DNA of 64,000 nucleotides from Armatimonadota bacterium. Lineage in GTDB: Bacteria > Armatimonadota > Fimbriimonadia > Fimbriimonadales > Fimbriimonadaceae. Within the stretch, counting starts at the first letter, position 1. The number at the start of each line of letters is the position of its first letter. Below the pieces are notes generated by a model. The model was not told the origin of the DNA. It worked only from the letters and a program-made list of their open reading frames with translations, and searched no databases. The stretch covers positions 62,001 through 126,000 of the forward strand of contig JAEURN010000003.1 of the NCBI GenBank assembly GCA_016789105.1, given 5' to 3'. Below, one piece after another: positions 1 through 64,000 of the stretch. Position numbers and translations under genes: made by a program.

Positions 1-299
1 CGCGGCACCTGCAGGCCGTGCTCAACCAGCAAAACCGGCTCGGTGGGCGGGATGCCACGGCTTTTCAATGGAGCACCCACAAGCTTGCCGTGGTCGCCCA
101 TGAATACAATGTCGGACCTAGCAATTGGCGCGGCACCGAATGGGAAGAAGCGATCCCGAACGACTACGGCGAGCTCTTCAACAAATACCTCCCGACGGCT
201 TACCGGGCGCTTTACGGCGAAGACCTTTCGGCATGGCCCTTGATGGAAGTCCCGGAGGAACTGTTGACCCCGGCAAAGTCCGAGCCGGATCGCCTTTAA
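1..299 (+). CDS. C-terminal fragment of a gene entering from upstream, possibly lysozyme/transglycosylase-like
   Basis: An open frame runs in from the left edge (first full codon at 3) and stops at 297-299. About 98 residues are visible. The segment VAHEYNVGPSNW followed by a Tyr-rich tail (NDYGELFNKYLPTAYRAL) loosely resembles the end of lysozyme-like transglycosylase domains, where an A-x-Y-N-x-G-P motif precedes a tyrosine-containing helix. That resemblance is weak and the catalytic part is outside the window, so the function is not assigned. A GTG at 18 is not a convincing start because the frame is open upstream of it. Its stop overlaps the stop of the convergent DUF1385 gene by four bases (TTAA). 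Confidence 0.6.
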   Translation, partial: RHLQAVLNQQNRLGGRDATAFQWSTHKLAVVAHEYNVGPSNWRGTEWEEAIPNDYGELFNKYLPTAYRALYGEDLSAWPLMEVPEELLTPAKSEPDRL

Positions 300-1564
300 C
301 CGGCTTGTGGGCTGGGCGAAACCGCTGGGACTTCCGTGTTTTCGCACACCCCAGATTCTTCGGCAGCCAAAACGGCCTTTAAACTCCGGATTGCGACTTC
401 TACATGCTTAGCTTCAGGTTCTTCGGTGGTGATGAGCTGAGTGGCCAAGCCCGGCTTGAGCAGGATTCCAACCCACTTCTGGTCCTTCATCTTGCCCGCC
501 GCGCGAATCACTTCGTAACTGATCCCGGCGATCACCGGCATCAGAACAAAAAGCTCTAATGTTAATCGGGTGACAACGGCGGCACCGCCCGTGACTTGGT
601 ATCCGAACAAAGTTGGGTAACGCGGGATCCAAACCGACATCAAGAACCCCAGGATGACGACGATGATCGCGAAGTTGGTGCCACAACGCGGGTGGAGACG
701 AGTTTGCGCCAAGCAGTTGGCTTCGTTCAACTCCACATTGGCTTCAATCGCATTGATGGCCTTGTGCTCGGCCCCGTGGTACTTGAACGTATCCAAAATC
801 GCCGGGATCCGCCTGATCAACAACAGGTAGCCCACAAACATCACAACCTTCAGCGACTCGGCCACAAAGTTCGTCCAAACCCCTTGCAGATAAGTGGCAT
901 GGCCCAATGACGAAGGCCGGTACCCGGTTACAAACTCCGCCGACCCTTCTGGTACCGCTTTGAAAAGGACAAATCCAAAACCCAGGCTAAAAACCACGGC
1001 GACACCGATGGCCAGCTTCTCGTTGGTGCTCAAGGCCCGTTTTATGGGCGCCCAGAAGAGCGTGAAAACAAGACAGATTCCGGCTGCGATAGGAACCATG
1101 ATTGGAGCCAACATCTTGTTGGCGTCAAACGCCTCGCCCCGGGTCAGGCCAGCCCAAAAGGGGTAGAAGACGAACGAAAGGATGGCCAACACCAGGGTTG
1201 CAACCACCAAGTTGCGGTACTCCTTGGCCGTCGGTTTCAACATCGCTTCCGACTCTTCGCGGGCCTTGGCCCGGTCATCTTCGTGCAAATAGCGTTCGTC
1301 GAGTTGGACTTGGCTCGCAAAGTTCATTGCCCGCATGCCGAGTGCCATCGTGTCCAGCAAGGCCAGTGTTCCCCGCGAAAACGGCTTCTTGAGGAATTCG
1401 AGTTTGCCAATCCACGTCTTTTCCAGCGGTTCGGTTTTGACGATGATCTCGCCATTTGGGGCCCGGCACGCCACCGCATAAAATTTCGGCGACCGCATCA
1501 TCACGCCCTCGGGCACGGCCATCCCCCCGAATTGCAAATACTCCGCCTGCGGCTCCTTCGACAT
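296..1564 (-). CDS. DUF1385 family membrane protein (YqhQ-like)
   Basis: A 422-residue protein. It carries the two signatures of the DUF1385/YqhQ family: an N-terminal GGMAVPEGVMMRSP (residues 13-26) and a YHGAEHKAINA block near residue 262, followed by an HPRCGTNFA segment. Several hydrophobic segments (about 120-140, 155-175, 185-205, 240-255 and two after residue 300) mark it as an integral membrane protein. The biochemical function of the family is not established; in Firmicutes it is usually linked to cell-envelope or metal-related neighbourhoods. On the minus strand a TAGACT hexamer lies 8 nt before the ATG, which suggests a leaderless transcript. It is convergent with the gene fragment at the left edge. 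Confidence 0.85.
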   Translation of the reverse strand: MSKEPQAEYLQFGGMAVPEGVMMRSPKFYAVACRAPNGEIIVKTEPLEKTWIGKLEFLKKPFSRGTLALLDTMALGMRAMNFASQVQLDERYLHEDDRAKAREESEAMLKPTAKEYRNLVVATLVLAILSFVFYPFWAGLTRGEAFDANKMLAPIMVPIAAGICLVFTLFWAPIKRALSTNEKLAIGVAVVFSLGFGFVLFKAVPEGSAEFVTGYRPSSLGHATYLQGVWTNFVAESLKVVMFVGYLLLIRRIPAILDTFKYHGAEHKAINAIEANVELNEANCLAQTRLHPRCGTNFAIIVVILGFLMSVWIPRYPTLFGYQVTGGAAVVTRLTLELFVLMPVIAGISYEVIRAAGKMKDQKWVGILLKPGLATQLITTEEPEAKHVEVAIRSLKAVLAAEESGVCENTEVPAVSPSPQAG

Positions 1565-1633
1565 GCTGTTCCAGTCTACCTACGCCCTTTAGCGCGGCCC
1601 TTGATGCCATTGTCGGCAAATGGCCCCCACATA

Positions 1634-3028
1634 CTAACCAGAGACCGCCACCTTTGGCCGGTATCCCCAGCGAACCCAAGCGGCAAAGCCTCCGGCCGCC
1701 GCCGCACCGGCCACAACCCACGCCCAACCCACGGTTTCAACCAACAGATAAACGTTCAGACCGCCGATGATCACGGCAAGCAAATAACCCAACGACTTCA
1801 CCCACGGCTTGTTGACGTGCCGGCCCATCCGCCGCCGGTCGCTGGTGACCGCCACCAACGGGAAGATGGCGAACGGGAGCTGCATTGACAGGACGACTTG
1901 CGAGACGACCAGCAGGTGGACCGTTCCCTTGCCGCCGGAAAGCAGGATCACCACGACGGCCGGGACGATCGCCAAACTGCGGGTGACAAGGCGCCGGATC
2001 CACGGCTTGACCCTGATTTTCAGGAATCCTTCCATGACGATTTGGCCCGCCAAAGTCCCGGTCACCGTCGAGGACTGCCCCGAAGCCAGCAAAGCCACCG
2101 CAAAAACTGTCGCCGAAGCCCCGCCCAAAGTTGCCCGGAGGAGTTCGTGGCCCTGCTGCAGCTCTTCCACCACCGTTCCTTTTCCATGAAAGACAGAGGC
2201 CGCCAAGATCAGGATTGCCGCATTCACAAAAAAGGCAAGGCTCAGGCTGACAACGGTGTCGATCGTGTTGAACTTGATCGCCTCATCAATCCCGCTCTCG
2301 CCGGACTCGACCTTGCGCGTTTGGACGATGCTGGAATGCAAATAGAGGTTGTGCGGCATCACCGTTGCGCCCAAAATTCCAAGCGCAATCAAAAACGCCT
2401 CGTTATCCGGCATCGACGGGACAAAGGTGCCCCGGGCAACGCCCGCCCAATCCGGCTGGGCCGCAAACATCTGGAACGCAAAGCACGCAAAGATCGTCGC
2501 CACCAAAGTGAAGATCACCGCTTCGATCTTGCGGAAGCCGTAATGCATGAATGCCAACAGGAGAAGCACGTCAAAACCGGTGATCAGAACTCCCCAAACC
2601 AGCGGGATACCGAACAGAAGGTTCAGGGCGACGGCGCTCCCGACGACCTCGGCCAAATCACAAGCCACAATGGCGATCTCGCAGAGGATCCACAAGGCGA
2701 ATGCTGCCGGTTTGGCGTAGTAATCCCGGCACGCCATGGCCAAATCCTTGCCCGTCACCAACCCCAAGCGAGCACAAAGGATCTGCAGAAACTGCGCCAT
2801 GAAGTTGCTGAGCAAAATCACCCACAACAGCGAGTATCCGAACTTGCTCCCACCGGCAAGATCCGTGCCCCAGTTGCCGGGATCCATGTAGCCCACGCTG
2901 ACTAGCAGACCGGGCCCCGCAAAGGCAAACAACTTCCGCCACCATCCCTTTGCCTGGGGCAATGGAACCGACCGGTATGCCTCGGGCAGCGATCGGAAGG
3001 AATCTGGTAGGTCAGCCGGCTTATCCAT
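1634..3028 (-). CDS. mntH: Nramp-family Mn2+/divalent metal:H+ symporter
   Basis: A 464-residue polytopic membrane protein of normal Nramp length. The two unwound-helix metal-binding motifs are intact: D-P-G-N at residues 49-52 (TM1) and M-P-H at residues 224-226 (TM6); the Asp, Asn and Met side chains are the metal ligands in characterised Nramp proteins. It imports Mn(II) (or Fe(II)) with protons. It is divergent from an MntR-type regulator whose candidate operators lie between the two genes and touch this start codon. A perfect TATAAT on the minus strand (3044-3039) lies 10 nt from the ATG, so the leader would be only a few bases long. The manganese assignment rests mainly on the mntR neighbour. 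Confidence 0.93.
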   Translation of the reverse strand: MDKPADLPDSFRSLPEAYRSVPLPQAKGWWRKLFAFAGPGLLVSVGYMDPGNWGTDLAGGSKFGYSLLWVILLSNFMAQFLQILCARLGLVTGKDLAMACRDYYAKPAAFALWILCEIAIVACDLAEVVGSAVALNLLFGIPLVWGVLITGFDVLLLLAFMHYGFRKIEAVIFTLVATIFACFAFQMFAAQPDWAGVARGTFVPSMPDNEAFLIALGILGATVMPHNLYLHSSIVQTRKVESGESGIDEAIKFNTIDTVVSLSLAFFVNAAILILAASVFHGKGTVVEELQQGHELLRATLGGASATVFAVALLASGQSSTVTGTLAGQIVMEGFLKIRVKPWIRRLVTRSLAIVPAVVVILLSGGKGTVHLLVVSQVVLSMQLPFAIFPLVAVTSDRRRMGRHVNKPWVKSLGYLLAVIIGGLNVYLLVETVGWAWVVAGAAAAGGFAAWVRWGYRPKVAVSG

Positions 3029-3055
3029 AGCCTCGGCTATTATAGCACAGGCTAT
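3027..3055. promoter_or_regulatory. Tandem MntR-type operators in the mntH-mntR divergent promoter
   Basis: Two 14-bp palindromes lie head to tail: ATAGCCTCGGCTAT at 3027-3040 (6-bp arms) and ATAGCACAGGCTAT at 3042-3055 (5-bp arms), with starts 15 bp apart. The second, continued as GCTATGTT, closely resembles the E. coli MntR box as I recall it (ATAGC-AAAG-GCTATGTT core). The mntH -10 hexamer TATAAT (minus strand, 3044-3039) bridges both palindromes and the first one overlaps the mntH ATG. Bound Mn-MntR should therefore block the promoter directly. The mntR -10 candidate (TAAACT, 3063-3068) lies just outside. Confidence 0.8.
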
Positions 3056-3075
3056 GTTCTGCTAAACTAGTTCCT

Positions 3076-3483
3076 GTGGCAAAAGAGCGCAACCCGTTTG
3101 CCCGGACAAGGCTTGACCACCAAACCGAGGTGGCCGAAGACTATGTCGAGTTGATCTACCGGCTCGGGCAACCTGAACCCGGCGGCCCGGTCCGCACCGT
3201 GGATCTCGTCCATGCTTTGGCGGTTTCCCAACCCACGGTCACAAAAGCCCTCGACCGCCTTCAACGCGAGGGACTTGTCACGGTCATTCCCCGCCAATCC
3301 GTCGCTCTCACCACCGCCGGCATCGCCTTGGCACAGGCTAGCCATGATCGGCATGAACTTATCCTCGAGTTCCTCGTTGCCATCGGTGTCCCAAAAGCCC
3401 AGGCCGAACTCGATACCGAAGGCATTGAGCACCACGTCAGCAGCGCCACGTTGGAGGCATTCCGCAAGTTTCTGGAGAAATAG
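3076..3483 (+). CDS. mntR: DtxR/MntR-family manganese-responsive repressor
   Basis: A 135-residue protein, the size of MntR and lacking the SH3-like domain of DtxR/IdeR. An N-terminal winged helix (recognition helix around VSQPTVTKALDRLQREG) is followed by a dimerisation/metal domain. By alignment to B. subtilis MntR by eye, all six metal ligands are kept: D22, E25, H93, E115, E118 and H119 (motifs AEDYVELIYRL, DRHEL and EGIEHH). Start is GTG at 3076, seven bases after a TAAACT hexamer at 3063-3068, which implies a leaderless mRNA. It is divergent from mntH, and the tandem operators between them suggest repression of mntH when Mn is plentiful. It may also autoregulate. Confidence 0.92.
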   Translation: MAKERNPFARTRLDHQTEVAEDYVELIYRLGQPEPGGPVRTVDLVHALAVSQPTVTKALDRLQREGLVTVIPRQSVALTTAGIALAQASHDRHELILEFLVAIGVPKAQAELDTEGIEHHVSSATLEAFRKFLEK

Positions 3484-3543
3484 TCCCCTCCCGGAAACCT
3501 ACTACTGATCCATATACGTCATTTGAGTGTAAGAGACTCATAT

Positions 3544-6120
3544 ATGAGATTCGACAAGCTGACCATCAAGGCCCAAGAAGCTTTCCAAGCTGCACAGCAG
3601 GCCGCAACCGAATTCCAACAGCAATCCATCGAACCCGAACATATGCTGGTTGGGCTTCTGACGGATCGGGAAGGTATTGCCACTTCCCTGATCGAAAAAG
3701 CGGGGGCCAGCCCCGAGTCCGTCCTGAGTGAGGCCAGGGCCGCCTTGGGCCAAGCCGCCAAGGTCAGCGGCTCGGCCAACTACGGGGCCAGCGTGGGGTC
3801 GCGCACCCAAACCGCCTTCAACGCCGCATTCGATGCCGCCGGAAAGCTCGGCGACGAATATGTTTCTACCGACCACCTCCTCCTTGCCCTGGCCGACGAC
3901 AAAGGCAACGCTGGACGCATCCTCAACGGCTCTGGGGCAACCAAAGACCGCCTGGCCAAAGCCCTAGAAGAAATCCGACAAGGCCGGCGCATCAGCGATC
4001 CCAATGCCGAAAGCAGCCTCCAGGCGCTGGAGAAATACGGAATCGACCTGACCGAGCGCGCCCGGCAAGGCAAACTCGACCCCGTCATTGGCCGCAACGA
4101 GGAAATCCGCCGGGTCATCCAAGTCCTCAGCCGCCGCACCAAAAACAACCCTGTCCTCATCGGCGAACCAGGCGTTGGCAAAACCGCCGTCGCCGAAGGC
4201 CTGGCCCAGCGAATTGTGGCCGGAGACGTCCCCGAGGGGCTGCGCGGCAAATCCGTCGTCGCCTTGGACATGGGGGCGTTGGTTGCCGGCGCCAAGTTCC
4301 GGGGCGAGTTCGAAGAGCGGCTCAAAGCCGTCCTTGATGAAATCAAGCAGGCGAACGGCCAAATCATCTTGTTCATCGACGAGATGCACACCCTCGTCGG
4401 AGCCGGCAAGGCCGAAGGATCACTGGATGCCGCCAACATGCTCAAACCAATGCTGGCCCGGGGCGAACTGCGGTGCGTCGGAGCGACTACCCTTAACGAA
4501 TACCGGCTCTACGTGGAAAAGGACAAAGCCCTGGAGCGGCGGTTCCAAACCGTCATCGTCGATGAACCGACGGTTGGCGAAGCCATCAGCATCTTGCGGG
4601 GTCTCAAAGAACGGTACGAAATCCACCACGGCGTCCGAATCACCGACAGCGCCATTGTCGCAGCGGCCACTTTGAGCAACCGCTACATCACCGACCGGAA
4701 ACTCCCCGACAAAGCCATCGACCTGATCGACGAAGCCGCATCGCGCCTCAAAATCGAAATCGATTCGGTTCCCCATGAACTGGACGTGCTCGAACGTCAG
4801 ATGCGACAGCTCGAAATCGACCGGGAAGCCCTGAAGAAGGAAGAAGACGAGGCCAGCAAATCAAGGCTTTCTGAAACCGAGTCGCAACTCAGTGACCTTA
4901 AAGAACAGGCCGATGGCATGCGGGCCCGGTGGCAAGCCGAAAAGGACAAGATCGAATCCCTCCGAGAAACTAAGGAGAAAATCGAACAACTCCGCTCCGA
5001 CCTCCAAGCCGCTGAACGCGATTCTGATTGGGGGCGGGCTGCGGAAATCCAGCATGGCCAACTCCCCAAGTTAGAAGCCGAACTTGCCGAAGCCACCGAG
5101 GCCGCCCAAAACAACCTCCTCAAAGAAGAAGTCACCGAGGAAGACATCGCCGCCATTGTCAGCCGCTGGACCGGTATCCCCATAGCCAAACTCATGGAAG
5201 GCGAGTTGCAAAAACTCGTCGAGATGGAGTCGTTCTTGCAAAAGCGCGTTGTTGGGCAAGATGAGGCGCTGACGATCCTCAGCGATGCCATCCGGCGCAA
5301 CCGGGCGGGAATCAGCGACCCGAACCGGCCCATCGGGTCGTTCTTGTTCCTTGGCCCAACCGGGGTTGGAAAAACCGAGACCGCCAAGGCGTTGGCCGAA
5401 CTGCTGTTTGATGACGAGCGCGCCATGGTTCGCATCGACATGAGCGAATATGGCGAAAAGCACTCTGTCGCGCGGCTCATCGGAGCCCCTCCCGGCTATG
5501 TGGGATATGAAGAAGGCGGCCAGCTCACCGAGATTGTCCGCCGCCGGCCCTACAGCGTCATCCTGCTCGACGAAGTGGAAAAGGCTCACCCGGATGTGTT
5601 CAACGTGCTTTTGCAGCTGTTGGATGATGGCCGGTTGACCGATGGCCAGGGGCGCACCGTGGACTTCAAGAACGCGGTGGTGATCCTCACCAGCAACATC
5701 GGCAGCCACTATTACGGCGACGGCTTTTTAGAAGGCGACAAATTCGAGGAGATCAAGGGCAAAGTGCTCGACGAACTGCGCTTGCACTTCCGGCCGGAGT
5801 TCATCAACCGATTAGATGACATCGTGGTTTTCCGGTCATTGGGTGTGGCGCAAATCAAACAGATTGTCGAAATCCAGTTGGCCTCGCTCGCCGACCGGCT
5901 AAAGGATCGCCGGATCACATTGGAACTCACCGATGCCGCCCGGACGCAGATCGCCACCGCCGGCTACGACCCGGTTTACGGGGCGCGCCCCCTCAAGCGT
6001 GCGATCCAGAAGGAGGTCTTGAACCCCCTGGCCATGCGGGTTTTGAGCGGGGAGATCCGCGACGGCTCGCACGTCGTGGCGGATTACGCGGATGGGCGGT
6101 TCACGTTCCGGGTGGAGTGA
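3544..6120 (+). CDS. clpB: ClpB disaggregase (Hsp100)
   Basis: An 858-residue AAA+ chaperone that works with DnaK/DnaJ/GrpE to thread and resolubilise aggregated proteins in the cytoplasm. Domain order is Clp N-domain (two repeats, about 1-145), NBD1 with Walker A GEPGVGKT (lysine 213) and Walker B ILFIDEMH, a charged coiled-coil M-domain (about 405-525), and NBD2 with Walker A GPTGVGKT (lysine 610) and [11 protein letters not shown]. The M-domain separates it from ClpA and ClpC. An in-frame TTG at 3523 gives a longer reading, but ATG 3544 starts exactly at the conserved MRFDKLT. A TGAGT-N7-ACTCA inverted repeat (3524-3540) sits just before the ATG. It does not match CIRCE and its role is unknown. 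Confidence 0.97.
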
Positions 6121-6151
6121 CATCGTCTGACTCAGGAATTCAATGTTGGCT

Positions 6152-6173
6152 GGGCTACGTGGCAACGTAGCCC
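6152..6173. terminator. Hairpin between convergent clpB and prpD-like gene
   Basis: A perfect 9-bp inverted repeat, GGGCTACGT / ACGTAGCCC, with a 4-base GGCA loop lies 31 bases after the clpB stop and 19 bases beyond the end of the convergent gene. There is no T-run on either side, so it is a terminator-like or processing hairpin rather than a classical intrinsic terminator. Confidence 0.5.
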
Positions 6174-6192
6174 GGGCGGGACGCCTAACCCA

Positions 6193-7788
6193 CTAGGCCT
6201 CGTACCCCTCGACCGCCCCTAGCTCGAAGTCGTACAAAGACGCCATGCCGAACCCATCCAAGTCAGCGATGCCTTCGAACCGTCCGACAAACTCGGCGAC
6301 ATCCGCCTCTTCCGGCAACGCCAACCGACCCAAAAGGGCCCACTTGTGCCGCAAGATGTCCCCCAAGTCAGCGGAGGTATTGCGGGCGTGGCCGGCCGGA
6401 TACATCACCAGGCCAGATTCTTTGCCGTCGATTGAGATCGAGGTCGGGATCCCGTCCGGATACTTGGCGTCATAGTCGGGCCCCCCGTGCTGGAAGTCGA
6501 TCCGTTGCATCAGGGCCCGCACTTCCGGATTGAAAATGGCCGAATCCGACTCTTGGTAATCCCACGGGTCAAGCATCAGCGCCTTCCAAATGGCATCGTG
6601 GTCGCCCGATGACACCGGCAGCCCTTCCCCGCTATACAAATCGCACGCCTTGCGCAAAAGGGTCGCCACGATGTAGGCCATCGAGTGGTCGGCGCTTTGG
6701 CGGGTCTTGGGCTCCTTCTTCATTGGGTTGCCGATGATGCCGAATGCCGGCTCGTAGGCAAGGATCGTGATTTTGCCAATGCCGCCCAGACCCTTGGCCA
6801 AGAGGTCGGGGTGGTTGGCAATCAAGTTGATCGCCCCTTGCAACGCTCCCGCCGATTGGTGTTCGTAGAGCCCCAACTTGAAGTGCATGCCCATTACGGC
6901 AAAATCGTCGCCACTGTGTGAAAGGATCAAATCGAACGGGGAATCCCCTTGCTCCTTCCAGCGCTCGGCGCCTTGGGTCGTGGGTTCAAAGAATCGCCAA
7001 ATCGCCTCGGGGTTACGGAAGATGTCCCGGGGACCGCGGAACCCAGCCATCGACCGTTTCATGCAGACAATTGCGGCTTCGGTGCTGATGGCCGCGCTTG
7101 CCCCTTTGGAGTCGCTGAGTTGCTTGCCCGCGCGGATCGCCCGCCAGGGGATGTGGTGGGCCACAAACATGCCGATGGCACTTTCGATCTGCTCGGCATC
7201 CGCCCCCATCAGCGCGCCATAAACGGCCGCGCTCGCGATGGCCCCATGAACCACGTGGTCGATCTTGTAGGTTTTGAGGCTAAACACTTCGGCCAGCCGC
7301 CCCCGGATCTCGTCGAGCAGCACCATCGCCTTGAGGGCGGTTGCCCCGTCTAGCCCCTGTTGCTGGCACGCGGCAATCACCACCGGATAAAAATCGTTGT
7401 GGCCGAACTCGCCGGCAGTGTGCCCGGTCTCCGGCCGGAACCCGAAGTTGGTGCCGTTGCTATCCCACTCGCGCACCGCCGCCGAGTTAGCGAGAATCGC
7501 TTTTTCCGGCATCACCCCTTGGTTGCTACCAAACACCATCGCCGCGTGGCCGGGGTCGGCGCTTGGGTAGCCTAACGCCTCTTGCCGGAGGACTTTGGGG
7601 GCGTTGGTACCCATCGCCAGGGCGCTCACTCCGCACAGCACCGCATCGGTGTGGAACCACCGCACCCGCTCCAATACCTTTGCGCTCGGCCCCGGGCCAA
7701 GAGTTCCGGCCAGGAAGTCGATGGCAAACTGCCCGATCCCCAGGGCCTGGTTGGTGTCTTTGGCAAGCGTGACGGAGGTCGGACTCAT
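6193..7788 (-). CDS. MmgE/PrpD family protein (2-methylcitrate dehydratase-like)
   Basis: A 531-residue cytoplasmic protein of the MmgE/PrpD superfamily. Family-type segments include SAAVREWDSNGT (around residue 100), GHNDFYPVV (about 130), and the helical stretches DHVVHGAIASAAVYGALMG and SDSKGASAAISTEAA. In PrpD the reaction is dehydration of 2-methylcitrate in the propionate-degrading methylcitrate cycle. No prpB or prpC is nearby, and the family also includes enzymes with other substrates, so the exact substrate is left open. The minus strand shows TAAACT seven bases before the ATG, again suggesting a leaderless transcript. It appears to be a single-gene unit. Confidence 0.85.
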   Translation of the reverse strand: MSPTSVTLAKDTNQALGIGQFAIDFLAGTLGPGPSAKVLERVRWFHTDAVLCGVSALAMGTNAPKVLRQEALGYPSADPGHAAMVFGSNQGVMPEKAILANSAAVREWDSNGTNFGFRPETGHTAGEFGHNDFYPVVIAACQQQGLDGATALKAMVLLDEIRGRLAEVFSLKTYKIDHVVHGAIASAAVYGALMGADAEQIESAIGMFVAHHIPWRAIRAGKQLSDSKGASAAISTEAAIVCMKRSMAGFRGPRDIFRNPEAIWRFFEPTTQGAERWKEQGDSPFDLILSHSGDDFAVMGMHFKLGLYEHQSAGALQGAINLIANHPDLLAKGLGGIGKITILAYEPAFGIIGNPMKKEPKTRQSADHSMAYIVATLLRKACDLYSGEGLPVSSGDHDAIWKALMLDPWDYQESDSAIFNPEVRALMQRIDFQHGGPDYDAKYPDGIPTSISIDGKESGLVMYPAGHARNTSADLGDILRHKWALLGRLALPEEADVAEFVGRFEGIADLDGFGMASLYDFELGAVEGYEA

Positions 7789-7823
7789 GCCCCTGAGTTT
7801 AGCTCAGCGGGCCGTGCAGACTG

Positions 7824-8885
7824 TTAAGGGCGGCGGGCCAATAGACATGTGAAGCCGCCGACCCCCAGCCCCGCATGGGGCCACTCCCGGTATCCCGGGC
7901 CAAACGGGGATTTATACGGCGCATATGGCGCAAACTCCGCCTCGGCGAACCCAGGGTTGCGGGCCAGGAACCATTCAATCAGCCGTTCGTTTTCTTGCAA
8001 AGAGTATGTGCAGGTCGAATACATCAGCCATCCGCCGGGGGCAACCATCCGCGCCGATTCGCTGAGGATGCGGCGCTGGCGCATGGCGTTGCTTTCAACA
8101 GTGCGGGGGTTGAAGCAGCCCGGGTTTTCGCCGCCTTTGACGAGCACGCTCTGCCCGCTACACGGGGCATCGACGATGACGACATCGGCCTGGCCTTCGA
8201 ACTCCTCAGCCAGCCGTCCGGGGTCGAGGTTGCGGGTTTCGGCAGCAATCCCACATCGCTCCAAGTTGGATTTGAGCATGCCGAGTCGCTTGCCGATCGC
8301 CTCGTTGCAAATGAGGATTCCCGGCCTTAGGATGGCATGGGCAAGCATAGACTTCCCACCGGGCGAGGCGCAGACGTCAATGACTAAAGTTTTCCCCCTG
8401 CAAACCCTTCCCAACCCCTGCCCAAGTCTGGGGAGGGAATCTTGGCCAGATTCACCTCTTTTTGCATCGGGGTTTGCCTCTCGCGCCAAACCCTCCCTAC
8501 CCTCCCCAGACTTGGGGAGGGAATCTTGGTAATCACTTTCATCTTCTGGCCAAAAGCGGGAGTCCACCGCCTGAAAGCCGGCCAGCACCCCTTGCAAAAT
8601 CCCGCCTTCGAAGACCGAACTCGGGTCAAGGGAATAAACGCGCCCGTCCGTATGCTCCGGCAGATCCCCCATGCGAACCGAGGCATCCACCAACTCGCAA
8701 CAATCCGGCCACCAATCCGGCCCGCGCCCACCCACGGAACCTGACCGCCCTTGCGGCCACACCACCGCCCGATGGCGCGCAGGCATTCCGGAAAGGCAAT
8801 CCAAGAATGCCTGGCGTGCAACAGGGTTGGGGAAAAGTGCTTCCGCCTGCTTGAGGGCAAATCGCCCGATCCCTTTCCCCACCAC
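7824..8885 (-). CDS. RsmB/NOL1/NOP2/Sun-type rRNA (cytosine-C5) methyltransferase with a repeat-derived insertion
   Basis: A 353-residue SAM-dependent RNA m5C methyltransferase. It shows the SAM-binding motif VIDVCASPGGKS, motif IV DAPCSGQ (cysteine 242) and motif VI YSTCTYS (cysteine 292, the expected nucleophile), with a C-terminal GGFTCLLA end. The nearest relatives methylate 16S rRNA (RsmB or RsmF type); which position is modified cannot be read from sequence. A roughly 45-residue segment ahead of the SAM motif holds two copies of a Q-D-S-L-P-x-x-G-x-G unit encoded by a palindromic DNA repeat (8405-8529). This looks like an in-frame repeat insertion. It starts with GTG three bases after the upstream metB-like stop, so the two are probably cotranscribed. 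Confidence 0.85.
   Translation of the reverse strand: MVGKGIGRFALKQAEALFPNPVARQAFLDCLSGMPARHRAVVWPQGRSGSVGGRGPDWWPDCCELVDASVRMGDLPEHTDGRVYSLDPSSVFEGGILQGVLAGFQAVDSRFWPEDESDYQDSLPKSGEGREGLAREANPDAKRGESGQDSLPRLGQGLGRVCRGKTLVIDVCASPGGKSMLAHAILRPGILICNEAIGKRLGMLKSNLERCGIAAETRNLDPGRLAEEFEGQADVVIVDAPCSGQSVLVKGGENPGCFNPRTVESNAMRQRRILSESARMVAPGGWLMYSTCTYSLQENERLIEWFLARNPGFAEAEFAPYAPYKSPFGPGYREWPHAGLGVGGFTCLLARRP
8405..8529. repeat. Pair of ~40-bp palindromic repeats inside the rRNA methyltransferase gene
   Basis: Copy A (8405-8445) and copy B (8491-8529) share the ending GGGGAGGGAATCTTGG and a pyrimidine-rich beginning. Copy B contains a perfect 9-bp hairpin, CCCTCCCCA / TGGGGAGGG (8500-8508 / 8513-8521) with loop GACT; copy A is degenerate. 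Both copies are in frame and encode the same short peptide unit (DSLP...). The core CCTCCCCA-N3-TGGGGAGG recurs at 14601-14627 in an intergenic terminator-like hairpin, which suggests a dispersed repeat family. Confidence 0.8.
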
Positions 8886-8888
8886 GGA

Positions 8889-10040
8889 CTACATCTTATC
8901 CAACGCCTGAGCCAAGTCGGCAATCAGGTCGTCGGCATCTTCGATCCCGATGCTCGCCCGGACAAGGTTGTCGGTGATCCCAACCGCCTCCCGGACATCC
9001 TTGGGCATTTCGAAATGGGTCATCGTCGCCGGTTGCTCGATCAGGCTTTCCACACCCCCGAGGGAGACCGCTAAGGTGAACAATTCCGTCGAAGTCAGGA
9101 AGCGCTTTGCCTGCTCAAGGTCTCCTTTCAAATAAAACGAGACCATGCCCCCGAACCCCCGCATCTGCCGCTTGGCCAACCCATGGTGGGGCGAGGAAGG
9201 CAACCCCGGATACAGCACTTTTTCGATCTTCGGATGGCTCTCCAACCAAGTTGCCACTTTAAGGGCGTTTTCGGCATGTGCCCGCATCCGAACGCCCAGC
9301 GTTTTCATGCCACGGATCGCCAAAAAGCAATCAAACGGGGAACAGGTGGCCCCTACCGCGTTCTGCACGAATTTCAGCCGCTCATAGCAATCGGTGCGGT
9401 TGGTCATTATCGCTCCCATAATCACATCGCTGTGGCCGTTGAGGTACTTGGTCATGGAGTGCATCACAAAGTCGACACCAAAGCTGAGGGGCTGCTGGAA
9501 ATAGCTGCTCATAAAGGTGTTGTCGATCGCTGTCCAGGTCCCCGCTTCTTTGGCGCAACGGACGACCATCTCGATATCGACCAGGTTTAAGAGCGGGTTG
9601 GTTGGCGATTCGAACCAAACCAGTTTCGTTTTTGTACGCGAGAGGGCTTCCTTCAGATTGGCTTCGGTGAGCTTGATAAACTCGAACGTCACCCCCCTGG
9701 TGGCCGCAACATCGGTCAAGTAGCGGTAAGTGCCCCCATAGATATCGTCGCCAGTGATGACGTGGTCGCCTGCCTCCAGCAAACCAAAAATGCAATCGAC
9801 GGCTGCCATTCCGCTGGCAAAGGCTAACGCGTGTTCTGCCCCCTCGGCGGCCGCGAGCATTTTCTGCAAAACAGACCGCGTCGGGTTGTCGGTCCGCGTG
9901 TAATCGAACTCACGGTACACACCTGGGGCTTCTTGGGCAAAGGTGGACGATTGATAGACCGGCGGGCAGACGGCACCGGTCAATGGGCATGGTCGCGTAC
10001 CCAGATAGACAAGCTCGGTGTCAAGCGAACGGGTGGGCAT
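8889..10040 (-). CDS. metB: PLP-dependent trans-sulfuration enzyme (cystathionine gamma-synthase/lyase family)
   Basis: A 383-residue Cys/Met metabolism PLP enzyme. The signature is complete: SSTF near the N-terminus, YTRTDNPTRSVLQ, the cofactor-binding FASGMAAV and ESPTNP segments, DNTF, and the internal-aldimine lysine at residue 198 in HSMTKYLNGHSD. It acts in the cytoplasm in the cystathionine, homocysteine or methionine branch. Distinguishing synthase (MetB), cystathionine gamma-lyase and O-acetylhomoserine-type sulfhydrylase from sequence alone is unsafe, so the symbol is provisional. A CACAAT hexamer lies six bases before the ATG. The rRNA methyltransferase gene follows after three bases in an apparent two-gene operon. 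Confidence 0.85.
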   Translation of the reverse strand: MPTRSLDTELVYLGTRPCPLTGAVCPPVYQSSTFAQEAPGVYREFDYTRTDNPTRSVLQKMLAAAEGAEHALAFASGMAAVDCIFGLLEAGDHVITGDDIYGGTYRYLTDVAATRGVTFEFIKLTEANLKEALSRTKTKLVWFESPTNPLLNLVDIEMVVRCAKEAGTWTAIDNTFMSSYFQQPLSFGVDFVMHSMTKYLNGHSDVIMGAIMTNRTDCYERLKFVQNAVGATCSPFDCFLAIRGMKTLGVRMRAHAENALKVATWLESHPKIEKVLYPGLPSSPHHGLAKRQMRGFGGMVSFYLKGDLEQAKRFLTSTELFTLAVSLGGVESLIEQPATMTHFEMPKDVREAVGITDNLVRASIGIEDADDLIADLAQALDKM

Positions 10041-10090
10041 TCACTTATTGTGAAGAATCACGGCCGCAAGATGGCGAATCGGCCCAAGCT

Positions 10091-11173
10091 TCAAAAGAAT
10101 TCCATGCAGCAAACCGGCATGGGGTTCAGGATCGTTTGCAAATAGCCCAAGGCGCGTTCATCCCCGCCCACTTCTCCCCACCGCACCATCTCGGCCAGGC
10201 TCGGCGACCCCATCACGGCCTGCGCAAGTTGCAGGCGGTTTAATTCCACTTTGGAACCGGTGCCAATGGTTTCACCCATGAACTCCAAGCTGAATTGGTT
10301 GAAATCTGCTCCCATCCTCGCGAGGGTTGTTTGGGCATCCACGATGGCAAACATGGTCGGTCGGTGCCGGACCATCTCGACATTCCCGTCCAAAAACCGG
10401 CGGGCAAATCCGCTCTCGGGCGGCTCGCTCCAAACCGCGTTCGACTTGTTGATCCCAAGGGTACGCATCAGGCCGAGCAACGCCTCGTAGCCCCGGGGTG
10501 TGGACCAAGCGATCTCGCCGATTTCCAAGTCGTTCCAAAATCCGTGGGGATTGCACCACAGGTAACCCTCGACCGGGTCACCAACCGCATAAATTTGGGG
10601 CGGCTTCTTCCCCAACCGGCGAACCCAATGCGGGCCAAACCGCGCACAGCTCCCGTTGAACCGCTTGGCAAACTTGACATAACACTCTTCGACACACCGG
10701 ATATCCCCCGGCGCGACCTCGCGGACTGGCAGGGTGCATTCGCACTTGGGGAGTTGGTGGATCGGGCATTTGATTTGCCAGCGCCATCCACTGGCCTCAA
10801 AGCCCGATTTGCGATAGAACGGCTCGCGAAAAGCGTATAGGGTGGCAATTTGGTAGCCGGCCTCCCGGATAAGGCCCACCGTGGCGTCCATCATCGCTTG
10901 CCCGGTTCCGGAACCGCGGAATTCCGGCAGGGTTCCCACGGCGGCGATCCCGGCGCAATCCAAAACTTGCCCCCGGACGTAAGTTGGGTAATCGCAGACC
11001 ACGGCGGCAAATGCGACCTGCCCATCGACCCGGCCAATCAAAAATCGCTGGAATTCTGCCGGAGTGCCCCAGTCATCGGCAAAGACTTCGGGGCTGTAAA
11101 CCTTTTGCCAGACCCGTAGGCAGTCCAGGTACTCCCCCTTTTCGGCCCACTTCAGTTCTGAGGCTTGATCCAC
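10091..11173 (-). CDS. Eis-like GNAT N-acetyltransferase
   Basis: A 360-residue protein with an N-terminal GNAT domain: acetyl-CoA binding segment IAAVGTLPEFRGSGTGQAMM, then ATLYAFREPFYRKSGFE, which is typical of the Eis group. A middle GNAT-like domain and a C-terminal sterol-carrier-like segment complete the usual Eis layout. Family members acetylate amines such as aminoglycosides or protein lysines; the substrate here is unknown. The start GTG directly follows the TAG of the upstream Lrp-type regulator with no spacer, so translation is coupled and the regulator may control it in the same transcript. Confidence 0.8.
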   Translation of the reverse strand: MDQASELKWAEKGEYLDCLRVWQKVYSPEVFADDWGTPAEFQRFLIGRVDGQVAFAAVVCDYPTYVRGQVLDCAGIAAVGTLPEFRGSGTGQAMMDATVGLIREAGYQIATLYAFREPFYRKSGFEASGWRWQIKCPIHQLPKCECTLPVREVAPGDIRCVEECYVKFAKRFNGSCARFGPHWVRRLGKKPPQIYAVGDPVEGYLWCNPHGFWNDLEIGEIAWSTPRGYEALLGLMRTLGINKSNAVWSEPPESGFARRFLDGNVEMVRHRPTMFAIVDAQTTLARMGADFNQFSLEFMGETIGTGSKVELNRLQLAQAVMGSPSLAEMVRWGEVGGDERALGYLQTILNPMPVCCMEFF

Positions 11174-11638
11174 CTAGATTGGCAAGACCTCGGATTTTTT
11201 GTTCACGTTCAAAACAAAGCAGCTATGGATTTTGCCGACGACCTTGATCGCGGTGAGATGTTCTTTTACGATCCGCTCGTAGTCGTGCATATCTTTGGCG
11301 ACGATTTTTAGCATAAAGTCATAGTCACCGCTGACGTGGTAGCACTCGAGGACTTCCGGGAGGTCGGAAATCGCGGCCAAAAACTGGTCGATCGGCTGGT
11401 CTTGATGCATCGAGAGGCTCACCTGGGCGATGATCACCAAGTTGAAGCCCAATTTCTCGGCGTCCAACACGGTGCAATAGCCGCGGATAAACCCTGAATT
11501 CTCCAGCTTGCGCACCCGTTGGAGCATCGAAGGCGGGGAAAGCCCAACCTTTCGTGCCAGGTCGGCATTCGAAATCCGCCCATCTTGTTGAAGCAAACGC
11601 AGGATTTGCCGATCTGCCTTATCTAGTCGTTCTTTCAC
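11174..11638 (-). CDS. Lrp/AsnC-family transcriptional regulator
   Basis: A 154-residue regulator with an N-terminal AsnC-type helix-turn-helix (DKADRQILRLLQQDGRISNADLA..., recognition helix LSPPSMLQRVRKLENSG) and a C-terminal RAM/AsnC ligand-binding domain (GDYDFMLKIVAKDMHDYERIV). Such proteins form octamers or dodecamers and sense amino acids. The start is GTG. About 28 bases upstream there is TATACT (minus strand), and the leader contains a CTGAG...CTCAG inverted repeat overlapping the promoter, a plausible autoregulatory site. It is translationally coupled to the following Eis-like gene and divergent from pepF. Confidence 0.92.
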   Translation of the reverse strand: MKERLDKADRQILRLLQQDGRISNADLARKVGLSPPSMLQRVRKLENSGFIRGYCTVLDAEKLGFNLVIIAQVSLSMHQDQPIDQFLAAISDLPEVLECYHVSGDYDFMLKIVAKDMHDYERIVKEHLTAIKVVGKIHSCFVLNVNKKSEVLPI

Positions 11639-11733
11639 GGTCGTTCCCTGAGAAACTATCCCCCTCAGTATAGAGGGACTTCGGCGTTAGGTACAAGTCT
11701 GGCACTATTCAAGGTTCCGGTCAAAATCAACAA

Positions 11734-13497
11734 ATGGCATCCGTTGCAAATCCTGAGTTGAAATGGGATCTGACCCCGTTCTTCCCTTCCATCACAAGCC
11801 CAGAGTACCGGGATGCCGTGTCGGCGCTGCCCGCAACCATCGGCGGCTTGGAGCAAGGCCTCGCCGAACTTGCCTCAGGATGCACCGCGTCAAAGCTCGC
11901 CCGGTTCCTGGAATCCTATGATTCGTCATACCGCTCGATCTACCTCGTCGCGGCCTATACCAACCTGTCGCTTTCGACCGATGCGAACGACCAAGACGCC
12001 CAAAAGGCGCACGGCGCGCTGCAACCGCTTATGGTTCGGCTTGGCAAATTCGGCAAATCCTTCGATGCCTTAATCGGTTCGCTCGATCCTTCGGTTTGGG
12101 AATCGGATGAGGGATTGGCCGATTTCCGATTCGTCCTCGGCCGTATCCATCAGGCGGCGGCCCACCTGCTGAGCCCGGAGATGGAGGACTTGGCCGCAGA
12201 CCTTGCCGACTCGGGGAACAACGCCTGGGGCAAGCTCTATGACGATTTCTCATCCAACATCCAAGCGGAGGTCAACGGCAAATCCATGTCCGTCAGCGCC
12301 ATCCGCGGATTGGCGTATTCGGAAGATGCCGATATCCGCCGCCGGGCCCACGAAGCCGAGCTTCAGGCATGGAAAGTCAACGAAATCCCCCTTGCGGCAG
12401 CCATGAACGCTATCAAGGGCGAAGGCAACACGCTTGCCCAACGCCGGAACTGGCCAGACCTCATCGACGAATCGTTGTTCCGCGCAAACATGGACCGGGC
12501 TAGTTTGGAAGCCATGCTTGAAGCTGCCCGGGAATCGTTCCCCCACTGGCGGCGCTATCTCAAGGCTAAGGCCGGATTGCTCGGCCACACTTCCGGATTG
12601 CCCTTTTATGACCTATTCGCCCCGGTCGGCGACTCCAAAGCTTGGAGCTGGACGGAAGCTGAAGATTTTGTCGAAGATGGCTTCAGGAGCTTCAGCGACA
12701 AACTCGCCGACTTTGCCCGCCACTCGTTCGACCATTCCTGGCACGACGTCTATCCCAAACAAGGCAAACGGGACGGGGCGTTTTGCGCCGGCGTAACTCC
12801 TGGGGTCAGCCGGATGCTCTACAATTTTAAAGAGTCTTTCAACGGCGCATCCACACTCGCGCACGAACTTGGGCACGCCTACCACAACTTGTGCCTCAAG
12901 GACCGTCATGCCATTCAAAAGCGGACGCCCATGACCCTGGCCGAAACTGCCAGCATCTTCTGCGAAACCATCATCAAACGCCGCGCCATCGCAGAATCAT
13001 CGGGCGGCGAAAAGCTCGCCATCCTAGAAGCGTCACTCCAAGGCAGTTGCCAAACCGTTGTCGACATCACCAGCCGGTACATCTTCGAATCCGAAGTCGT
13101 CAAGCGGAGGAAGGAGCGCGCCCTCACACCGGCCGAACTGTGCTCGATCATGGAAGAAGCCCAAACTGCCACCTATGGCGATGGGCTCGACCCCCAAAAA
13201 CTTCACCCGTACATGTGGGCCGCCAAGCCCCACTACTACAGCGACCGGGCGTTCTACAACTTCCCTTATATGTTCGGCTTGTTGTTCTCCTTGGGCCTCT
13301 ACCGGGTTTACGAGGAGTCGCCGAATGGTTTCCACGACCGGTATGACAGCCTCTTGTCCCGGACGGGGATGGGCATGGCTGCCGACCTGACTCAAGAATT
13401 CGGGATCGACATCGGTGACAAGGCGTTTTGGCAAGGGTCGCTGGCTGTGTTGATCGAAGACATCGACATCTTCTGCTCCTTGGCGAGTCAAAGCTAG
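11734..13497 (+). CDS. pepF: M3-family oligoendopeptidase F
   Basis: A 587-residue zinc metallopeptidase of usual PepF length, without a signal peptide, so cytoplasmic. The HELGH zinc motif is at residues 377-381, in the M3 context TLAHELGHAYHN, and the third-ligand glutamate is in the following TLAETASIFCE (E404). It hydrolyses short peptides, probably in peptide recycling. The N-terminal half is helical, as in PepF_N. It is divergent from the Lrp regulator, and the two share the 95-base intergenic region. The next gene starts 102 bases downstream with its own leader. Confidence 0.93.
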   Translation: MASVANPELKWDLTPFFPSITSPEYRDAVSALPATIGGLEQGLAELASGCTASKLARFLESYDSSYRSIYLVAAYTNLSLSTDANDQDAQKAHGALQPLMVRLGKFGKSFDALIGSLDPSVWESDEGLADFRFVLGRIHQAAAHLLSPEMEDLAADLADSGNNAWGKLYDDFSSNIQAEVNGKSMSVSAIRGLAYSEDADIRRRAHEAELQAWKVNEIPLAAAMNAIKGEGNTLAQRRNWPDLIDESLFRANMDRASLEAMLEAARESFPHWRRYLKAKAGLLGHTSGLPFYDLFAPVGDSKAWSWTEAEDFVEDGFRSFSDKLADFARHSFDHSWHDVYPKQGKRDGAFCAGVTPGVSRMLYNFKESFNGASTLAHELGHAYHNLCLKDRHAIQKRTPMTLAETASIFCETIIKRRAIAESSGGEKLAILEASLQGSCQTVVDITSRYIFESEVVKRRKERALTPAELCSIMEEAQTATYGDGLDPQKLHPYMWAAKPHYYSDRAFYNFPYMFGLLFSLGLYRVYEESPNGFHDRYDSLLSRTGMGMAADLTQEFGIDIGDKAFWQGSLAVLIEDIDIFCSLASQS

Positions 13498-13581
13498 TCA
13501 TTGTTTTGGGTGGCTCCCAGTCTTAACACGATCCTAACTGAACCATAAAGCACCGTTAATCAATTCGGTTCAAGTTTTAGA

Positions 13582-13597
13582 CTTGGAGTTGTCCAAG
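13582..13597 (+). promoter_or_regulatory. Hairpin immediately before a pseudopilin start
   Basis: Perfect 6-bp arms CTTGGA / TCCAAG around a GTTG loop end two bases before the ATG at 13600. There is no good Shine-Dalgarno, and the hairpin occupies where one would be. It could modulate ribosome access; that is inference only. Confidence 0.45.
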
Positions 13598-13599
13598 CT

Positions 13600-14424
13600 A
13601 TGAAACGCGCCTTCACATTGATTGAGCTTCTGGTCGTCATCGCGATCATTGCGATCCTGGCCGCCATCCTGTTCCCGGTGTTTGCCCAGGCCAAACAGTC
13701 CGCCAAGAAAACGGCCTCGTTGAGCGGCTTGAAGCAGATCAGCCTTGGATTGCAGATCTACAGTGCCGACTACGACGACAAAACGGTGTTCGAATACGGC
13801 ACGGACTATTTGAACCACGACACTTGGGTTGGCGACATCTATCCTTATGTCAAGAACCGCTCGATCTTCTTCGACAAAACCATTGCGGAACCGCAAGCCT
13901 CCAACGACCCGGTTCTTGGCGAGGTTTATCCGGATCCGTTCTATCCGGGCTATTACTACCGCTGGGAGTGGATCACCAACTTCTCGCTCAACACCGATGG
14001 ATATTCCCGCTACTGGGGAGGCACCAGCTGCACCAACGCTTATGCTGGTTCGAGCAATGTCCGCAGCCTGAGCGCCTTTGAGGACATCTCGAAGCGGCTC
14101 GCCGTCTCCCCGATGCGCTATGCCAACCTGCCCTACGGTTGGATGCGCTTCTACGGCTATGACGCCGCATGGCCGACCATGGACCGGTACGCCACTGGTT
14201 GGAGCTGGAACCAACTCATTTGGGATACCCGCCGCGAATATGGCAACCGCTTCTTTGGCGCTTTTGCCGACGGCCACGCCGGCAAGTACGGCAAAGAAAA
14301 GTTCGTCGCCTATTACGCCGACACGCCATCCCAAAATGAGGCGAACACCACGGCTGAGTTCTGCGCCGCGATGGACAAAAACGACCGCTGGCTGCACTGG
14401 GGCAAACCTTGGTCTGGCGACTAG
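13600..14424 (+). CDS. Type II/IV pseudopilin-like protein (DUF1559-like), copy 1
   Basis: A 274-residue protein with a class III (prepilin peptidase) signal: MKRA followed by [18 protein letters not shown], with glutamate at mature position 5. Cleavage would follow Ala rather than the canonical Gly. After a KTASLSGLKQI segment and an SADYDD motif, the body is Tyr/Trp-rich, as expected for a surface beta domain. Near the C-terminus is FADGHAGKYG, the DGH signature of the 'H-X9-DG' processing-associated family abundant in Planctomycetes and Armatimonadota. It is probably assembled or displayed by a pilus or type II-like machine. Its last 16 bases overlap a small lipoprotein gene. Confidence 0.9.
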   Translation: MKRAFTLIELLVVIAIIAILAAILFPVFAQAKQSAKKTASLSGLKQISLGLQIYSADYDDKTVFEYGTDYLNHDTWVGDIYPYVKNRSIFFDKTIAEPQASNDPVLGEVYPDPFYPGYYYRWEWITNFSLNTDGYSRYWGGTSCTNAYAGSSNVRSLSAFEDISKRLAVSPMRYANLPYGWMRFYGYDAAWPTMDRYATGWSWNQLIWDTRREYGNRFFGAFADGHAGKYGKEKFVAYYADTPSQNEANTTAEFCAAMDKNDRWLHWGKPWSGD

Positions 14425-14591
14425 TTGTTGCCGGACTGGCGGTTGCCGCCGGTTTGGCTGCGTGCGCTCCGGCCGAAGACCCGGACATGCACCTCAACGC
14501 CAAATCCATGAGCAGCCAAGAACAAAAGCAGATCGACGACAAGAGGTACGACCCTCAAACCCGCGAGATGCTCAACAACCGGCCCCGGTAA
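14409..14591 (+). CDS. Small lipoprotein overlapping pseudopilin copy 1
   Basis: A 60-residue protein starting at a TTG inside the pseudopilin's last codons. It has a clear lipoprotein signal: MVWR, a hydrophobic stretch, then the lipobox G-L-A-A-C (cysteine 19). The mature part is short, charged and disordered-looking (SSQEQKQIDDKRYDP). It would be lipid-anchored in the envelope. No known family is recognised. Position and design repeat at 48759-48962, where another TTG-started lipoprotein overlaps another pseudopilin gene, which supports its being a real gene and not a chance frame. Confidence 0.75.
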   Translation: MVWRLVVAGLAVAAGLAACAPAEDPDMHLNAKSMSSQEQKQIDDKRYDPQTREMLNNRPR

Positions 14592-14600
14592 GGCCGATCA

Positions 14601-14627
14601 GCCACCTCCCCAACCTGGGGAGGTGGC
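14601..14627 (+). terminator. Strong hairpin after the pseudopilin/lipoprotein pair
   Basis: 12-bp perfect arms GCCACCTCCCCA / TGGGGAGGTGGC with a 3-base ACC loop, followed by CTTGTTT on the plus strand. It probably terminates the pseudopilin/lipoprotein transcript and may also serve the convergent gene. Its core resembles the repeat found inside the rRNA methyltransferase gene. Confidence 0.7.
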
Positions 14628-14638
14628 CTTGTTTATGG

Positions 14639-16786
14639 CTACTTTGTGGTCACTACCAACGGTCCGGTGGTTCGGGGCAACGTCCTACCTGTCAGGAACC
14701 GTCCGTAATCGTCTACCAGCGCCAAGTTGGAGATCCCTGTGTCCGGCCCGTATTTCGTCTTCCCTGCCCGCAGCAGTACCCACTTGCCACCCCCCAGATC
14801 GACGGTCGCCAAGACTGCGCCATGGTTCAAATCAATTGAGACCCCGTTCCATTGCGCTTTGCCGCCAGAAAACTTGACACCCGCCTTAGCCCACAACTTG
14901 GCGGATTGGGGGATCTCGGCCGGCGTGCCGACGAGCATGGCGTTGCCCAGGTCTTCGGGAACCTTCTCCACCCGGTTCCGGGATTCCAGAATGTTCTTTG
15001 GATCGAACACCTGTCGGCCCCGCTCCGTCTCGGAAATCCGCTCAGCCGCCTTCGGGCGGCGTGGTTGCATCAACCGGTCATAAGGGTCGAAGGAGATCAT
15101 TTGAACAGCCCCCTTTGCCGGAAGCGTGACAACGCATTCGCCTCCTGCATCCGGTAGGACATCGACCGCGCCTTGGTGCCAGCCGGAAGCGTCGGACAGG
15201 GCATACTCCAACTTCAACCGGTAGTAGGGTTGCTTTTGGCTGATCTTGATCTTCACTTGCGATCCCGCCTGCGACGGCGTTCCGACGGCCAGGACGGGCC
15301 AACCTTTGCCCCGGATCCATTGGTCAAAAAACCACTTCCACTCGGGCCCGCAGGCCCGTTCAAACTGGGGCCAACCTTCGGGTTCGCCTTCGGGGCGGTT
15401 CGCCAGCCAACTTTTCAGGATCGCCATCAGTTTCGCGGTTCCCATTTCCAATTCAAGTTGCTGCAACACATCTCCGCCCTTGCCATATCCCAGGGCGTTG
15501 GCGGCATTCCCGTTGTCGGAGCCCGTGTCCCAGGCGGCGAATTGCTGGTAGACGGGGCTGCTGTTGGCTGAGCTCACAAAGGCCAGACGCTTGGCCATTT
15601 TGTCCCCGATTGCCCCTTCCCGGCGGTAAAGGCCCTCGCTGAAAACGGCGAAACTCTCGTTCCAAAACGAATCCAGATACGTGTTGGGCAATATGCCTCC
15701 CCACCAGGTGTGGCTCGGTTCATGAGGGTCTTCGGCCGGGAGCCAACCGGTGCCGTAAGTTGCATAGCTGTAAGCTTCCAATGCGCCACCGCCGTAAAGC
15801 CTGGTGTCCACGGCGCCATAGGTCGAATACGGGTGTTTGCGCAGAGTGCTAAAGAATTGAATGATCGGCGGGATGTATTCCAGCTGGTCGTCCATCTGTT
15901 CAACGCTGAGTTCCCGGCTGGCAACAAAGTAAGTGATGTCGCCGACTTTCTTCTCCCGGTAGAGGAATTTCCCGGCGCTCAAACTCATGTAGCTCACCGG
16001 GAGGTTGTTTTCAAAGGTCACAACCCGTTCGTCGCCGATCCGGTCGGCGAGTTTTTCCCCCTGAGCAACCACCGTCCACCCTTTTGGGACGTGGGTCGTC
16101 GTCGTCAACTTCATCGGCAGCCTAGCAATGTGGGGCCACCAATAGTCGTTTGTCAGCATGACCTCGTCATCAACGATCGCGCCAGCAAACCGCGGGCGGT
16201 TCACGGTGCCTTGATAGACCAACTGATAGGTGAATTGGGAATCTCCGGGGGTTGGCAGGCTAATGATGCCTCCGGCCTGCCGGAAAGGAACCCGTTCCCC
16301 TTTCGCATCAAACACCGAAGCGACGGTGTAGTTGTCGCCCAACCGGATGAAGAAGGCTTTGCCCGCCGACGCAGATTTTTCGCATTCGACACGGGCAGCG
16401 ATGCTCGCCGATTTTTGGGGGATGTCGAACCGGATTTCCAAAGTGGCCTTGCGGATTTTCACGCCGCGGGCATCCCGCTCGTGAACCAGTGAAACCAAAG
16501 TTTCTCCATCCCATTCAAAGACCTGCTCCCCAATGTCCTGCGTGGTCAGCGCACTTGAAAAGACGATGTATTTCTTACCGGTTTCCGGTTCATTTAGTTC
16601 AAGGGCGTGCCAGCCCGTCCGCCCCACACCGAATGCGCCGGATCCCTTGAGGAAGCTGAACTTGCCGGCCAAGGCCGGCGACGCATGCGCCTCGATAGCG
16701 GCAGAATCCCGGGCTTGGGCCCATGCATCGAATTCGGCCGGCCCAACCGCGAGGAAGGACAGATAGGCAGCGAAAAGGCCAGTCAT
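14639..16786 (-). CDS. Exported M1-like gluzincin metallopeptidase
   Basis: A 715-residue protein from the chosen ATG at 16786, where a signal-peptide-like stretch begins (MTGLFAAYLSFLAVGPAEF). A TACAAT hexamer lies six bases before this ATG; the frame also stays open to an ATG at 16843, giving 19 extra residues that look less like a secretion signal. The middle contains GGGALEAYSY (in place of the GAMEN exopeptidase motif) and HEPSH at about residue 355, followed by TWWGG and a FWNESFA glutamate. This is the M1 aminopeptidase arrangement, but the spacer to the glutamate is 17 rather than the usual 18 residues and proline sits inside the zinc motif. Substrate unknown. Confidence 0.7.
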   Translation of the reverse strand: MTGLFAAYLSFLAVGPAEFDAWAQARDSAAIEAHASPALAGKFSFLKGSGAFGVGRTGWHALELNEPETGKKYIVFSSALTTQDIGEQVFEWDGETLVSLVHERDARGVKIRKATLEIRFDIPQKSASIAARVECEKSASAGKAFFIRLGDNYTVASVFDAKGERVPFRQAGGIISLPTPGDSQFTYQLVYQGTVNRPRFAGAIVDDEVMLTNDYWWPHIARLPMKLTTTTHVPKGWTVVAQGEKLADRIGDERVVTFENNLPVSYMSLSAGKFLYREKKVGDITYFVASRELSVEQMDDQLEYIPPIIQFFSTLRKHPYSTYGAVDTRLYGGGALEAYSYATYGTGWLPAEDPHEPSHTWWGGILPNTYLDSFWNESFAVFSEGLYRREGAIGDKMAKRLAFVSSANSSPVYQQFAAWDTGSDNGNAANALGYGKGGDVLQQLELEMGTAKLMAILKSWLANRPEGEPEGWPQFERACGPEWKWFFDQWIRGKGWPVLAVGTPSQAGSQVKIKISQKQPYYRLKLEYALSDASGWHQGAVDVLPDAGGECVVTLPAKGAVQMISFDPYDRLMQPRRPKAAERISETERGRQVFDPKNILESRNRVEKVPEDLGNAMLVGTPAEIPQSAKLWAKAGVKFSGGKAQWNGVSIDLNHGAVLATVDLGGGKWVLLRAGKTKYGPDTGISNLALVDDYGRFLTGRTLPRTTGPLVVTTK

Positions 16787-16861
16787 CGACGCATTGTACG
16801 GCACGACCCATGCGGTTGCGCGACGTCTCGCCAAATCCGCCATAATAACAACCCGTAGCGT

Positions 16862-16938
16862 GGCGACGTAGCTCAGTTGGTTAGAGCGAACGGTTCATAC
16901 CCGTTAGGTCCCCAGTTCAAGTCTGGGCGTCGCTACCA
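16862..16938 (+). tRNA. tRNA-Met (CAT), elongator type
   Basis: A 77-nt cloverleaf with encoded CCA. The acceptor stem GGCGACG / CGTCGCT closes with one G-U at the first pair. The D-arm is GCTC...GAGC, the anticodon stem-loop AACGG-TTCATAC-CCGTT gives CAT, the T-arm is CCAG-TTCAAGT-CTGG, and the discriminator is A. A true first-pair G-U and the ordinary D-arm favour elongator Met over initiator tRNA, whose first pair is a mismatch. Ile2 (lysidine-modified CAT) cannot be fully excluded from sequence alone. A CATAAT hexamer at 16841-16846 could be its -10 box. Confidence 0.95.
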
Positions 16939-16984
16939 TCCACTGCTTTTCAATTCCCAGGTGGGTAATTTTCTAAAAAAGTGT

Positions 16985-17013
16985 TTGGCCAGTGCCCGGA
17001 TTTGCCCTATACT
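16985..17013 (+). promoter_or_regulatory. Sigma70-type promoter for a candidate small RNA
   Basis: TTGGCC (16985-16990), a 17-base spacer and TATACT (17008-17013) form one of the best -35/-10 pairs in the window. No start codon with a usable reading frame follows before the terminator at 17067-17090, so it appears to drive a short non-coding RNA and not a gene. Confidence 0.6.
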
Positions 17014-17016
17014 CTG

Positions 17017-17092
17017 GGGGATCGTTCCTCCAAACCGATCACCCGTACATCAAGTGCCATTCAACACCCCGGCTCCGGCCGGGGTTTTTTGC
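17017..17092 (+). ncRNA. Candidate ~75-nt small RNA with a CCUCC loop
   Basis: Downstream of a 17-bp-spaced promoter, the sequence folds into a 5' hairpin (GGG and GATCG at 17017-17024 pairing with CGATC and CCC at 17036-17044, one bulged A). Its 11-nt loop TTCCTCCAAAC carries an anti-Shine-Dalgarno CCTCC. A single-stranded linker leads to an intrinsic terminator with six Ts. No open frame of useful length is present. The layout fits a trans-acting sRNA that pairs with ribosome-binding sites. It could alternatively be a leader whose gene is lost, or a tRNA-operon terminator with a fortuitous promoter. Confidence 0.5.
17067..17090 (+). terminator. Intrinsic terminator of the candidate sRNA
   Basis: 7-bp perfect GC stem CCCCGGC / GCCGGGG with a TCCG loop, followed directly by TTTTTT (17085-17090). 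The T-run lies only on the plus-strand side, so it terminates rightward transcription. Confidence 0.85.
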
Positions 17093-17182
17093 TATTGAGA
17101 TCGAACTGGCTTTCCCCAAACCCGAAACGGAACCCGCCGGCAATCCTTGATCTTTGCCAGCGGGATCCTCCCGTTCAGGGCC

Positions 17183-20089
17183 CTACCGGATCGCCACGTC
17201 TTGTTCGAACTTCTTGCCGCCGACTTCCAGCACCAACTTGTAATCTCCCTTGGCCACATATTGAGCCCGGCGGGCCGCGTAGGGGTCGTTGAGTGCGGTT
17301 TTGGGGTCGTTCGGGTCGCCGTTGACGGGCGGGGCCTTCGGGTCGCCCGCTTTAAGCAACAAGTTCACATTCATGAAGTTGTAGCCTTTAACCACATCGA
17401 CCCGTTTGGAAACCACGTCCTTGCCGTCTTTGTCCACCAGCCGCAAAACGCCAGGGCCCGAAACCGTCGTCCACACCTCGGTTGACACCAGTTGATCTTG
17501 GTATGTGTCGTCGGCATACTCCGGCGATCGGCGGTAAGGCCAGCGATCCCGGCCAGAAGGCACGGACAGGTCAAAGGAATGGAATTCCTTCTCCATGATC
17601 TCCTTGGTCAGTTTGTGGATCGGCTTGGTGCTCACCGCCCAGACAGACCGGGCGTGACTGGCCACGACGATCTCTTCGGCCTTGTCTTGGACCGCGATGT
17701 CATGAACGGGGGTATTCGGGATCCCCGACCCGTAGGCCATCCAACTCGACCCTCGATCCAGAGAGACATAGACGCCCATATCCGTGCCCACATAAAGGAC
17801 ATCTTCGTTCCGCGGATCCTCCCGAATCGTGTTCACCGGTTCGAACGGCAGGTTTGCCGCGATGGAGCGCCAGGTATGGCCGTTGTCTTCGCTCACCCAG
17901 ACATAAGGTGTCCATTCATCTTGGCGGTAACCGTTTTGGGTGCAATAGATCCGGTTGTCTTTGTGAACGCTGGCGATCACACGGGTCACCCAGCGATCCG
18001 GGGCCGGAGTTGAGATGTCTTCCCAAGTCAAGCCGGTATCGGGCGTGAACTTCAACGAACCGTCATCCGCGCCGGCATAGATCTTCCCAAACCGGAACGG
18101 GCTCTCGGCGATTGAGGTCAACGTGCTGAATGGCACGTCGCCATTCGGCAGATTTTTCGTCAGGTCGCCGCTGATCGCTTCCCAAGTTTTGCCCTGGTCA
18201 AACGAGCGGTGGAGTCGCTGGCTCCCCACATAGATAATGTCTGGCTGGAACTTGCTGATCAGGATCGGCGCAAGCCAGTTGAACCGGAGCGGGTCTTGGC
18301 CCTGGACATCCCTGGGACGGATTCCCCGGCGTGCCCCGGAAACGAGGTCGAAGAAGTAGAACGCACCGAATTGGCTCGCACCATATCCCGAATCCCCATC
18401 GCCACGGGGGTCGATCGCCACCGCGCTGCCGTCGCCGCCCCCGATGTCCGTCCACGAATCCGGGTCGCTGAAACCAGGTCGATAGCTGCTTGGCCCTTTC
18501 ATCGTCCCGTTGTCTTGCAGGCCGCCAAAAATGTTATAAGGAGTCTTGTTGTCCACGGCAATCGTCGTGAACTGGCCCACCGGGATGTTGTTCCAATGGG
18601 TCCAGGTTTTGGCACCGTCGAAGCTGGCATAGATCCCGCCATCATTGCCGTTGAGCATGAAGTCGGGATTTTCGGGGTCGATCCACAACGCGTGGTGGTC
18701 AACGTGGTTTCGCCTTCCCACTGATTCCCACGAATCGCCGCCATGCGCAGACTTCAGCAAGAGCAGGCCCAAGGTGTAAACCTCCATCGGGTCTTTGGGA
18801 CTCACCACCACTTCGTTCCAGTAGTAGCCCCCATGATCGCCCAGGTCTTGCCGAGTTTCTATCCAATGTTTGCCGGCATCGTCGCTCCGCCACACTTGAG
18901 CCTGGTTCACATCTTGGTCAAAAACGTTGGGATCTCGTTTAAGCATCAAGTCGGCGAGTCCCTCTTTGGAGAGTTCCCCCTGCACCACCGCTTTGGCGAC
19001 GTCATCGGGCTTTGAATCTTGTGGCAAATACGGCCTCAAAAACCGGCTGAGCTCCTTTTCATCCAGCTTGCGGATCGCTTCCGCCGACATCCGGCGGAAC
19101 CGGTTCAAGGTCAAGGTGGCGTCCGGTTGGTATTCGTCCTTGTCGCCTGTGCCTTCATCTCCCCCTTGGTTGTCGATGAAGACATAAACCGTGTCGGGGC
19201 GGCTCGGAGCGACCGCCAACGCCGCCCGGCCCATGGCCTCGCCATTTGGGAGCCCGGCCATCTTGGTCCAGGTCTTTCCGCTATCCGCCGATTTGTAGAC
19301 CGCGCTTCCCGGGCCAGATTCAAGCATGTTCCAAGCGCGGCGGTCGCGTTCCCACATCGAAGCGTAAATCACCCCGTTGCCCCGGGGGTCGAGGACAACA
19401 TCTTTGCAGCCCGTACGGTCATCGCCTTTCAAGATACACGTCCACGATTTTCCGCCGTCGGTAGTTCGGTAAAGCCCGCGTTCCCCTCCTTGGCTGTAAA
19501 GCGGCCCAAGCGCCGCTACGTAAACGGTGTCCGGATTTTTGGGGTCGATGACCACCCGGCCGATGTGGTGGCTCTCGGTGAGGCCGACGTTTTTCCACGA
19601 ATTGCCGCCGTCCCGGCTGACAAAGACCCCGGTGCCCGCATAACTGGTTCGCTGGCTGTTGGCTTCGCCGCTCCCGACCCAAATCGTTTTTCCATCGGGG
19701 CTGATGTCGAAATCGCCGATCCCATAGGCACTCTGGTTGTCAAAGATCGGCGTCCACGATTGCCCGAGGTTCTCGGTTGTCCACAGGCCCCCGGTGGCAA
19801 AGGCGACAAAAATCTTCTTCTTCGCCTTTTGCGCCACCGCGATATCGACCACTCGGCCCCCTTGGACTTCCGGCCCGACGTTGCGCCAGGAGATTTGCTG
19901 GAAAATGGACGACCCCAGCATTTGGACTCGCTGGTCGAATGCGCTCAAGCGAACCGACATTGGCATCGCATGGACATCGGGTTTGTGGAACCGATCCCTT
20001 TCGTCCGTTTTTGGGGGCAAGGGCCGGAATCCCATCGGATCCTGCTGGATATGGTTGAGCGCGATGAAAAACGCGGCGGCAAGAGCCAT
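17183..20089 (-). CDS. Exported VPS10/sortilin-like BNR-repeat beta-propeller protein
   Basis: A 968-residue protein from ATG 20089; a GATAAT hexamer lies seven bases upstream and overlaps the alternative ATG at 20098, which argues against that longer start. An N-terminal hydrophobic stretch (MALAAAFFIALN) suggests export. The body has many Asp-box/BNR-type repeats of the form S-x-D-G-G-x-S-W or S-x-D-x-G-x-T-W (for example SRDGGNSWKN, TTDGGKSWTC, SADSGKTWTK, SEDNGHTWRS, LDRGSSWMA), as in VPS10 and 'photosystem assembly'-like ten-bladed propellers. The last about 150 residues form a distinct beta domain. No sialidase active site is evident, so a binding or scaffold role is more likely than hydrolysis. 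Confidence 0.82.
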   Translation of the reverse strand: MALAAAFFIALNHIQQDPMGFRPLPPKTDERDRFHKPDVHAMPMSVRLSAFDQRVQMLGSSIFQQISWRNVGPEVQGGRVVDIAVAQKAKKKIFVAFATGGLWTTENLGQSWTPIFDNQSAYGIGDFDISPDGKTIWVGSGEANSQRTSYAGTGVFVSRDGGNSWKNVGLTESHHIGRVVIDPKNPDTVYVAALGPLYSQGGERGLYRTTDGGKSWTCILKGDDRTGCKDVVLDPRGNGVIYASMWERDRRAWNMLESGPGSAVYKSADSGKTWTKMAGLPNGEAMGRAALAVAPSRPDTVYVFIDNQGGDEGTGDKDEYQPDATLTLNRFRRMSAEAIRKLDEKELSRFLRPYLPQDSKPDDVAKAVVQGELSKEGLADLMLKRDPNVFDQDVNQAQVWRSDDAGKHWIETRQDLGDHGGYYWNEVVVSPKDPMEVYTLGLLLLKSAHGGDSWESVGRRNHVDHHALWIDPENPDFMLNGNDGGIYASFDGAKTWTHWNNIPVGQFTTIAVDNKTPYNIFGGLQDNGTMKGPSSYRPGFSDPDSWTDIGGGDGSAVAIDPRGDGDSGYGASQFGAFYFFDLVSGARRGIRPRDVQGQDPLRFNWLAPILISKFQPDIIYVGSQRLHRSFDQGKTWEAISGDLTKNLPNGDVPFSTLTSIAESPFRFGKIYAGADDGSLKFTPDTGLTWEDISTPAPDRWVTRVIASVHKDNRIYCTQNGYRQDEWTPYVWVSEDNGHTWRSIAANLPFEPVNTIREDPRNEDVLYVGTDMGVYVSLDRGSSWMAYGSGIPNTPVHDIAVQDKAEEIVVASHARSVWAVSTKPIHKLTKEIMEKEFHSFDLSVPSGRDRWPYRRSPEYADDTYQDQLVSTEVWTTVSGPGVLRLVDKDGKDVVSKRVDVVKGYNFMNVNLLLKAGDPKAPPVNGDPNDPKTALNDPYAARRAQYVAKGDYKLVLEVGGKKFEQDVAIR

Positions 20090-20281
20090 AACGCCCATTA
20101 TCCCACTGGCCGGACTCCGGAATGCAAAGCCGGCGTCCTAGTCAAGCGCAATCATCCTAGTCAACAGCCGACTCGGAGCGATCAGATTTCCGTTGGTTTC
20201 AGTTCAAATTGCCAGCAAAATGGTCAACAGGCCGTCAAGTTTCCCATCGGGACATTCACCGCCGAAACTCAACATGAATTC

Positions 20282-21094
20282 ATGCGGCGCGCATTCACCC
20301 TGATCGAACTCCTTGTTGCCATCGCGATCATTGCGATCCTGGCGGCCATCCTCTTCCCGGTCTTCGCCCAGGCCAAACGTGCCGCGAAGAAGACGGCGAG
20401 TCTGAGCAACGTCAAACAAATCGGAACGGCGGCTCAGCTTTACATGGGTGACTACGACGATATGACCCCGCCCGTCTTTTGGTACGATCCGAACGCTGCA
20501 GATTTTCCCAGCAGCTACGGGTTCCACTATTATCCGCTTTTGATGCTTCCCTACACCAAGAGCGAAAGACTCTTCCTTTGCCCGGCCGACACCGCGTCCG
20601 ATCCGACGATGGCGGACTCCAAAGGCCGGGGGAGATTTGACCCCGAAAACGACCTCTACGACTATTTCTTGGGGGCCAACCCCAGCTATGGCTACAACTA
20701 CCGGTATTTGAACACCTACCTGGGTACTGCCACGATTCAAGGAATGCCGACCCGCATGTTCAGCGGAGTGTCTGCCACATCCATTGGCGACACCGCCCAA
20801 ACCGTGATGTTTGCCGAAGCGACTATGAAAAACCTGCGGGGCGTGACGGCCCCGGTCGGCTATGCCCTCATCGAACCGCCTTTTGCGATCGCCCAGGTCG
20901 GATATCCGGGCTGGACGGGCAGTTTCCCCGACGCCCGATCACAGGGCCAGCTCTGGGGGAGGTTCGACAAAAACGCGGTGCTCGTCGCTTGGTTGGACGG
21001 CCACGCCAAAAACACCCGGATCGCCACCCTGAAAGCGCCCGGAGACAACGAGGAATCCGTCAACAAGTTCTGGAACGGCAAAGCAGGCGGATAG
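20282..21094 (+). CDS. Type II/IV pseudopilin-like protein (DUF1559-like), copy 2
   Basis: A 270-residue protein from ATG 20282 (the frame is open far upstream, but only this start gives the class III signal). MRRA is followed by [18 protein letters not shown], then QAKRAAKKTASLSNVKQI and the GDYDDMTPP motif. It ends with AWLDGHAKNTRIA, the DGHAK version of the family's C-terminal signature. The N-terminal 45 residues are nearly identical to copy 1, and the remainder has diverged. The start codon lies in a 12-bp perfect palindrome, CATGAATTCATG. It is divergent from the VPS10-like gene, and no lipoprotein gene follows it. Confidence 0.88.
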   Translation: MRRAFTLIELLVAIAIIAILAAILFPVFAQAKRAAKKTASLSNVKQIGTAAQLYMGDYDDMTPPVFWYDPNAADFPSSYGFHYYPLLMLPYTKSERLFLCPADTASDPTMADSKGRGRFDPENDLYDYFLGANPSYGYNYRYLNTYLGTATIQGMPTRMFSGVSATSIGDTAQTVMFAEATMKNLRGVTAPVGYALIEPPFAIAQVGYPGWTGSFPDARSQGQLWGRFDKNAVLVAWLDGHAKNTRIATLKAPGDNEESVNKFWNGKAGG

Positions 21095-21164
21095 CCATAA
21101 CCTTCATTTGAACTTCTTTGTAATGCCCAGGGGCGTACCCCCGTCAATCCCCTTGAGGACAGAC

Positions 21165-21992
21165 ATGGGACGCTCTGGGATCTGCCACCTGATTTGTTGT
21201 TGCACAGTAATGGCGGGGGCCGCCGCTGCCCCCGCGGCCGACTTCTATACTGAGGTCGTCGATCAGATGAACCGGATGTTCGGGGGTCTTGGCGGGCTCA
21301 AAGAAAACGGGACGTTCCTGAACCCGCTACGGGTAGGACAACTCCGCGTCTTCAAACGCGAAGGGGGAACGCTGATCCCATTGCAAAGGAACCCCAACGA
21401 CTTCCGCACCGCCGAACTCCAGGCCGACCCGCTCAGTTGGGTCTCGCCACCGAACCTCCCCGCCGTCCGCGCCGAACTCGTCCGCGAACAACGCCTGGGG
21501 CCGGGCAAAGTCGATTTCTGCCGGGAGAACACCAACGAACGGCGGCTTGACGGAATCCTCCAGTCCCTGGCCCGGATCTTGGACATCGATATCGCCTCCA
21601 AAAACACCTCCGGTTTTAAATTGGCCGTGTCATGGGATGACATGGTCTTGGAGGAATTTGTCCCCAATTTTTTGACCCGGGTCACAGAAGACCTCCGACG
21701 CCAGGGGCAAGACCCTTATCAATACTTCCGGGGAGTCGATTCCACCCACGAAAGCTGGATGGTGACAAAAACCCTGACCGTCACCGGGCTCACCGTCAAA
21801 GTCGCATCGGACAACCCGTCCAACCACGTCGACTTGCATTTCCGCAACATCGTGAGTTTCGGCCGGACTCATTCGACCGACGGGGCCTTCTGTTTCGAAT
21901 TCTCAACCCCGGTGACCGTCGCCAGCTCAGCGGTTAACGTGTCGCGGGGGAGCATTTACAAATACGCCGGGTTGCCCATGCCCCAGCGGTAA
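21165..21992 (+). CDS. Secreted protein of unknown function
   Basis: A 275-residue protein from ATG 21165, chosen because TTGAGGA lies about eight bases upstream and a signal-like stretch follows (GRSGICHLICCCTVMAGAAAAPAADF, cysteine-rich core, likely cleavage near APA-A). An ATG-like start at 21108 would add a poor hydrophilic extension. The mature part has LARILDIDIASKN, WDDMVLEEFVPNFLTRV and a beta-rich C-terminal half (TLTVTGLTVKV, CFEFSTPVTVASS). I do not recognise a family. It follows pseudopilin copy 2 by 70 bases in the same direction and may be cotranscribed, so an envelope role is possible. Confidence 0.7.
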   Translation: MGRSGICHLICCCTVMAGAAAAPAADFYTEVVDQMNRMFGGLGGLKENGTFLNPLRVGQLRVFKREGGTLIPLQRNPNDFRTAELQADPLSWVSPPNLPAVRAELVREQRLGPGKVDFCRENTNERRLDGILQSLARILDIDIASKNTSGFKLAVSWDDMVLEEFVPNFLTRVTEDLRRQGQDPYQYFRGVDSTHESWMVTKTLTVTGLTVKVASDNPSNHVDLHFRNIVSFGRTHSTDGAFCFEFSTPVTVASSAVNVSRGSIYKYAGLPMPQR

Positions 21993-22007
21993 GGCGCATC
22001 GCCCGGT

Positions 22008-22880
22008 TCAAACCCCGCCCCGGTAATCGACAGGGCGCAGGTAGTACTCGTTGATCGAAGTTGTGCTTACCATGGCAACGGTTGAGAGTTTGCGCTTCCA
22101 GTGGGTGCCGGCCACTTTGGCAGAGACCAGTTCGATGTCCCGCCGAGAATAGCCCATGCGTTCCAGCCGGTCGGCCGGAACGCGGCGCATCAAAAGCACC
22201 AATATCTCGTCCGCAAGGGCATAAGTGATCCCAAAATCGCCTTCGTCGGTCTGCCCCGCAATCAAATCGGCCGTTGGGGCCTTTTCGCAAATGGCCGCGG
22301 GCACGCCCAAATACCTCGCCAGTTCGAACACTTGCGACTTGTAAAGGTCGCCCAAGGGGTTGATGGGGGGCGCATCGTCACCATGCCACGTGAAATAGCC
22401 GAACATGCGTTCGGTTTTGTTGCCGGTTCCGAGCGGGATCGCGCCCAGCCTCGCCCCTTGGTCATAAAGGATCGTCATTCGGGCGCGGGCGCAGACATTC
22501 CCCAACCGGTGAGGGGTCATTTCCACTCCATCGGCCAATGCGTACCCATCGACCATCGCCGTGATCCCGATTGTTTGGGCGGGAACCCCCAATTGATCGA
22601 TCACCGCTTGGGCGTCGTCCAAGGAGGATTGGGAACTGATCTTGTAAGGCATGCGCACCACATGCACGTTTTCCGCCCCCAACGCCCGGACGGCAAGGAA
22701 CGTGGTCACTGCAGAATCCACGCCGCCGCTCAGGCCGACCACCGCTTTGTGCGCCTTGCGCTGGCAAACCAACTCCTCCCGGAGGAAACCGGTGAGGAAC
22801 TCGGCCAACAGGGCCGGATTAACATCCAAAAGGGCACGGGCCGGACTGATCCCCTCCCCGCGCACAACCGGCAAAGGCAT
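22008..22880 (-). CDS. nadE: NAD+ synthase (ammonia- or glutamine-dependent, synthetase domain only)
   Basis: A 290-residue amidation enzyme converting deamido-NAD to NAD+, last step of NAD biosynthesis. It has the ATP-pyrophosphatase P-loop SGGVDS (residues 51-56), followed by MPYKISSQSSL, the GTGNKTE motif, KAPTADL and DEGDFG, all typical of NadE. There is no N-terminal nitrilase (glutaminase) domain, so ammonia must come free or from a partner. A TAAAAT hexamer sits six bases before the ATG, suggesting a leaderless message. It is convergent with the secreted unknown (15-base gap). Confidence 0.94.
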   Translation of the reverse strand: MPLPVVRGEGISPARALLDVNPALLAEFLTGFLREELVCQRKAHKAVVGLSGGVDSAVTTFLAVRALGAENVHVVRMPYKISSQSSLDDAQAVIDQLGVPAQTIGITAMVDGYALADGVEMTPHRLGNVCARARMTILYDQGARLGAIPLGTGNKTERMFGYFTWHGDDAPPINPLGDLYKSQVFELARYLGVPAAICEKAPTADLIAGQTDEGDFGITYALADEILVLLMRRVPADRLERMGYSRRDIELVSAKVAGTHWKRKLSTVAMVSTTSINEYYLRPVDYRGGV

Positions 22881-23117
22881 TGCAGAATTTTACTGCTGAA
22901 ATCGAGGGGGGCCCGATGCAGGGCAGTTCTGGGCCGAGCTTTGGCGGGACTGAGCGGTCGGCCGGCGCTTCCAAAGGCACCGTCGGACACCGCCCTCTGA
23001 ATGTAGGCAAACTCCTGCAACGCGTCCAAAACTCCAAAGATCCGCAAGCCGCAAGGAGTCCCAAACCCGCAACCCCCCTCCTGCCTCAACCGTCTCTGCC
23101 CATACAGGGGTCGCACC

Positions 23118-23339
23118 ATGAACAGAAACTCCGTCGCCAAAACCATTTTCATCGCAATCGCCGTGGTCATCGGGGCATTCATCGGCATCAAGTTGGTCGG
23201 CGGGCTTGCCCTGGGTTTGCTGGGGTTGTTGGTGAAGTTGGCCATCCCCGCGGCCGTCGTTTTGGGCATCCTCTACGTGGTTTACCGGTTCACCGGAGGT
23301 GACAAATCGTTGCCCGGTTCAAACCGCCGCCTCCCGTGA
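23118..23339 (+). CDS. Small membrane protein of unknown function
   Basis: A 73-residue protein made almost wholly of hydrophobic segments: an N-terminal helix (about 8-25, TIFIAIAVVIGAFIGI) and a second long one (28-58), then a short basic tail (YRFTGGDKSLPG). It was probably kept for its membrane association; no family is recognised. It lies 27 bases upstream of the penicillin acylase gene in the same direction and may be transcribed from its own promoter. Being short and low-complexity, it could still be a false call. Confidence 0.6.
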   Translation: MNRNSVAKTIFIAIAVVIGAFIGIKLVGGLALGLLGLLVKLAIPAAVVLGILYVVYRFTGGDKSLPGSNRRLP

Positions 23340-23365
23340 ATGCTCGCGGCTGGTAAAACCCAGGC

Positions 23366-25591
23366 ATGCTTGCGCTGGGAATCGCCGCATTCGCCTTCCA
23401 ATCCGCAACGGTCATCCGGGACGGTTTCGGCGTCCCCATGATCCATGCGGGATCGACGGTGGACGCTTTTCGATTGATGGGGAGGGCAGTTGCCGAAGAC
23501 CGCCTATGGCAGCTGGAAATGTCCCGCCGAACCAGCCTCGGCCAAATGGCGGAGGTGCTCGGACCCGCCTATGAAGCCAGTGACCGGGCCACGCTGGCCA
23601 AACAGTACACCGCCGATGAATACGATGTGATGGTCGGTTCCGTCCCGCAGCCCATCCAGGAAGCTTGGCGGGCCTATGTTGCCGGTATCAACGACACGAT
23701 CGACAAGCGGACAGCCGAAGGCACCCTCCCAGAGGGTTACCAAGCGAACGGGTTCCAACCCAGGCCATGGACCATGACCGACACCGCCGCGATCATGGTC
23801 AACCTAAGCCGCCAGTTTGGCCAGGGTGGTGCGGGTGAACTGCGCAACTACGCCATGGTCCAATATCTAAGAACCCGTCCTGCCATCAAAGACCGCGTTT
23901 TGGATGCCCTGGACGACCTAGCTTGGGCCAACAACCCCGACTCCCCTACCACGGTTGCCAAGCGGGACGACCTTGTCGCCTTCCCGCCAAAGATTTTCGA
24001 TTTCTCACGAGAGGAGAGCGAAGCGCACCTGAAGGCACTGCCCCCCACCAACCTCCTCGAATTGGCCGGGGCTATCCGCCTTGCCAGCATGGAAGACCAA
24101 AAAATTGTCGCCGAAGCGAACTCTGTCCCGTTCAAATCCGGAAGCTACGCTGTCGTTGTCAGCCCCCGTCGGTCGTTGACGGGACAAGCGATGATCATGT
24201 CGGCACCCCAAATGGGCCACGCCACCCCGAGCATCGTCCACGAAGTCGCCATCGACACCCCCGACCTCAAAGTTGCCGGGATGGACGTGCCCGGAATTCC
24301 CGGGGTCATCATCGGATACTCGCCCAACGCCGCATGGGGCTTCACTTCTGGGGTCGCCGATTTGGAAGACATCTTTGTCTCCCCCCTGGCAAATGCCGAC
24401 ACCTACACCCACAACGGGCAAGAAACCCCATTCGAAAAAGTCAGTTTCACGCTCAAGGTCAAGGGCCAACCCGACAAAGAAGTCACCCAACTGCGGACAG
24501 TTTTTGGGCCCGTCCTCCTTAAATCCACGGGAAGCAAAGCGGTCTATTCGCTCAACTCGGCGTTTTGGAAGCGCGAAATCCAGGCGACGTCGGCCGTGTT
24601 CGACCTTTACACCGCCAAGGAACCGGCCGATTTCACCGCCTTCGCTGCCACGGTCCCCGTGAGTTTCAACCTGTTCTTCGCCACCGCCAAAGGGGATATC
24701 GGTTACCGATATTGCGGCCGGGTGCCGATCCGGGCCAAGGGGGTTGACCCCCGGCTGCCGACCATCGACACGCCGGCAAACCAGTGGCAAGGGTTTGTTG
24801 AGCCTTACCAAATGCCCAGGTGCGACAATCCCGAATCTGGGCTAATAACCAATTGGAACAACAAACCGGTAGCCTGGTGGCCCAACGGCGACACTCCCGT
24901 TTGGGGCAAATACTTCCGGGTCACCAACATCCGTCAAAACCTCGGTCAGGAGAAACTATCGGCCCAAGATGTGGCGAACATCGTCAAATCCAACGCCACG
25001 CAAGACGAGATGACCGCCGACGCCTTTGCCGAGCGGTTCAAGTCTGTGATCACCGGCCCCGACATGAACGATGCCCCCGGATTGCGGCAGTTGGCCGGAT
25101 ACAAAGGCAAAAACCTTGAGGGGGAAATCCCGCCGACGGTGTTTTACGCAGCGGTGGACCAACTCCGGCGTGAGCTCTTCCTCGACATATTCGGGAACTT
25201 CACATCGGACGCCCTGTTCAACCAAATCCTCCAGCCGGATGTGATGGTCGCGGCTTTGGACGGCAAAACCAAGATCGACTATCTAGCTGGTCGCCAAAAA
25301 TCGGCCGTAATCTTCACCGCCCTTGGCAAAGCTCTGGATTCCCTCAACGAATCCCGGGGCAAAGACCTTTCGGCATGGGCTTACCGGGCACCGGTGTTGC
25401 GGTACGGAGGTTCTGAAACGGTGCCCTATAGCAACCGTGGAACATATATCCAGCTCACAGAATTCGGTCGCCTGTGGCCGTCGGCACGCTCAGTCGCGGC
25501 GCCCGGGGTCGCGGAATCGGGACCCAATGCCTTCAACCAAGTTCCTCTTGCACGCGGATTCACGTTCAAGCCGATGTGGGGATGGAAATGA
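23366..25591 (+). CDS. Penicillin acylase-family N-terminal-nucleophile hydrolase
   Basis: A 741-residue precursor of the penicillin/acyl-homoserine lactone acylase family, with a short signal peptide (MLALGIAAFAFQSATVIRD). The alpha-chain begins VIRDGFGVPMIHA, the typical family opening. Autocleavage should expose a Ser at the start of the beta chain, and the best candidate is S260 in the SGSYAVVVSP context, equivalent to the usual G-S-N-x-W; the Asn is replaced by Tyr, which is unusual. Later conserved parts are GVIIGYSPNAAWGFTSG and WNNKPVAWWP. It acts in the periplasm or outside on acylated amines; the substrate is unknown. TAAAAC lies six bases before the ATG. Confidence 0.88.
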   Translation: MLALGIAAFAFQSATVIRDGFGVPMIHAGSTVDAFRLMGRAVAEDRLWQLEMSRRTSLGQMAEVLGPAYEASDRATLAKQYTADEYDVMVGSVPQPIQEAWRAYVAGINDTIDKRTAEGTLPEGYQANGFQPRPWTMTDTAAIMVNLSRQFGQGGAGELRNYAMVQYLRTRPAIKDRVLDALDDLAWANNPDSPTTVAKRDDLVAFPPKIFDFSREESEAHLKALPPTNLLELAGAIRLASMEDQKIVAEANSVPFKSGSYAVVVSPRRSLTGQAMIMSAPQMGHATPSIVHEVAIDTPDLKVAGMDVPGIPGVIIGYSPNAAWGFTSGVADLEDIFVSPLANADTYTHNGQETPFEKVSFTLKVKGQPDKEVTQLRTVFGPVLLKSTGSKAVYSLNSAFWKREIQATSAVFDLYTAKEPADFTAFAATVPVSFNLFFATAKGDIGYRYCGRVPIRAKGVDPRLPTIDTPANQWQGFVEPYQMPRCDNPESGLITNWNNKPVAWWPNGDTPVWGKYFRVTNIRQNLGQEKLSAQDVANIVKSNATQDEMTADAFAERFKSVITGPDMNDAPGLRQLAGYKGKNLEGEIPPTVFYAAVDQLRRELFLDIFGNFTSDALFNQILQPDVMVAALDGKTKIDYLAGRQKSAVIFTALGKALDSLNESRGKDLSAWAYRAPVLRYGGSETVPYSNRGTYIQLTEFGRLWPSARSVAAPGVAESGPNAFNQVPLARGFTFKPMWGWK

Positions 25592-25624
25592 GCCCCGATC
25601 CCTGACCCGCCACAATAGGAGGCC

Positions 25625-26953
25625 ATGGTTCACATCGTCGGCGCCGGAATGGCCGGTTCGGAATGCGCGTTTGTTTGCGCCCAGGCCGGGCTTGATGTGA
25701 CTCTCTACGAAATGCGCGGCGTGCAAAGCACGCCGGCCCACAAGTCGGATCAGTTTGCCGAGTTGGTTTGCAGCAACAGCTTCAAATCCCAAGACCCTTC
25801 CACTCCCGCCGGCCAACTCAAAGCGGAGATGCGCGCCCTCGGGTCGCTGCTGATCCCCTTGGCCGAAGAACATTCGGTGCCCGGAGGGTCGGCCCTTTGC
25901 GTGGATCGAGAAAAATTTGCCCAAGCGGTCACCCAAACAATTGAGCGCCATCCCAAGATCACGGTCAAACGCGAGGTTTTTTTGCCGGAGATGGCAGAAA
26001 GCACCTTGGCTAAAGGAGAACCTTTGGTGATCGCCACCGGACCCCTCACCAGTGAGGGGTTGGGCCGGTGGATCGCCGACTTGACGGGCCGCGAACACCT
26101 GTACTTTTACGATGCCGTCGCCCCCACGGTCGATGCCTCCACCCTCGACCGCGACATCGTCTTTGCCCAGAGCCGGTATGACAAAGGCGGCGGCGACGAC
26201 TACCTCAACTGCCCTTTCAACAAAGAAGAATACGACGCCTTTGTCACCGCCCTCGTTGCGGCCGAACGGGTTCCCCTCAAGGATTTCGAAGACCCGAAAT
26301 ACTTTGAGGGGTGCAAGCCCATCGAGGAGATCGCCAGCAAGGGCCATGATTCCCTGCGATTCGGCAACTTCAAACCAGTAGGACTCCGCGATCCCCGAAC
26401 CGGGCGGCGCCCGTGGGCTGCCCTGCAATTACGGCCAGAAAATCGTGAAAAGACACTTTATTCGCTGGTGGCTTGCCAAACCCGGATGAAGTGGGGGCCC
26501 CAGCTCGAAGTCCTGCGCATGGTGCCTGGGCTTCAAAACGCCGAGTTCGTCCGCATGGGCGTGATCCATCGCAACACCTACGTCGATTCGCCGCAGACCC
26601 TGACCCCCTGGCTCGAGTTCAAGGATCGCCCAGGGCTATTCTTGGCCGGGCAGATCACAGGCGTTGAAGGATACGTCGAATCGGCGGCAATGGGGATCTT
26701 TGTCGCCCACACGTTGATCCGCCGCGCCCATGGCTTGGAACCATTGCTCCCACCCCGTGCCTGTGCCTACGGATCACTGATCGATCATCTCAGCGATGCC
26801 GATACCGAACGGGAGTTCGCCCCAATGAACATCAACTGGGGACTCTTCCCTGACCCCGTCCCGGCAATCAAGAACAAAGGGGATCGGAAACTCGCAAAAA
26901 TTGCCGCGGCCCAAGCAGGATCCTCTGTATGGATGGCCGATTTGGGGCTCTAG
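25625..26953 (+). CDS. trmFO: Folate/FAD-dependent tRNA m5U54 methyltransferase
   Basis: A 442-residue cytoplasmic enzyme that uses methylenetetrahydrofolate and FADH2 to make ribothymidine-54 in tRNA T-loops. It has an N-terminal dinucleotide-binding GAGMAGSECA (residues 6-15), then LYEMR and the signature AELVCSNSFKS, and DAVAPTVDASTLD. The C-terminal FAD domain contains GQITGVEGYVESAAMG. A strong Shine-Dalgarno (AGGAGG) sits five bases before the ATG. Presence of TrmFO instead of SAM-dependent TrmA is shared by many Firmicutes-like and other lineages. Its stop overlaps the convergent nhaA stop as CTAG. Confidence 0.96.
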   Translation: MVHIVGAGMAGSECAFVCAQAGLDVTLYEMRGVQSTPAHKSDQFAELVCSNSFKSQDPSTPAGQLKAEMRALGSLLIPLAEEHSVPGGSALCVDREKFAQAVTQTIERHPKITVKREVFLPEMAESTLAKGEPLVIATGPLTSEGLGRWIADLTGREHLYFYDAVAPTVDASTLDRDIVFAQSRYDKGGGDDYLNCPFNKEEYDAFVTALVAAERVPLKDFEDPKYFEGCKPIEEIASKGHDSLRFGNFKPVGLRDPRTGRRPWAALQLRPENREKTLYSLVACQTRMKWGPQLEVLRMVPGLQNAEFVRMGVIHRNTYVDSPQTLTPWLEFKDRPGLFLAGQITGVEGYVESAAMGIFVAHTLIRRAHGLEPLLPPRACAYGSLIDHLSDADTEREFAPMNINWGLFPDPVPAIKNKGDRKLAKIAAAQAGSSVWMADLGL

Positions 26954-28119
26954 TCCGGCTCGCTGTCCCGGAAAACATAAAAGAGAGTCGCCGCCAACAA
27001 CGCCGAAAGCAGGCTCCCACCTATCACCCCGACTTTGGCCAGTTCCTTCGTGTGCTCATCCGAATAGGCCAACCCGCCGATGAAGAGGCTCATCGTGAAC
27101 CCGACCCCCGTCAGCGCACTAATCCCATAAAATTGCCCCCAACTCACATGTTGGGGCAACTCCGCAACTTTGGCTTTAATCAGAGCCCAACACAGGGCAA
27201 ACACGCCCACCTGCTTGCCAACGAACAGCCCCAACAAAACCCCCAGGGTGACCGGCTCCTGAAAGTCCGCCGGACGCAGCCCGGTCACCGGCACCCCAGA
27301 ATTGAAAAACGCGAAAATCGGCAAAACCCCATAGGCCACGGGAGTGTGGAGCGCATGTTCCAACTGGACCAGAGGCGAATCTTCATCGTCATTCCGGCTT
27401 CGGAGCGGAATGACCATGGCCAGCAGTACGCCGGCAATCGTGGCATGGACCCCCGATTGGTAAACCAGATACAGCAATGGCAATCCGGGTAGCAGGAACA
27501 CCCACAAGCTTTTCACTCCCCGGTAAGCCAAAAACGCCAGTACGCCCAAAATCAAGAACGCGAGCCCCAAATGAATCCATGAAATCTGGGATGTGTAGAA
27601 CGCGGCAATCGCCAAGACCGCCAAAAGGTCATCGATGATGGCCAACGCCGTCAAGAAGATCTTCAAGGAAATCGGCACCTTGTTGCCAAACAACGAAAGG
27701 ATCCCCAGGCTGAACGCGATGTCGGTTGCCGTCGGAACCGCCCATCCCCTGATGTAGCCGCCTTCACCAAGGTTGAAAGCAACATAGATCAATGCGGGGA
27801 CAAGCATCCCCCCGACGGCCGCCAAACCCGGCAGGAGGGCCCTTTTCATACTGGAGAGCTCCCCCTCGAAAATTTCACGCTTGATCTCTAAGCCAACGAC
27901 CAGGAAGAAAATGGCCATCAGCCCATCGTTGACCAGCAGATGGAGGTCGATGGGGCCCACATGGGCATGTGTGAGCCCCTTATACCAACCGACAAGTGGC
28001 GAATTGGCCGCGACCATCGCCAAAAAAGCCGCGGCCATCAAAAAGACGCCCGAGCCTGCTTCGACCCGGACGTACTCGGCGGCTTGCATCAGCCGCTTGA
28101 CCATTCGCTTGCCTATCAA
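26950..28119 (-). CDS. nhaA: Na+/H+ antiporter NhaA
   Basis: A 389-residue, about twelve-helix membrane protein of the NhaA type, exchanging cytoplasmic Na+ for protons. The catalytic pair is intact in AIIDDLLAV, at residues 163 and 164 when the TTG at 28119 is used, the same numbering as E. coli NhaA. The flanking WAVPTATDIAFSLGIL and GGMLVPALIYVAFN motifs are canonical. An ATG at 28104 gives a five-residue shorter form and cannot be ruled out. The stop shares the CTAG with trmFO. It lies 60 bases downstream of the PhyH-like gene in the same direction. Confidence 0.95.
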   Translation of the reverse strand: MIGKRMVKRLMQAAEYVRVEAGSGVFLMAAAFLAMVAANSPLVGWYKGLTHAHVGPIDLHLLVNDGLMAIFFLVVGLEIKREIFEGELSSMKRALLPGLAAVGGMLVPALIYVAFNLGEGGYIRGWAVPTATDIAFSLGILSLFGNKVPISLKIFLTALAIIDDLLAVLAIAAFYTSQISWIHLGLAFLILGVLAFLAYRGVKSLWVFLLPGLPLLYLVYQSGVHATIAGVLLAMVIPLRSRNDDEDSPLVQLEHALHTPVAYGVLPIFAFFNSGVPVTGLRPADFQEPVTLGVLLGLFVGKQVGVFALCWALIKAKVAELPQHVSWGQFYGISALTGVGFTMSLFIGGLAYSDEHTKELAKVGVIGGSLLSALLAATLFYVFRDSEPD

Positions 28120-28179
28120 TAATCCGTTCCTACCCTAAGAAAATACTGCATTTCCGGACAAAAATCGTCAGCGTCCCAG

Positions 28180-28986
28180 TCATTCATGCGCTGGCGAGGG
28201 GCTTTGCAGGCATTCCAAGTGGAGTTCTTCGCCCTCAAACCGTCCACATTCGCCCCCGCCGACGGCTTCCTCGAGTTCGGCGACAGTGCCATCCATGCGC
28301 AAACAGGGGTGGTAAAAGCGGCTGACTTCGGTTGCCTCCGCTGTCACATAGTGCCCAATCAAGCACCTCCGGAACCGGTCGTGCGTGCGGTTCGGAAGGC
28401 TCCCATGGATCAATTGGCCGTGAAAAAACAGCACATCGCCCGGCGACATCACCACCGGCACGGCCTCCATCCCGGGAGGGATTGGCACCGTGACATCCGT
28501 GAAGCTTTCCCCTTGATCCGCTTCAACCGTGCAAAGGTTGGGCAGCACATGGCTTCCGGGAACCACCTGCAAACACCCGTTTGCCTCGTCGCAAGGATCC
28601 ACCGCCATCCAGGCGGCGCAACAGCTGCCCGGCTGCGCAAGGAGGTAGAAGTTATCTTGGTGCAAGGCCTGGCCCCGCGCCCCCGGCGGCTTGTAATAGA
28701 ACATGGTCTGGACAGCAATCGGCGATGCCCCGAGGATGTCCCGGAAAACCCGGTCTAACCGGGGATCCAAAAGCCAACCCAAACTCCGCTCATCCCACCG
28801 GTGCGGCATCATCTGCCGCGGGAACCTTTGCAATGGGTCGTCGTTGTGGCCGTCAGCCTCCCGGTAACCCGATTGCTGGGCATTCATTTCCATAAAATGG
28901 TTGCCCAGCAAAGCCACCTCGTCCCCGCCGAACAATCCCGGGGCCACCCAGTACCCGTTCTCGGAATAAAAATCTGCCGCCGCCAC
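28180..28986 (-). CDS. Phytanoyl-CoA dioxygenase (PhyH) family protein
   Basis: A 268-residue Fe(II)/2-oxoglutarate oxygenase-like protein. The H-x-D iron motif appears in LHQDNFYL, followed by NGCLQVVPGSHVLPN, and the distal histidine in LIHGSLPNRT, near an arginine, fits the PhyH facial triad. I set the start at GTG 28986, six bases after a TACGAT hexamer; this removes an upstream in-frame extension that overlaps the divergent peptidase gene. The substrate is unknown: bacterial members oxidise phytanate, ectoine, quorum signals and other small molecules. The divergent M28 peptidase starts 36 bases away. Confidence 0.88.
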   Translation of the reverse strand: MAAADFYSENGYWVAPGLFGGDEVALLGNHFMEMNAQQSGYREADGHNDDPLQRFPRQMMPHRWDERSLGWLLDPRLDRVFRDILGASPIAVQTMFYYKPPGARGQALHQDNFYLLAQPGSCCAAWMAVDPCDEANGCLQVVPGSHVLPNLCTVEADQGESFTDVTVPIPPGMEAVPVVMSPGDVLFFHGQLIHGSLPNRTHDRFRRCLIGHYVTAEATEVSRFYHPCLRMDGTVAELEEAVGGGECGRFEGEELHLECLQSPSPAHE

Positions 28987-29022
28987 GCATCCATCGTACT
29001 CGGACTGTGCCAAATTAGCTCC

Positions 29023-30144
29023 ATGGACTTTTTTGACATCGTGCGGGATTTGGACCAACCCGACCCCAAGCACTTGCGTGCCACGGTGGAGATGCTGGCC
29101 GCGTTCCCCACCCGTAATTCGGTATCCGATGGGCTCCGGCCAGCCTGTGAGGCCCTTGCCAACAAACTGGAGCCCTACAAAAGCCTGGATGTCCAACTTT
29201 GGGAATACACGCTCCCCAAAGGGCGGCGCGTGCCAGAAGACATGCCTGGCACCCAAGTTCTCGCCACCCTGACCGGTCGGCGAGAAAACCGGATCTTGAT
29301 CGGAGGGCATATCGATAGCCTTAACCTGCAAATCAAGCCGGGCGAAGGGCCGGCACCGGGGGCCAACGACGACGCCAGTGGGGTGGCCGTCGCCGCCGAA
29401 CTGGCAAGAGTTTTCGCCAACTCAACTTATCTGAACACGCTCTGCTTCATTGCCTTTTCCGGCGAAGAGCAAGGCCTACTGGGATCGGCGGACATGGCCG
29501 CCCGGGCCAAGAAGGACGGTTGGAAAATCGATGCCGTCCTCAACAACGACACCGTGGGATCCTCGTCCAACCTCAGCGGTCAAAAGGATGAGGGACGGGT
29601 ACGCATCTTTAGCGAAGAAGCCGACACCCACAATTCGCGTGAGCTTGCCCGGTTTGCCGAACTCGTTATCCGGGAAACCCAAAAGGATTTCCGCGCCAAA
29701 CTCGTCTTCCGGCGCGACCGGTTTGGCCGCGGGGGCGACCACACACCATTCGCCTCTAATGGGTTCAGCGCCGTCCGATTCATCGAAGTCCACGAAGAAT
29801 TCACACGTCAACACACGCCCGATGACCGGGTCGAATTCATGGACTTTGAATATCTGGCACGAGTTGCGTCCGCCAATCTCGCCGTCATGGCTTCGCTGGC
29901 CAATGCCAATGACCCCCCCGCCGAACCCATGGTCAAGCGAGATCAAACCCACGACACGACCATCACGTGGAAAGCATCTCCCGGGGTGAAGTACGTCGTT
30001 TACCACCGCGAAACTACTTCCCCGGTGTGGGAGGGCGTGATCCCGGTGGGTGAAGCCGATTCCCATACCGTCAAGCTCGTCAACAAGGACGACCACATTT
30101 TTGCCGTCGGAGCTGAGTACGGCATCCCGATTGAAGCCAAGTGA
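29023..30144 (+). CDS. M28-family zinc aminopeptidase with C-terminal Ig/FnIII-like domain
   Basis: A 373-residue protein with no signal peptide visible. Metal ligands of the M28 co-catalytic two-zinc site can be followed: GGHIDS (H96), PGANDDASG (D116/D117), the general base pair FSGEEQGLLG (E148/E149), NNDTVG (D176) and GGDHTPF (H240). The last about 80 residues (DTTITWKASPGVKYVVYHRETTSPVW) look like a beta-sandwich of the fibronectin type III kind. It cleaves N-terminal residues from peptides. Its stop overlaps the GTG start of the winged-helix gene by four bases (GTGA), giving a translationally coupled pair. Confidence 0.88.
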   Translation: MDFFDIVRDLDQPDPKHLRATVEMLAAFPTRNSVSDGLRPACEALANKLEPYKSLDVQLWEYTLPKGRRVPEDMPGTQVLATLTGRRENRILIGGHIDSLNLQIKPGEGPAPGANDDASGVAVAAELARVFANSTYLNTLCFIAFSGEEQGLLGSADMAARAKKDGWKIDAVLNNDTVGSSSNLSGQKDEGRVRIFSEEADTHNSRELARFAELVIRETQKDFRAKLVFRRDRFGRGGDHTPFASNGFSAVRFIEVHEEFTRQHTPDDRVEFMDFEYLARVASANLAVMASLANANDPPAEPMVKRDQTHDTTITWKASPGVKYVVYHRETTSPVWEGVIPVGEADSHTVKLVNKDDHIFAVGAEYGIPIEAK

Positions 30145-31343
30145 CCGCATCTGAACGACTCCGGGCATTCAGGTCGGCTTTGCAAGGCTTGGATGGATAC
30201 TCCATGGCCGAGAGCGCTGCCGCCGCCGAACCCCACCTCATCCAACAAGGCTGGATTCGGGGCGTCGGGTCATGCACCCCCTATTTTCATTTCAGGAGTC
30301 GGGCCGGTCTTTCACGCACGCAGACCGACCAGGCGGTCTCCAACCTTGAGATCCTGGAACTCCCCGCCGCCCGCGCCTGCACCTACATCGTCCCCCGCCC
30401 GCACTTCGCCATCGCCTTGGCTCTTGCGCAACACCCGGCGGACGAACCCAAAATGGAAACTGGCGAAAGAAAGCTCGGCTTTACCTGGGAGCAGATCGAA
30501 TCGCTCAAAGCAGCAGTGCTGGACGCCCTCGCCGACGGACCTGCCGATCCCCGCCAGCTCAAAGAAGCCCTTGGCGGCCGAGTGAAAAGCTACACTCCCG
30601 AAGGCAAAAGATACGGCATCACCACGGATCTCCCTGGAGCAATCCGACGCCTCCAGATCGAAGGCAAAATCCGGCGCATCCCCGCCGATGGCCGTCTCGA
30701 TAACGATCGGTATTCCTACGCACTGTGGGAAGAAAACCCCCTCGCTGGTTTCGATCTCGACAAACGTGGGCTCCAAGCCAAAGTCGCAAGCCTCTACTTT
30801 GATTGGATCGGCCCCGCCACACTTGAAGAATTCGCCTGGTTCACCGGCTTTTCAAAGCGGGATGCCAAAGCGGCGATGGAATCCAACAACTTGGTGGAAT
30901 GGCAGCCCGGATACTTCGCCTTTCAAACCCATCTTGACGCGATGGGCCAGCTCGAGGCTAGCTCGCACTCAAACCCCCATTTCCTCACCAGTCTCGACAA
31001 TCTGATCCTGCTCACGCGGAACTTGACCCTGCACTTGGACCAAGAAGACAAGAACCGCGACATGATGGGCGACGGCAAGCCGGTTTCCGGCGGCAGTTTG
31101 ACCGATCTGAGCAACCACGGCATTTTCGACCGGGGACGGCTGATCGGCGAGTGGGCTTATGACGAACCCAACCAGGAAGTCGTCTACACCGCGTGGGCGG
31201 GGGACAAAGACTTGATTGCACGGCGCGCCGCCGAAACCCAGGCGTTCATCCAAGGGCAACTCGGCGACGCGCGGTCGTTCACATTGGATTCGCCTAAATC
31301 CCGGCAAGCCCGGATCAACTGGCTCCGGCAGCAGTCAAACTAG
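30141..31343 (+). CDS. Winged-helix protein of the HTH_42 (YcaQ/AlkZ-like) family
   Basis: A 400-residue protein resembling the HTH_42 family. It has the N-terminal LQQ/R-x-G region, a segment YIVPRPHFAIALALA, and a C-terminal set of winged-helix repeats (FAWFTGFSKRDAKAAM) with a YTAWAGDKDLI end. Some family members (AlkZ, YcaQ) are DNA glycosylases that unhook interstrand crosslinks and some azinomycin-type lesions; the diagnostic catalytic Q-phi-Q motif is not clearly visible here, so glycosylase activity is only a possibility. It is coupled to the upstream M28 peptidase gene. Its stop overlaps the convergent unknown gene as CTAG. Confidence 0.75.
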   Translation: MTASERLRAFRSALQGLDGYSMAESAAAAEPHLIQQGWIRGVGSCTPYFHFRSRAGLSRTQTDQAVSNLEILELPAARACTYIVPRPHFAIALALAQHPADEPKMETGERKLGFTWEQIESLKAAVLDALADGPADPRQLKEALGGRVKSYTPEGKRYGITTDLPGAIRRLQIEGKIRRIPADGRLDNDRYSYALWEENPLAGFDLDKRGLQAKVASLYFDWIGPATLEEFAWFTGFSKRDAKAAMESNNLVEWQPGYFAFQTHLDAMGQLEASSHSNPHFLTSLDNLILLTRNLTLHLDQEDKNRDMMGDGKPVSGGSLTDLSNHGIFDRGRLIGEWAYDEPNQEVVYTAWAGDKDLIARRAAETQAFIQGQLGDARSFTLDSPKSRQARINWLRQQSN

Positions 31344-32746
31344 CCGCCGGAAGTCGTTGTCCAGGTTTTGGCGGAGTTCCAGGCGGTGTTCATCGCGATT
31401 TCCGCATTCATGCTGCTGCCACTACCCGATCCTCCCCCGCCGCCAGACTGCTCGAACCCCGTAGACCCGATCCCCCACTCCGTCAAAGCCGCTTCGAACT
31501 GTTGGGCCATGGCGTACCGGGTTTCCAAGCTCCCTGCCGCCCATTTTTGACGCAAACCGGCGTATATCTTGGGTGCGTTGGCAATCAGCATTTGAAGCTG
31601 TGGATCCATCGTCGCCAGGTTCTGCAGGATCATCCCGCGGATCGCCATAACATTTTCCGCCGTCACTTCCTCCGTCGGTCTGCCTGCCCCCACCCACATG
31701 AATATCAGCATCTCCATTGTCGCGTCGATGTCGCCCTCGCTGATTTCGCGATCCCAGCCGTCTTTGGCCGGCTGACCCTTGGCTTGCGCAATGGCGTTCG
31801 ACCGGCGGGAGATGGCATCCCACATCACTTGGGCGTAGCCGATTCCCATTTCGGCTCCGTTTTTGAACGCGTTTTCAAACACGGCCTTGCCTTCTTGGCG
31901 GCTCTGTTCGCGCTCCTCTGCCGTCCCGGTGGTCAACGTCTTTAGCAGGCTGGCCCCCTGCTCGGCCAGAATCCTTTTTCCTTCCCCATCGGCCAAATTG
32001 TAGTATTCGATGAACCGTTGCTGAGTTGCGGCAAACTCCGATTCCGTCAACTGGATGTCAAAGAGGATCTCGATCACCGTCACAAAATTGGCGACGCTCC
32101 CGTAGGTGAGGGGTGGTTCGCCTTGCGCAATCACGGTGCCCATCGGTTTCCGGGCGAAATTCGACTTCATTTGGCCCGTGGCTGCCGCCAGTGAATCCTT
32201 GTTGAACAAGCCGGATCCCCCACTTCCCGGGGTCTTTGATTCGATTTTAACTGTCGATTCCAGCCCTATGGCCAGGGCTTTGCCCTTGTCGTCGCCATTC
32301 CGCCACGAGGTGATTACAGCAACGGCATTGCGTTTCCCGATAGCGACAGTGATCCGGCCCGTCAACTTGACTCCTTCGTCGTCGGTAAAACCCAAGTCCA
32401 TGAGCGCGCACTTGCGCCCGTCGAACGTTACTTCCGACCGCTTTTGGTTGGTCACCGTCCCCTCTCCTTGCAACGATTCGACGATAAATCCTAAAAACGC
32501 GTCGTTCACCGCCGCATATTGGCTGGATGGGATGTCGCCCCCCGCGCTTTGGACGAAGACGGTAACGTTCGCGGACTTCTCGTCGTTATGGTCGGCGAAC
32601 TCGGTCAGGGCAAGGCCGTCGCCGAGATCGGTACGCTGAGCCGTCCACCCCTGCGGAACCGCGCAGGCAAACGCCCCTCCCGGATCGACATAGGAACCCG
32701 GCAACGAGGCCGACAGCAAGGCGGTTACAAGGAGTTTCGCGACCAT
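31340..32746 (-). CDS. Secreted protein of unknown function
   Basis: A 468-residue protein with a short N-terminal signal (MVAKLLVTALLSASLPGSYV). The first about 180 residues, opening GGAFACAVPQGWT, form a beta-rich domain of the DcrB/PsbP-like type (a loose resemblance), and the remaining portion is helical (for example EREQSRQEGKAVFENAFKNG) ending in a Gly/Ser-rich tail. No enzyme motif is seen. A TAAGAT hexamer lies nine bases before the ATG. It is convergent with the winged-helix gene, sharing the CTAG of both stops, and is flanked on the other side by a divergent small membrane protein gene. It is not assigned to a known family. Confidence 0.72.
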   Translation of the reverse strand: MVAKLLVTALLSASLPGSYVDPGGAFACAVPQGWTAQRTDLGDGLALTEFADHNDEKSANVTVFVQSAGGDIPSSQYAAVNDAFLGFIVESLQGEGTVTNQKRSEVTFDGRKCALMDLGFTDDEGVKLTGRITVAIGKRNAVAVITSWRNGDDKGKALAIGLESTVKIESKTPGSGGSGLFNKDSLAAATGQMKSNFARKPMGTVIAQGEPPLTYGSVANFVTVIEILFDIQLTESEFAATQQRFIEYYNLADGEGKRILAEQGASLLKTLTTGTAEEREQSRQEGKAVFENAFKNGAEMGIGYAQVMWDAISRRSNAIAQAKGQPAKDGWDREISEGDIDATMEMLIFMWVGAGRPTEEVTAENVMAIRGMILQNLATMDPQLQMLIANAPKIYAGLRQKWAAGSLETRYAMAQQFEAALTEWGIGSTGFEQSGGGGGSGSGSSMNAEIAMNTAWNSAKTWTTTSGG

Positions 32747-32908
32747 GACGAAGAAATCTTACAGACTTTTGCCAAATATTTCAACCTAAATGTCTGTTCT
32801 TTACCACTCTTGTCTTTTTCCACCCACCAACAGTCCGGACTCCCACGTCTCCCTGCAACTTCCTTGCCCATCCTGGGATAAAATCGCCTTGCCGGTACCC
32901 GCAAGACA

Positions 32909-33412
32909 ATGGCCAAAAAACCCTCCCCCTATTCCGACCAGCGCAAGAACATGGTCCTCATCGCCTATTGGTTCCTCATCCCTATTATCGGGCTGGGTTT
33001 GGCTTGTCCCCTGATCAACCAGGCCGTTGGGAGCAAGGCGCCTGATCTCACCCTCCCGCTCTTCCTCTTCGGGGCATCGGTGGTGTTCATAGGCCTCGGC
33101 GCCGCCATTGGCATCAAGCCGCTCATCGGGAGCCTTCAAGACCACAACGACTTCAAATCCGACGATGTGAAAGGCAAAATCCTCTTGACGGGGGCCCTGT
33201 TCGACATGTCCGCCCTGGCCGGCGTGGCCGCCTGGGCCATCTCCGGGGCTTGGTGGGTCTATGCGATCGGGACAGTGGCGTTGGCCTGCGTCGTCTTCTT
33301 TGCCCTGGTGCCCCATGTCAACAAACTGTACGACTTCTTGGAACTTCAACTTCAACGTCAAGAAGACGGCGGCACGGTTGCCGTGGCCAAAAAGACCAAG
33401 TACGAGCTTTAA
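32909..33412 (+). CDS. Small integral membrane protein of unknown function
   Basis: A 167-residue protein with four hydrophobic segments (about 15-34, 47-68, 90-108 and 112-135) and a charged C-terminal tail (ELQLQRQEDGGTVAVAKKTK). A GATAAAAT element lies upstream at 32876-32883. The following flavoprotein gene starts three bases after its stop, so the two are probably one operon. No family is recognised; it could be a membrane anchor or an unrelated small protein. Confidence 0.7.
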   Translation: MAKKPSPYSDQRKNMVLIAYWFLIPIIGLGLACPLINQAVGSKAPDLTLPLFLFGASVVFIGLGAAIGIKPLIGSLQDHNDFKSDDVKGKILLTGALFDMSALAGVAAWAISGAWWVYAIGTVALACVVFFALVPHVNKLYDFLELQLQRQEDGGTVAVAKKTKYEL

Positions 33413-33415
33413 GGC

Positions 33416-34666
33416 GTGAAACCGCCTGTAACCGTGATCGGTGGAGGGGCCGCCGGGATCCTGGCCGCATACCGCGCCGCCACACTTGGCGCCAAGGTGA
33501 CCCTCTTCGAAAAAACCGATCGTCTCGGCACCAAAATCACGATCTCCGGCGGCGGCAAATGCAACATCACCCACGATGGGCCCATAACCCAAGTGCTTAA
33601 GGCTTTCCGCAATAACGAGGCGGAATTCATCCGGACGGCATGCCACCGCTTTCCCAACACCAAAATTGTCGGCATGCTGACCCACCGCGGGCTCCGGGTT
33701 TACACTCGTGAAGACGGACGGATCTTCCCCGTTGACCAGAACGCAAAGGACGTTGTCCGCATCTTGACCAGTTACCTCCAAGACGCCGAAGTCGAAGTGA
33801 GGCTCGAAACCCCGATCTCAGCGATCCTTGCCCAAAATGGAGTGGCGACGGGGATCCAGACGGCGGATGGGCCGATAGAATCCTCTCATGTCATCCTGTG
33901 CACCGGCGGCAGCAGCTATCCCAAATCTGGGACGACCGGCGACGGCTATAGTTGGGCGGCCACCCTCGGCCACACGGTTGTCCCCATCCGCGCCGCGCTC
34001 GCTCCAATGGATCTGCGGCCCGGAAGGGTTCAGGCAACTCCAGGCGTCGCCCTGAGGGATGTTGTGACAAGGGCCGCGCTGGCCAATGGAAAAATCATCG
34101 CCAAGTGGAGGGGGGACTTGTTATTCACCCACCACGGCGTGAGTGGCCCTTGTGCCCTGGGAATCAGCCGCGAAGTCGCGGACAACTGGGCGCACGGCCC
34201 CATCCGCATCGAAGTCGACCTTCTTCCCGACTCCCACCTCGACCAGGTCCAATCCAGCCTCGCCGACATCAAGTCCCGGCATTCTAACCGGTTGGTCGCC
34301 GCGTATCTCGAAACGCTTGCGCCCAAATCGGTGGTTCCCTTCTTGCTCCAATCGGCTGGGATCGATGATCAGGCCAAGTTCCAATCCACGGCCAAAAAAC
34401 AACTCAACATCTTGGCCATCGTCCTCAAAAGCTGGCGGATCGGAGAAGTGGCCGATGTCGTGCTGGACAAGGGCGAAGTCGTCTCCGGAGGGGTCAGCCT
34501 CGACGAGGTGGATCCGGCGACGATGAGGTCTCATGTCGTCGCGGGGCTTTACCTGGCTGGCGAAGTCTTGGACATCGCGGGGCCAGTGGGAGGCTACAAC
34601 CTCCAAGCAGCGTGGGCGACCGGCTGGGTCGCCGGGGAATCCGCGGCAACCGATTGGCTCAGTTAG
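33416..34666 (+). CDS. BaiN/HI0933-family flavoprotein (FAD-dependent oxidoreductase)
   Basis: A 416-residue protein with an N-terminal FAD-binding GGGAAGILAAYRAATLGAKV, then LGTKITISGGGKCNIT, the HI0933/BaiN family hallmark, and a distal G-E-V-L-D-I-x-G-P-V-G-G-Y-N segment that completes the flavin pocket. Members reduce unsaturated bonds (BaiN acts on bile acids) or are of unknown substrate; aminoacetone oxidase is another annotation in use. The start is GTG 33416, three bases after the upstream membrane gene's stop. Its TAG overlaps the convergent hypothetical gene's stop codon in TTAG. Confidence 0.88.
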   Translation: MKPPVTVIGGGAAGILAAYRAATLGAKVTLFEKTDRLGTKITISGGGKCNITHDGPITQVLKAFRNNEAEFIRTACHRFPNTKIVGMLTHRGLRVYTREDGRIFPVDQNAKDVVRILTSYLQDAEVEVRLETPISAILAQNGVATGIQTADGPIESSHVILCTGGSSYPKSGTTGDGYSWAATLGHTVVPIRAALAPMDLRPGRVQATPGVALRDVVTRAALANGKIIAKWRGDLLFTHHGVSGPCALGISREVADNWAHGPIRIEVDLLPDSHLDQVQSSLADIKSRHSNRLVAAYLETLAPKSVVPFLLQSAGIDDQAKFQSTAKKQLNILAIVLKSWRIGEVADVVLDKGEVVSGGVSLDEVDPATMRSHVVAGLYLAGEVLDIAGPVGGYNLQAAWATGWVAGESAATDWLS

Positions 34667-35022
34667 TCTAGTTCCATAGGAATCACCACGGATTGGGCGT
34701 ATTCCCAGGCGGCAAGGATTTCTGGCCGGCCGGCGACGGCCATACTCGGTGCCTTGCCTTGCCGCCAAGCGCCGGCACATGCCGAGACTTCCCGGTACAG
34801 ATCCGGTTCCAGGATCGATTCCGCTCCTCGGGCCAGCGCCTGCGGCTGGCCGCCCAGCTGCCAAACGACGCCGAACCGCCAGCTCCACAAAACCTCTTCC
34901 GTAAGCCCCAAATGGTCGCCGGCCACCACAATAAAGGCTTGGACAGCATCGATCTCTGACCGGTTTGGCGATGCCGCAGCCAACTCCCGCAAGAGCTCAG
35001 CTTTCGGATTCGCCAAGCACAT
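34663..35022 (-). CDS. Hypothetical protein (third gene after selA)
   Basis: A 119-residue, mostly helical soluble protein. Apart from the run AAASPNRSEIDAVQAFIVVAGDHLGLTEE and a Trp-rich middle (VLWSWRFGVVWQLGG), nothing is recognised. The ATG at 35022 lies inside the 3' end of the preceding 158-residue gene, a 26-base overlap, so it is likely cotranslated from a selA-led operon. Its stop overlaps the convergent flavoprotein stop. Function unknown. Confidence 0.65.
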   Translation of the reverse strand: MCLANPKAELLRELAAASPNRSEIDAVQAFIVVAGDHLGLTEEVLWSWRFGVVWQLGGQPQALARGAESILEPDLYREVSACAGAWRQGKAPSMAVAGRPEILAAWEYAQSVVIPMELD

Positions 35023-35473
35023 CGCCTTCTAGGTTGCTGACATCGGGCTCGGGTTGGGGGACAACCGCGATCAGCGCCGCCATGACCTCATCGGAAAAGG
35101 GCAATTCCTTGAGATTGCCCATCCGATCCAACGCCTCGTCGGCCGGGATCCGTTCTTGTTCCATCAACTCATCGAGCAGGAGCACGGCTTCGTGGGCGTC
35201 CAGAAGTTCGTCTTTTCCCCGCGCCATCCAGTCCCTCAAATAGGCTTTTGCCTGCTCCTCCAGTTCCCGGTCGGCGGGTTCCGGGTCGCCCGGAAATGCC
35301 TCCATGACTAAGACAAAGGTGGCCCAGCCAGATTCTTCTTCCGGTGCGGCCCCCATGGCCTTCCCCAGTTTGAGCGTCCAATCGCGGATCCGGACATACC
35401 GCAGCCAAACGGGGTTTTCGGCACCCAGCGATTTCATCCGTTCGCCCTCGGCCCGTTCGATGTCAAAGGTCAT
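34997..35473 (-). CDS. Hypothetical acidic protein (second gene after selA)
   Basis: A 158-residue protein from the ATG at 35473; a longer in-frame reading extends to 35719 inside selA and is rejected because the extension is basic, proline/arginine-rich and overlaps a conserved gene. The protein is acidic and helical with a DELLDAHEAVLLLDELMEQERI segment. ATG and the selA stop overlap as ATGA, so translation should be coupled. No family is recognised. Confidence 0.72.
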   Translation of the reverse strand: MTFDIERAEGERMKSLGAENPVWLRYVRIRDWTLKLGKAMGAAPEEESGWATFVLVMEAFPGDPEPADRELEEQAKAYLRDWMARGKDELLDAHEAVLLLDELMEQERIPADEALDRMGNLKELPFSDEVMAALIAVVPQPEPDVSNLEGDVLGESES

Positions 35474-36780
35474 GCCCCATTCTCCCGGATTGCTGCGAGA
35501 ATCCGTCGGGCCTCGGCAGTTTCGCGTTTGTTGGCGGTGCGAGGATCCAGCCAGATCTGCCCGCATTCTATTCGGCCAACCAATCCTCGACCCCTGAGCT
35601 TTGCCGCTAGTGCGGCGTCCCCCGTCCCCAACCCGAGCCGCCAGGTTGGGATCCCCACACCGGGGAACGAACCCCCGCCGAGTTCGGTGACGCCTTCTCG
35701 CACCTCCCCCACCCCCCATGCGCTTTTCAGCCTCTGGCAGTCCCGCCTGATGGAAGCCAATTCTCGGCTGCAGCTCTCCCAGACCGGGATCTCATGCTCG
35801 CTTCCCTCAAAATAGAGCCTGAGCGTTGCTTCAAGCCCGGCCAGGGTCAGCTTGTCGACGCGGAACGCCCGCGCCAAAGGGTGCCGCTTGCATTGCGCCA
35901 CAAAATCGCTCTTGCCGACGATCAGCCCGGCTTGTGGCCCGCCCAAGAGTTTGTCCCCGCTGGCCAAGACAAGGTCCGCTCCGTCGGCGACGGCCTCGCG
36001 AATTGTCCGCTCTTTGGGCAACCCGTAGCGCGTCGTGTCCACCAGACATCCGCTGCCAAGGTCGTCTATGAACTGCCAACCGGCTTGGTGCGCCAAATCT
36101 GCGAGGTCTTTGGCTTCAGGCTGCGAGACAAACCCGATTTGGGCGAAATTGCTTTGGTGGCAGCGCAGGATGGCGCCCGACCCTTCCCCCATCGCCCGGG
36201 CAAAATCGGACAGGTGTGTGCGGTTGGTGCAACCCACGCCTTCCAACCGGCATCCGCTCATTTCAATGATGTCCGGCATCCGGAACTGCCCGCCGATTTC
36301 CACCATCTGTCCTCGCGAAAGCAAAACGGGCGAACCAGCGCAAACCGCCGCGAGGGCAAGGACGACCGACGCCGCACAGTTGTTGACGACCAAGGCGTCC
36401 TCAGCCCCCGTCAACTCTTGCAAAAGCCATTTGACATGGTCTTGCCGATCCCCTCGCTCGCCCGATTCCAGGTTGAATTCAACTGCCGCATGCGCACCGG
36501 CAACCGCCAGAGCCGCTTCAACCGCCCGTTTGGCGAGCCGGGCCCTCCCGAGTCCGGTGTGCAGAACCACGCCGCTCATGTTGATGACCGGTTTGAGGCT
36601 CGGCCCAACCCCATCGGCAAAGTGGCTCGATGCCGTCTCTTGGGCTCCGCCACCGGCAATTGCCAGACGTGCGGCGCGCACCGCGTAGGGGTGCAGGGCG
36701 GGGTCGTTGTTCACCGTCCGCGCCAATGCATCCACCGAAGGCGGTCGCCCCCCCTCAGACCCTCTTTCAGAGCTTGCCAT
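35470..36780 (-). CDS. selA: L-seryl-tRNA(Sec) selenium transferase (SelA) homologue
   Basis: A 436-residue PLP enzyme matching SelA along its length: INMSGVVLHTGLGRA, ALVVNNCAASVVLAL, SRGQMVEIGGQFRMPDI, GCTNRTH, the phosphoserine-pocket SNFAQIGF and the cofactor lysine 277 in ASGDKLLGGPQAG. SelA converts serine on tRNA(Sec) to selenocysteine. No selB, selD or tRNA(Sec) lies in the window and the downstream genes are unknown, so either the rest of the selenocysteine system is elsewhere or this is a SelA-like enzyme with another job. It heads a three-gene unit (selA, 158 aa, 119 aa). Confidence 0.87.
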   Translation of the reverse strand: MASSERGSEGGRPPSVDALARTVNNDPALHPYAVRAARLAIAGGGAQETASSHFADGVGPSLKPVINMSGVVLHTGLGRARLAKRAVEAALAVAGAHAAVEFNLESGERGDRQDHVKWLLQELTGAEDALVVNNCAASVVLALAAVCAGSPVLLSRGQMVEIGGQFRMPDIIEMSGCRLEGVGCTNRTHLSDFARAMGEGSGAILRCHQSNFAQIGFVSQPEAKDLADLAHQAGWQFIDDLGSGCLVDTTRYGLPKERTIREAVADGADLVLASGDKLLGGPQAGLIVGKSDFVAQCKRHPLARAFRVDKLTLAGLEATLRLYFEGSEHEIPVWESCSRELASIRRDCQRLKSAWGVGEVREGVTELGGGSFPGVGIPTWRLGLGTGDAALAAKLRGRGLVGRIECGQIWLDPRTANKRETAEARRILAAIRENGA

Positions 36781-36820
36781 TGCAACCCGAGTCTAGCCTA
36801 AGCCGGTATAGTCCATTACC

Positions 36821-37465
36821 ATGACGTATGCGGCCCCTCCCGGTATGGCCCCCCGTAGGCAAGGCACCAACCCCCTAGTCTGGATTCTGGTCGCCTTCGC
36901 CGCTTTCTGCTGCGTGGGGATCATTGCATTCGGTGCCATGACATTTGCCGTGATGGGTCAGGTCAAGGATCTCACCCCCTGCATCTTCACCCTCGACACG
37001 CTTGATCGGAGCCTGAAAGACTATGTCGCCGACAAAGGGACCTACCCCAGCGCAGACAAGTGGCAAGACGATTTAGCACCCTACTATGAAAAGCATTACA
37101 AGGATCATGTCAAAGATATGCAAGATGTCCCTGGACCGATGAAGGGCTTTGCCGACATGGCCGACATCAAAGCGGAGTTGTCTTGCAATTCAAAGACCAG
37201 CCCAAAAACCAACATCGCCTTCAACCCAGATGTCGCGGGCAAAAAACGCACAGATTTCTCTGATCCCAGCAAGGTCATCGTGTTCTTTGAAACCACCTCC
37301 ACCGGCCGCAACATCACAGAAAAGTTCGTCGCCCGGGACTTCAAAGACTCTCCCCGCATGATGGGAGAGCCGCGCGGATGGTATGAGATGGACCTTGAGG
37401 GACAAATGGTCGTGACCGATAAAAGAGGCAAAACCAAGCGCGTAAACATCGAGACCAACAATTGA
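36821..37465 (+). CDS. Membrane-anchored protein of unknown function
   Basis: A 214-residue protein with a short basic N-terminus, one hydrophobic segment (about 21-45, VWILVAFAAFCCVGIIAFGA) and a soluble, mainly extracytoplasmic remainder. The mature part has no motif I recognise, but segments such as TNIAFNPDVAGKK and KVIVFFETTSTGRNIT suggest a globular beta domain. A TATAGT hexamer lies eight bases before the ATG. It is transcribed away from selA and 80 bases ahead of tatA, so it may be a separate unit. Confidence 0.7.
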   Translation: MTYAAPPGMAPRRQGTNPLVWILVAFAAFCCVGIIAFGAMTFAVMGQVKDLTPCIFTLDTLDRSLKDYVADKGTYPSADKWQDDLAPYYEKHYKDHVKDMQDVPGPMKGFADMADIKAELSCNSKTSPKTNIAFNPDVAGKKRTDFSDPSKVIVFFETTSTGRNITEKFVARDFKDSPRMMGEPRGWYEMDLEGQMVVTDKRGKTKRVNIETNN

Positions 37466-37545
37466 TGGCGAACTTCTAAGGGGGCCCAACGTCAAGAACC
37501 ATGGACAAACCGCCGTATAATTAACAGGCGGCGGCAAAAATCACA

Positions 37546-37761
37546 ATGACCATCCTCCTCAACAGCCTGGCCTTCTTGGGAACCCAAGAACTGATCATCA
37601 TCGGGGTCATCATCTTGATCTTCTTTGGTGGAGCCAAAATCCCGAGCCTGATGCGCGGACTCGGCCGGGGTATGGGTGAGTTCAAAAAAGGAATTGACGA
37701 AGGTAAACGCAGCTTTGAAGAAATGGGCAACGACGACGAGCCCAGCACTAAAGCCAACTGA
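37546..37761 (+). CDS. tatA: Twin-arginine translocase subunit TatA/TatE
   Basis: A 71-residue Sec-independent translocase subunit. The N-terminal helix (GTQELIIIGVIILIFFGG) with a Gly-Thr-Gln-Glu start, the AKIPSLMRGLGRGMGEFKKG amphipathic helix and an acidic tail are classic TatA/E. In E. coli TatA forms the pore with TatB/C. The tatC gene is not in the window. A TATAAT hexamer upstream (37516-37521) stands within a CCGCCG...CGGCGG inverted repeat of unknown role. It is followed by a strong intrinsic terminator, so it is a monocistronic unit. Confidence 0.94.
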   Translation: MTILLNSLAFLGTQELIIIGVIILIFFGGAKIPSLMRGLGRGMGEFKKGIDEGKRSFEEMGNDDEPSTKAN

Positions 37762-37779
37762 ACCAAGAAAGTCTTGAAA

Positions 37780-37820
37780 AGGTGCCCCCTGGCGCAAAAC
37801 CGGGGGGCACCTGCTTTTTT
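37780..37820 (+). terminator. Intrinsic terminator of tatA
   Basis: 10-bp perfect arms AGGTGCCCCC / GGGGGCACCT around a 13-base loop, followed by GC and TTTTTT (37815-37820). It closes tatA and separates it from the metalloprotease, whose ATG at 37852 lies 32 bases downstream. Confidence 0.9.
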
Positions 37821-37851
37821 GCCAGAGCGATTCAGGCACAATAAGGCGTTT

Positions 37852-40527
37852 ATGCGCCGCGTATTCGCCTTCGCCATCCTCCTCACCCTGGCTGCCGCAC
37901 CCATCCCTTCCTTTGCCCAGGAAGAAAAGCCCGCCGAAAAGCCGGCCCAAGAAAAGCAGCTGACCGAAGAAGAGAAGGAAATCAAGAAGTACGAGGAGAA
38001 AATCAAAGACCTCCCCAAATTTGAAGGCGATTTCACCATCTATCAGCGGAAGCAAGAACTCCTGATCGAACTGCCCGAAGACAAGTTGGACAAGCTCTTT
38101 TGCCTCCAGGCCACGGTCAACCGGGGGATCGGATCCGACGGTTTGCAAGCCGGCGACCCGATCAACCAAGAACACCTAGATGTCTTTAGGTTCCGCAAAG
38201 GCCCACAAGGCGACATCCAACTCGTCAAGCCGAACCTCGGCTACCGGTTTGACCCGGCAGATCCGCTCGGCATCGCCAGCGGCCGGGCGTTCACCGATGC
38301 GATCATCGACAACTACTCGATCGAGGCCACCCACCCAGTCAAACACTTGATCCTGATCAACGCCACCGAGTTGTTCCAAGGTGAGGTGGTCGGGCTCAAG
38401 CAGGCGATTTCCGCGACCGTTGGGGCGGGCTACAGCCCCGATAAGCAGAATTACTCCGTGGAAAGGGTCGCTTGCTTTCCGGAAAACTCGGTTGTCGAAT
38501 ACAACGTCCACTACAAGAGTTCGGGGATCGGCGGCGACGAAGGGCTCCAGGCCCTCCTTGCGGCCCTTCTGGGGAGTTCGGGCCCGCCACTCGCCGACAA
38601 ACGCAGCCTTCCCCTCACAGTCAGCACCAACATCTGGTTCCGTAAGGAGCACGGATACCAACCCCGGCTTGCTGACCCCCGGGTCGGATACTTCACTACT
38701 GACTATTTCGACGTCGACAAATTCAACGGCACGGACCGCACCACCCGCCTGATCCAACGGTTCCATTTGGAGAAGAAGGATCCCAAGGCCGCGGTCAGCG
38801 AACCCGTCAAACCAATCGTCTGGATCCTCGACCCGTCGATTCCCGAGGAGTACCGACCTGGCGTCCGCGATGGGATCCTCTATTGGAACAAGGCCTTTGA
38901 AGCGATTGGGTTCAAAAACGCGATCCAAGTCCAAGACGCGCCAAAAGATGCCACCTACGACCATGCCGACGGACGGTACAACCTGGTCCGCTGGATCATG
39001 AGCGAGAGCAGCGCCTATGCCGTCGCCTGGTTCCGACCTGACCCGATCACCGGCGAAATCATGAACGCCGCCGTGACCGTCGACGCCAACTACCCGGCCA
39101 GCGCCTTCACTGAATTCAAAGAAGAAGTTGCAGGCCGCACAATGCGCCAGCCTTGGTTCGACGAAGACGGGAGGCAAACCCTGTTACGCCAATTCATCGA
39201 CAAGCCGATGGCGACAAACGGGTTTAGGCGAATCGGTTGCGACCACGCCAGCGGACTCGCGGAACGGGCGGCTTACGGATATGCCCTGATGGAAGCCAAA
39301 GGCATCCCTGTCGACGCCCACGAATATGTCCGCATTATGGTTGCCGACCTCGTCGCCCATGAAGTCGGGCACTGCCTGGGATTGCGTCACAACTTTGCCG
39401 CTTCGACCTACAAAACACAAGCAGAACTCGCCGATTACGACTCCATCGCCAAAACCGGGGTGGCGGCAAGCGTGATGGATTATGTTGGCCTCAACACCCA
39501 GGCGGTGTTGGCCGGCCACAAAGGCTATTACAACCCTACCGTCGGGCCGTACGACCTTTGGGCGATCCAATACGGGTATTCCCCGCTGGGTGTCGCAACC
39601 AAACAAGAGCCGTATTTCCTGAACCAAATCGCCAACCGGTATGGCGAGCCCGGGTTGCTCTACCTGACCGATGAAGATGCCGACGGGATGAACCCGCTCA
39701 GCGTCCGCTGGGATCTCGGTTCGGATATCTTGGAGTACCTCAAGGTTCAGCAGAAGGGCGATGCCCTGCTCCGCCGCTATGCGATCAATTCGGCCACCCA
39801 GACCGGAGAGTCGTATTCCCGCCGCAACTCCCTGATTCTCAGGACGATCCGGGCCGGTTTCCGCGATGCCGCGATGGCGGCCCGGGTGGTTGGGGGCTTC
39901 GAATTCAGGCGGAACCTCAAAGGGGATATCGATGAAAAGCCGACGTTGATCCCAGTTGCACCAGCCCGGCAAGTCGATGCCATGAGGACGATTTGCTCCA
40001 CCACCTTGGCAATGACATCGATGGATCTGCCTCAAGACGTGCTGTTCAGCTTCAACCAAGACCCCAATGCTGGGGGAGCAGACTACAACGCGCCCCTGCG
40101 GGAGTACGTCGCGCGCCAGCAGATGATCATGGCGGCAATGCTGCTTGCCCCCGATAAACTGGATGCAATTGCGGAAAATGACTTCAAAACGCTCGGCAAC
40201 CGCCCCCGGTACACACTCTCTCAGCACTTCGACATCCTGTGCCAGTCGGTGTTTGCCAAGGTGTTTGCCTCCACCAACGTCCCCGCGCTGCAGCGAGACC
40301 TCCAGCGGTACGTTTTGGCGAACCTTGTTTCCCTGGCCAATGCCAAGCCGGGTTCCGTGAACACAGACGCCAACCTGATTGCCGGGGACTGGCTGGAAAG
40401 GCTCAAAGCGCAAATCGCCAAAGCCCAACAGAACCCCAACCTCGATCCCATCACCATGCTCCACCTCAAACAAATGGCCAAGGAGATCAAAGAGGCCTCT
40501 GAAACCAAGAGCGGCAAAACCAGCTAA
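37852..40527 (+). CDS. Exported zinc-dependent metalloprotease (DUF4953/DUF5117 type)
   Basis: An 891-residue protein with a signal peptide (MRRVFAFAILLTLAAAPIPSFAQEE) followed by a charged linker. The catalytic motif HEVGHCLGLRH (residues 503-513) is the extended metzincin HEXXHxxGxxH form, with the proposed Met-turn SVMDYVG about 40 residues on. N-terminal sequences (VWILDPSIPEEYRPGVRDGILYWN) and the layout match the DUF4953/DUF5117 family of large secreted metalloproteases common in Bacteroidota and related phyla. An upstream open frame begins within the terminator and is rejected. CACAAT lies nine bases before the ATG. Substrate unknown. Confidence 0.88.
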   Translation: MRRVFAFAILLTLAAAPIPSFAQEEKPAEKPAQEKQLTEEEKEIKKYEEKIKDLPKFEGDFTIYQRKQELLIELPEDKLDKLFCLQATVNRGIGSDGLQAGDPINQEHLDVFRFRKGPQGDIQLVKPNLGYRFDPADPLGIASGRAFTDAIIDNYSIEATHPVKHLILINATELFQGEVVGLKQAISATVGAGYSPDKQNYSVERVACFPENSVVEYNVHYKSSGIGGDEGLQALLAALLGSSGPPLADKRSLPLTVSTNIWFRKEHGYQPRLADPRVGYFTTDYFDVDKFNGTDRTTRLIQRFHLEKKDPKAAVSEPVKPIVWILDPSIPEEYRPGVRDGILYWNKAFEAIGFKNAIQVQDAPKDATYDHADGRYNLVRWIMSESSAYAVAWFRPDPITGEIMNAAVTVDANYPASAFTEFKEEVAGRTMRQPWFDEDGRQTLLRQFIDKPMATNGFRRIGCDHASGLAERAAYGYALMEAKGIPVDAHEYVRIMVADLVAHEVGHCLGLRHNFAASTYKTQAELADYDSIAKTGVAASVMDYVGLNTQAVLAGHKGYYNPTVGPYDLWAIQYGYSPLGVATKQEPYFLNQIANRYGEPGLLYLTDEDADGMNPLSVRWDLGSDILEYLKVQQKGDALLRRYAINSATQTGESYSRRNSLILRTIRAGFRDAAMAARVVGGFEFRRNLKGDIDEKPTLIPVAPARQVDAMRTICSTTLAMTSMDLPQDVLFSFNQDPNAGGADYNAPLREYVARQQMIMAAMLLAPDKLDAIAENDFKTLGNRPRYTLSQHFDILCQSVFAKVFASTNVPALQRDLQRYVLANLVSLANAKPGSVNTDANLIAGDWLERLKAQIAKAQQNPNLDPITMLHLKQMAKEIKEASETKSGKTS

Positions 40528-40540
40528 CATAAACGGGGAC

Positions 40541-41524
40541 ATGGAGGCGACGGCGCAGGAAATCCTTGCCGGGGTACGGGGGGCGATCAAACGGGCCAAC
40601 CCGTCGGGCATCCCGGTGCCCGCGGTCGATCCCGGGCACCGGAAACCGTTCCGTTGGCCGCCGCACACCGTCAGCCGCGATTTTCACGTCCTCCCCGATG
40701 ATTGGAAGGAGATCTCCCACCACGACTTCCGGGGGGAAACCTACGAAGTTCAATGGGCCGAAACCGACCAGGGGATCTTTGGGCGGGTTATTGGGCTTTG
40801 GAACGAGGCCAGGGGCCAATCGCGGCAATCCGTCCTCGGAGAACTGGAACAGGGGGCGGGACCCTGGCTCGACCGGATGGACGTCATCACCGAGGCTCTG
40901 GGGTTGCCTTCCCGGTTCCACGGCTATATCAATGAGCTCTCCAGCCCGGATCTGGCCGCTTTGCTATTTGCCCGCGACCGTGACGTGGCCTACCACGCGC
41001 TCACAGAAATCGAAAAAAGAGCCAGCCAACTGCAATTTGCCGACGCCTTCGTCGAAATCCTTTCCGATACGTGCCATCCATACCGCCGAACGGCACAGTG
41101 GTGTGTGCTCGACATGCTTGAAGACTACCGGGCCTTTTGCCGGAGCGAAGGTGAAGTGCAAGCCGTTGTCGATGCCATCGCCCAATTCATGGGAGAAGCC
41201 GGCGACGACTATTGCCGCGCCGTCTATAAGGCCGGGGTTGTCCTTGGCGGGCACTTTTGCAACGAACCGGCCGCCCGGGCGCTCATCCACCTGCTTACCG
41301 CACCCAGCAAAATCGGCCGGCGGAGCGCCATGCATGCCGTTTTTCACCTGGTGGAATGGCTACCCGACCACCGAATCGAGGTGGTCGATGCCCTCCGCAA
41401 AGCCGCCGAAACCGAAGCCGAACCCCTCCTCAAAGAGTTTGCCTTGAGTCAAGCCAAGGACATCGAAGCCGGGGCAACCGAACACAAAGAAGAACCGGTC
41501 TTTCCAGAAGAAATCACGGCCTAG
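40541..41524 (+). CDS. Helical-repeat protein of unknown function
   Basis: A 327-residue soluble protein whose second half has several helix pairs resembling HEAT/armadillo-type units (AALLFARDRDVAYHALTEIEKRA, RRTAQWCVLDMLEDYRAF, RSAMHAVFHLVEWL). No signal peptide or enzyme motif is visible. It starts 14 bases after the metalloprotease stop, with a CATAAA hexamer seven bases before the ATG, so it may be partly independent. It overlaps the convergent S9 peptidase by 11 bases. Likely a binding or scaffold protein; not recognised further. Confidence 0.65.
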   Translation: MEATAQEILAGVRGAIKRANPSGIPVPAVDPGHRKPFRWPPHTVSRDFHVLPDDWKEISHHDFRGETYEVQWAETDQGIFGRVIGLWNEARGQSRQSVLGELEQGAGPWLDRMDVITEALGLPSRFHGYINELSSPDLAALLFARDRDVAYHALTEIEKRASQLQFADAFVEILSDTCHPYRRTAQWCVLDMLEDYRAFCRSEGEVQAVVDAIAQFMGEAGDDYCRAVYKAGVVLGGHFCNEPAARALIHLLTAPSKIGRRSAMHAVFHLVEWLPDHRIEVVDALRKAAETEAEPLLKEFALSQAKDIEAGATEHKEEPVFPEEITA

Positions 41525-43997
41525 GTGGCGGATTCCCTTCCGGCGGCTTTGCATCCGTTGTCGGCGGCTCGGGGTTTTTCACCCACTTGTTCAGCCAGGC
41601 CACCCATCGCGCCCACATGTCCAAGCGCGTCTCTAGGCCGATTTGGCCGTGATCCTCGTAGGGGTACATGTACATCGCAGACGGTTTGCCCAATGCTTCC
41701 AACGCGGCGAACATCCGTTCCGAATTGATCGGGTTCGTGCCGACATTTTGGTCTTCCATCCCGTGGTACATCAGCAATGCCCCGTTGATCTGGTTGGCAA
41801 ACAGCATCGCCGACATGTTCACATACACTTCCCGGCCGCGCCACAAGTCGCGCCCTTCGCGTTGGAAACCAAAGGGCGTCAACGTCCGGTTATAGTTCCC
41901 GTCTCCGGCGATTCCAGCCCGGAAAAACGACGTGTGAACTAGGGCATTTGCCGTCCCGAATGCTCCATAGCTATGCCCGCCGATCGACATGCGCTTGCGG
42001 TCAACCCCGCATTGCTCCGCTAGGGCGTCCACAATCGCCGTAAAGTTCATCCGCAGCTGGTGCGGGAACGTGTTGTTTGCCTCGCTGATCTCCCCGGTGA
42101 TGGGGAAATCCGCATCGACCACGACATACCCTTCCAACACCAAAAGCTGGACAGTCGACGTTGCGGTTCGGCGGAACAGGTTTTTGTTGTACGTCCTCCC
42201 ACTTTCATCGTATGTCTTCTGATCCGTGTACTCCGTCGGATAGAACCAAATGAATGCCGGAAGGTTTTCGGCCGGGATGCCACGCGGGAAAGTCGCCTCG
42301 ATCCAAAATTCAACACCGTCATCCCGCTTGACCTTGATCCGCTTGCGTTCGGCCAGGGTGACATCCGGGACAAAATTCTGATTGTTGGTGAGGGTGGTTT
42401 CCGTGCCAGCGGACAACCAGATCAATTGGTTGACCAGCGTCGGGCTCTGGCGGTTGATCAGCCAAGATTTTCCGTCATCCAGCAAATCAGCAGTCTCATA
42501 AACGTCGCTCGAACTCTGCCAAATCCTCTCCGGTTTCATGGAGCCGTCCAGGGCGAGCCGGTCTACAAACGGCCTCGGGGCCTCTTCCAACGGGTTCTTG
42601 AAGTATTGCGTCCCGGCCAGGAAGACCGATCCGCCATCGCTGGATTGCCGGACCAAGCGGCCAATCCCAGGCCTTGAATCGAACATCAGGCTTCCGGGCT
42701 GACTGTAGAAATCGGCATCGGCATTTGTTTCCCAGAACTTTTTGGGGTCTCCTTGCGTGCCCATCTGAAAGACGAGATAATCCGTCTTCTTGCCAGCCGG
42801 CTTGCTGATGAACACCGACTTGCCGTCCGACCCGTAACCAACCAAATTGAAGGCGTCGGCCGATTGGAAGACAACCTCGATGTCATCTTTTCCAAATGGT
42901 GCCTTCCACAACACGAGCTGCTTTTTGGGCTTGTCTTTGGAATCTTTGGGGAGTTCTTCGTCCCGAACGTAGCTCAATCCTGCGCCGTCGGGCCGCCAAG
43001 CCAGGCCGCTCCGCTGAGGAGGCTGGTCATCCTTTTTGATGGGTGACGCCCGGTTGCCTGAGTAGGAAATCACGGCGACTTCCTTTCCAGCGGCATCCAG
43101 CAGAACTTGCTTTTGAGCGCCGGACGAAGCCGGGCGGATGTAGGAAAACTCCCCTTCGTACTTGCGGACGAGGAATCCCTTGGCTCCCGGACCCGCATCG
43201 AGATCGGCAATCATCATCGGCTCTCCAACCCTTTGGACCGACCCGCGATCCGTGTCAACCACCCCGATCTGCGCAGTCAGGTAGTACTTGAGCAAAGTGA
43301 TCTCGTCAGGATCGTTCAACAAATCGGGATAGGTCGGGAACTGGTCGGGTTTTGAGTCGCTGAGCCTGACCCTTGGGCCGGTGGCTATGGCCGGGGCAGT
43401 TGGCATCTTGACCCCGTTCACAGCTAACGGCACAACGATCCGCTTCGAATCGGCCAACCAATCGAATGAAGTCACTTCAGTCAGGCGCAGTCCGTCGCAT
43501 ACTTTTTTGCTTTTTCCCGAGGCAGCCTCCACGACGTATAGTGACGATTTGCTAGTTTCCAGGCCGATAAAAGCGACCTTGCTCCCGTCCGGCGACCACC
43601 GGGCCCCGCTCACCCGGACGCCCTTGGGCAACGAGACATCGACCCTCTTTTGCGTTGCCAGTTCAATCAGGGCCAGTCCCGAAGAGGATCGCATGGTCAG
43701 GCTGCGATCCCGCTCGGCAACCGTGTCGATCTGGGTTCCGCCCAGGTTGACGTGGGGTGTGCCGACGCGCTCGATCGGCGGCATGCCGTCGCCAACCGTC
43801 ACCAACAACCACGTGTTTTGCGGATTCAACGATCCCCCGCCGATGTTGTTGTGCCACGGTGCCAAAACCGCTTGCTCAATCATCTTGGGCGGCCGGATGT
43901 ACCCTTCGGCCCTTAAGGCGGCGTCATCAGCCGCATCGCCCCAACCGGCGGCGCAACAAAGAACAGCGGCAATACTCCACGCAATTCGCGATCGCAT
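41514..43997 (-). CDS. Exported S9-family (prolyl oligopeptidase-like) serine peptidase
   Basis: An 827-residue protein from ATG 43997 (a TTG three bases earlier is also in frame). A signal peptide (MRSRIAWSIAAVLCCAAGWGDA) directs export. It contains a beta-propeller N-terminal region (for example GARWSPDGSKVAFIG) and a C-terminal alpha/beta-hydrolase domain. The nucleophile S676 is in GGHSYGAFGT, the acid lies in the GMEDQNVG stretch, and the His 783 is in PYEDHGQIG. Closest in layout to S9C/glutamyl-type propeller peptidases. The carA gene ends 28 bases upstream in the same direction. Confidence 0.88.
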   Translation of the reverse strand: MRSRIAWSIAAVLCCAAGWGDAADDAALRAEGYIRPPKMIEQAVLAPWHNNIGGGSLNPQNTWLLVTVGDGMPPIERVGTPHVNLGGTQIDTVAERDRSLTMRSSSGLALIELATQKRVDVSLPKGVRVSGARWSPDGSKVAFIGLETSKSSLYVVEAASGKSKKVCDGLRLTEVTSFDWLADSKRIVVPLAVNGVKMPTAPAIATGPRVRLSDSKPDQFPTYPDLLNDPDEITLLKYYLTAQIGVVDTDRGSVQRVGEPMMIADLDAGPGAKGFLVRKYEGEFSYIRPASSGAQKQVLLDAAGKEVAVISYSGNRASPIKKDDQPPQRSGLAWRPDGAGLSYVRDEELPKDSKDKPKKQLVLWKAPFGKDDIEVVFQSADAFNLVGYGSDGKSVFISKPAGKKTDYLVFQMGTQGDPKKFWETNADADFYSQPGSLMFDSRPGIGRLVRQSSDGGSVFLAGTQYFKNPLEEAPRPFVDRLALDGSMKPERIWQSSSDVYETADLLDDGKSWLINRQSPTLVNQLIWLSAGTETTLTNNQNFVPDVTLAERKRIKVKRDDGVEFWIEATFPRGIPAENLPAFIWFYPTEYTDQKTYDESGRTYNKNLFRRTATSTVQLLVLEGYVVVDADFPITGEISEANNTFPHQLRMNFTAIVDALAEQCGVDRKRMSIGGHSYGAFGTANALVHTSFFRAGIAGDGNYNRTLTPFGFQREGRDLWRGREVYVNMSAMLFANQINGALLMYHGMEDQNVGTNPINSERMFAALEALGKPSAMYMYPYEDHGQIGLETRLDMWARWVAWLNKWVKNPEPPTTDAKPPEGNPPPRP

Positions 43998-44024
43998 CAA
44001 GCGGAACCCTACCCGCTCACGCCG

Positions 44025-45140
44025 TCAGAATTTCAACTTTCGCGCGCCGAGCATCCGCCCCGTGAACCGGGCAAAATATTTGCGGCTGTCCCACGGCCCA
44101 GGGGCCGCTTCAGGATGGTATTGAATCGAAGACGCTTCGACGCCTTTGATCCTGATCCCTTCCACGGTGCCGTCGTTGACATTCAGCTGGGTGACCTCCG
44201 CCAATTGAGGATCAAGGGAATCGGGGTCAACGGCATAACCGTGGTTCTGGCTCGTGATCGTCACTGTCCCGTCTTCCAAATCCTTGACCGGGTGGTTGCT
44301 CCCCCGGTGCCCGAATTTGAGTTTGAACGTCGTCCCACCGACGGCTTGGCAAAGGATCTGGTTCCCCAGGCAAATCCCAAACATCGGCCTCTGACCCAAA
44401 AGGGACTTGGCGGTGGCCACCACGTTGCCGAGCTTGGCGGGGTCGCCCGGGCCTGGGCTAAGCAGGATGCCATCGGGATTGCAGGCCATCACTTCGTCCG
44501 CCGATGCGGTGCAGGGGAAGACCTGGCTCCGGATTCCCAAAGCGGCAAACCTCCGCAAAATGTTGAACTTCAATCCGCAATCCAGGACGGCCAGGGTCGC
44601 CTTGTACCCGTCGGCTGGCTCGCCAAACGGCTCTTTACCGGCGAAACCCCACCCGTAAGGCTGAACCGTCGTGACTTCCCCGACAAACTCGCAGTCGCCG
44701 TAATCCGGTGCCGCGGCCAGGCGTTCGGCCGCACCGGAAGCCTGGTCGGTCACGAGCCCCATGGTCACGCCAGCCGACCGGATCTTCTTTGTGAGGGCCC
44801 TGGTATCCACCCCTTGGATTGCCGGAATTCCCCGCTCGGCCAAAAGCTCGCCCAATGATCGGCGGCTCCGCCAGTTGCTTGGCCGGTCGCAGGCTTCCTT
44901 CACAACGATCCCAGCAACTTGGATCCGATCCGACTCAAAATCGTCTTCGTTGATCCCATAGTTCCCGATCAGTGGGTAAGTGAAGACGACGATTTGCCCG
45001 GCGTAGCTAGGATCCGTCAAGATTTCCTGGTAGCCGGTCATCCCGGTGTTGAAAACAACTTCCCCGACCGCGTCGCCGGTTGCCCCGAGCCTCCGCCCGG
45101 CCATCACCGTCCCGTCCCCCAAAATCAGCCGCGATTCCAT
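44025..45140 (-). CDS. carA: Carbamoyl-phosphate synthase small subunit
   Basis: A 371-residue glutaminase subunit that feeds ammonia to CarB in arginine/pyrimidine biosynthesis. It shows the N-terminal CPSase small-chain domain (VFNTGMTGYQEILTDPSYAGQ) and a C-terminal class I glutamine amidotransferase: nucleophile cysteine in GICLGNQ, and the His/Glu pair in IQYHPEAAPGPWDS. No carB is adjacent in this window, so the two subunits are not neighbours on this side. A 57-base leader separates the gene from an upstream small ORF with which it may be cotranscribed. Confidence 0.97.
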   Translation of the reverse strand: MESRLILGDGTVMAGRRLGATGDAVGEVVFNTGMTGYQEILTDPSYAGQIVVFTYPLIGNYGINEDDFESDRIQVAGIVVKEACDRPSNWRSRRSLGELLAERGIPAIQGVDTRALTKKIRSAGVTMGLVTDQASGAAERLAAAPDYGDCEFVGEVTTVQPYGWGFAGKEPFGEPADGYKATLAVLDCGLKFNILRRFAALGIRSQVFPCTASADEVMACNPDGILLSPGPGDPAKLGNVVATAKSLLGQRPMFGICLGNQILCQAVGGTTFKLKFGHRGSNHPVKDLEDGTVTITSQNHGYAVDPDSLDPQLAEVTQLNVNDGTVEGIRIKGVEASSIQYHPEAAPGPWDSRKYFARFTGRMLGARKLKF

Positions 45141-45196
45141 TCCGCTTCTGAGGTTCCACTCTACCTGCAGACCGGCAATCGGCGGGGGTCGCCTGG

Positions 45197-45427
45197 TCAG
45201 GCAACGGATTGGGATGACTTTAAACGGGTGAGGCGGCCCCCGACCACGGCATAGCCGCGGCGCACCAACTCCATCCTCAGCATCTTCCGCCGGGCATCCC
45301 CCAAACTTTCAAAATCAAAATCGAGACCCATTTCGAACTCGCGGGAAACTTGGTCGGCAGTTGCCGTAGCCCAAGCCTGCAAAGGCCCAAAAGCTCCCGC
45401 CACCAGAACTTTGTCTACTTGCTGCAC
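45197..45427 (-). CDS. Possible small protein upstream of carA
   Basis: A 76-residue frame starting with GTG 45427. Its sequence (DKVLVAGAFGPLQAWATATADQVSREFEMG... and a basic MLRMELVRRGYAVVGGRLTRLK) has a plausible amino-acid mix for a soluble small protein. It lies between a repeated GTAGAC motif cluster and carA. No homology is recognised. It may instead be part of the carA leader; call it tentative. Confidence 0.4.
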   Translation of the reverse strand: MQQVDKVLVAGAFGPLQAWATATADQVSREFEMGLDFDFESLGDARRKMLRMELVRRGYAVVGGRLTRLKSSQSVA

Positions 45428-45451
45428 AATTTAGTAGACGCACTAGTAGAC
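45413..45451. promoter_or_regulatory. Cluster of three GTCTACT/AGTAGAC heptamers upstream of the carA unit
   Basis: One copy as GTCTACT (45413-45419) and two as AGTAGAC (45433-45439 and 45445-45451); the last two are direct repeats with 12-base spacing, and the first forms an inverted repeat with the second. The cluster overlaps the expected promoter region of the small ORF/carA unit on the minus strand. It resembles a regulator-binding site, protein unknown. Confidence 0.5.
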
Positions 45452-45594
45452 GGTTTGGTTCCGGGCACCACATCAAATTTTTGTCGATAGATCCCACACC
45501 CCCAAAAAGATAATGGACGCCGCACCATCCATGGCACGACGCCCGTCGGCGAATCGGCCCTCCAGCCCAGAGGGTGATCCGGTTTTCCCAGCAG

Positions 45595-46383
45595 TTATCG
45601 CGGAGTAGAGTCGTTGGCTGTGTCGATCACAGCAGCCGTAGCCGCTTGGGCTTGAGCCTGGGTCGGCAGGTTCAGCGCGTCTTTGTTGTCACGAACCGTG
45701 CTGAACAAGCAGGCAACCGCCCGGCGGGTTTTGATTTCCACCGCATCCAGGTCGTTGGCATAAGCCATCCGGTGGGTGCGGGCGGCAATATCCTTCAAGG
45801 CAACCAGCGATTGGTCCAACTTGTCTTGGATCGACTCATCTTCACCGTGGTTTTCCGTCAGGTATTGGACGAACATCTCGCGCATCGACCGGGCGACCTC
45901 GTCGGTCGTCTCCTTGTCTTGCCCGGCCAGGATGATGGTTTTGAAATCATCTTCCTTTTCAGACAGGAATGCATCGAGAGCTCGGTCCAGTTCGCCGCTG
46001 CTTTGGTCGGCCAGTTTGGAAATTTCGCCTTCCAACTGGTCTTCCAAGTTTTCGCGCATGGTCGGCAACTGTTGCTTGGCCATATCGGGCACGCCCTTGA
46101 TCAGCGTCGGGATCTCCTTCTTCAGATACTCACTGACCTGGGGTTGGAATTCATCCAAACGCTGGGAAACCAACCCTTTTGTGATCTTGGCCGCCGTTTT
46201 GGGTTCCAAGTTGCTGGAAAACCCGTTGGCGATCGAGAACAGCGAACACATCACCACGAACACGAAAGCCGAGCCAAAGATCTGCGTTTGTTGCAGGGCC
46301 TTTTTGGTGGCCGCCAATTCTTGTTCGACATAGCCGATCGCCATTTCGGCGTTTGCGTCGGTTTTGGTCTTCTTGGTGCTCAT
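45595..46383 (-). CDS. Membrane-anchored helical protein B of a tandem pair
   Basis: A 262-residue protein with a short hydrophilic N-terminus that includes a coiled-coil stretch (YVEQELAATKKALQQTQ), one transmembrane segment (about 37-52) and a long, mostly alpha-helical extracytoplasmic remainder ending in an Ala/Gln-rich tail. No catalytic motif. It begins with ATG overlapping the stop of the upstream protein A gene (ATGA). Layout and a helix pattern L..A..A.L..KE followed by DE correspond to protein A, so the two appear to be divergent paralogues. Unknown function; likely a membrane complex. Confidence 0.75.
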   Translation of the reverse strand: MSTKKTKTDANAEMAIGYVEQELAATKKALQQTQIFGSAFVFVVMCSLFSIANGFSSNLEPKTAAKITKGLVSQRLDEFQPQVSEYLKKEIPTLIKGVPDMAKQQLPTMRENLEDQLEGEISKLADQSSGELDRALDAFLSEKEDDFKTIILAGQDKETTDEVARSMREMFVQYLTENHGEDESIQDKLDQSLVALKDIAARTHRMAYANDLDAVEIKTRRAVACLFSTVRDNKDALNLPTQAQAQAATAAVIDTANDSTPR

Positions 46384-47150
46384 TTTTTGTCTCCTTTCGG
46401 GGTGGCTTTCACCGTCTGGGCCGACGTGAAGGCGCTGGACTTGCTGGCCATTTGGGCCGGTTTGTCCGGTCGGTTCTTTTCCAAGTCCTGCCGCAAGACG
46501 TCCAGGACCGCAAGGCCCATTTCCCAGCTCGGGTCGACGCCTTCCAAGTTCTTAGCTTCTTTGTTGGAAATGACTTCCAGATCCTTGTGGATGGCGATCA
46601 GGGTGTCGTGGTGCTTGCCGAAGAGTTCGACAGCCGCTTCCCCAGCTTCTTTGCCCGCACTTTCGGCCAGGTTGGTCAGCAACCGTTCGATTTGCTCATC
46701 CGTGGCTTCGGGGAACATCTCGTGCAGCTTTGCTTCCTTTTTCATCAGCATCGCCACAAAGGCTTCGCGCAAAACCTTTTCGCTGCGCTTCGGCAGGTTT
46801 TGCTGCAGTTGGTCGATTTCACCCAAAGCCGCTTCCGCAAGAACCGGCATTTGGTTGTTCACGTCGTGAAATGCGGCCGTGATTTCCGGCTGCACTTCGT
46901 GGATAGTCTGTTGCGTCATATCTTCCACCATCGGCCGGACGTCGCGGTCCAACTCGGCGGTCAGGGTTTTGACGAACTCTTCCTGCTTCGGCCCCTTGTC
47001 AACCAGACCGTGGAACGCTGAGTTCACGGTGCCGATCGACGAGACGACGATCAGGACGGTAATGCCAAACAGCCCCCATCTCCAGCCTTGAAGCTGGGTG
47101 CGTAGCTCTTGAATCTCCTTGATCTGCTGTTCTTGTTTGCCCATTTCCAT
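46380..47150 (-). CDS. Membrane-anchored helical protein A of a tandem pair
   Basis: A 256-residue protein: charged coiled-coil N-terminus (KQEQQIKEIQELRTQLQ), one transmembrane helix (about 24-42, WGLFGITVLIVVSSIG) and a helical extracytoplasmic domain with repeated Glu/Lys/Leu heptad-like stretches (LREAFVAMLMKKEAKLHEM). It is the first gene of the pair, with an AGGAGG Shine-Dalgarno 7-8 bases before the ATG, part of which lies in a hairpin. Protein B follows with an ATGA overlap. No family is recognised. Confidence 0.75.
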   Translation of the reverse strand: MEMGKQEQQIKEIQELRTQLQGWRWGLFGITVLIVVSSIGTVNSAFHGLVDKGPKQEEFVKTLTAELDRDVRPMVEDMTQQTIHEVQPEITAAFHDVNNQMPVLAEAALGEIDQLQQNLPKRSEKVLREAFVAMLMKKEAKLHEMFPEATDEQIERLLTNLAESAGKEAGEAAVELFGKHHDTLIAIHKDLEVISNKEAKNLEGVDPSWEMGLAVLDVLRQDLEKNRPDKPAQMASKSSAFTSAQTVKATPKGDKK

Positions 47151-47159
47151 GCGGGCCCT

Positions 47160-47175
47160 CCTTGGCGGGCCAAGG
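47160..47175 (-). promoter_or_regulatory. Hairpin overlapping the Shine-Dalgarno of the tandem membrane-protein pair
   Basis: On the minus strand CCTTGG, a CCCG loop and CCAAGG form a 6-bp stem (47175-47160). The second arm runs into AGGAGG, so the ribosome-binding site is partly sequestered. This is a candidate RNA switch or translational brake on the downstream pair. Confidence 0.4.
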
Positions 47176-47350
47176 CATCCGCCCTCGCAATTGCCCTGGC
47201 CCGGTTAACTTATCGGCCCGCGCTCTTGCCAGCCGTTAGCACTACGGGCAAAACCCGGTAATCCACCCAGGGCCTCAACCGGGATCTCATTAGCGCGTAC
47301 GCAGCGCAGTGGGTCGGGCGGGGGCTCGCCAAATCCGCAATAATAGGGTC

Positions 47351-48616
47351 ATGGCTCCCGTGCCGACCACGCACCCCCACCGTCGCCCAATCAATCAAGT
47401 CGATCCGGCAATCGAATCCCTCATCCACGAAGAGGAATTGAGGCAGGAAACAAACCTCGAACTCATTGCCAGCGAAAACATCGCCTCACTTGCAGTGAGG
47501 CAGGCCATGATGTCGGTCTTCACGGACAAATATGCCGAGGGGTACCCCGGCAAGCGGTACTACGGGGGATGCGACGTCGTCGACAAGGTCGAAAACCTCT
47601 GCATCGAACGGGTCTGCGCCCTCTATGGCGCCGAGGCGGCCAACGTGCAGCCCCATAGCGGGGCATCCGCCAATATGGCGGTCTATTTCACGTTCCTCAA
47701 ACCAGGTGACACCCTCATGGCCATGAACCTGGCCCACGGTGGGCACCTCACCCATGGGTCGCCCGTCAATTTCAGCGGGCAACTCTATAACGTCGCGGCC
47801 TATGGCGTCGATGACTCCGAGTTCATCGACTATGACGAAATGCACCGGATCGCCCGGGATTCGCAGCCGAAAATCATCGTCTCCGGGGCAACCGCCTACT
47901 CCAGGGCCTTCGACTTTGCCCGGATCCGTCAAATCGCCGACGAGGTCGGCGCGATCCACATGTGCGACATGTCCCACTACAGCGGGCTCATCGCCGCCGG
48001 CGAATACCCCAACCCCATCCCCCATTGCCAAGTGGTCACCAGCACCACCCACAAGTCGATCCGGGGCCCGCGCGGGGGCATGATCCTCGGTGAAGCAGAA
48101 TTCATTAAGAAGATCAACAAAACCGTCTTCCCTGGCCTGCAAGGCGGGCCCTTGTGCCATGTGATCGCAGCAAAAGCCGTCGCCTTCCTGGAAGCCGCCC
48201 AGCCGGAATTCAAGACTTATGCGGCTCAAGTCCGGAAGAATGCGACCGCGCTTGCCGAGGCCCTCACCGGGGAGGGGTTCCGTATCGTCAGCGGGGGCAC
48301 CGACAGCCACCTGATGCTTGTGGATTTGCAACCATTCGGCGTGACGGGCAAACTCGCCCAAGAAGCACTCGAATACGCCAACATCACGACGAACAAAAAC
48401 AGCATCCCCAACGACCCAGAATCCCCGTTCGTCACCAGTGGCATCCGCCTGGGCACCCCCGCCGTCACAACCCGCGGGATGAAAGAGGGCGAAATGAAGC
48501 AAATCGCCGCCTGGTTTGCCGAAGTCCTCCGCCACCACACCAACGAATCCGTGGTCAGCCGCGTGAAAGGTGAGGTCGCCTCCCTTTGTCGATCCTTCCC
48601 GATTCATTTTGTTTGA
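47351..48616 (+). CDS. glyA: Serine hydroxymethyltransferase
   Basis: A 421-residue PLP enzyme interconverting serine and glycine with tetrahydrofolate. Typical SHMT parts are the N-terminal [24 protein letters not shown], the PLP lysine 235 in [12 protein letters not shown] and [17 protein letters not shown]. The usual DMAH-F-AGL segment reads CDMSHYSGL, a small variation. AATAAT lies six bases before the ATG, so the message is probably leaderless; an in-frame upstream start at 47309 is rejected. It is convergent with the following lipoprotein/pseudopilin pair, from which it is separated by about 140 bases containing a strong terminator. Confidence 0.97.
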
Positions 48617-48706
48617 AACTAAGAATTGGTGATCACGGCGATCCGGAACTGAGAGCAACCTGACGGTTCTGGCCAAGAGGAAGGGTTAACGCCATAAAAC
48701 CGGCGC

Positions 48707-48740
48707 AAAAAAAAGGGGGCCGGAACTCATCCCGGCCCCC
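48707..48740 (-). terminator. Intrinsic terminator for the pseudopilin/lipoprotein pair
   Basis: 9-bp perfect arms GGGGGCCGG / CCGGCCCCC, 8-base loop, with eight As on the left side that read as TTTTTTTT on the minus strand. It terminates leftward transcription of the lipoprotein gene. Confidence 0.92.
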
Positions 48741-48758
48741 AACCACGTGCGCTCTGCC

Positions 48759-48949
48759 CTATTTCCCCTCGGATTTATCGGGCCTTGCCGCTGCCCCGCG
48801 GTTCGGCTGGGCAGCTGTCGAAGCCTCAGCAGATGTTCCGCTTTGGTCTCCGGCAGCTGCTTTACCCGTGTCGCTTTTGGGCGTTCCTGGGTCGCAACCC
48901 GCCAACAGCCCAAAGCTCCCCAAGGCTAATGCCATGGTCACGATGCGGA

Positions 48950-48962
<13 letters not shown>
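48759..48962 (-). CDS. Small lipoprotein overlapping pseudopilin copy 3
   Basis: A 67-residue protein starting with TTG 48962, inside the last codons of the upstream pseudopilin gene (13-base overlap). Signal with lipobox L-L-A-G-C (cysteine 23), then a low-complexity Ala/Gly/Ser/Lys/Pro tail. It is likely lipid-anchored and unfolded, possibly a spacer or cell-wall contact. The gene's position, TTG start and small size mirror the lipoprotein at 14409-14591, so a coupled pseudopilin/lipoprotein module is inferred. Confidence 0.75.
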
Positions 48963-49975
<1,013 letters not shown>

Positions 49976-49988
49976 AATTCCAAATCCC

Positions 49989-50012
49989 GCCGATGCAGCA
50001 AGGAGCATCGGC
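49989..50012 (-). promoter_or_regulatory. Hairpin in the leader of pseudopilin copy 3
   Basis: 8-bp perfect arms GCCGATGC / GCATCGGC with an 8-base loop on the minus strand, ending 13 bases before the ATG at 49975. It could act on translation or mRNA stability; no protein-binding site is recognised. Confidence 0.5.
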
Positions 50013-50142
50013 ACGCATTAGAGTACATCAATTGTTTCGCAACTGTTACCACAATTTGAAAAAAGGTGTTCCAGCCAATTTAGACCCCCTTGGCGCCGGC
50101 CGGTTTTTGAACGCAACGCTCCGCAAGCAATGCGGCTCCGGG

Positions 50143-50182
50143 AAAAAAAAGGGTAGCCCTCGTTCAAAATCGAGGGCCACCC
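50143..50182 (-). terminator. Intrinsic terminator of the PEP-CTERM gene
   Basis: 12-bp arms GGGTAGCCCTCG / CGAGGGCCACCC with one mismatch and an 8-base loop. The left side has eight As, reading TTTTTTTT on the minus strand. It is located 13 bases past the PEP-CTERM stop. Confidence 0.92.
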
Positions 50183-50194
50183 TTCTGAATGAGA

Positions 50195-50848
50195 CTATCT
50201 GCGGCGTCGCAAAGCAGCAAAGCCGGCCGCGCCCAAAAGGGCGAGTGTGGCCGGTTCAGGGATTGAATCGGTCTGGGAAAAAATCAGTTCCCGACCGCCC
50301 GTGTGCCAGGCATTGTTCCAAGTCAAAGTCACCGTCTGGGCGACCACATTGGGGAAAACGATTAAGGTATTGGTGTTCGTATCCGGGATGCCGGTCCACG
50401 AAAACAGCTCATTGTTGTTGCCGTCCAATGCCCGCAATGTCGTTTGGTCGGAGGTTGAGCCACTCCAATCTGCCAACCGGATCGAGCGCAATTGCACGAA
50501 CCAACCAGGGTCTGCGGAAAGCGTCATCGAGACCGGGTGGTCGTTTGGCGCTCCACTGCTGGCGGCTTGGACTCCCCACATCGCCGTCGGCAAGTCGCCG
50601 TATCCAGATCCCCAAGGGCCGCTATCTGGTGTGTAACTCGCTGAGATGTTGGGTGTAAACCCACCTTCGGAGCCGTATTGGTAGTTGCCCATCACAGTCG
50701 ATGTGACCCGGTGTCCATATCCTCCAGCAACAAAGTCCGTCTGAGACAGGCTGCCTCCAGCAACATCCATCCACAAAAGGTTTGTTGCTGATGACACAGA
50801 GGCTATTCCCGCAGCGGCCACCACGCTAACTAAATGCTTCCTTTTCAT
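50195..50848 (-). CDS. PEP-CTERM sorting-domain protein
   Basis: A 217-residue secreted protein with signal peptide (MKRKHLVSVVAAAGIASVSSA) and, at the C-terminus, the sorting tag SIPEPATLALLGAAGFAALRRRR: Pro-Glu-Pro, a transmembrane helix and a basic cluster, the substrate of an exosortase. The mature body is Thr/Ser/Gly/Trp-rich. It would be sorted to the surface and possibly trimmed and glycan-linked. No exosortase gene is in the window. The start at 50848 follows AGAGAG; a start five residues earlier is also possible. A terminator directly follows. Confidence 0.92.
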   Translation of the reverse strand: MKRKHLVSVVAAAGIASVSSATNLLWMDVAGGSLSQTDFVAGGYGHRVTSTVMGNYQYGSEGGFTPNISASYTPDSGPWGSGYGDLPTAMWGVQAASSGAPNDHPVSMTLSADPGWFVQLRSIRLADWSGSTSDQTTLRALDGNNNELFSWTGIPDTNTNTLIVFPNVVAQTVTLTWNNAWHTGGRELIFSQTDSIPEPATLALLGAAGFAALRRRR

Positions 50849-51012
50849 CTCTCTGCATCCCATTACCCGTGAATTTCACAGGATTTGAATCTAGATTATC
50901 AGGATTCTGACGCAATTGCAACGGTCACAAAAACATATTGATTTCAAATCCCACAACCGAATGTGTAGGGGGAAACACGACACCGGACTGCGTCTTCTGG
51001 TTAAATCCACCC

Positions 51013-52470
51013 ATGCTTGCCGTCGCGGCCTGTTTGGCCGCCATTGCCCCAAAACCCAACATCATCTATATCCTGGCCGACGACCTGGGATATGGCGAGC
51101 TCGGTTGCTATGGCCAAAAGGTGATCCAGACCCCCAATATCGACCAGATGGCCCGGGAGGGGATGAAGTTTACCGACCATTACAGCGGGTCGCCGGTGTG
51201 CGCCCCGGCCCGGTCGACTTTCTTGGAAGGCAAATCCACCCGCACGAACACAATCCGCGAGAACAAGGAGTTCGGGGACTTCACGGCCACCGGCACCGAG
51301 GGACAGTTCCCTTTAGGTCGCGGCACCAAAACCTTGGCGTGGGCCATGAAAAATGCCGGCTACGCCACCGGCGCAGTTGGGAAGTGGGGGCTTGGCGGCC
51401 CAGATTCCACCGGCCAACCCAACAAGCAAGGCTTTGACTACTACTTCGGCTATCTCTGCCAACGCCAAGCTCACAACTATTACCCAGACCACCTTTGGGA
51501 GAACGAAGCGAAGTATCCGCTCAACAACCCGACCTTTAATGCCCACCAGCAGTTCCCCAAAAATGCCGACCCGAATGATCCGGCATCCTTTGACCGGTAC
51601 CGGGGCCAGGTCTATTCCAATGATGTGATGCGGGACAAGGCTTTGGACTTCATCGACAAAAACAAGGGAGGGCCGTTTTTCCTCTATGTGCCTTTCACAA
51701 TCCCCCACGTCTCGCTGCAGGTGCCCGGGGATTCCGAAACCCCGTATTTGGGAAAGCTCGATGAGAAGCCCTATTTGGGCGACAAAGGCTATCTGCCCAA
51801 TCAACACCCACTGAGCGCCTATGCGGGGATGATCAGCCGGTTAGACGGCTATGTCGGCCAGATCCTTCAAAAACTCAAATCCGATGGGATCGATGACAAC
51901 ACGCTGGTCATCTTCACATCGGACAACGGTCCGACATGGGTCAGCGGCATCACGCCAGACATTTTCGACAGCACTCACGGGCTGCGGGGACGCAAAGCCC
52001 AACTTTGGGAAGGCGGCATCAGGGTGCCGTTCGTCGCCAGGTGGCCGGGCAGGATCTCCCCCGGATCCGTCAGCCACGTGCCCTCGGTCATGTACGACAT
52101 GTTCCCCACTTTTGCCTCGCTTGCCGGTGCGTCGGTACCTGATGGGATCGAGGGGATTTCGCTCGTTCCCGCCCTTACCGGGCAAGGGGAAACCGCCAAG
52201 CGGGATTACATCTATTGGGAGTTCTTTCCCCACGATTGGGGCCAAGCGGTGCGCATCGGCAACCTCAAGGCCATCCGGTTCCTCAACCCCAAAAGCAAAG
52301 ATGCCGGCCACATGTTCGTCTACGACCTGGCCCGGGATCCCGGCGAAACAGCCGATGTCGCCTCGCGCCATCCAGATTTCGTCAAGCGGGCGGTATCCAT
52401 CATGGCAAGCCGCCGGGATTCGCCCTACGAACCCTGGAACAAGCCGTACGTTTCGGTCACAACCCACTAG
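51013..52470 (+). CDS. Exported arylsulfatase-type sulfatase (Cys-type, FGE-dependent)
   Basis: A 485-residue alkaline-phosphatase superfamily sulfatase with a short signal (MLAVAACLAAIAPKP). N-terminal metal ligands in NIIYILADDLGYGELGCYG, then the formylglycine motif C-A-P-A-R at residues 63-67 (SPVCAPARS), so cysteine 63 should be converted to formylglycine by an FGE-type enzyme. GKWGLG and FTSDNGPTW complete the site. It hydrolyses sulfate esters, perhaps on polysaccharides. TTAAAT lies six bases before ATG 51013; an in-frame start at 50938 gives a hydrophilic extension and is rejected. Confidence 0.92.
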   Translation: MLAVAACLAAIAPKPNIIYILADDLGYGELGCYGQKVIQTPNIDQMAREGMKFTDHYSGSPVCAPARSTFLEGKSTRTNTIRENKEFGDFTATGTEGQFPLGRGTKTLAWAMKNAGYATGAVGKWGLGGPDSTGQPNKQGFDYYFGYLCQRQAHNYYPDHLWENEAKYPLNNPTFNAHQQFPKNADPNDPASFDRYRGQVYSNDVMRDKALDFIDKNKGGPFFLYVPFTIPHVSLQVPGDSETPYLGKLDEKPYLGDKGYLPNQHPLSAYAGMISRLDGYVGQILQKLKSDGIDDNTLVIFTSDNGPTWVSGITPDIFDSTHGLRGRKAQLWEGGIRVPFVARWPGRISPGSVSHVPSVMYDMFPTFASLAGASVPDGIEGISLVPALTGQGETAKRDYIYWEFFPHDWGQAVRIGNLKAIRFLNPKSKDAGHMFVYDLARDPGETADVASRHPDFVKRAVSIMASRRDSPYEPWNKPYVSVTTH

Positions 52471-52531
52471 CGGGTAGACGGCTGACGGCTTCCGCAACAA
52501 CCCCGCCACTTGATAGATTTGTCATGGTTTC

Positions 52532-53386
52532 ATGTCAATGCGATTGTTTCAACGCGGATTCACGTTGATTGAGCTCCTCGTCGTCATCGCCGTCATCGCC
52601 ATCCTCGCCGCCATATTGTTCCCGGTGTTTGCCCGGGCCAAAGATTCCGCCAAGCAAACCGTCGACCTGGCCCACATTAAACAGGTTGGGATTTCAAACA
52701 TCATTTACAACGCCGACTATGACCAGTCCTACTTGGTCTTCCCTTACGCGGACACCTGGTCAAGCCCTAGCTATTCCCACGGGGAAAAGGGGCCCTTTTG
52801 GACCGACCGGTTGATGCCCTACATGAAATCTGGGGAGATTTTTGCCACGGCCGGTAACACCGACCCCGTTTTCTATCCACGCGGATATTGGCAGCCGGGT
52901 TCTGGGGGTTCTGGCCAGCCACGAAAATACCGCGTCACCTACGCGCTCAACCACTTGATCTCGCATGCTGATTTCCACCCAGATAACCCCGGGTCGGCCA
53001 AAGAATCCGCGATCAACGACCAAGCCGCGACAGTTCTGGCCGGGCCACAGCAACAGCCGTTCACCTTCTCCAGCTGCCAGCCTTCTGCACCCGGGAGTCT
53101 GACGATGGATCTGGTTTGGGACATCAGCGACCCGGCGGCGGGTTACGGCTTTGAACTTTGGGGTCAAAAGGGCCTTGAAGGAGGATTCCACGGCGGGGCC
53201 AACTTCTCGTTCGTCGACGGCCACGCCAAGTTCGCCCGGGCCGTCAATGCCGGGACCGCCAACGGCGACCTCTACCCCGACCACAGCCGCGACCTGTTTT
53301 TGGGATTCTTTGCCGGAGTGAAGACCCATCCGGAGGTCAGCACCGACGGATCTTGCCCGGCCGACCGAAGGCAAGCCGCGTATTAA
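52532..53386 (+). CDS. Type II/IV pseudopilin-like protein (DUF1559-like), copy 4
   Basis: A 284-residue protein (ATG 52532, or ATG 52538 two codons later) with MSMRLFQRG before [18 protein letters not shown]; a Gly precedes the cleavage site. A NADYDQSYL motif follows. The end has GGFHGGANFSFVDGHAKFARA, a clear H-X8/9-DGHAK signature. Unlike copies 1 and 3 it is not followed by a lipoprotein gene but by the promoter and leader of the caspase operon, after a 133-base gap. It is 61 bases downstream of the sulfatase, same strand. Confidence 0.9.
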   Translation: MSMRLFQRGFTLIELLVVIAVIAILAAILFPVFARAKDSAKQTVDLAHIKQVGISNIIYNADYDQSYLVFPYADTWSSPSYSHGEKGPFWTDRLMPYMKSGEIFATAGNTDPVFYPRGYWQPGSGGSGQPRKYRVTYALNHLISHADFHPDNPGSAKESAINDQAATVLAGPQQQPFTFSSCQPSAPGSLTMDLVWDISDPAAGYGFELWGQKGLEGGFHGGANFSFVDGHAKFARAVNAGTANGDLYPDHSRDLFLGFFAGVKTHPEVSTDGSCPADRRQAAY

Positions 53387-53401
53387 CCCGCTCCGCCCGG
53401 A

Positions 53402-53519
53402 TATAATCAGGGAATCTGGTTCCAATAGGTCTCCTTGGAACATTTGAGAAACGAAACGTCCAACAAGCCGTCCGAAAGGGCGAAGATTCGTTGAATCGAC
53501 GAACAAACAAAGGGCATTG
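53402..53519 (+). promoter_or_regulatory. Promoter and structured ~110-nt leader of the caspase operon
   Basis: A TATAAT at 53402-53407 leaves a leader of about 105-110 bases, long for this window. It contains a 7-bp hairpin (GTTCCAA 53419-53425 / TTGGAAC 53435-53441, loop TAGGTCTCC) and, near the start codon, a second short TTCGT/ACGAA stem. A structured leader of this length before an effector operon suggests RNA-level control. Confidence 0.5.
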
Positions 53520-54467
53520 ATGAAAAAATTCCTCCTGACCGCATTCCTGGCCGTTTCTGCAATGGCCGCTTTTGCCGAAACCTACTCGCTGAACATCGGC
53601 ATCAACGACTACCCAACCGTCAAGATGGATGACGGCACCGAAGTGGACAACGACCTCAACGGCTGCGTCAACGACGCGAAGGCGATGCAAGAAGTTTGCG
53701 TCGGCAAGTACGGGGTCAAGGCGTCCAACACGCGGCTCTTGCTGGACAAACAAGCCTCGGGCGACAACTTCCTCGGCGGAATCAAGTGGCTCTTTTCCAG
53801 CGCCAAAGCCGGTGACCAAGTCGTGATCACCTTCTCCGGACACGGGGCCCAACTCGAAGACCCCAAAGCAGCCGACGGATCCGGTTTCACAGAAGTCATC
53901 GTCTTGGCCGACGATACGCTGGTTCAAGACACCTTCTTTTCTGAAGTCGCCAACCTCCTCCGGGTCAACGGAATCAACGCCACATTCATCTTCGACAGCT
54001 GCTTCAGCGGCGGGATGAACCGGGCCCCGGGCAAATTTATGGTCAAAACCAAGGGGATCGGAAAAATCAAAGCCAAAGGGAAAATGAAGGCCAACACCGA
54101 CGCTTTGGCGAAAAACCTCATGACCTTGAAGCCGCGCCAAGCCGCAGGTGGCACCAAACTCGGCGACACCGTGTTCCTGTTTGCCAGCGACAAGGACAAA
54201 ACAAGCACTGACATCTCAGGGTTGGAAGGCATCCCCGCCCACGGAATCTTCACGCTCTTGTTGCTGGACGCCCTGAACATGGACAAGAACTCCAGCATCA
54301 TCGACATCTTCTCCGGGATCGACGCATCCTTGAAAGAAATCAATGAAGCCCTGATGAAGCAAGGCAAAGAAGCGGACATGAAAGAATCCGACATCCCGCA
54401 GTTCAACCAGCACCCCAACTTCGTCGGGACGGCTGCCCGGGCAGGCAAACCGATTCTTCTGCCGTAA
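53520..54467 (+). CDS. Exported caspase-family (C14) cysteine protease
   Basis: A 315-residue metacaspase-like protease starting at ATG 53520 with a signal peptide (MKKFLLTAFLAVSAMAAFA). The domain starts SLNIGINDYPTV, and the catalytic dyad is H108 (FSGHGAQ) and C161 (FDSCFSGGM). Basic-residue-specific cleavage is expected from family knowledge. A Lys-rich insert (KIKAKGKMKANTDALAKN) after the cysteine may be a processing loop. It is the first gene of a two-gene operon: a WD40-caspase protein starts 20 bases downstream. Target unknown. Confidence 0.9.
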   Translation: MKKFLLTAFLAVSAMAAFAETYSLNIGINDYPTVKMDDGTEVDNDLNGCVNDAKAMQEVCVGKYGVKASNTRLLLDKQASGDNFLGGIKWLFSSAKAGDQVVITFSGHGAQLEDPKAADGSGFTEVIVLADDTLVQDTFFSEVANLLRVNGINATFIFDSCFSGGMNRAPGKFMVKTKGIGKIKAKGKMKANTDALAKNLMTLKPRQAAGGTKLGDTVFLFASDKDKTSTDISGLEGIPAHGIFTLLLLDALNMDKNSSIIDIFSGIDASLKEINEALMKQGKEADMKESDIPQFNQHPNFVGTAARAGKPILLP

Positions 54468-54487
54468 CCGGTTCGATAGGGATTCAG

Positions 54488-57400
54488 ATGGGCCGCCTCC
54501 TCGCGTTCGCCGCTATGGGGGCGGCCCTTGTTTTTTCAAGTCCAGCCCCACCCCCCGACAAAGCCCAGACCGGTCGACTCCGACTGATCCCAATCGTCAG
54601 CGACCAAAGGCTGGAAGACATTCAAGAATCGCCGGACGGCACCCGGCTCCTCACCCACGACCGCGGATTTGCCCCCCGGCTGTGGGATCCGCGGACCATG
54701 CGGCTCCTCGCCGTCCTCCCCAACCGGCTCCAAAGCGTGGGGCAAGCCGTGATGTCCGATTCCGGCACTCTCATTGCTACCAACAGCCGCGACGAAATCC
54801 GGCTTTGGGAGACGGCAACCGCCCATGTCGTCGCTACGTTCGACGCGGCCAAGGCCGGTTCGCCGTTTATCCGGGTTGCAATCTCGCCCGATGGGAAGCG
54901 GGTGGCCATCGCCGGACCCAGCGACGGGTTTTGGCTTGCCGAAGCCCCGGATTTCGAACTCAAGCCGGTCTCAACCGGGATTTCGAGCGCCGACGCCCTA
55001 GACCTAGAATTCTCAGCTGACGGCAACCTCCTAGCCCTCAGCACCAAGCAGGATTTTGTCGCCGTCTACGATTTTAAGAGCCGGGGCACGGTCCGGCTCA
55101 AAACATCAGCCGAAGGCAATCCCTGGGCCGAGATCTCCGCCGACGGGTCACAGGTTTTGGTCACCTGCGCCGACAACAACGCCTATTTGTTCGAATACCC
55201 TTCGGGCCGCAAACTTGGGAGCTTTCCCCACATCATTGGCGAAAAAGGATCCGTGCCCAACACTTTGATGGCGGCTCTCTTTGTCGGCCCGGGGCAATCC
55301 GAATTCCTGGTGTGTGGGCCGACGGGGACACTCACCGTTTACGACCGCAAAACCCTTGAAAAAAAGCGGGAGCTCACCGGGTACACGAGACCGGTCCGCG
55401 AAATCCGCAAAAGCCGCGACGGGCTTAGGGTCGCCACGTACGAAGACAACGAATTTGCCGATTACGACCCACTGAAGTTGTGGGATGTCGAATCTGGCAA
55501 AGAATTCCCGTTCAACCGTGCGGGAGGGCCGACGGCAGGAGCCTTCAGCCCGGACGGATCGGTCTTTTGGGTCGGTTACGAAAATGGAAGCATCGTCCAA
55601 CACCGCCTTGCTGATGGTGAGTGGAAGGCCACTACTATATCTACCGTTCGGACATTGGACAGTTTGCGGGTCGTGCCCCAAACGGGGAGGGTCCTCGTTT
55701 CGCCAACCGACGGGCCGGGAAACAAATTCAGCTTTGATGCCCGTAAGGTCCACCTCGACCAGATTTATTCGACCGGCGCGGCCAAAGCTGACATCTCCCA
55801 AAATGGCGCGTTCGCCATCTCCCCGGCTTACGTCAAGAACGAAGACGAATCGCAGTCCGAATACCAGGCCTGCTGGAACCTGGCTACCGACAAGCCAGCC
55901 GTCGTGATCTTCAACGACAGCTACAAGGGATCCAGTTGGGGGCCGGACAACAAAATGCTGTCCTTCTCGGATAAGCGGGTTGATCTTTTCGACCCGTACG
56001 TTGAGGAGATTCCCGACAATGGAAAAGTCGATTCCTATGTCAAGAACTTCATAGAACTTAATGAGGGGTTCACAATCGCCTGGGCGCGGATGTCCGACGA
56101 CTTCTCAACCGTCATCGTCGGCATCAAAAACAACGACGGAAACGACATCAACGACTATGTCCAGCTGATCGATGCGGATTCGGGCGAATATTACGACACC
56201 ATTGCCACAAAGGATTTTGTCGAACCTGGGGCGATCACTTTTGTCAAAGGGCAGCCGTTGGTTTTCTATTCCAGTGCAAACGTCCATGGCATTGACGTCA
56301 AAGCCCATAAAGAGATTTGGACGCATACGTTGGACAGCGACACTGTTCAGAAATTCTGCTACTCCCCAGACGGCTCATCTCTCTACCGCCTCTCGCCGAC
56401 CAAGGTCGAGCGGATCGACCCCGCGAATGGCGACGCCGAAGCAGGATTGGAGATCCCCGGTGGAGGGAACGAATACTTCCCCACCTACTATTTGGATACT
56501 GACGGGAAGCTGGCCGCCATCGCGCAGGCCCGCCAGGTCAGTTTCATCGACTTGCGCGGCCTCAAATTAGTCCGGACCGTCACCCGGCCTGACCAAGTGA
56601 GCGACCTCCAGTTCTTGACCCCTCAAAACCGGTTGATCATTACCGATGCCACCGAACAGGCCACCATTTGGGAGTTGGATAAGGTTCTGGATCCGGCCGA
56701 GCCAGAAAGCCTCGGCCCAATCGGTTCGTTTGTGCTGATGCACAGGACACCGGATCGACCCGACCTGCCCGACAACGCCTGGCTCGTCATGGACAGCGAG
56801 GGCCGCTTTGATGCTCCCGACCCCAACAAAGTCGCCGGCGCGGCCTATGTCCTCGAATGGTCTGGCGGGCTTGAACCCATCGATGTCGGCCAGCTCAAGT
56901 CGCTCTATTACGAGCCCGGGCTCTTTGGCAAACTTTTGGGTTTTGACAATGAAGCAAGGCGGCCGGTGCCCGACCGGGAAACAATCCGATTGTTCCCAGA
57001 AATCACCGTCACCCCAAATAAATCGAACCCGAGCCGGCTGACCGTGACTTTGACCGACCGGGACAACGGGGGGATTGGCCAGGCCGACATCTATCTCAAC
57101 GGCAAACTCGTGGCGACAAAATCCGGATCCGGCTTCTTCACACTAGACACCACCGAATACAAGCCGTTCTTCTTGCCCAAATCGCAGTTGGGCGAAGGCA
57201 AAGGAAACCTGCTCACCATCGTCGCCGCAAACGCCCGCGGCGACCTCAAGAGCCCGCCCACCGTCATCGACCTCGGCATTCCAGAAGACCTGGCCGTCCC
57301 ACCGACAAACATTTATGGGCTGTTCGTCGGCGTCGGGAATTATGTCGGCACGTCGCGCGATTTGACCGCGCCACCCTACGATGCACGGGTTTTGGGCCAG

Positions 57401-58495
57401 GCCGTCAAGTCGGTTGCCGAGCGGCTTCTTCCGGGGAAAGTCCACATCACGGTAATGACGACTGACGACTCCGCCAACCAGCCCGACCGAAAACCGATCC
57501 TCGATTGGTTTGCCGACGTCGCGCAAAAGGCAACGTCTTCAGACATTGTCGTCGTCTTTTTTGCCGGGCACGGGACCAGCTCGGTCGCCGGCAAGTCCGG
57601 CTATTTCTTCCTAACCGCCGGAGCCGACCCGTCTGATATTTCCGCCGCGGTTTTGGGAGTCCACACAATCAGTGGCGACGACCTGCAGCAAGCGCTTGGG
57701 CAAATCCCTGCCGGCAAGCAGGTCATTGTCCTGGATACCTGCCATAGCGGCGCCGCCGCCGGAAACTTGATCCAAGACCGGAGCTCGGGCAGCGACTACG
57801 TCCGCGCTTATGAAGCCATCCGCGACGCCACCGGCACCTGGCTCCTTGCCGGAGCCGCCGCCGACCAGATGAGCTACGAGAGCCGCTCGGTCGACCACGG
57901 GCTGCTCACCTACGCCTTGCTTGAAGCCTTAGACAGGGTTTCCCCGGCTGGGCTGAGGGCAACCAACAGCGGGGATATGTTTGTGGATGTCGGAAAATGG
58001 CTCGGATATGCCGCCGACCGGGTGGAATCTTTGCGGGCCGAAGTCGGAATCGACGGCGTTCAAAAACCCGAACTGAAGCGGTCCAAAAACGACGCCTCAT
58101 TCGATATCGGCGTGACGGGTGAGAGGTTCCGGGGCGAAATCGGGCTCAAACCACCAATGCCCATCGTGCTTATGGGCACGTTCGACCAAGATGAGGAAGA
58201 CCCGCTCGGGCTAGAGCCCTTGATTGCCGATGCCATCAAAGACCAGCCGAATTACAAACTGTGGCTGAATGTGGCCAAACACCCCAATGCATTCCGGGTG
58301 GCAGGTCAATACACTGTCGCCGGCGACAAAGTCGCCTTGCGCCTCTTTATTCAAAGGTTCGACGGCAAACTCACGCGGACGAACATCAAAGTCGTGGAAA
58401 TCGCAGGGGTCAAACAAGACATTCCGGGTCTTGTCCAAAAAATCAAAGAAACCGTCGCCCGCGAGGTGCCGAGCCTTGCGGTTCAAGGCGGGTAA
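54488..58495 (+). CDS. Exported WD40/propeller-caspase fusion protein
   Basis: A 1335-residue protein: signal peptide (MGRLLAFAAMGAALVFS), WD40/YVTN-like repeats (about 30-740, e.g. ISPDGKRVAIAG, EFSADGNLLALS, FSPDGSVFWVG), a linker AWLVMDSEGRFDAPD typical of WD40-caspase proteins, an Ig-like domain (about 830-935), then a caspase domain from residue 940. The dyad is intact: H1028 (FAGHGTS) and C1085 (LDTCHSGAA). The last about 120 residues resemble a TolB-N/adenylate-cyclase-associated alpha/beta domain (AGQYTVAGDKVALRLFIQRFDG). It is cotranscribed with the small caspase. The propeller may sense or bind a partner that triggers proteolysis; the trigger is unknown. Confidence 0.9.
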   Translation: MGRLLAFAAMGAALVFSSPAPPPDKAQTGRLRLIPIVSDQRLEDIQESPDGTRLLTHDRGFAPRLWDPRTMRLLAVLPNRLQSVGQAVMSDSGTLIATNSRDEIRLWETATAHVVATFDAAKAGSPFIRVAISPDGKRVAIAGPSDGFWLAEAPDFELKPVSTGISSADALDLEFSADGNLLALSTKQDFVAVYDFKSRGTVRLKTSAEGNPWAEISADGSQVLVTCADNNAYLFEYPSGRKLGSFPHIIGEKGSVPNTLMAALFVGPGQSEFLVCGPTGTLTVYDRKTLEKKRELTGYTRPVREIRKSRDGLRVATYEDNEFADYDPLKLWDVESGKEFPFNRAGGPTAGAFSPDGSVFWVGYENGSIVQHRLADGEWKATTISTVRTLDSLRVVPQTGRVLVSPTDGPGNKFSFDARKVHLDQIYSTGAAKADISQNGAFAISPAYVKNEDESQSEYQACWNLATDKPAVVIFNDSYKGSSWGPDNKMLSFSDKRVDLFDPYVEEIPDNGKVDSYVKNFIELNEGFTIAWARMSDDFSTVIVGIKNNDGNDINDYVQLIDADSGEYYDTIATKDFVEPGAITFVKGQPLVFYSSANVHGIDVKAHKEIWTHTLDSDTVQKFCYSPDGSSLYRLSPTKVERIDPANGDAEAGLEIPGGGNEYFPTYYLDTDGKLAAIAQARQVSFIDLRGLKLVRTVTRPDQVSDLQFLTPQNRLIITDATEQATIWELDKVLDPAEPESLGPIGSFVLMHRTPDRPDLPDNAWLVMDSEGRFDAPDPNKVAGAAYVLEWSGGLEPIDVGQLKSLYYEPGLFGKLLGFDNEARRPVPDRETIRLFPEITVTPNKSNPSRLTVTLTDRDNGGIGQADIYLNGKLVATKSGSGFFTLDTTEYKPFFLPKSQLGEGKGNLLTIVAANARGDLKSPPTVIDLGIPEDLAVPPTNIYGLFVGVGNYVGTSRDLTAPPYDARVLGQAVKSVAERLLPGKVHITVMTTDDSANQPDRKPILDWFADVAQKATSSDIVVVFFAGHGTSSVAGKSGYFFLTAGADPSDISAAVLGVHTISGDDLQQALGQIPAGKQVIVLDTCHSGAAAGNLIQDRSSGSDYVRAYEAIRDATGTWLLAGAAADQMSYESRSVDHGLLTYALLEALDRVSPAGLRATNSGDMFVDVGKWLGYAADRVESLRAEVGIDGVQKPELKRSKNDASFDIGVTGERFRGEIGLKPPMPIVLMGTFDQDEEDPLGLEPLIADAIKDQPNYKLWLNVAKHPNAFRVAGQYTVAGDKVALRLFIQRFDGKLTRTNIKVVEIAGVKQDIPGLVQKIKETVAREVPSLAVQGG

Positions 58496-58552
58496 CGGGC
58501 CGATTGACCCGTCTGGGACCGCCCCGGGTCCACCGTCCCAACAAAGCTGGAA

Positions 58553-58579
58553 TTAGCAGTCTCGCTGGTACACTGCCAA
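58553..58579 (+). promoter_or_regulatory. CIRCE-like operator upstream of groESL
   Basis: TTAGCAGTC-N9-CACTGCCAA at 58553-58579 has the CIRCE geometry (9-9-9) and matches TTAGCACTC-N9-GAGTGCTAA at about 14 of 18 positions, with AGTC/CACT replacing ACTC/GAGT. TACACT (58569-58574) may be the -10. HrcA repression is therefore likely. The hrcA gene is not in the window. Confidence 0.7.
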
Positions 58580-58628
58580 AACACTTCCCGTCTTGGGAAT
58601 CACAGCACGAGGAGAACCACCAGAACCC

Positions 58629-60547
<1,919 letters not shown>

Positions 60548-60568
60548 GGTCGCGGCTGGTTCCGTATC

Positions 60569-60609
60569 CAAGCCCCCACCCCGCTCAAGCCGGGATGGGG
60601 GCTTGCTTA
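60569..60609 (+). terminator. Terminator hairpin after groEL
   Basis: 10-bp arms CAAGCCCCCA / TGGGGGCTTG, stabilised by an inner CCC/GGG pairing, followed by CTTATT. It closes the groESL operon, separating it from lysS. Confidence 0.75.
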
Positions 60610-60675
60610 TTGGCAGTGGTTGTGCCGCGTCCCCAGCCGCATCCGAACCCAAACAGTAAACTCCCCACCCTCACC

Positions 60676-62211
60676 ATGAGCGAAGAGCGTACGATCCGCG
60701 AAATCCGCCTCGACAAGCTGCAACAGCTGCGCGAACTCGGTTTTGACCCCTATGCAACCGAAAAATTCCAGATCGACCACTCTGCCAAACATCTGCTCGA
60801 CAATTTCGACAGTCTCGCCGTGCTTGAAGAAGGCGCCGAAAAGCCGACGGTATCTTTTGCCGGCCGCATCGTGGCCCTGCGCGAAATGGGGAAGGCCGCC
60901 TTCGCTCACCTCAGCGATGGCGACGACAAGATCCAAATCTACGTCCGCAAAAACGACCTGGACGAATGGAATGGCAACGGGTGGGCTGCGTTCAAGCTGC
61001 TCGACATCGGCGACCATGTCGGCATTACGGGTTACCTCTTCAAAACCAAGACCGGTGAAAAATCAATCCACGTCCAGACGGTCACCCCGCTCAGCAAATC
61101 CTTGCACGCACTCCCCTTGGGTAAAGAAAAAGATGGAGAGCAATGGTACGGCCTGACCGACGTCGACCAGCGGTACCGGCACCGCCACCTCGACCTCGTC
61201 TGCAACCACGAAGCCCGGGAGCAACTGCTCAAGCGCTCGCACATCGTGCGGGAAGTCCGCCACTTCTTTGACAACCGGGGGTACATCGAAGTCGAAACGC
61301 CCCTCCTCCAACTCGAAGCCGGCGGTGCCGCCGCCCGGCCGTTCCTCACCCACTACAACGCCTACGACCTGCAGGTCAAGCTGCGGATTTCCCTTGAGCT
61401 GTATTTGAAGCGGATCATCTGTGGCGACGTGCCCAAGGTGTACGAAATTGGCCGGGTGTTTCGGAACGAGGGCGTCTCCAACCGCCACAACCCCGAATTC
61501 ACCCTCCTCGAATGGTACGAAGCCTACGCCAACCTGGAAGACATGATGGCGTGCGTCGAAGACCTTTTCCGACACGTGGCGCTTGCCGTGTTTGGAGAAT
61601 CAAAGCTCCATGGACTCGATTTCGGCCAGCCGTGGCACCGGGTCGACCTCATGACCGCGATCCACGAACGCTCTGGAATTTCGCCCGAAGAGCTCACTTC
61701 CATTGATTCCGCCAAAGCCGCCATGAAGCGCGTCGGACTGCCCACGGAAAAGGAAAACAACCTCGGCGGAATCATCGAAAAACTCCTTGAACATTTTGTG
61801 GAGCCGCACCTGCAGGAACCGACTTTCGTCGTCGGCTACCCCATCGAAACTTCCCCGCTCGCCAAAAAAGACCCCAACCGCCCCGGTTTCACCCGCCGGT
61901 TTGAAGGGTATGTGCTGGGCCGGGAGATCTGCAATGCCTTTAGCGAGATTAACGACCCGATCGACCAGCGTGAACGGTTTGAGCAGCAATTGGGCGAGCG
62001 CGACAAAGGCGATGACGAAGCCCACCCCATGGATGAACAGTTCCTTTACGCATTGGAAAGCGGCATGCCCCCCACCGGAGGCTGCGGTATCGGCATCGAT
62101 CGGCTCGTCATGCTCCTCACTGGGGCTGAGCATTTGCGGGAAATCTTGCTGTTCCCCATGATGCGGCCCGAGATCCGGCACGACAACCCAGATCTTTCAG
62201 AAGAAGAGTGA
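60676..62211 (+). CDS. lysS: Class II lysyl-tRNA synthetase
   Basis: A 511-residue synthetase that charges tRNA-Lys. It has an OB-fold anticodon-binding domain (about 50-155, [21 protein letters not shown]) and the class II motifs: motif 1 [15 protein letters not shown], motif 2 [23 protein letters not shown], and motif 3 [14 protein letters not shown]. The start is ATG 60676; a longer upstream reading runs over the groEL tail and terminator and is rejected. TAAACT lies 13 bases before the ATG. It is convergent with pseudopilin copy 5. Confidence 0.97.
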
Positions 62212-62242
62212 AAGCCGCAACGGGCAAGTTGCGGCGAGAGCC

Positions 62243-62941
62243 TTAATACTTGCGGATGTCTTTCTTGATCCACTTCGCGTGCATGTCGAAGTAGATTTCG
62301 TTGCGGCCCCCGTTATGGGCAGACCACCCTTCTTGCGGCGGTTCGCTGCCGCCGACATTCCACAGGGAGTGGGAATAGTTCCACCATCCGGCCTCGTAAA
62401 AGGGCGTCATCAACCATTCTTGAGAACTCACCGTCGTACCTTTGGCATCACAGACCGCGGCCGGGTTCCGGCCCCGGGTGAACCTGGTCGAAGCCTGGTT
62501 GGTTTCCGCCAGAAGGTCACTGACATAGTGGGTTCTTCCCTTAGCATCGTCGTCTATGCCGTTCAACCGCCACGGTTTGTCGAAGTGGCTCATCCAACCC
62601 GTAAGTTTCTGGGTGCCCAAGGCAGGCGAAAAATAGAGTTGGGTGTTTTTGATATAGGGGTGCCAAAGCGGCATAAAGCTTCCGACGACCGCATATTTCC
62701 TGTGATCCGCGCGAACTTCCAGAGTCAACTGCAAGTCGCTATCGGGAATCCAGGGCATCAAGTCGTCGAAATCGCTGATGTACAGCTCGTTGCCCAACCC
62801 GATCTGACGCAGGTTGCTGAGGCAAAACGTCCGCTTGGCCGCCTGCTTGGCCTGGGCGAAGACGGGAAAAAGGACCGCCGCCAATATTGCAACGATTGCA
62901 ATGACGACAAGGAGTTCAATCAAGGTGAAGGCGCGTCCCAC
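62243..62941 (-). CDS. Type II/IV pseudopilin-like protein (DUF1559-like), copy 5
   Basis: A 232-residue protein, the shortest of the five, starting GTG 62941 (MGRA then [18 protein letters not shown]; Ala before the cleavage site). TAGAGT lies five bases before the start. An ISDFDDLMP motif corresponds to the ADYDD of the others. The C-terminal segment [21 protein letters not shown] has the H-X9-D spacing but Gly is replaced by Met. It is a monocistronic unit, convergent with lysS. Confidence 0.88.
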
Positions 62942-63012
62942 AGCCCACTCTACCAGTCAAAGTATTAAGAAATTGTCATGTTATGTTATTGCATAACATT
63001 CACAAATGGAAT

Positions 63013-63030
63013 GGCCGCCCTAAGGCGGCC
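63013..63030 (-). terminator. Terminator-like hairpin past the flagellar gene
   Basis: 7-bp GC arms GGCCGCC / GGCGGCC with a CTAA loop, situated 27 bases beyond the stop of the flagellar hook gene on the minus strand. The following bases are not T-rich, so it is a weak terminator or a processing structure. Confidence 0.5.
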
Positions 63031-63056
63031 GCTCCATCAGGATGAAAATCTTAGGC

Positions 63057-64000
63057 TTAGCGCTTCATGTTGATCAAATCTTGCAGCATTTCGTCGACCG
63101 TGGTCACAACCCGCGTGTTGGCTTGGAAGCCACGTTGAGTGATGATCAAGTCGGTGAACTCGTTCCCGATGTCGATGTTCGACTGCTCCAAGAACCCGGC
63201 GTTAATTTGGCCGCGGCCACCGCTGCGCGGGGCGCCGACGACCGGAACCCCGGAGTTGTCCGTGTTGCGCCAAAGGTTCGAACCTTGGCGTTCCAAACCG
63301 TTCGGGTTCGGGAAGATTGCGCTGGCGATCTGGCCGAGCGATCGGGTCAGGCCGTTGGTGTAAAGACCGACGATAATGCCATCGGTGTTCACACTGAACG
63401 AACTCAACGATCCCGGCTCAAAACCGTTTTGACTGCTGGCCTGCACCTGCATTTCGGTAGCCAGTTGGCTGATGCCGCCAAAATCCAAATCAACCGAAAA
63501 AGCAGGGACGCCGCCCGCCGCCGGCGGGGTGACCGTGATCGTTCCCGGGCTACCCGTGAGCATCGCCCCGTTGGCAGGGTCGAAAGTCAACGAACCGGAT
63601 CCGGTCACCGTTGTGCCGCCCGCACCGGCAACCGTCCAATCCCACTGGTTGGGGGTTGCCGATTCAGTCAGGGTTAGGGTCAGGTCGTGGGAGCCGCCGA
63701 GCGAATCGAACACCCTCACGATACTTTGAGTGCTGGCCAAACCGGCATTGCTGAATTCGCGGCTATCCAAGTTGCCGGCGTAAGTCACGTTGGTCGTGAC
63801 CTGCACAGCCGTGCGGGCGCCGATCGGAACCGTGAGGTTTGAGGCCGGGCTGATTGGAGCGTTCGTATTGATGTTGCCCGTCGCCGGATCCGCCGGCCAC
63901 CCCATCAAGCGCTCGCCCGTTGCTCGGTGGACAATGTCGCCATTGGCATCAAGGTCAAAGGAGCCGTCGCGGGTGTAGGCCAGGCGCTCGCCGTTGCTCA
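63057..64000 (-). CDS. flgE: Flagellar hook protein FlgE (C-terminal part, runs off the right edge)
   Basis: About 314 residues of the C-terminal portion are in the window; the frame stays open to base 64000. The first residues (ERLAYTRDGSFDLDANGDIVHRATGERLMGWPAD) match the flagellar rod/hook D0-D1 beta region, and the C-terminus SNIDIGNEFTDLIITQRGFQANTRVVTTVDEMLQDLINMKR is a textbook Flg_bbr_C hook/basal-body helix. The middle is a Thr/Gly-rich FlgE insert (SLTFDPANGAML, FGGISQLATEMQVQASSQNGFEPG) that favours FlgE over FlgF/FlgG. The start lies outside the window. A hairpin terminator follows. Confidence 0.92.
   Translation of the reverse strand, partial: SNGERLAYTRDGSFDLDANGDIVHRATGERLMGWPADPATGNINTNAPISPASNLTVPIGARTAVQVTTNVTYAGNLDSREFSNAGLASTQSIVRVFDSLGGSHDLTLTLTESATPNQWDWTVAGAGGTTVTGSGSLTFDPANGAMLTGSPGTITVTPPAAGGVPAFSVDLDFGGISQLATEMQVQASSQNGFEPGSLSSFSVNTDGIIVGLYTNGLTRSLGQIASAIFPNPNGLERQGSNLWRNTDNSGVPVVGAPRSGGRGQINAGFLEQSNIDIGNEFTDLIITQRGFQANTRVVTTVDEMLQDLINMKR

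Follow-up and report, generated by a model that had tools for sequence, protein, structure and literature searches.

A probable new small regulatory RNA gene of the genus

Positions 17020-17090(+) of the window, the 64,000-nt stretch of DNA analyzed here (part of contig G000:C3, where G000 denotes this genome), very probably encode, judging from sequence comparison, a new small regulatory RNA (sRNA) of a Fimbriimonadaceae (Armatimonadota) genus. The gene appears to be real at the level of the genus and previously undescribed, and its expression is predicted. The reading we favor, with a probability of about 0.7, is a stand-alone, trans-acting sRNA of the Hfq type, about 71 nt long, whose CCUCC loop would pair with a few G-rich ribosome-binding sites. 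An earlier note on this DNA had proposed an unannotated sRNA gene with its own promoter, terminator and CCUCC loop, and the conservation described below supports that proposal. The parts of the locus and its neighbors are listed in Table 1.

Table 1. Features of the sRNA locus and its neighbors (window coordinates)
Feature	Coordinates	Strand	Evidence and remarks
Elongator tRNA-Met (CAT), upstream neighbor, outside the sRNA	16862..16938	+	ARAGORN; Rfam tRNA 68.3 bits
sRNA promoter, sigma-70-type: -35-like TTGGCC (16985-16990), 17-nt spacer, TATACT (17008-17013)	16985..17013	+	Layout shared by seven genus members, relocated G002 copy included
sRNA gene, about 71 nt, predicted +1 at 17020	17020..17090	+	Covariance model matches in 7/8 genus genomes; spacing calibrated on leaderless genes
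sRNA 5' hairpin, UUCCUCC in loop	17018..17044	+	Folding; GATCGTTCCTC and AAA invariant
sRNA linker, single-stranded	17045..17065	+	Conservation; starts with invariant CGTA, holds invariant TGCCAT
Intrinsic terminator, 8-bp G+C-rich stem (17066-17085), then T run	17066..17090	+	In relatives, both bases of two stem pairs are replaced
VPS10-like gene, neighbor on the other side of the sRNA	17183-20098	-	

The -35/-10 pair with a 17-base spacer, the 5' hairpin with a UUCCUCC loop and the intrinsic terminator, all named in the earlier note, were each found in place. By itself, the promoter does not stand out from chance, with two overlapping hits at a single site against 0.9 expected; what makes it significant is the comparison with relatives, which shows a constant layout together with a conserved RNA body. 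In the homologs, the -35 and -10 elements keep their spacing, and the distance of 6 nt between the -10 element and GATCG does not vary. An A-rich stretch lies immediately 5' of the promoter. By sequence and conservation, the locus has the makeup of a free-standing transcription unit with a promoter and an intrinsic terminator.

The transcription start was placed by calibration on leaderless genes. Among the sampled genes of G000 (loci L217-L236 and the window) and G004 (loci L237-L256), -10 hexamers peak at -12 from the start codon, with 8 of 359 and 8 of 312 genes, respectively, carrying one at that single position, which is a sign of leaderless mRNAs in both genomes. TATACT lies the same 12 nt from G17020, so that the +1 is most likely 17020 rather than 17018, near which the earlier note had placed it, and the RNA would be about 71 nt long. 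In the sampled genes of both genomes, Shine-Dalgarno (SD) 4-mers upstream of start codons are only mildly enriched.

Conservation within the genus

A covariance search of related genomes, the check proposed in the earlier note, matched the sRNA in seven of the eight genus genomes at 62-95 bits, with the CCUCC loop and the stem kept; the eighth genus member, G001, retains only a degenerate remnant. Apart from the hairpin and linker motifs marked as invariant in Table 1, residues of the terminator are also invariant among the homologs. In alignments with four relatives, z scores were 6.7-7.3 for the RNA body and 1.8-3.7 for the promoter, vs 1.0-2.9 for the spacer between the tRNA and the sRNA and -0.9 to 1.7 for the downstream 60 nt; by this measure, the RNA body is conserved, and the spacer and the downstream flank are not. 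When 84,980 species were scanned with a sequence pattern, only this genus gave matches, in six members. The relatives are Fimbriimonadaceae/Armatimonadetes MAGs and the genome Uphvl-Ar1 (CP021423), a genus member from a Microcystis culture, and no match was found in the viral contigs searched for the sRNA.

Folding predicts a 5-bp 5' stem, GAUCG/CGAUC, in G000 and G002, and a 7-bp stem, GAUCGUU/AAUGAUC, with a CCUCCA(AA) loop in most relatives. At the fifth position of this stem, two genomes have a G-C pair and the remaining ones a G-U pair. There is little covariation in the 5' stem, and because GAUC is nearly invariant, constraint on the stem is inseparable from constraint on the sequence. 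The terminator stem varies with pairing kept. The automatic alignment shifts the terminator of G002 and, by one base, the 5' stem of G000, so that pair counts understate the pairing.

Predicted mode of action and candidate targets

We infer that the sRNA is expressed, binds Hfq, pairs with mRNAs and represses them. Transcription from its own promoter would start at G17020 and stop at the intrinsic terminator; the 5' hairpin of the resulting RNA of about 71 nt would display CCUCC in its loop as a seed, and the U-tailed terminator would be the likely Hfq-binding end. Hfq is encoded in all eight genus genomes (about 99-101 bits). The tail of 16S rRNA reads GGATCACCTCC / GGATCACCTCCTTAAA, which confirms CCUCC as the anti-SD core in this organism, and the loop of the sRNA repeats it. 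Partners of the loop could be ribosome-binding sites of the GGAGG(AA) type in a few mRNAs, or another G-rich RNA, and pairing at such sites would block translation initiation.

Sites of this kind are few. The pattern GGAGGN{4,10}ATG is strongly depleted in the window (4 found vs 19.5 expected from dinucleotide shuffles), and only 5 of the 44 long ORFs in the window have an SD-like 4-mer at a start, in agreement with the earlier observation that most genes here have a weak SD or none. Genome-wide, AGGAGGN{4,9}ATG occurs 101 times vs 43 for the reversed pattern. Since strong SDs are rare, broad targeting by the sRNA is unlikely, and the broad pairing to ribosome-binding sites envisaged in the earlier note is not supported, as few mRNAs carry such sites.

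A search of eight genomes with the pattern GGAGGAAC..ATG gave 79 distinct sites, 37 of them ahead of frames of at least 60 aa, with few shared orthologs. The best duplex forms with the leader of a secretin (PilQ-like) gene of the type IV pilus, in a pilMNO-type operon (site at L143:1067-1080, G000:C7:48866; orthologs at L201-L205), where GGAGGAACGAU pairs over 11 bp; in this genome the duplex reaches -20.5 kcal/mol, and none of 383 sampled genes does as well. Six members of the genus retain TGAGGAGGAA in this leader, in a lineage otherwise poor in SDs. The secretin leader is nevertheless a candidate target only: it was preselected by the search itself, ranks only about 24th vs 338 in G004, and has counterparts in outgroup genera that lack the sRNA, which often carry strong GGAGGA-type SDs ahead of the secretin gene. 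A second pilus gene, with a GAGGAAC leader in all six members, was discarded, its duplex ranking 103rd of 383 here, which is not significant. With fliD, a 10-bp pairing is seen only in G003 and G004. For trmFO (25625), one of the targets named in the earlier note, just 2 nt lie between AGGAGG and the ATG, and the gene falls outside the 12 best duplexes of the 383 sampled genes. In the site search of the eight genomes and among the sampled genes, no target with conserved, sRNA-specific complementarity was found, neither trmFO nor the tandem membrane pair that had also been put forward.

The loop might serve something other than mRNA pairing. The 5' end of the sRNA, GGAUCGUUCCUCC, resembles the 3' end of 16S rRNA, GGAUCACCUCC, and the RNA could act as a sponge or a protein-binding decoy, binding a factor that reads the rRNA tail or pairing with another sRNA. 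GATC...CCTCC is common to the invariant core of the sRNA and the 16S tail, the scarcity of strong-SD mRNAs would leave a pure anti-SD regulator with a small regulon, and E. coli is known to have a sponge made from a tRNA trailer, 3'ETS-leuZ (PMC8166272). The string in common is short, however, its spacing differs (GUU vs A), and it is also explained by the self-complementary GATC stem; we consider a sponge or decoy unlikely.

Independence from tRNA-Met

In six genus members, the sRNA lies directly downstream of tRNA-Met, and no strong terminator separates the two, so that the locus could be read as nothing more than the end of the tRNA-Met transcript, a functionless 3' trailer with its terminator. 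Shorter, promoterless forms immediately behind the tRNA in G008, G022 and G092 fit this reading as well. In G002, however, the sRNA resides at another locus (G002:C23) with its own promoter and no tRNA within the 3-kb locus; this copy was recovered with an E value of 3.7e-8 by a profile built without it. Because of the G002 copy, the sRNA is not merely a tRNA terminator. Conservation is, moreover, higher in the loop and linker motifs than in the spacer or the flank, and the promoter spacing is constant. The trailer reading is accordingly quite improbable, and the outcome that the earlier note had named as fatal to its proposal, a loop and stem lacking conservation next to a terminator that simply serves the tRNA, is contradicted by the homologs and the G002 copy. 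In sequence terms, the promoter, the hairpin, the motifs of the linker and the terminator are all conserved, and they do not depend on the tRNA. With its conserved promoter and tRNA-free copy, the sRNA of this genus does not fit the description of a promoterless RNA cut from a tRNA precursor (tRNA 3' external transcribed spacer RNA), whereas the forms in G008, G022 and G092 could qualify as such.

These shorter relatives belong to two other genera (G008 in one; G022 and G092 in the other) and lie directly behind the same tRNA-Met, at about 1501-1575 of loci L049 (G008), L050 (G092) and L052 (G022), with no visible promoter; they consist of UUCC(UCC)..UGCCAU and a terminator. The covariance model built from the genus alone scores them at 22-30 bits, exactly behind tRNA-Met. 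Among the tRNA trailers inspected outside the genus, only these three contain convincing relatives of the sRNA. A faint likeness to the 3' half of the sRNA, GCA-TCATT..terminator, is seen just behind the tRNA in G095 (L097) and behind tRNA-Met on the reverse strand in G029 (L015). The promoterless trailer forms and the promoter-bearing, relocated form represent two states that could link a tRNA trailer and an independent sRNA gene.

A far-reaching variant, which we rate as very improbable, would have the RNA begin as a tRNA-Met trailer, become an independent gene and mimic the 3' tail of 16S rRNA (GAUC...CCUCC), acting on ribosome-binding or ribosome-assembly factors and not on single mRNAs; the setting would be a genome in which leaderless genes occur and strong SD sites are few.

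There is next to no chance that the locus encodes a cis-antisense RNA directed against the VPS10-like 3' UTR: the sRNA lies on the opposite strand, 93 nt past the stop codon of the VPS10-like gene in this genome, but no such gene was found beside the sRNA in the 1.5 kb searched in G002 and G006 or in a shorter flank from G005, and the changing neighbors (the gene beyond the sRNA in G006 is another one) contradict this reading. A small protein gene is equally implausible: mechanically called ORFs overlap the sRNA, but the homologs vary in length (68-81 nt) by loop and linker indels that are not multiples of three, so that no reading frame is conserved and the sRNA would be non-coding, as the earlier note had held.

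Relationship to known regulatory RNAs

No family in Rfam 15 matched the sRNA above its gathering threshold (best score 17.6 bits vs 56 needed), and no sRNA described from Armatimonadota (Armatimonadetes) was found in the open-access literature or the Rfam release searched. A close functional parallel is provided by the alpha-r14 or 'cuckoo' sRNAs, such as NfeR1 of Sinorhizobium, short trans-acting RNAs in which an anti-SD motif in hairpin loops silences mRNAs at the ribosome-binding site (PMC10746234). These alphaproteobacterial RNAs are defined by three hairpins, each with CCUCCUCCC (PMC10746234). The sRNA described here likewise carries an anti-SD motif in a hairpin loop, with silencing predicted, but it has a single hairpin with CCUCC only, is unrelated in sequence and comes from another phylum.

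Like 3'ETS-leuZ, a tRNA 3' trailer RNA (PMC8166272), the sRNA adjoins a tRNA gene, and the promoterless forms of G008, G022 and G092 would be made in the same way; unlike it, the sRNA of this genus is preceded by a promoter and, in G002, stands apart from any tRNA, and of the two only leuZ is known to act as a sponge. With generic Hfq-dependent intergenic sRNAs that end in a Rho-independent terminator, it shares a promoter of its own, a length of about 70 nt, a conserved seed region, a U-tailed terminator and Hfq in the genome; it differs in matching no Rfam 15 family, and its Hfq binding is putative. The sRNA would form a new family within a known class of regulators, in a phylum that has been little studied. 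In a lineage that encodes Hfq, has few strong SDs and contains some leaderless genes, a conserved anti-SD sRNA would help to test if RNAs of this type select the few mRNAs that carry an SD.
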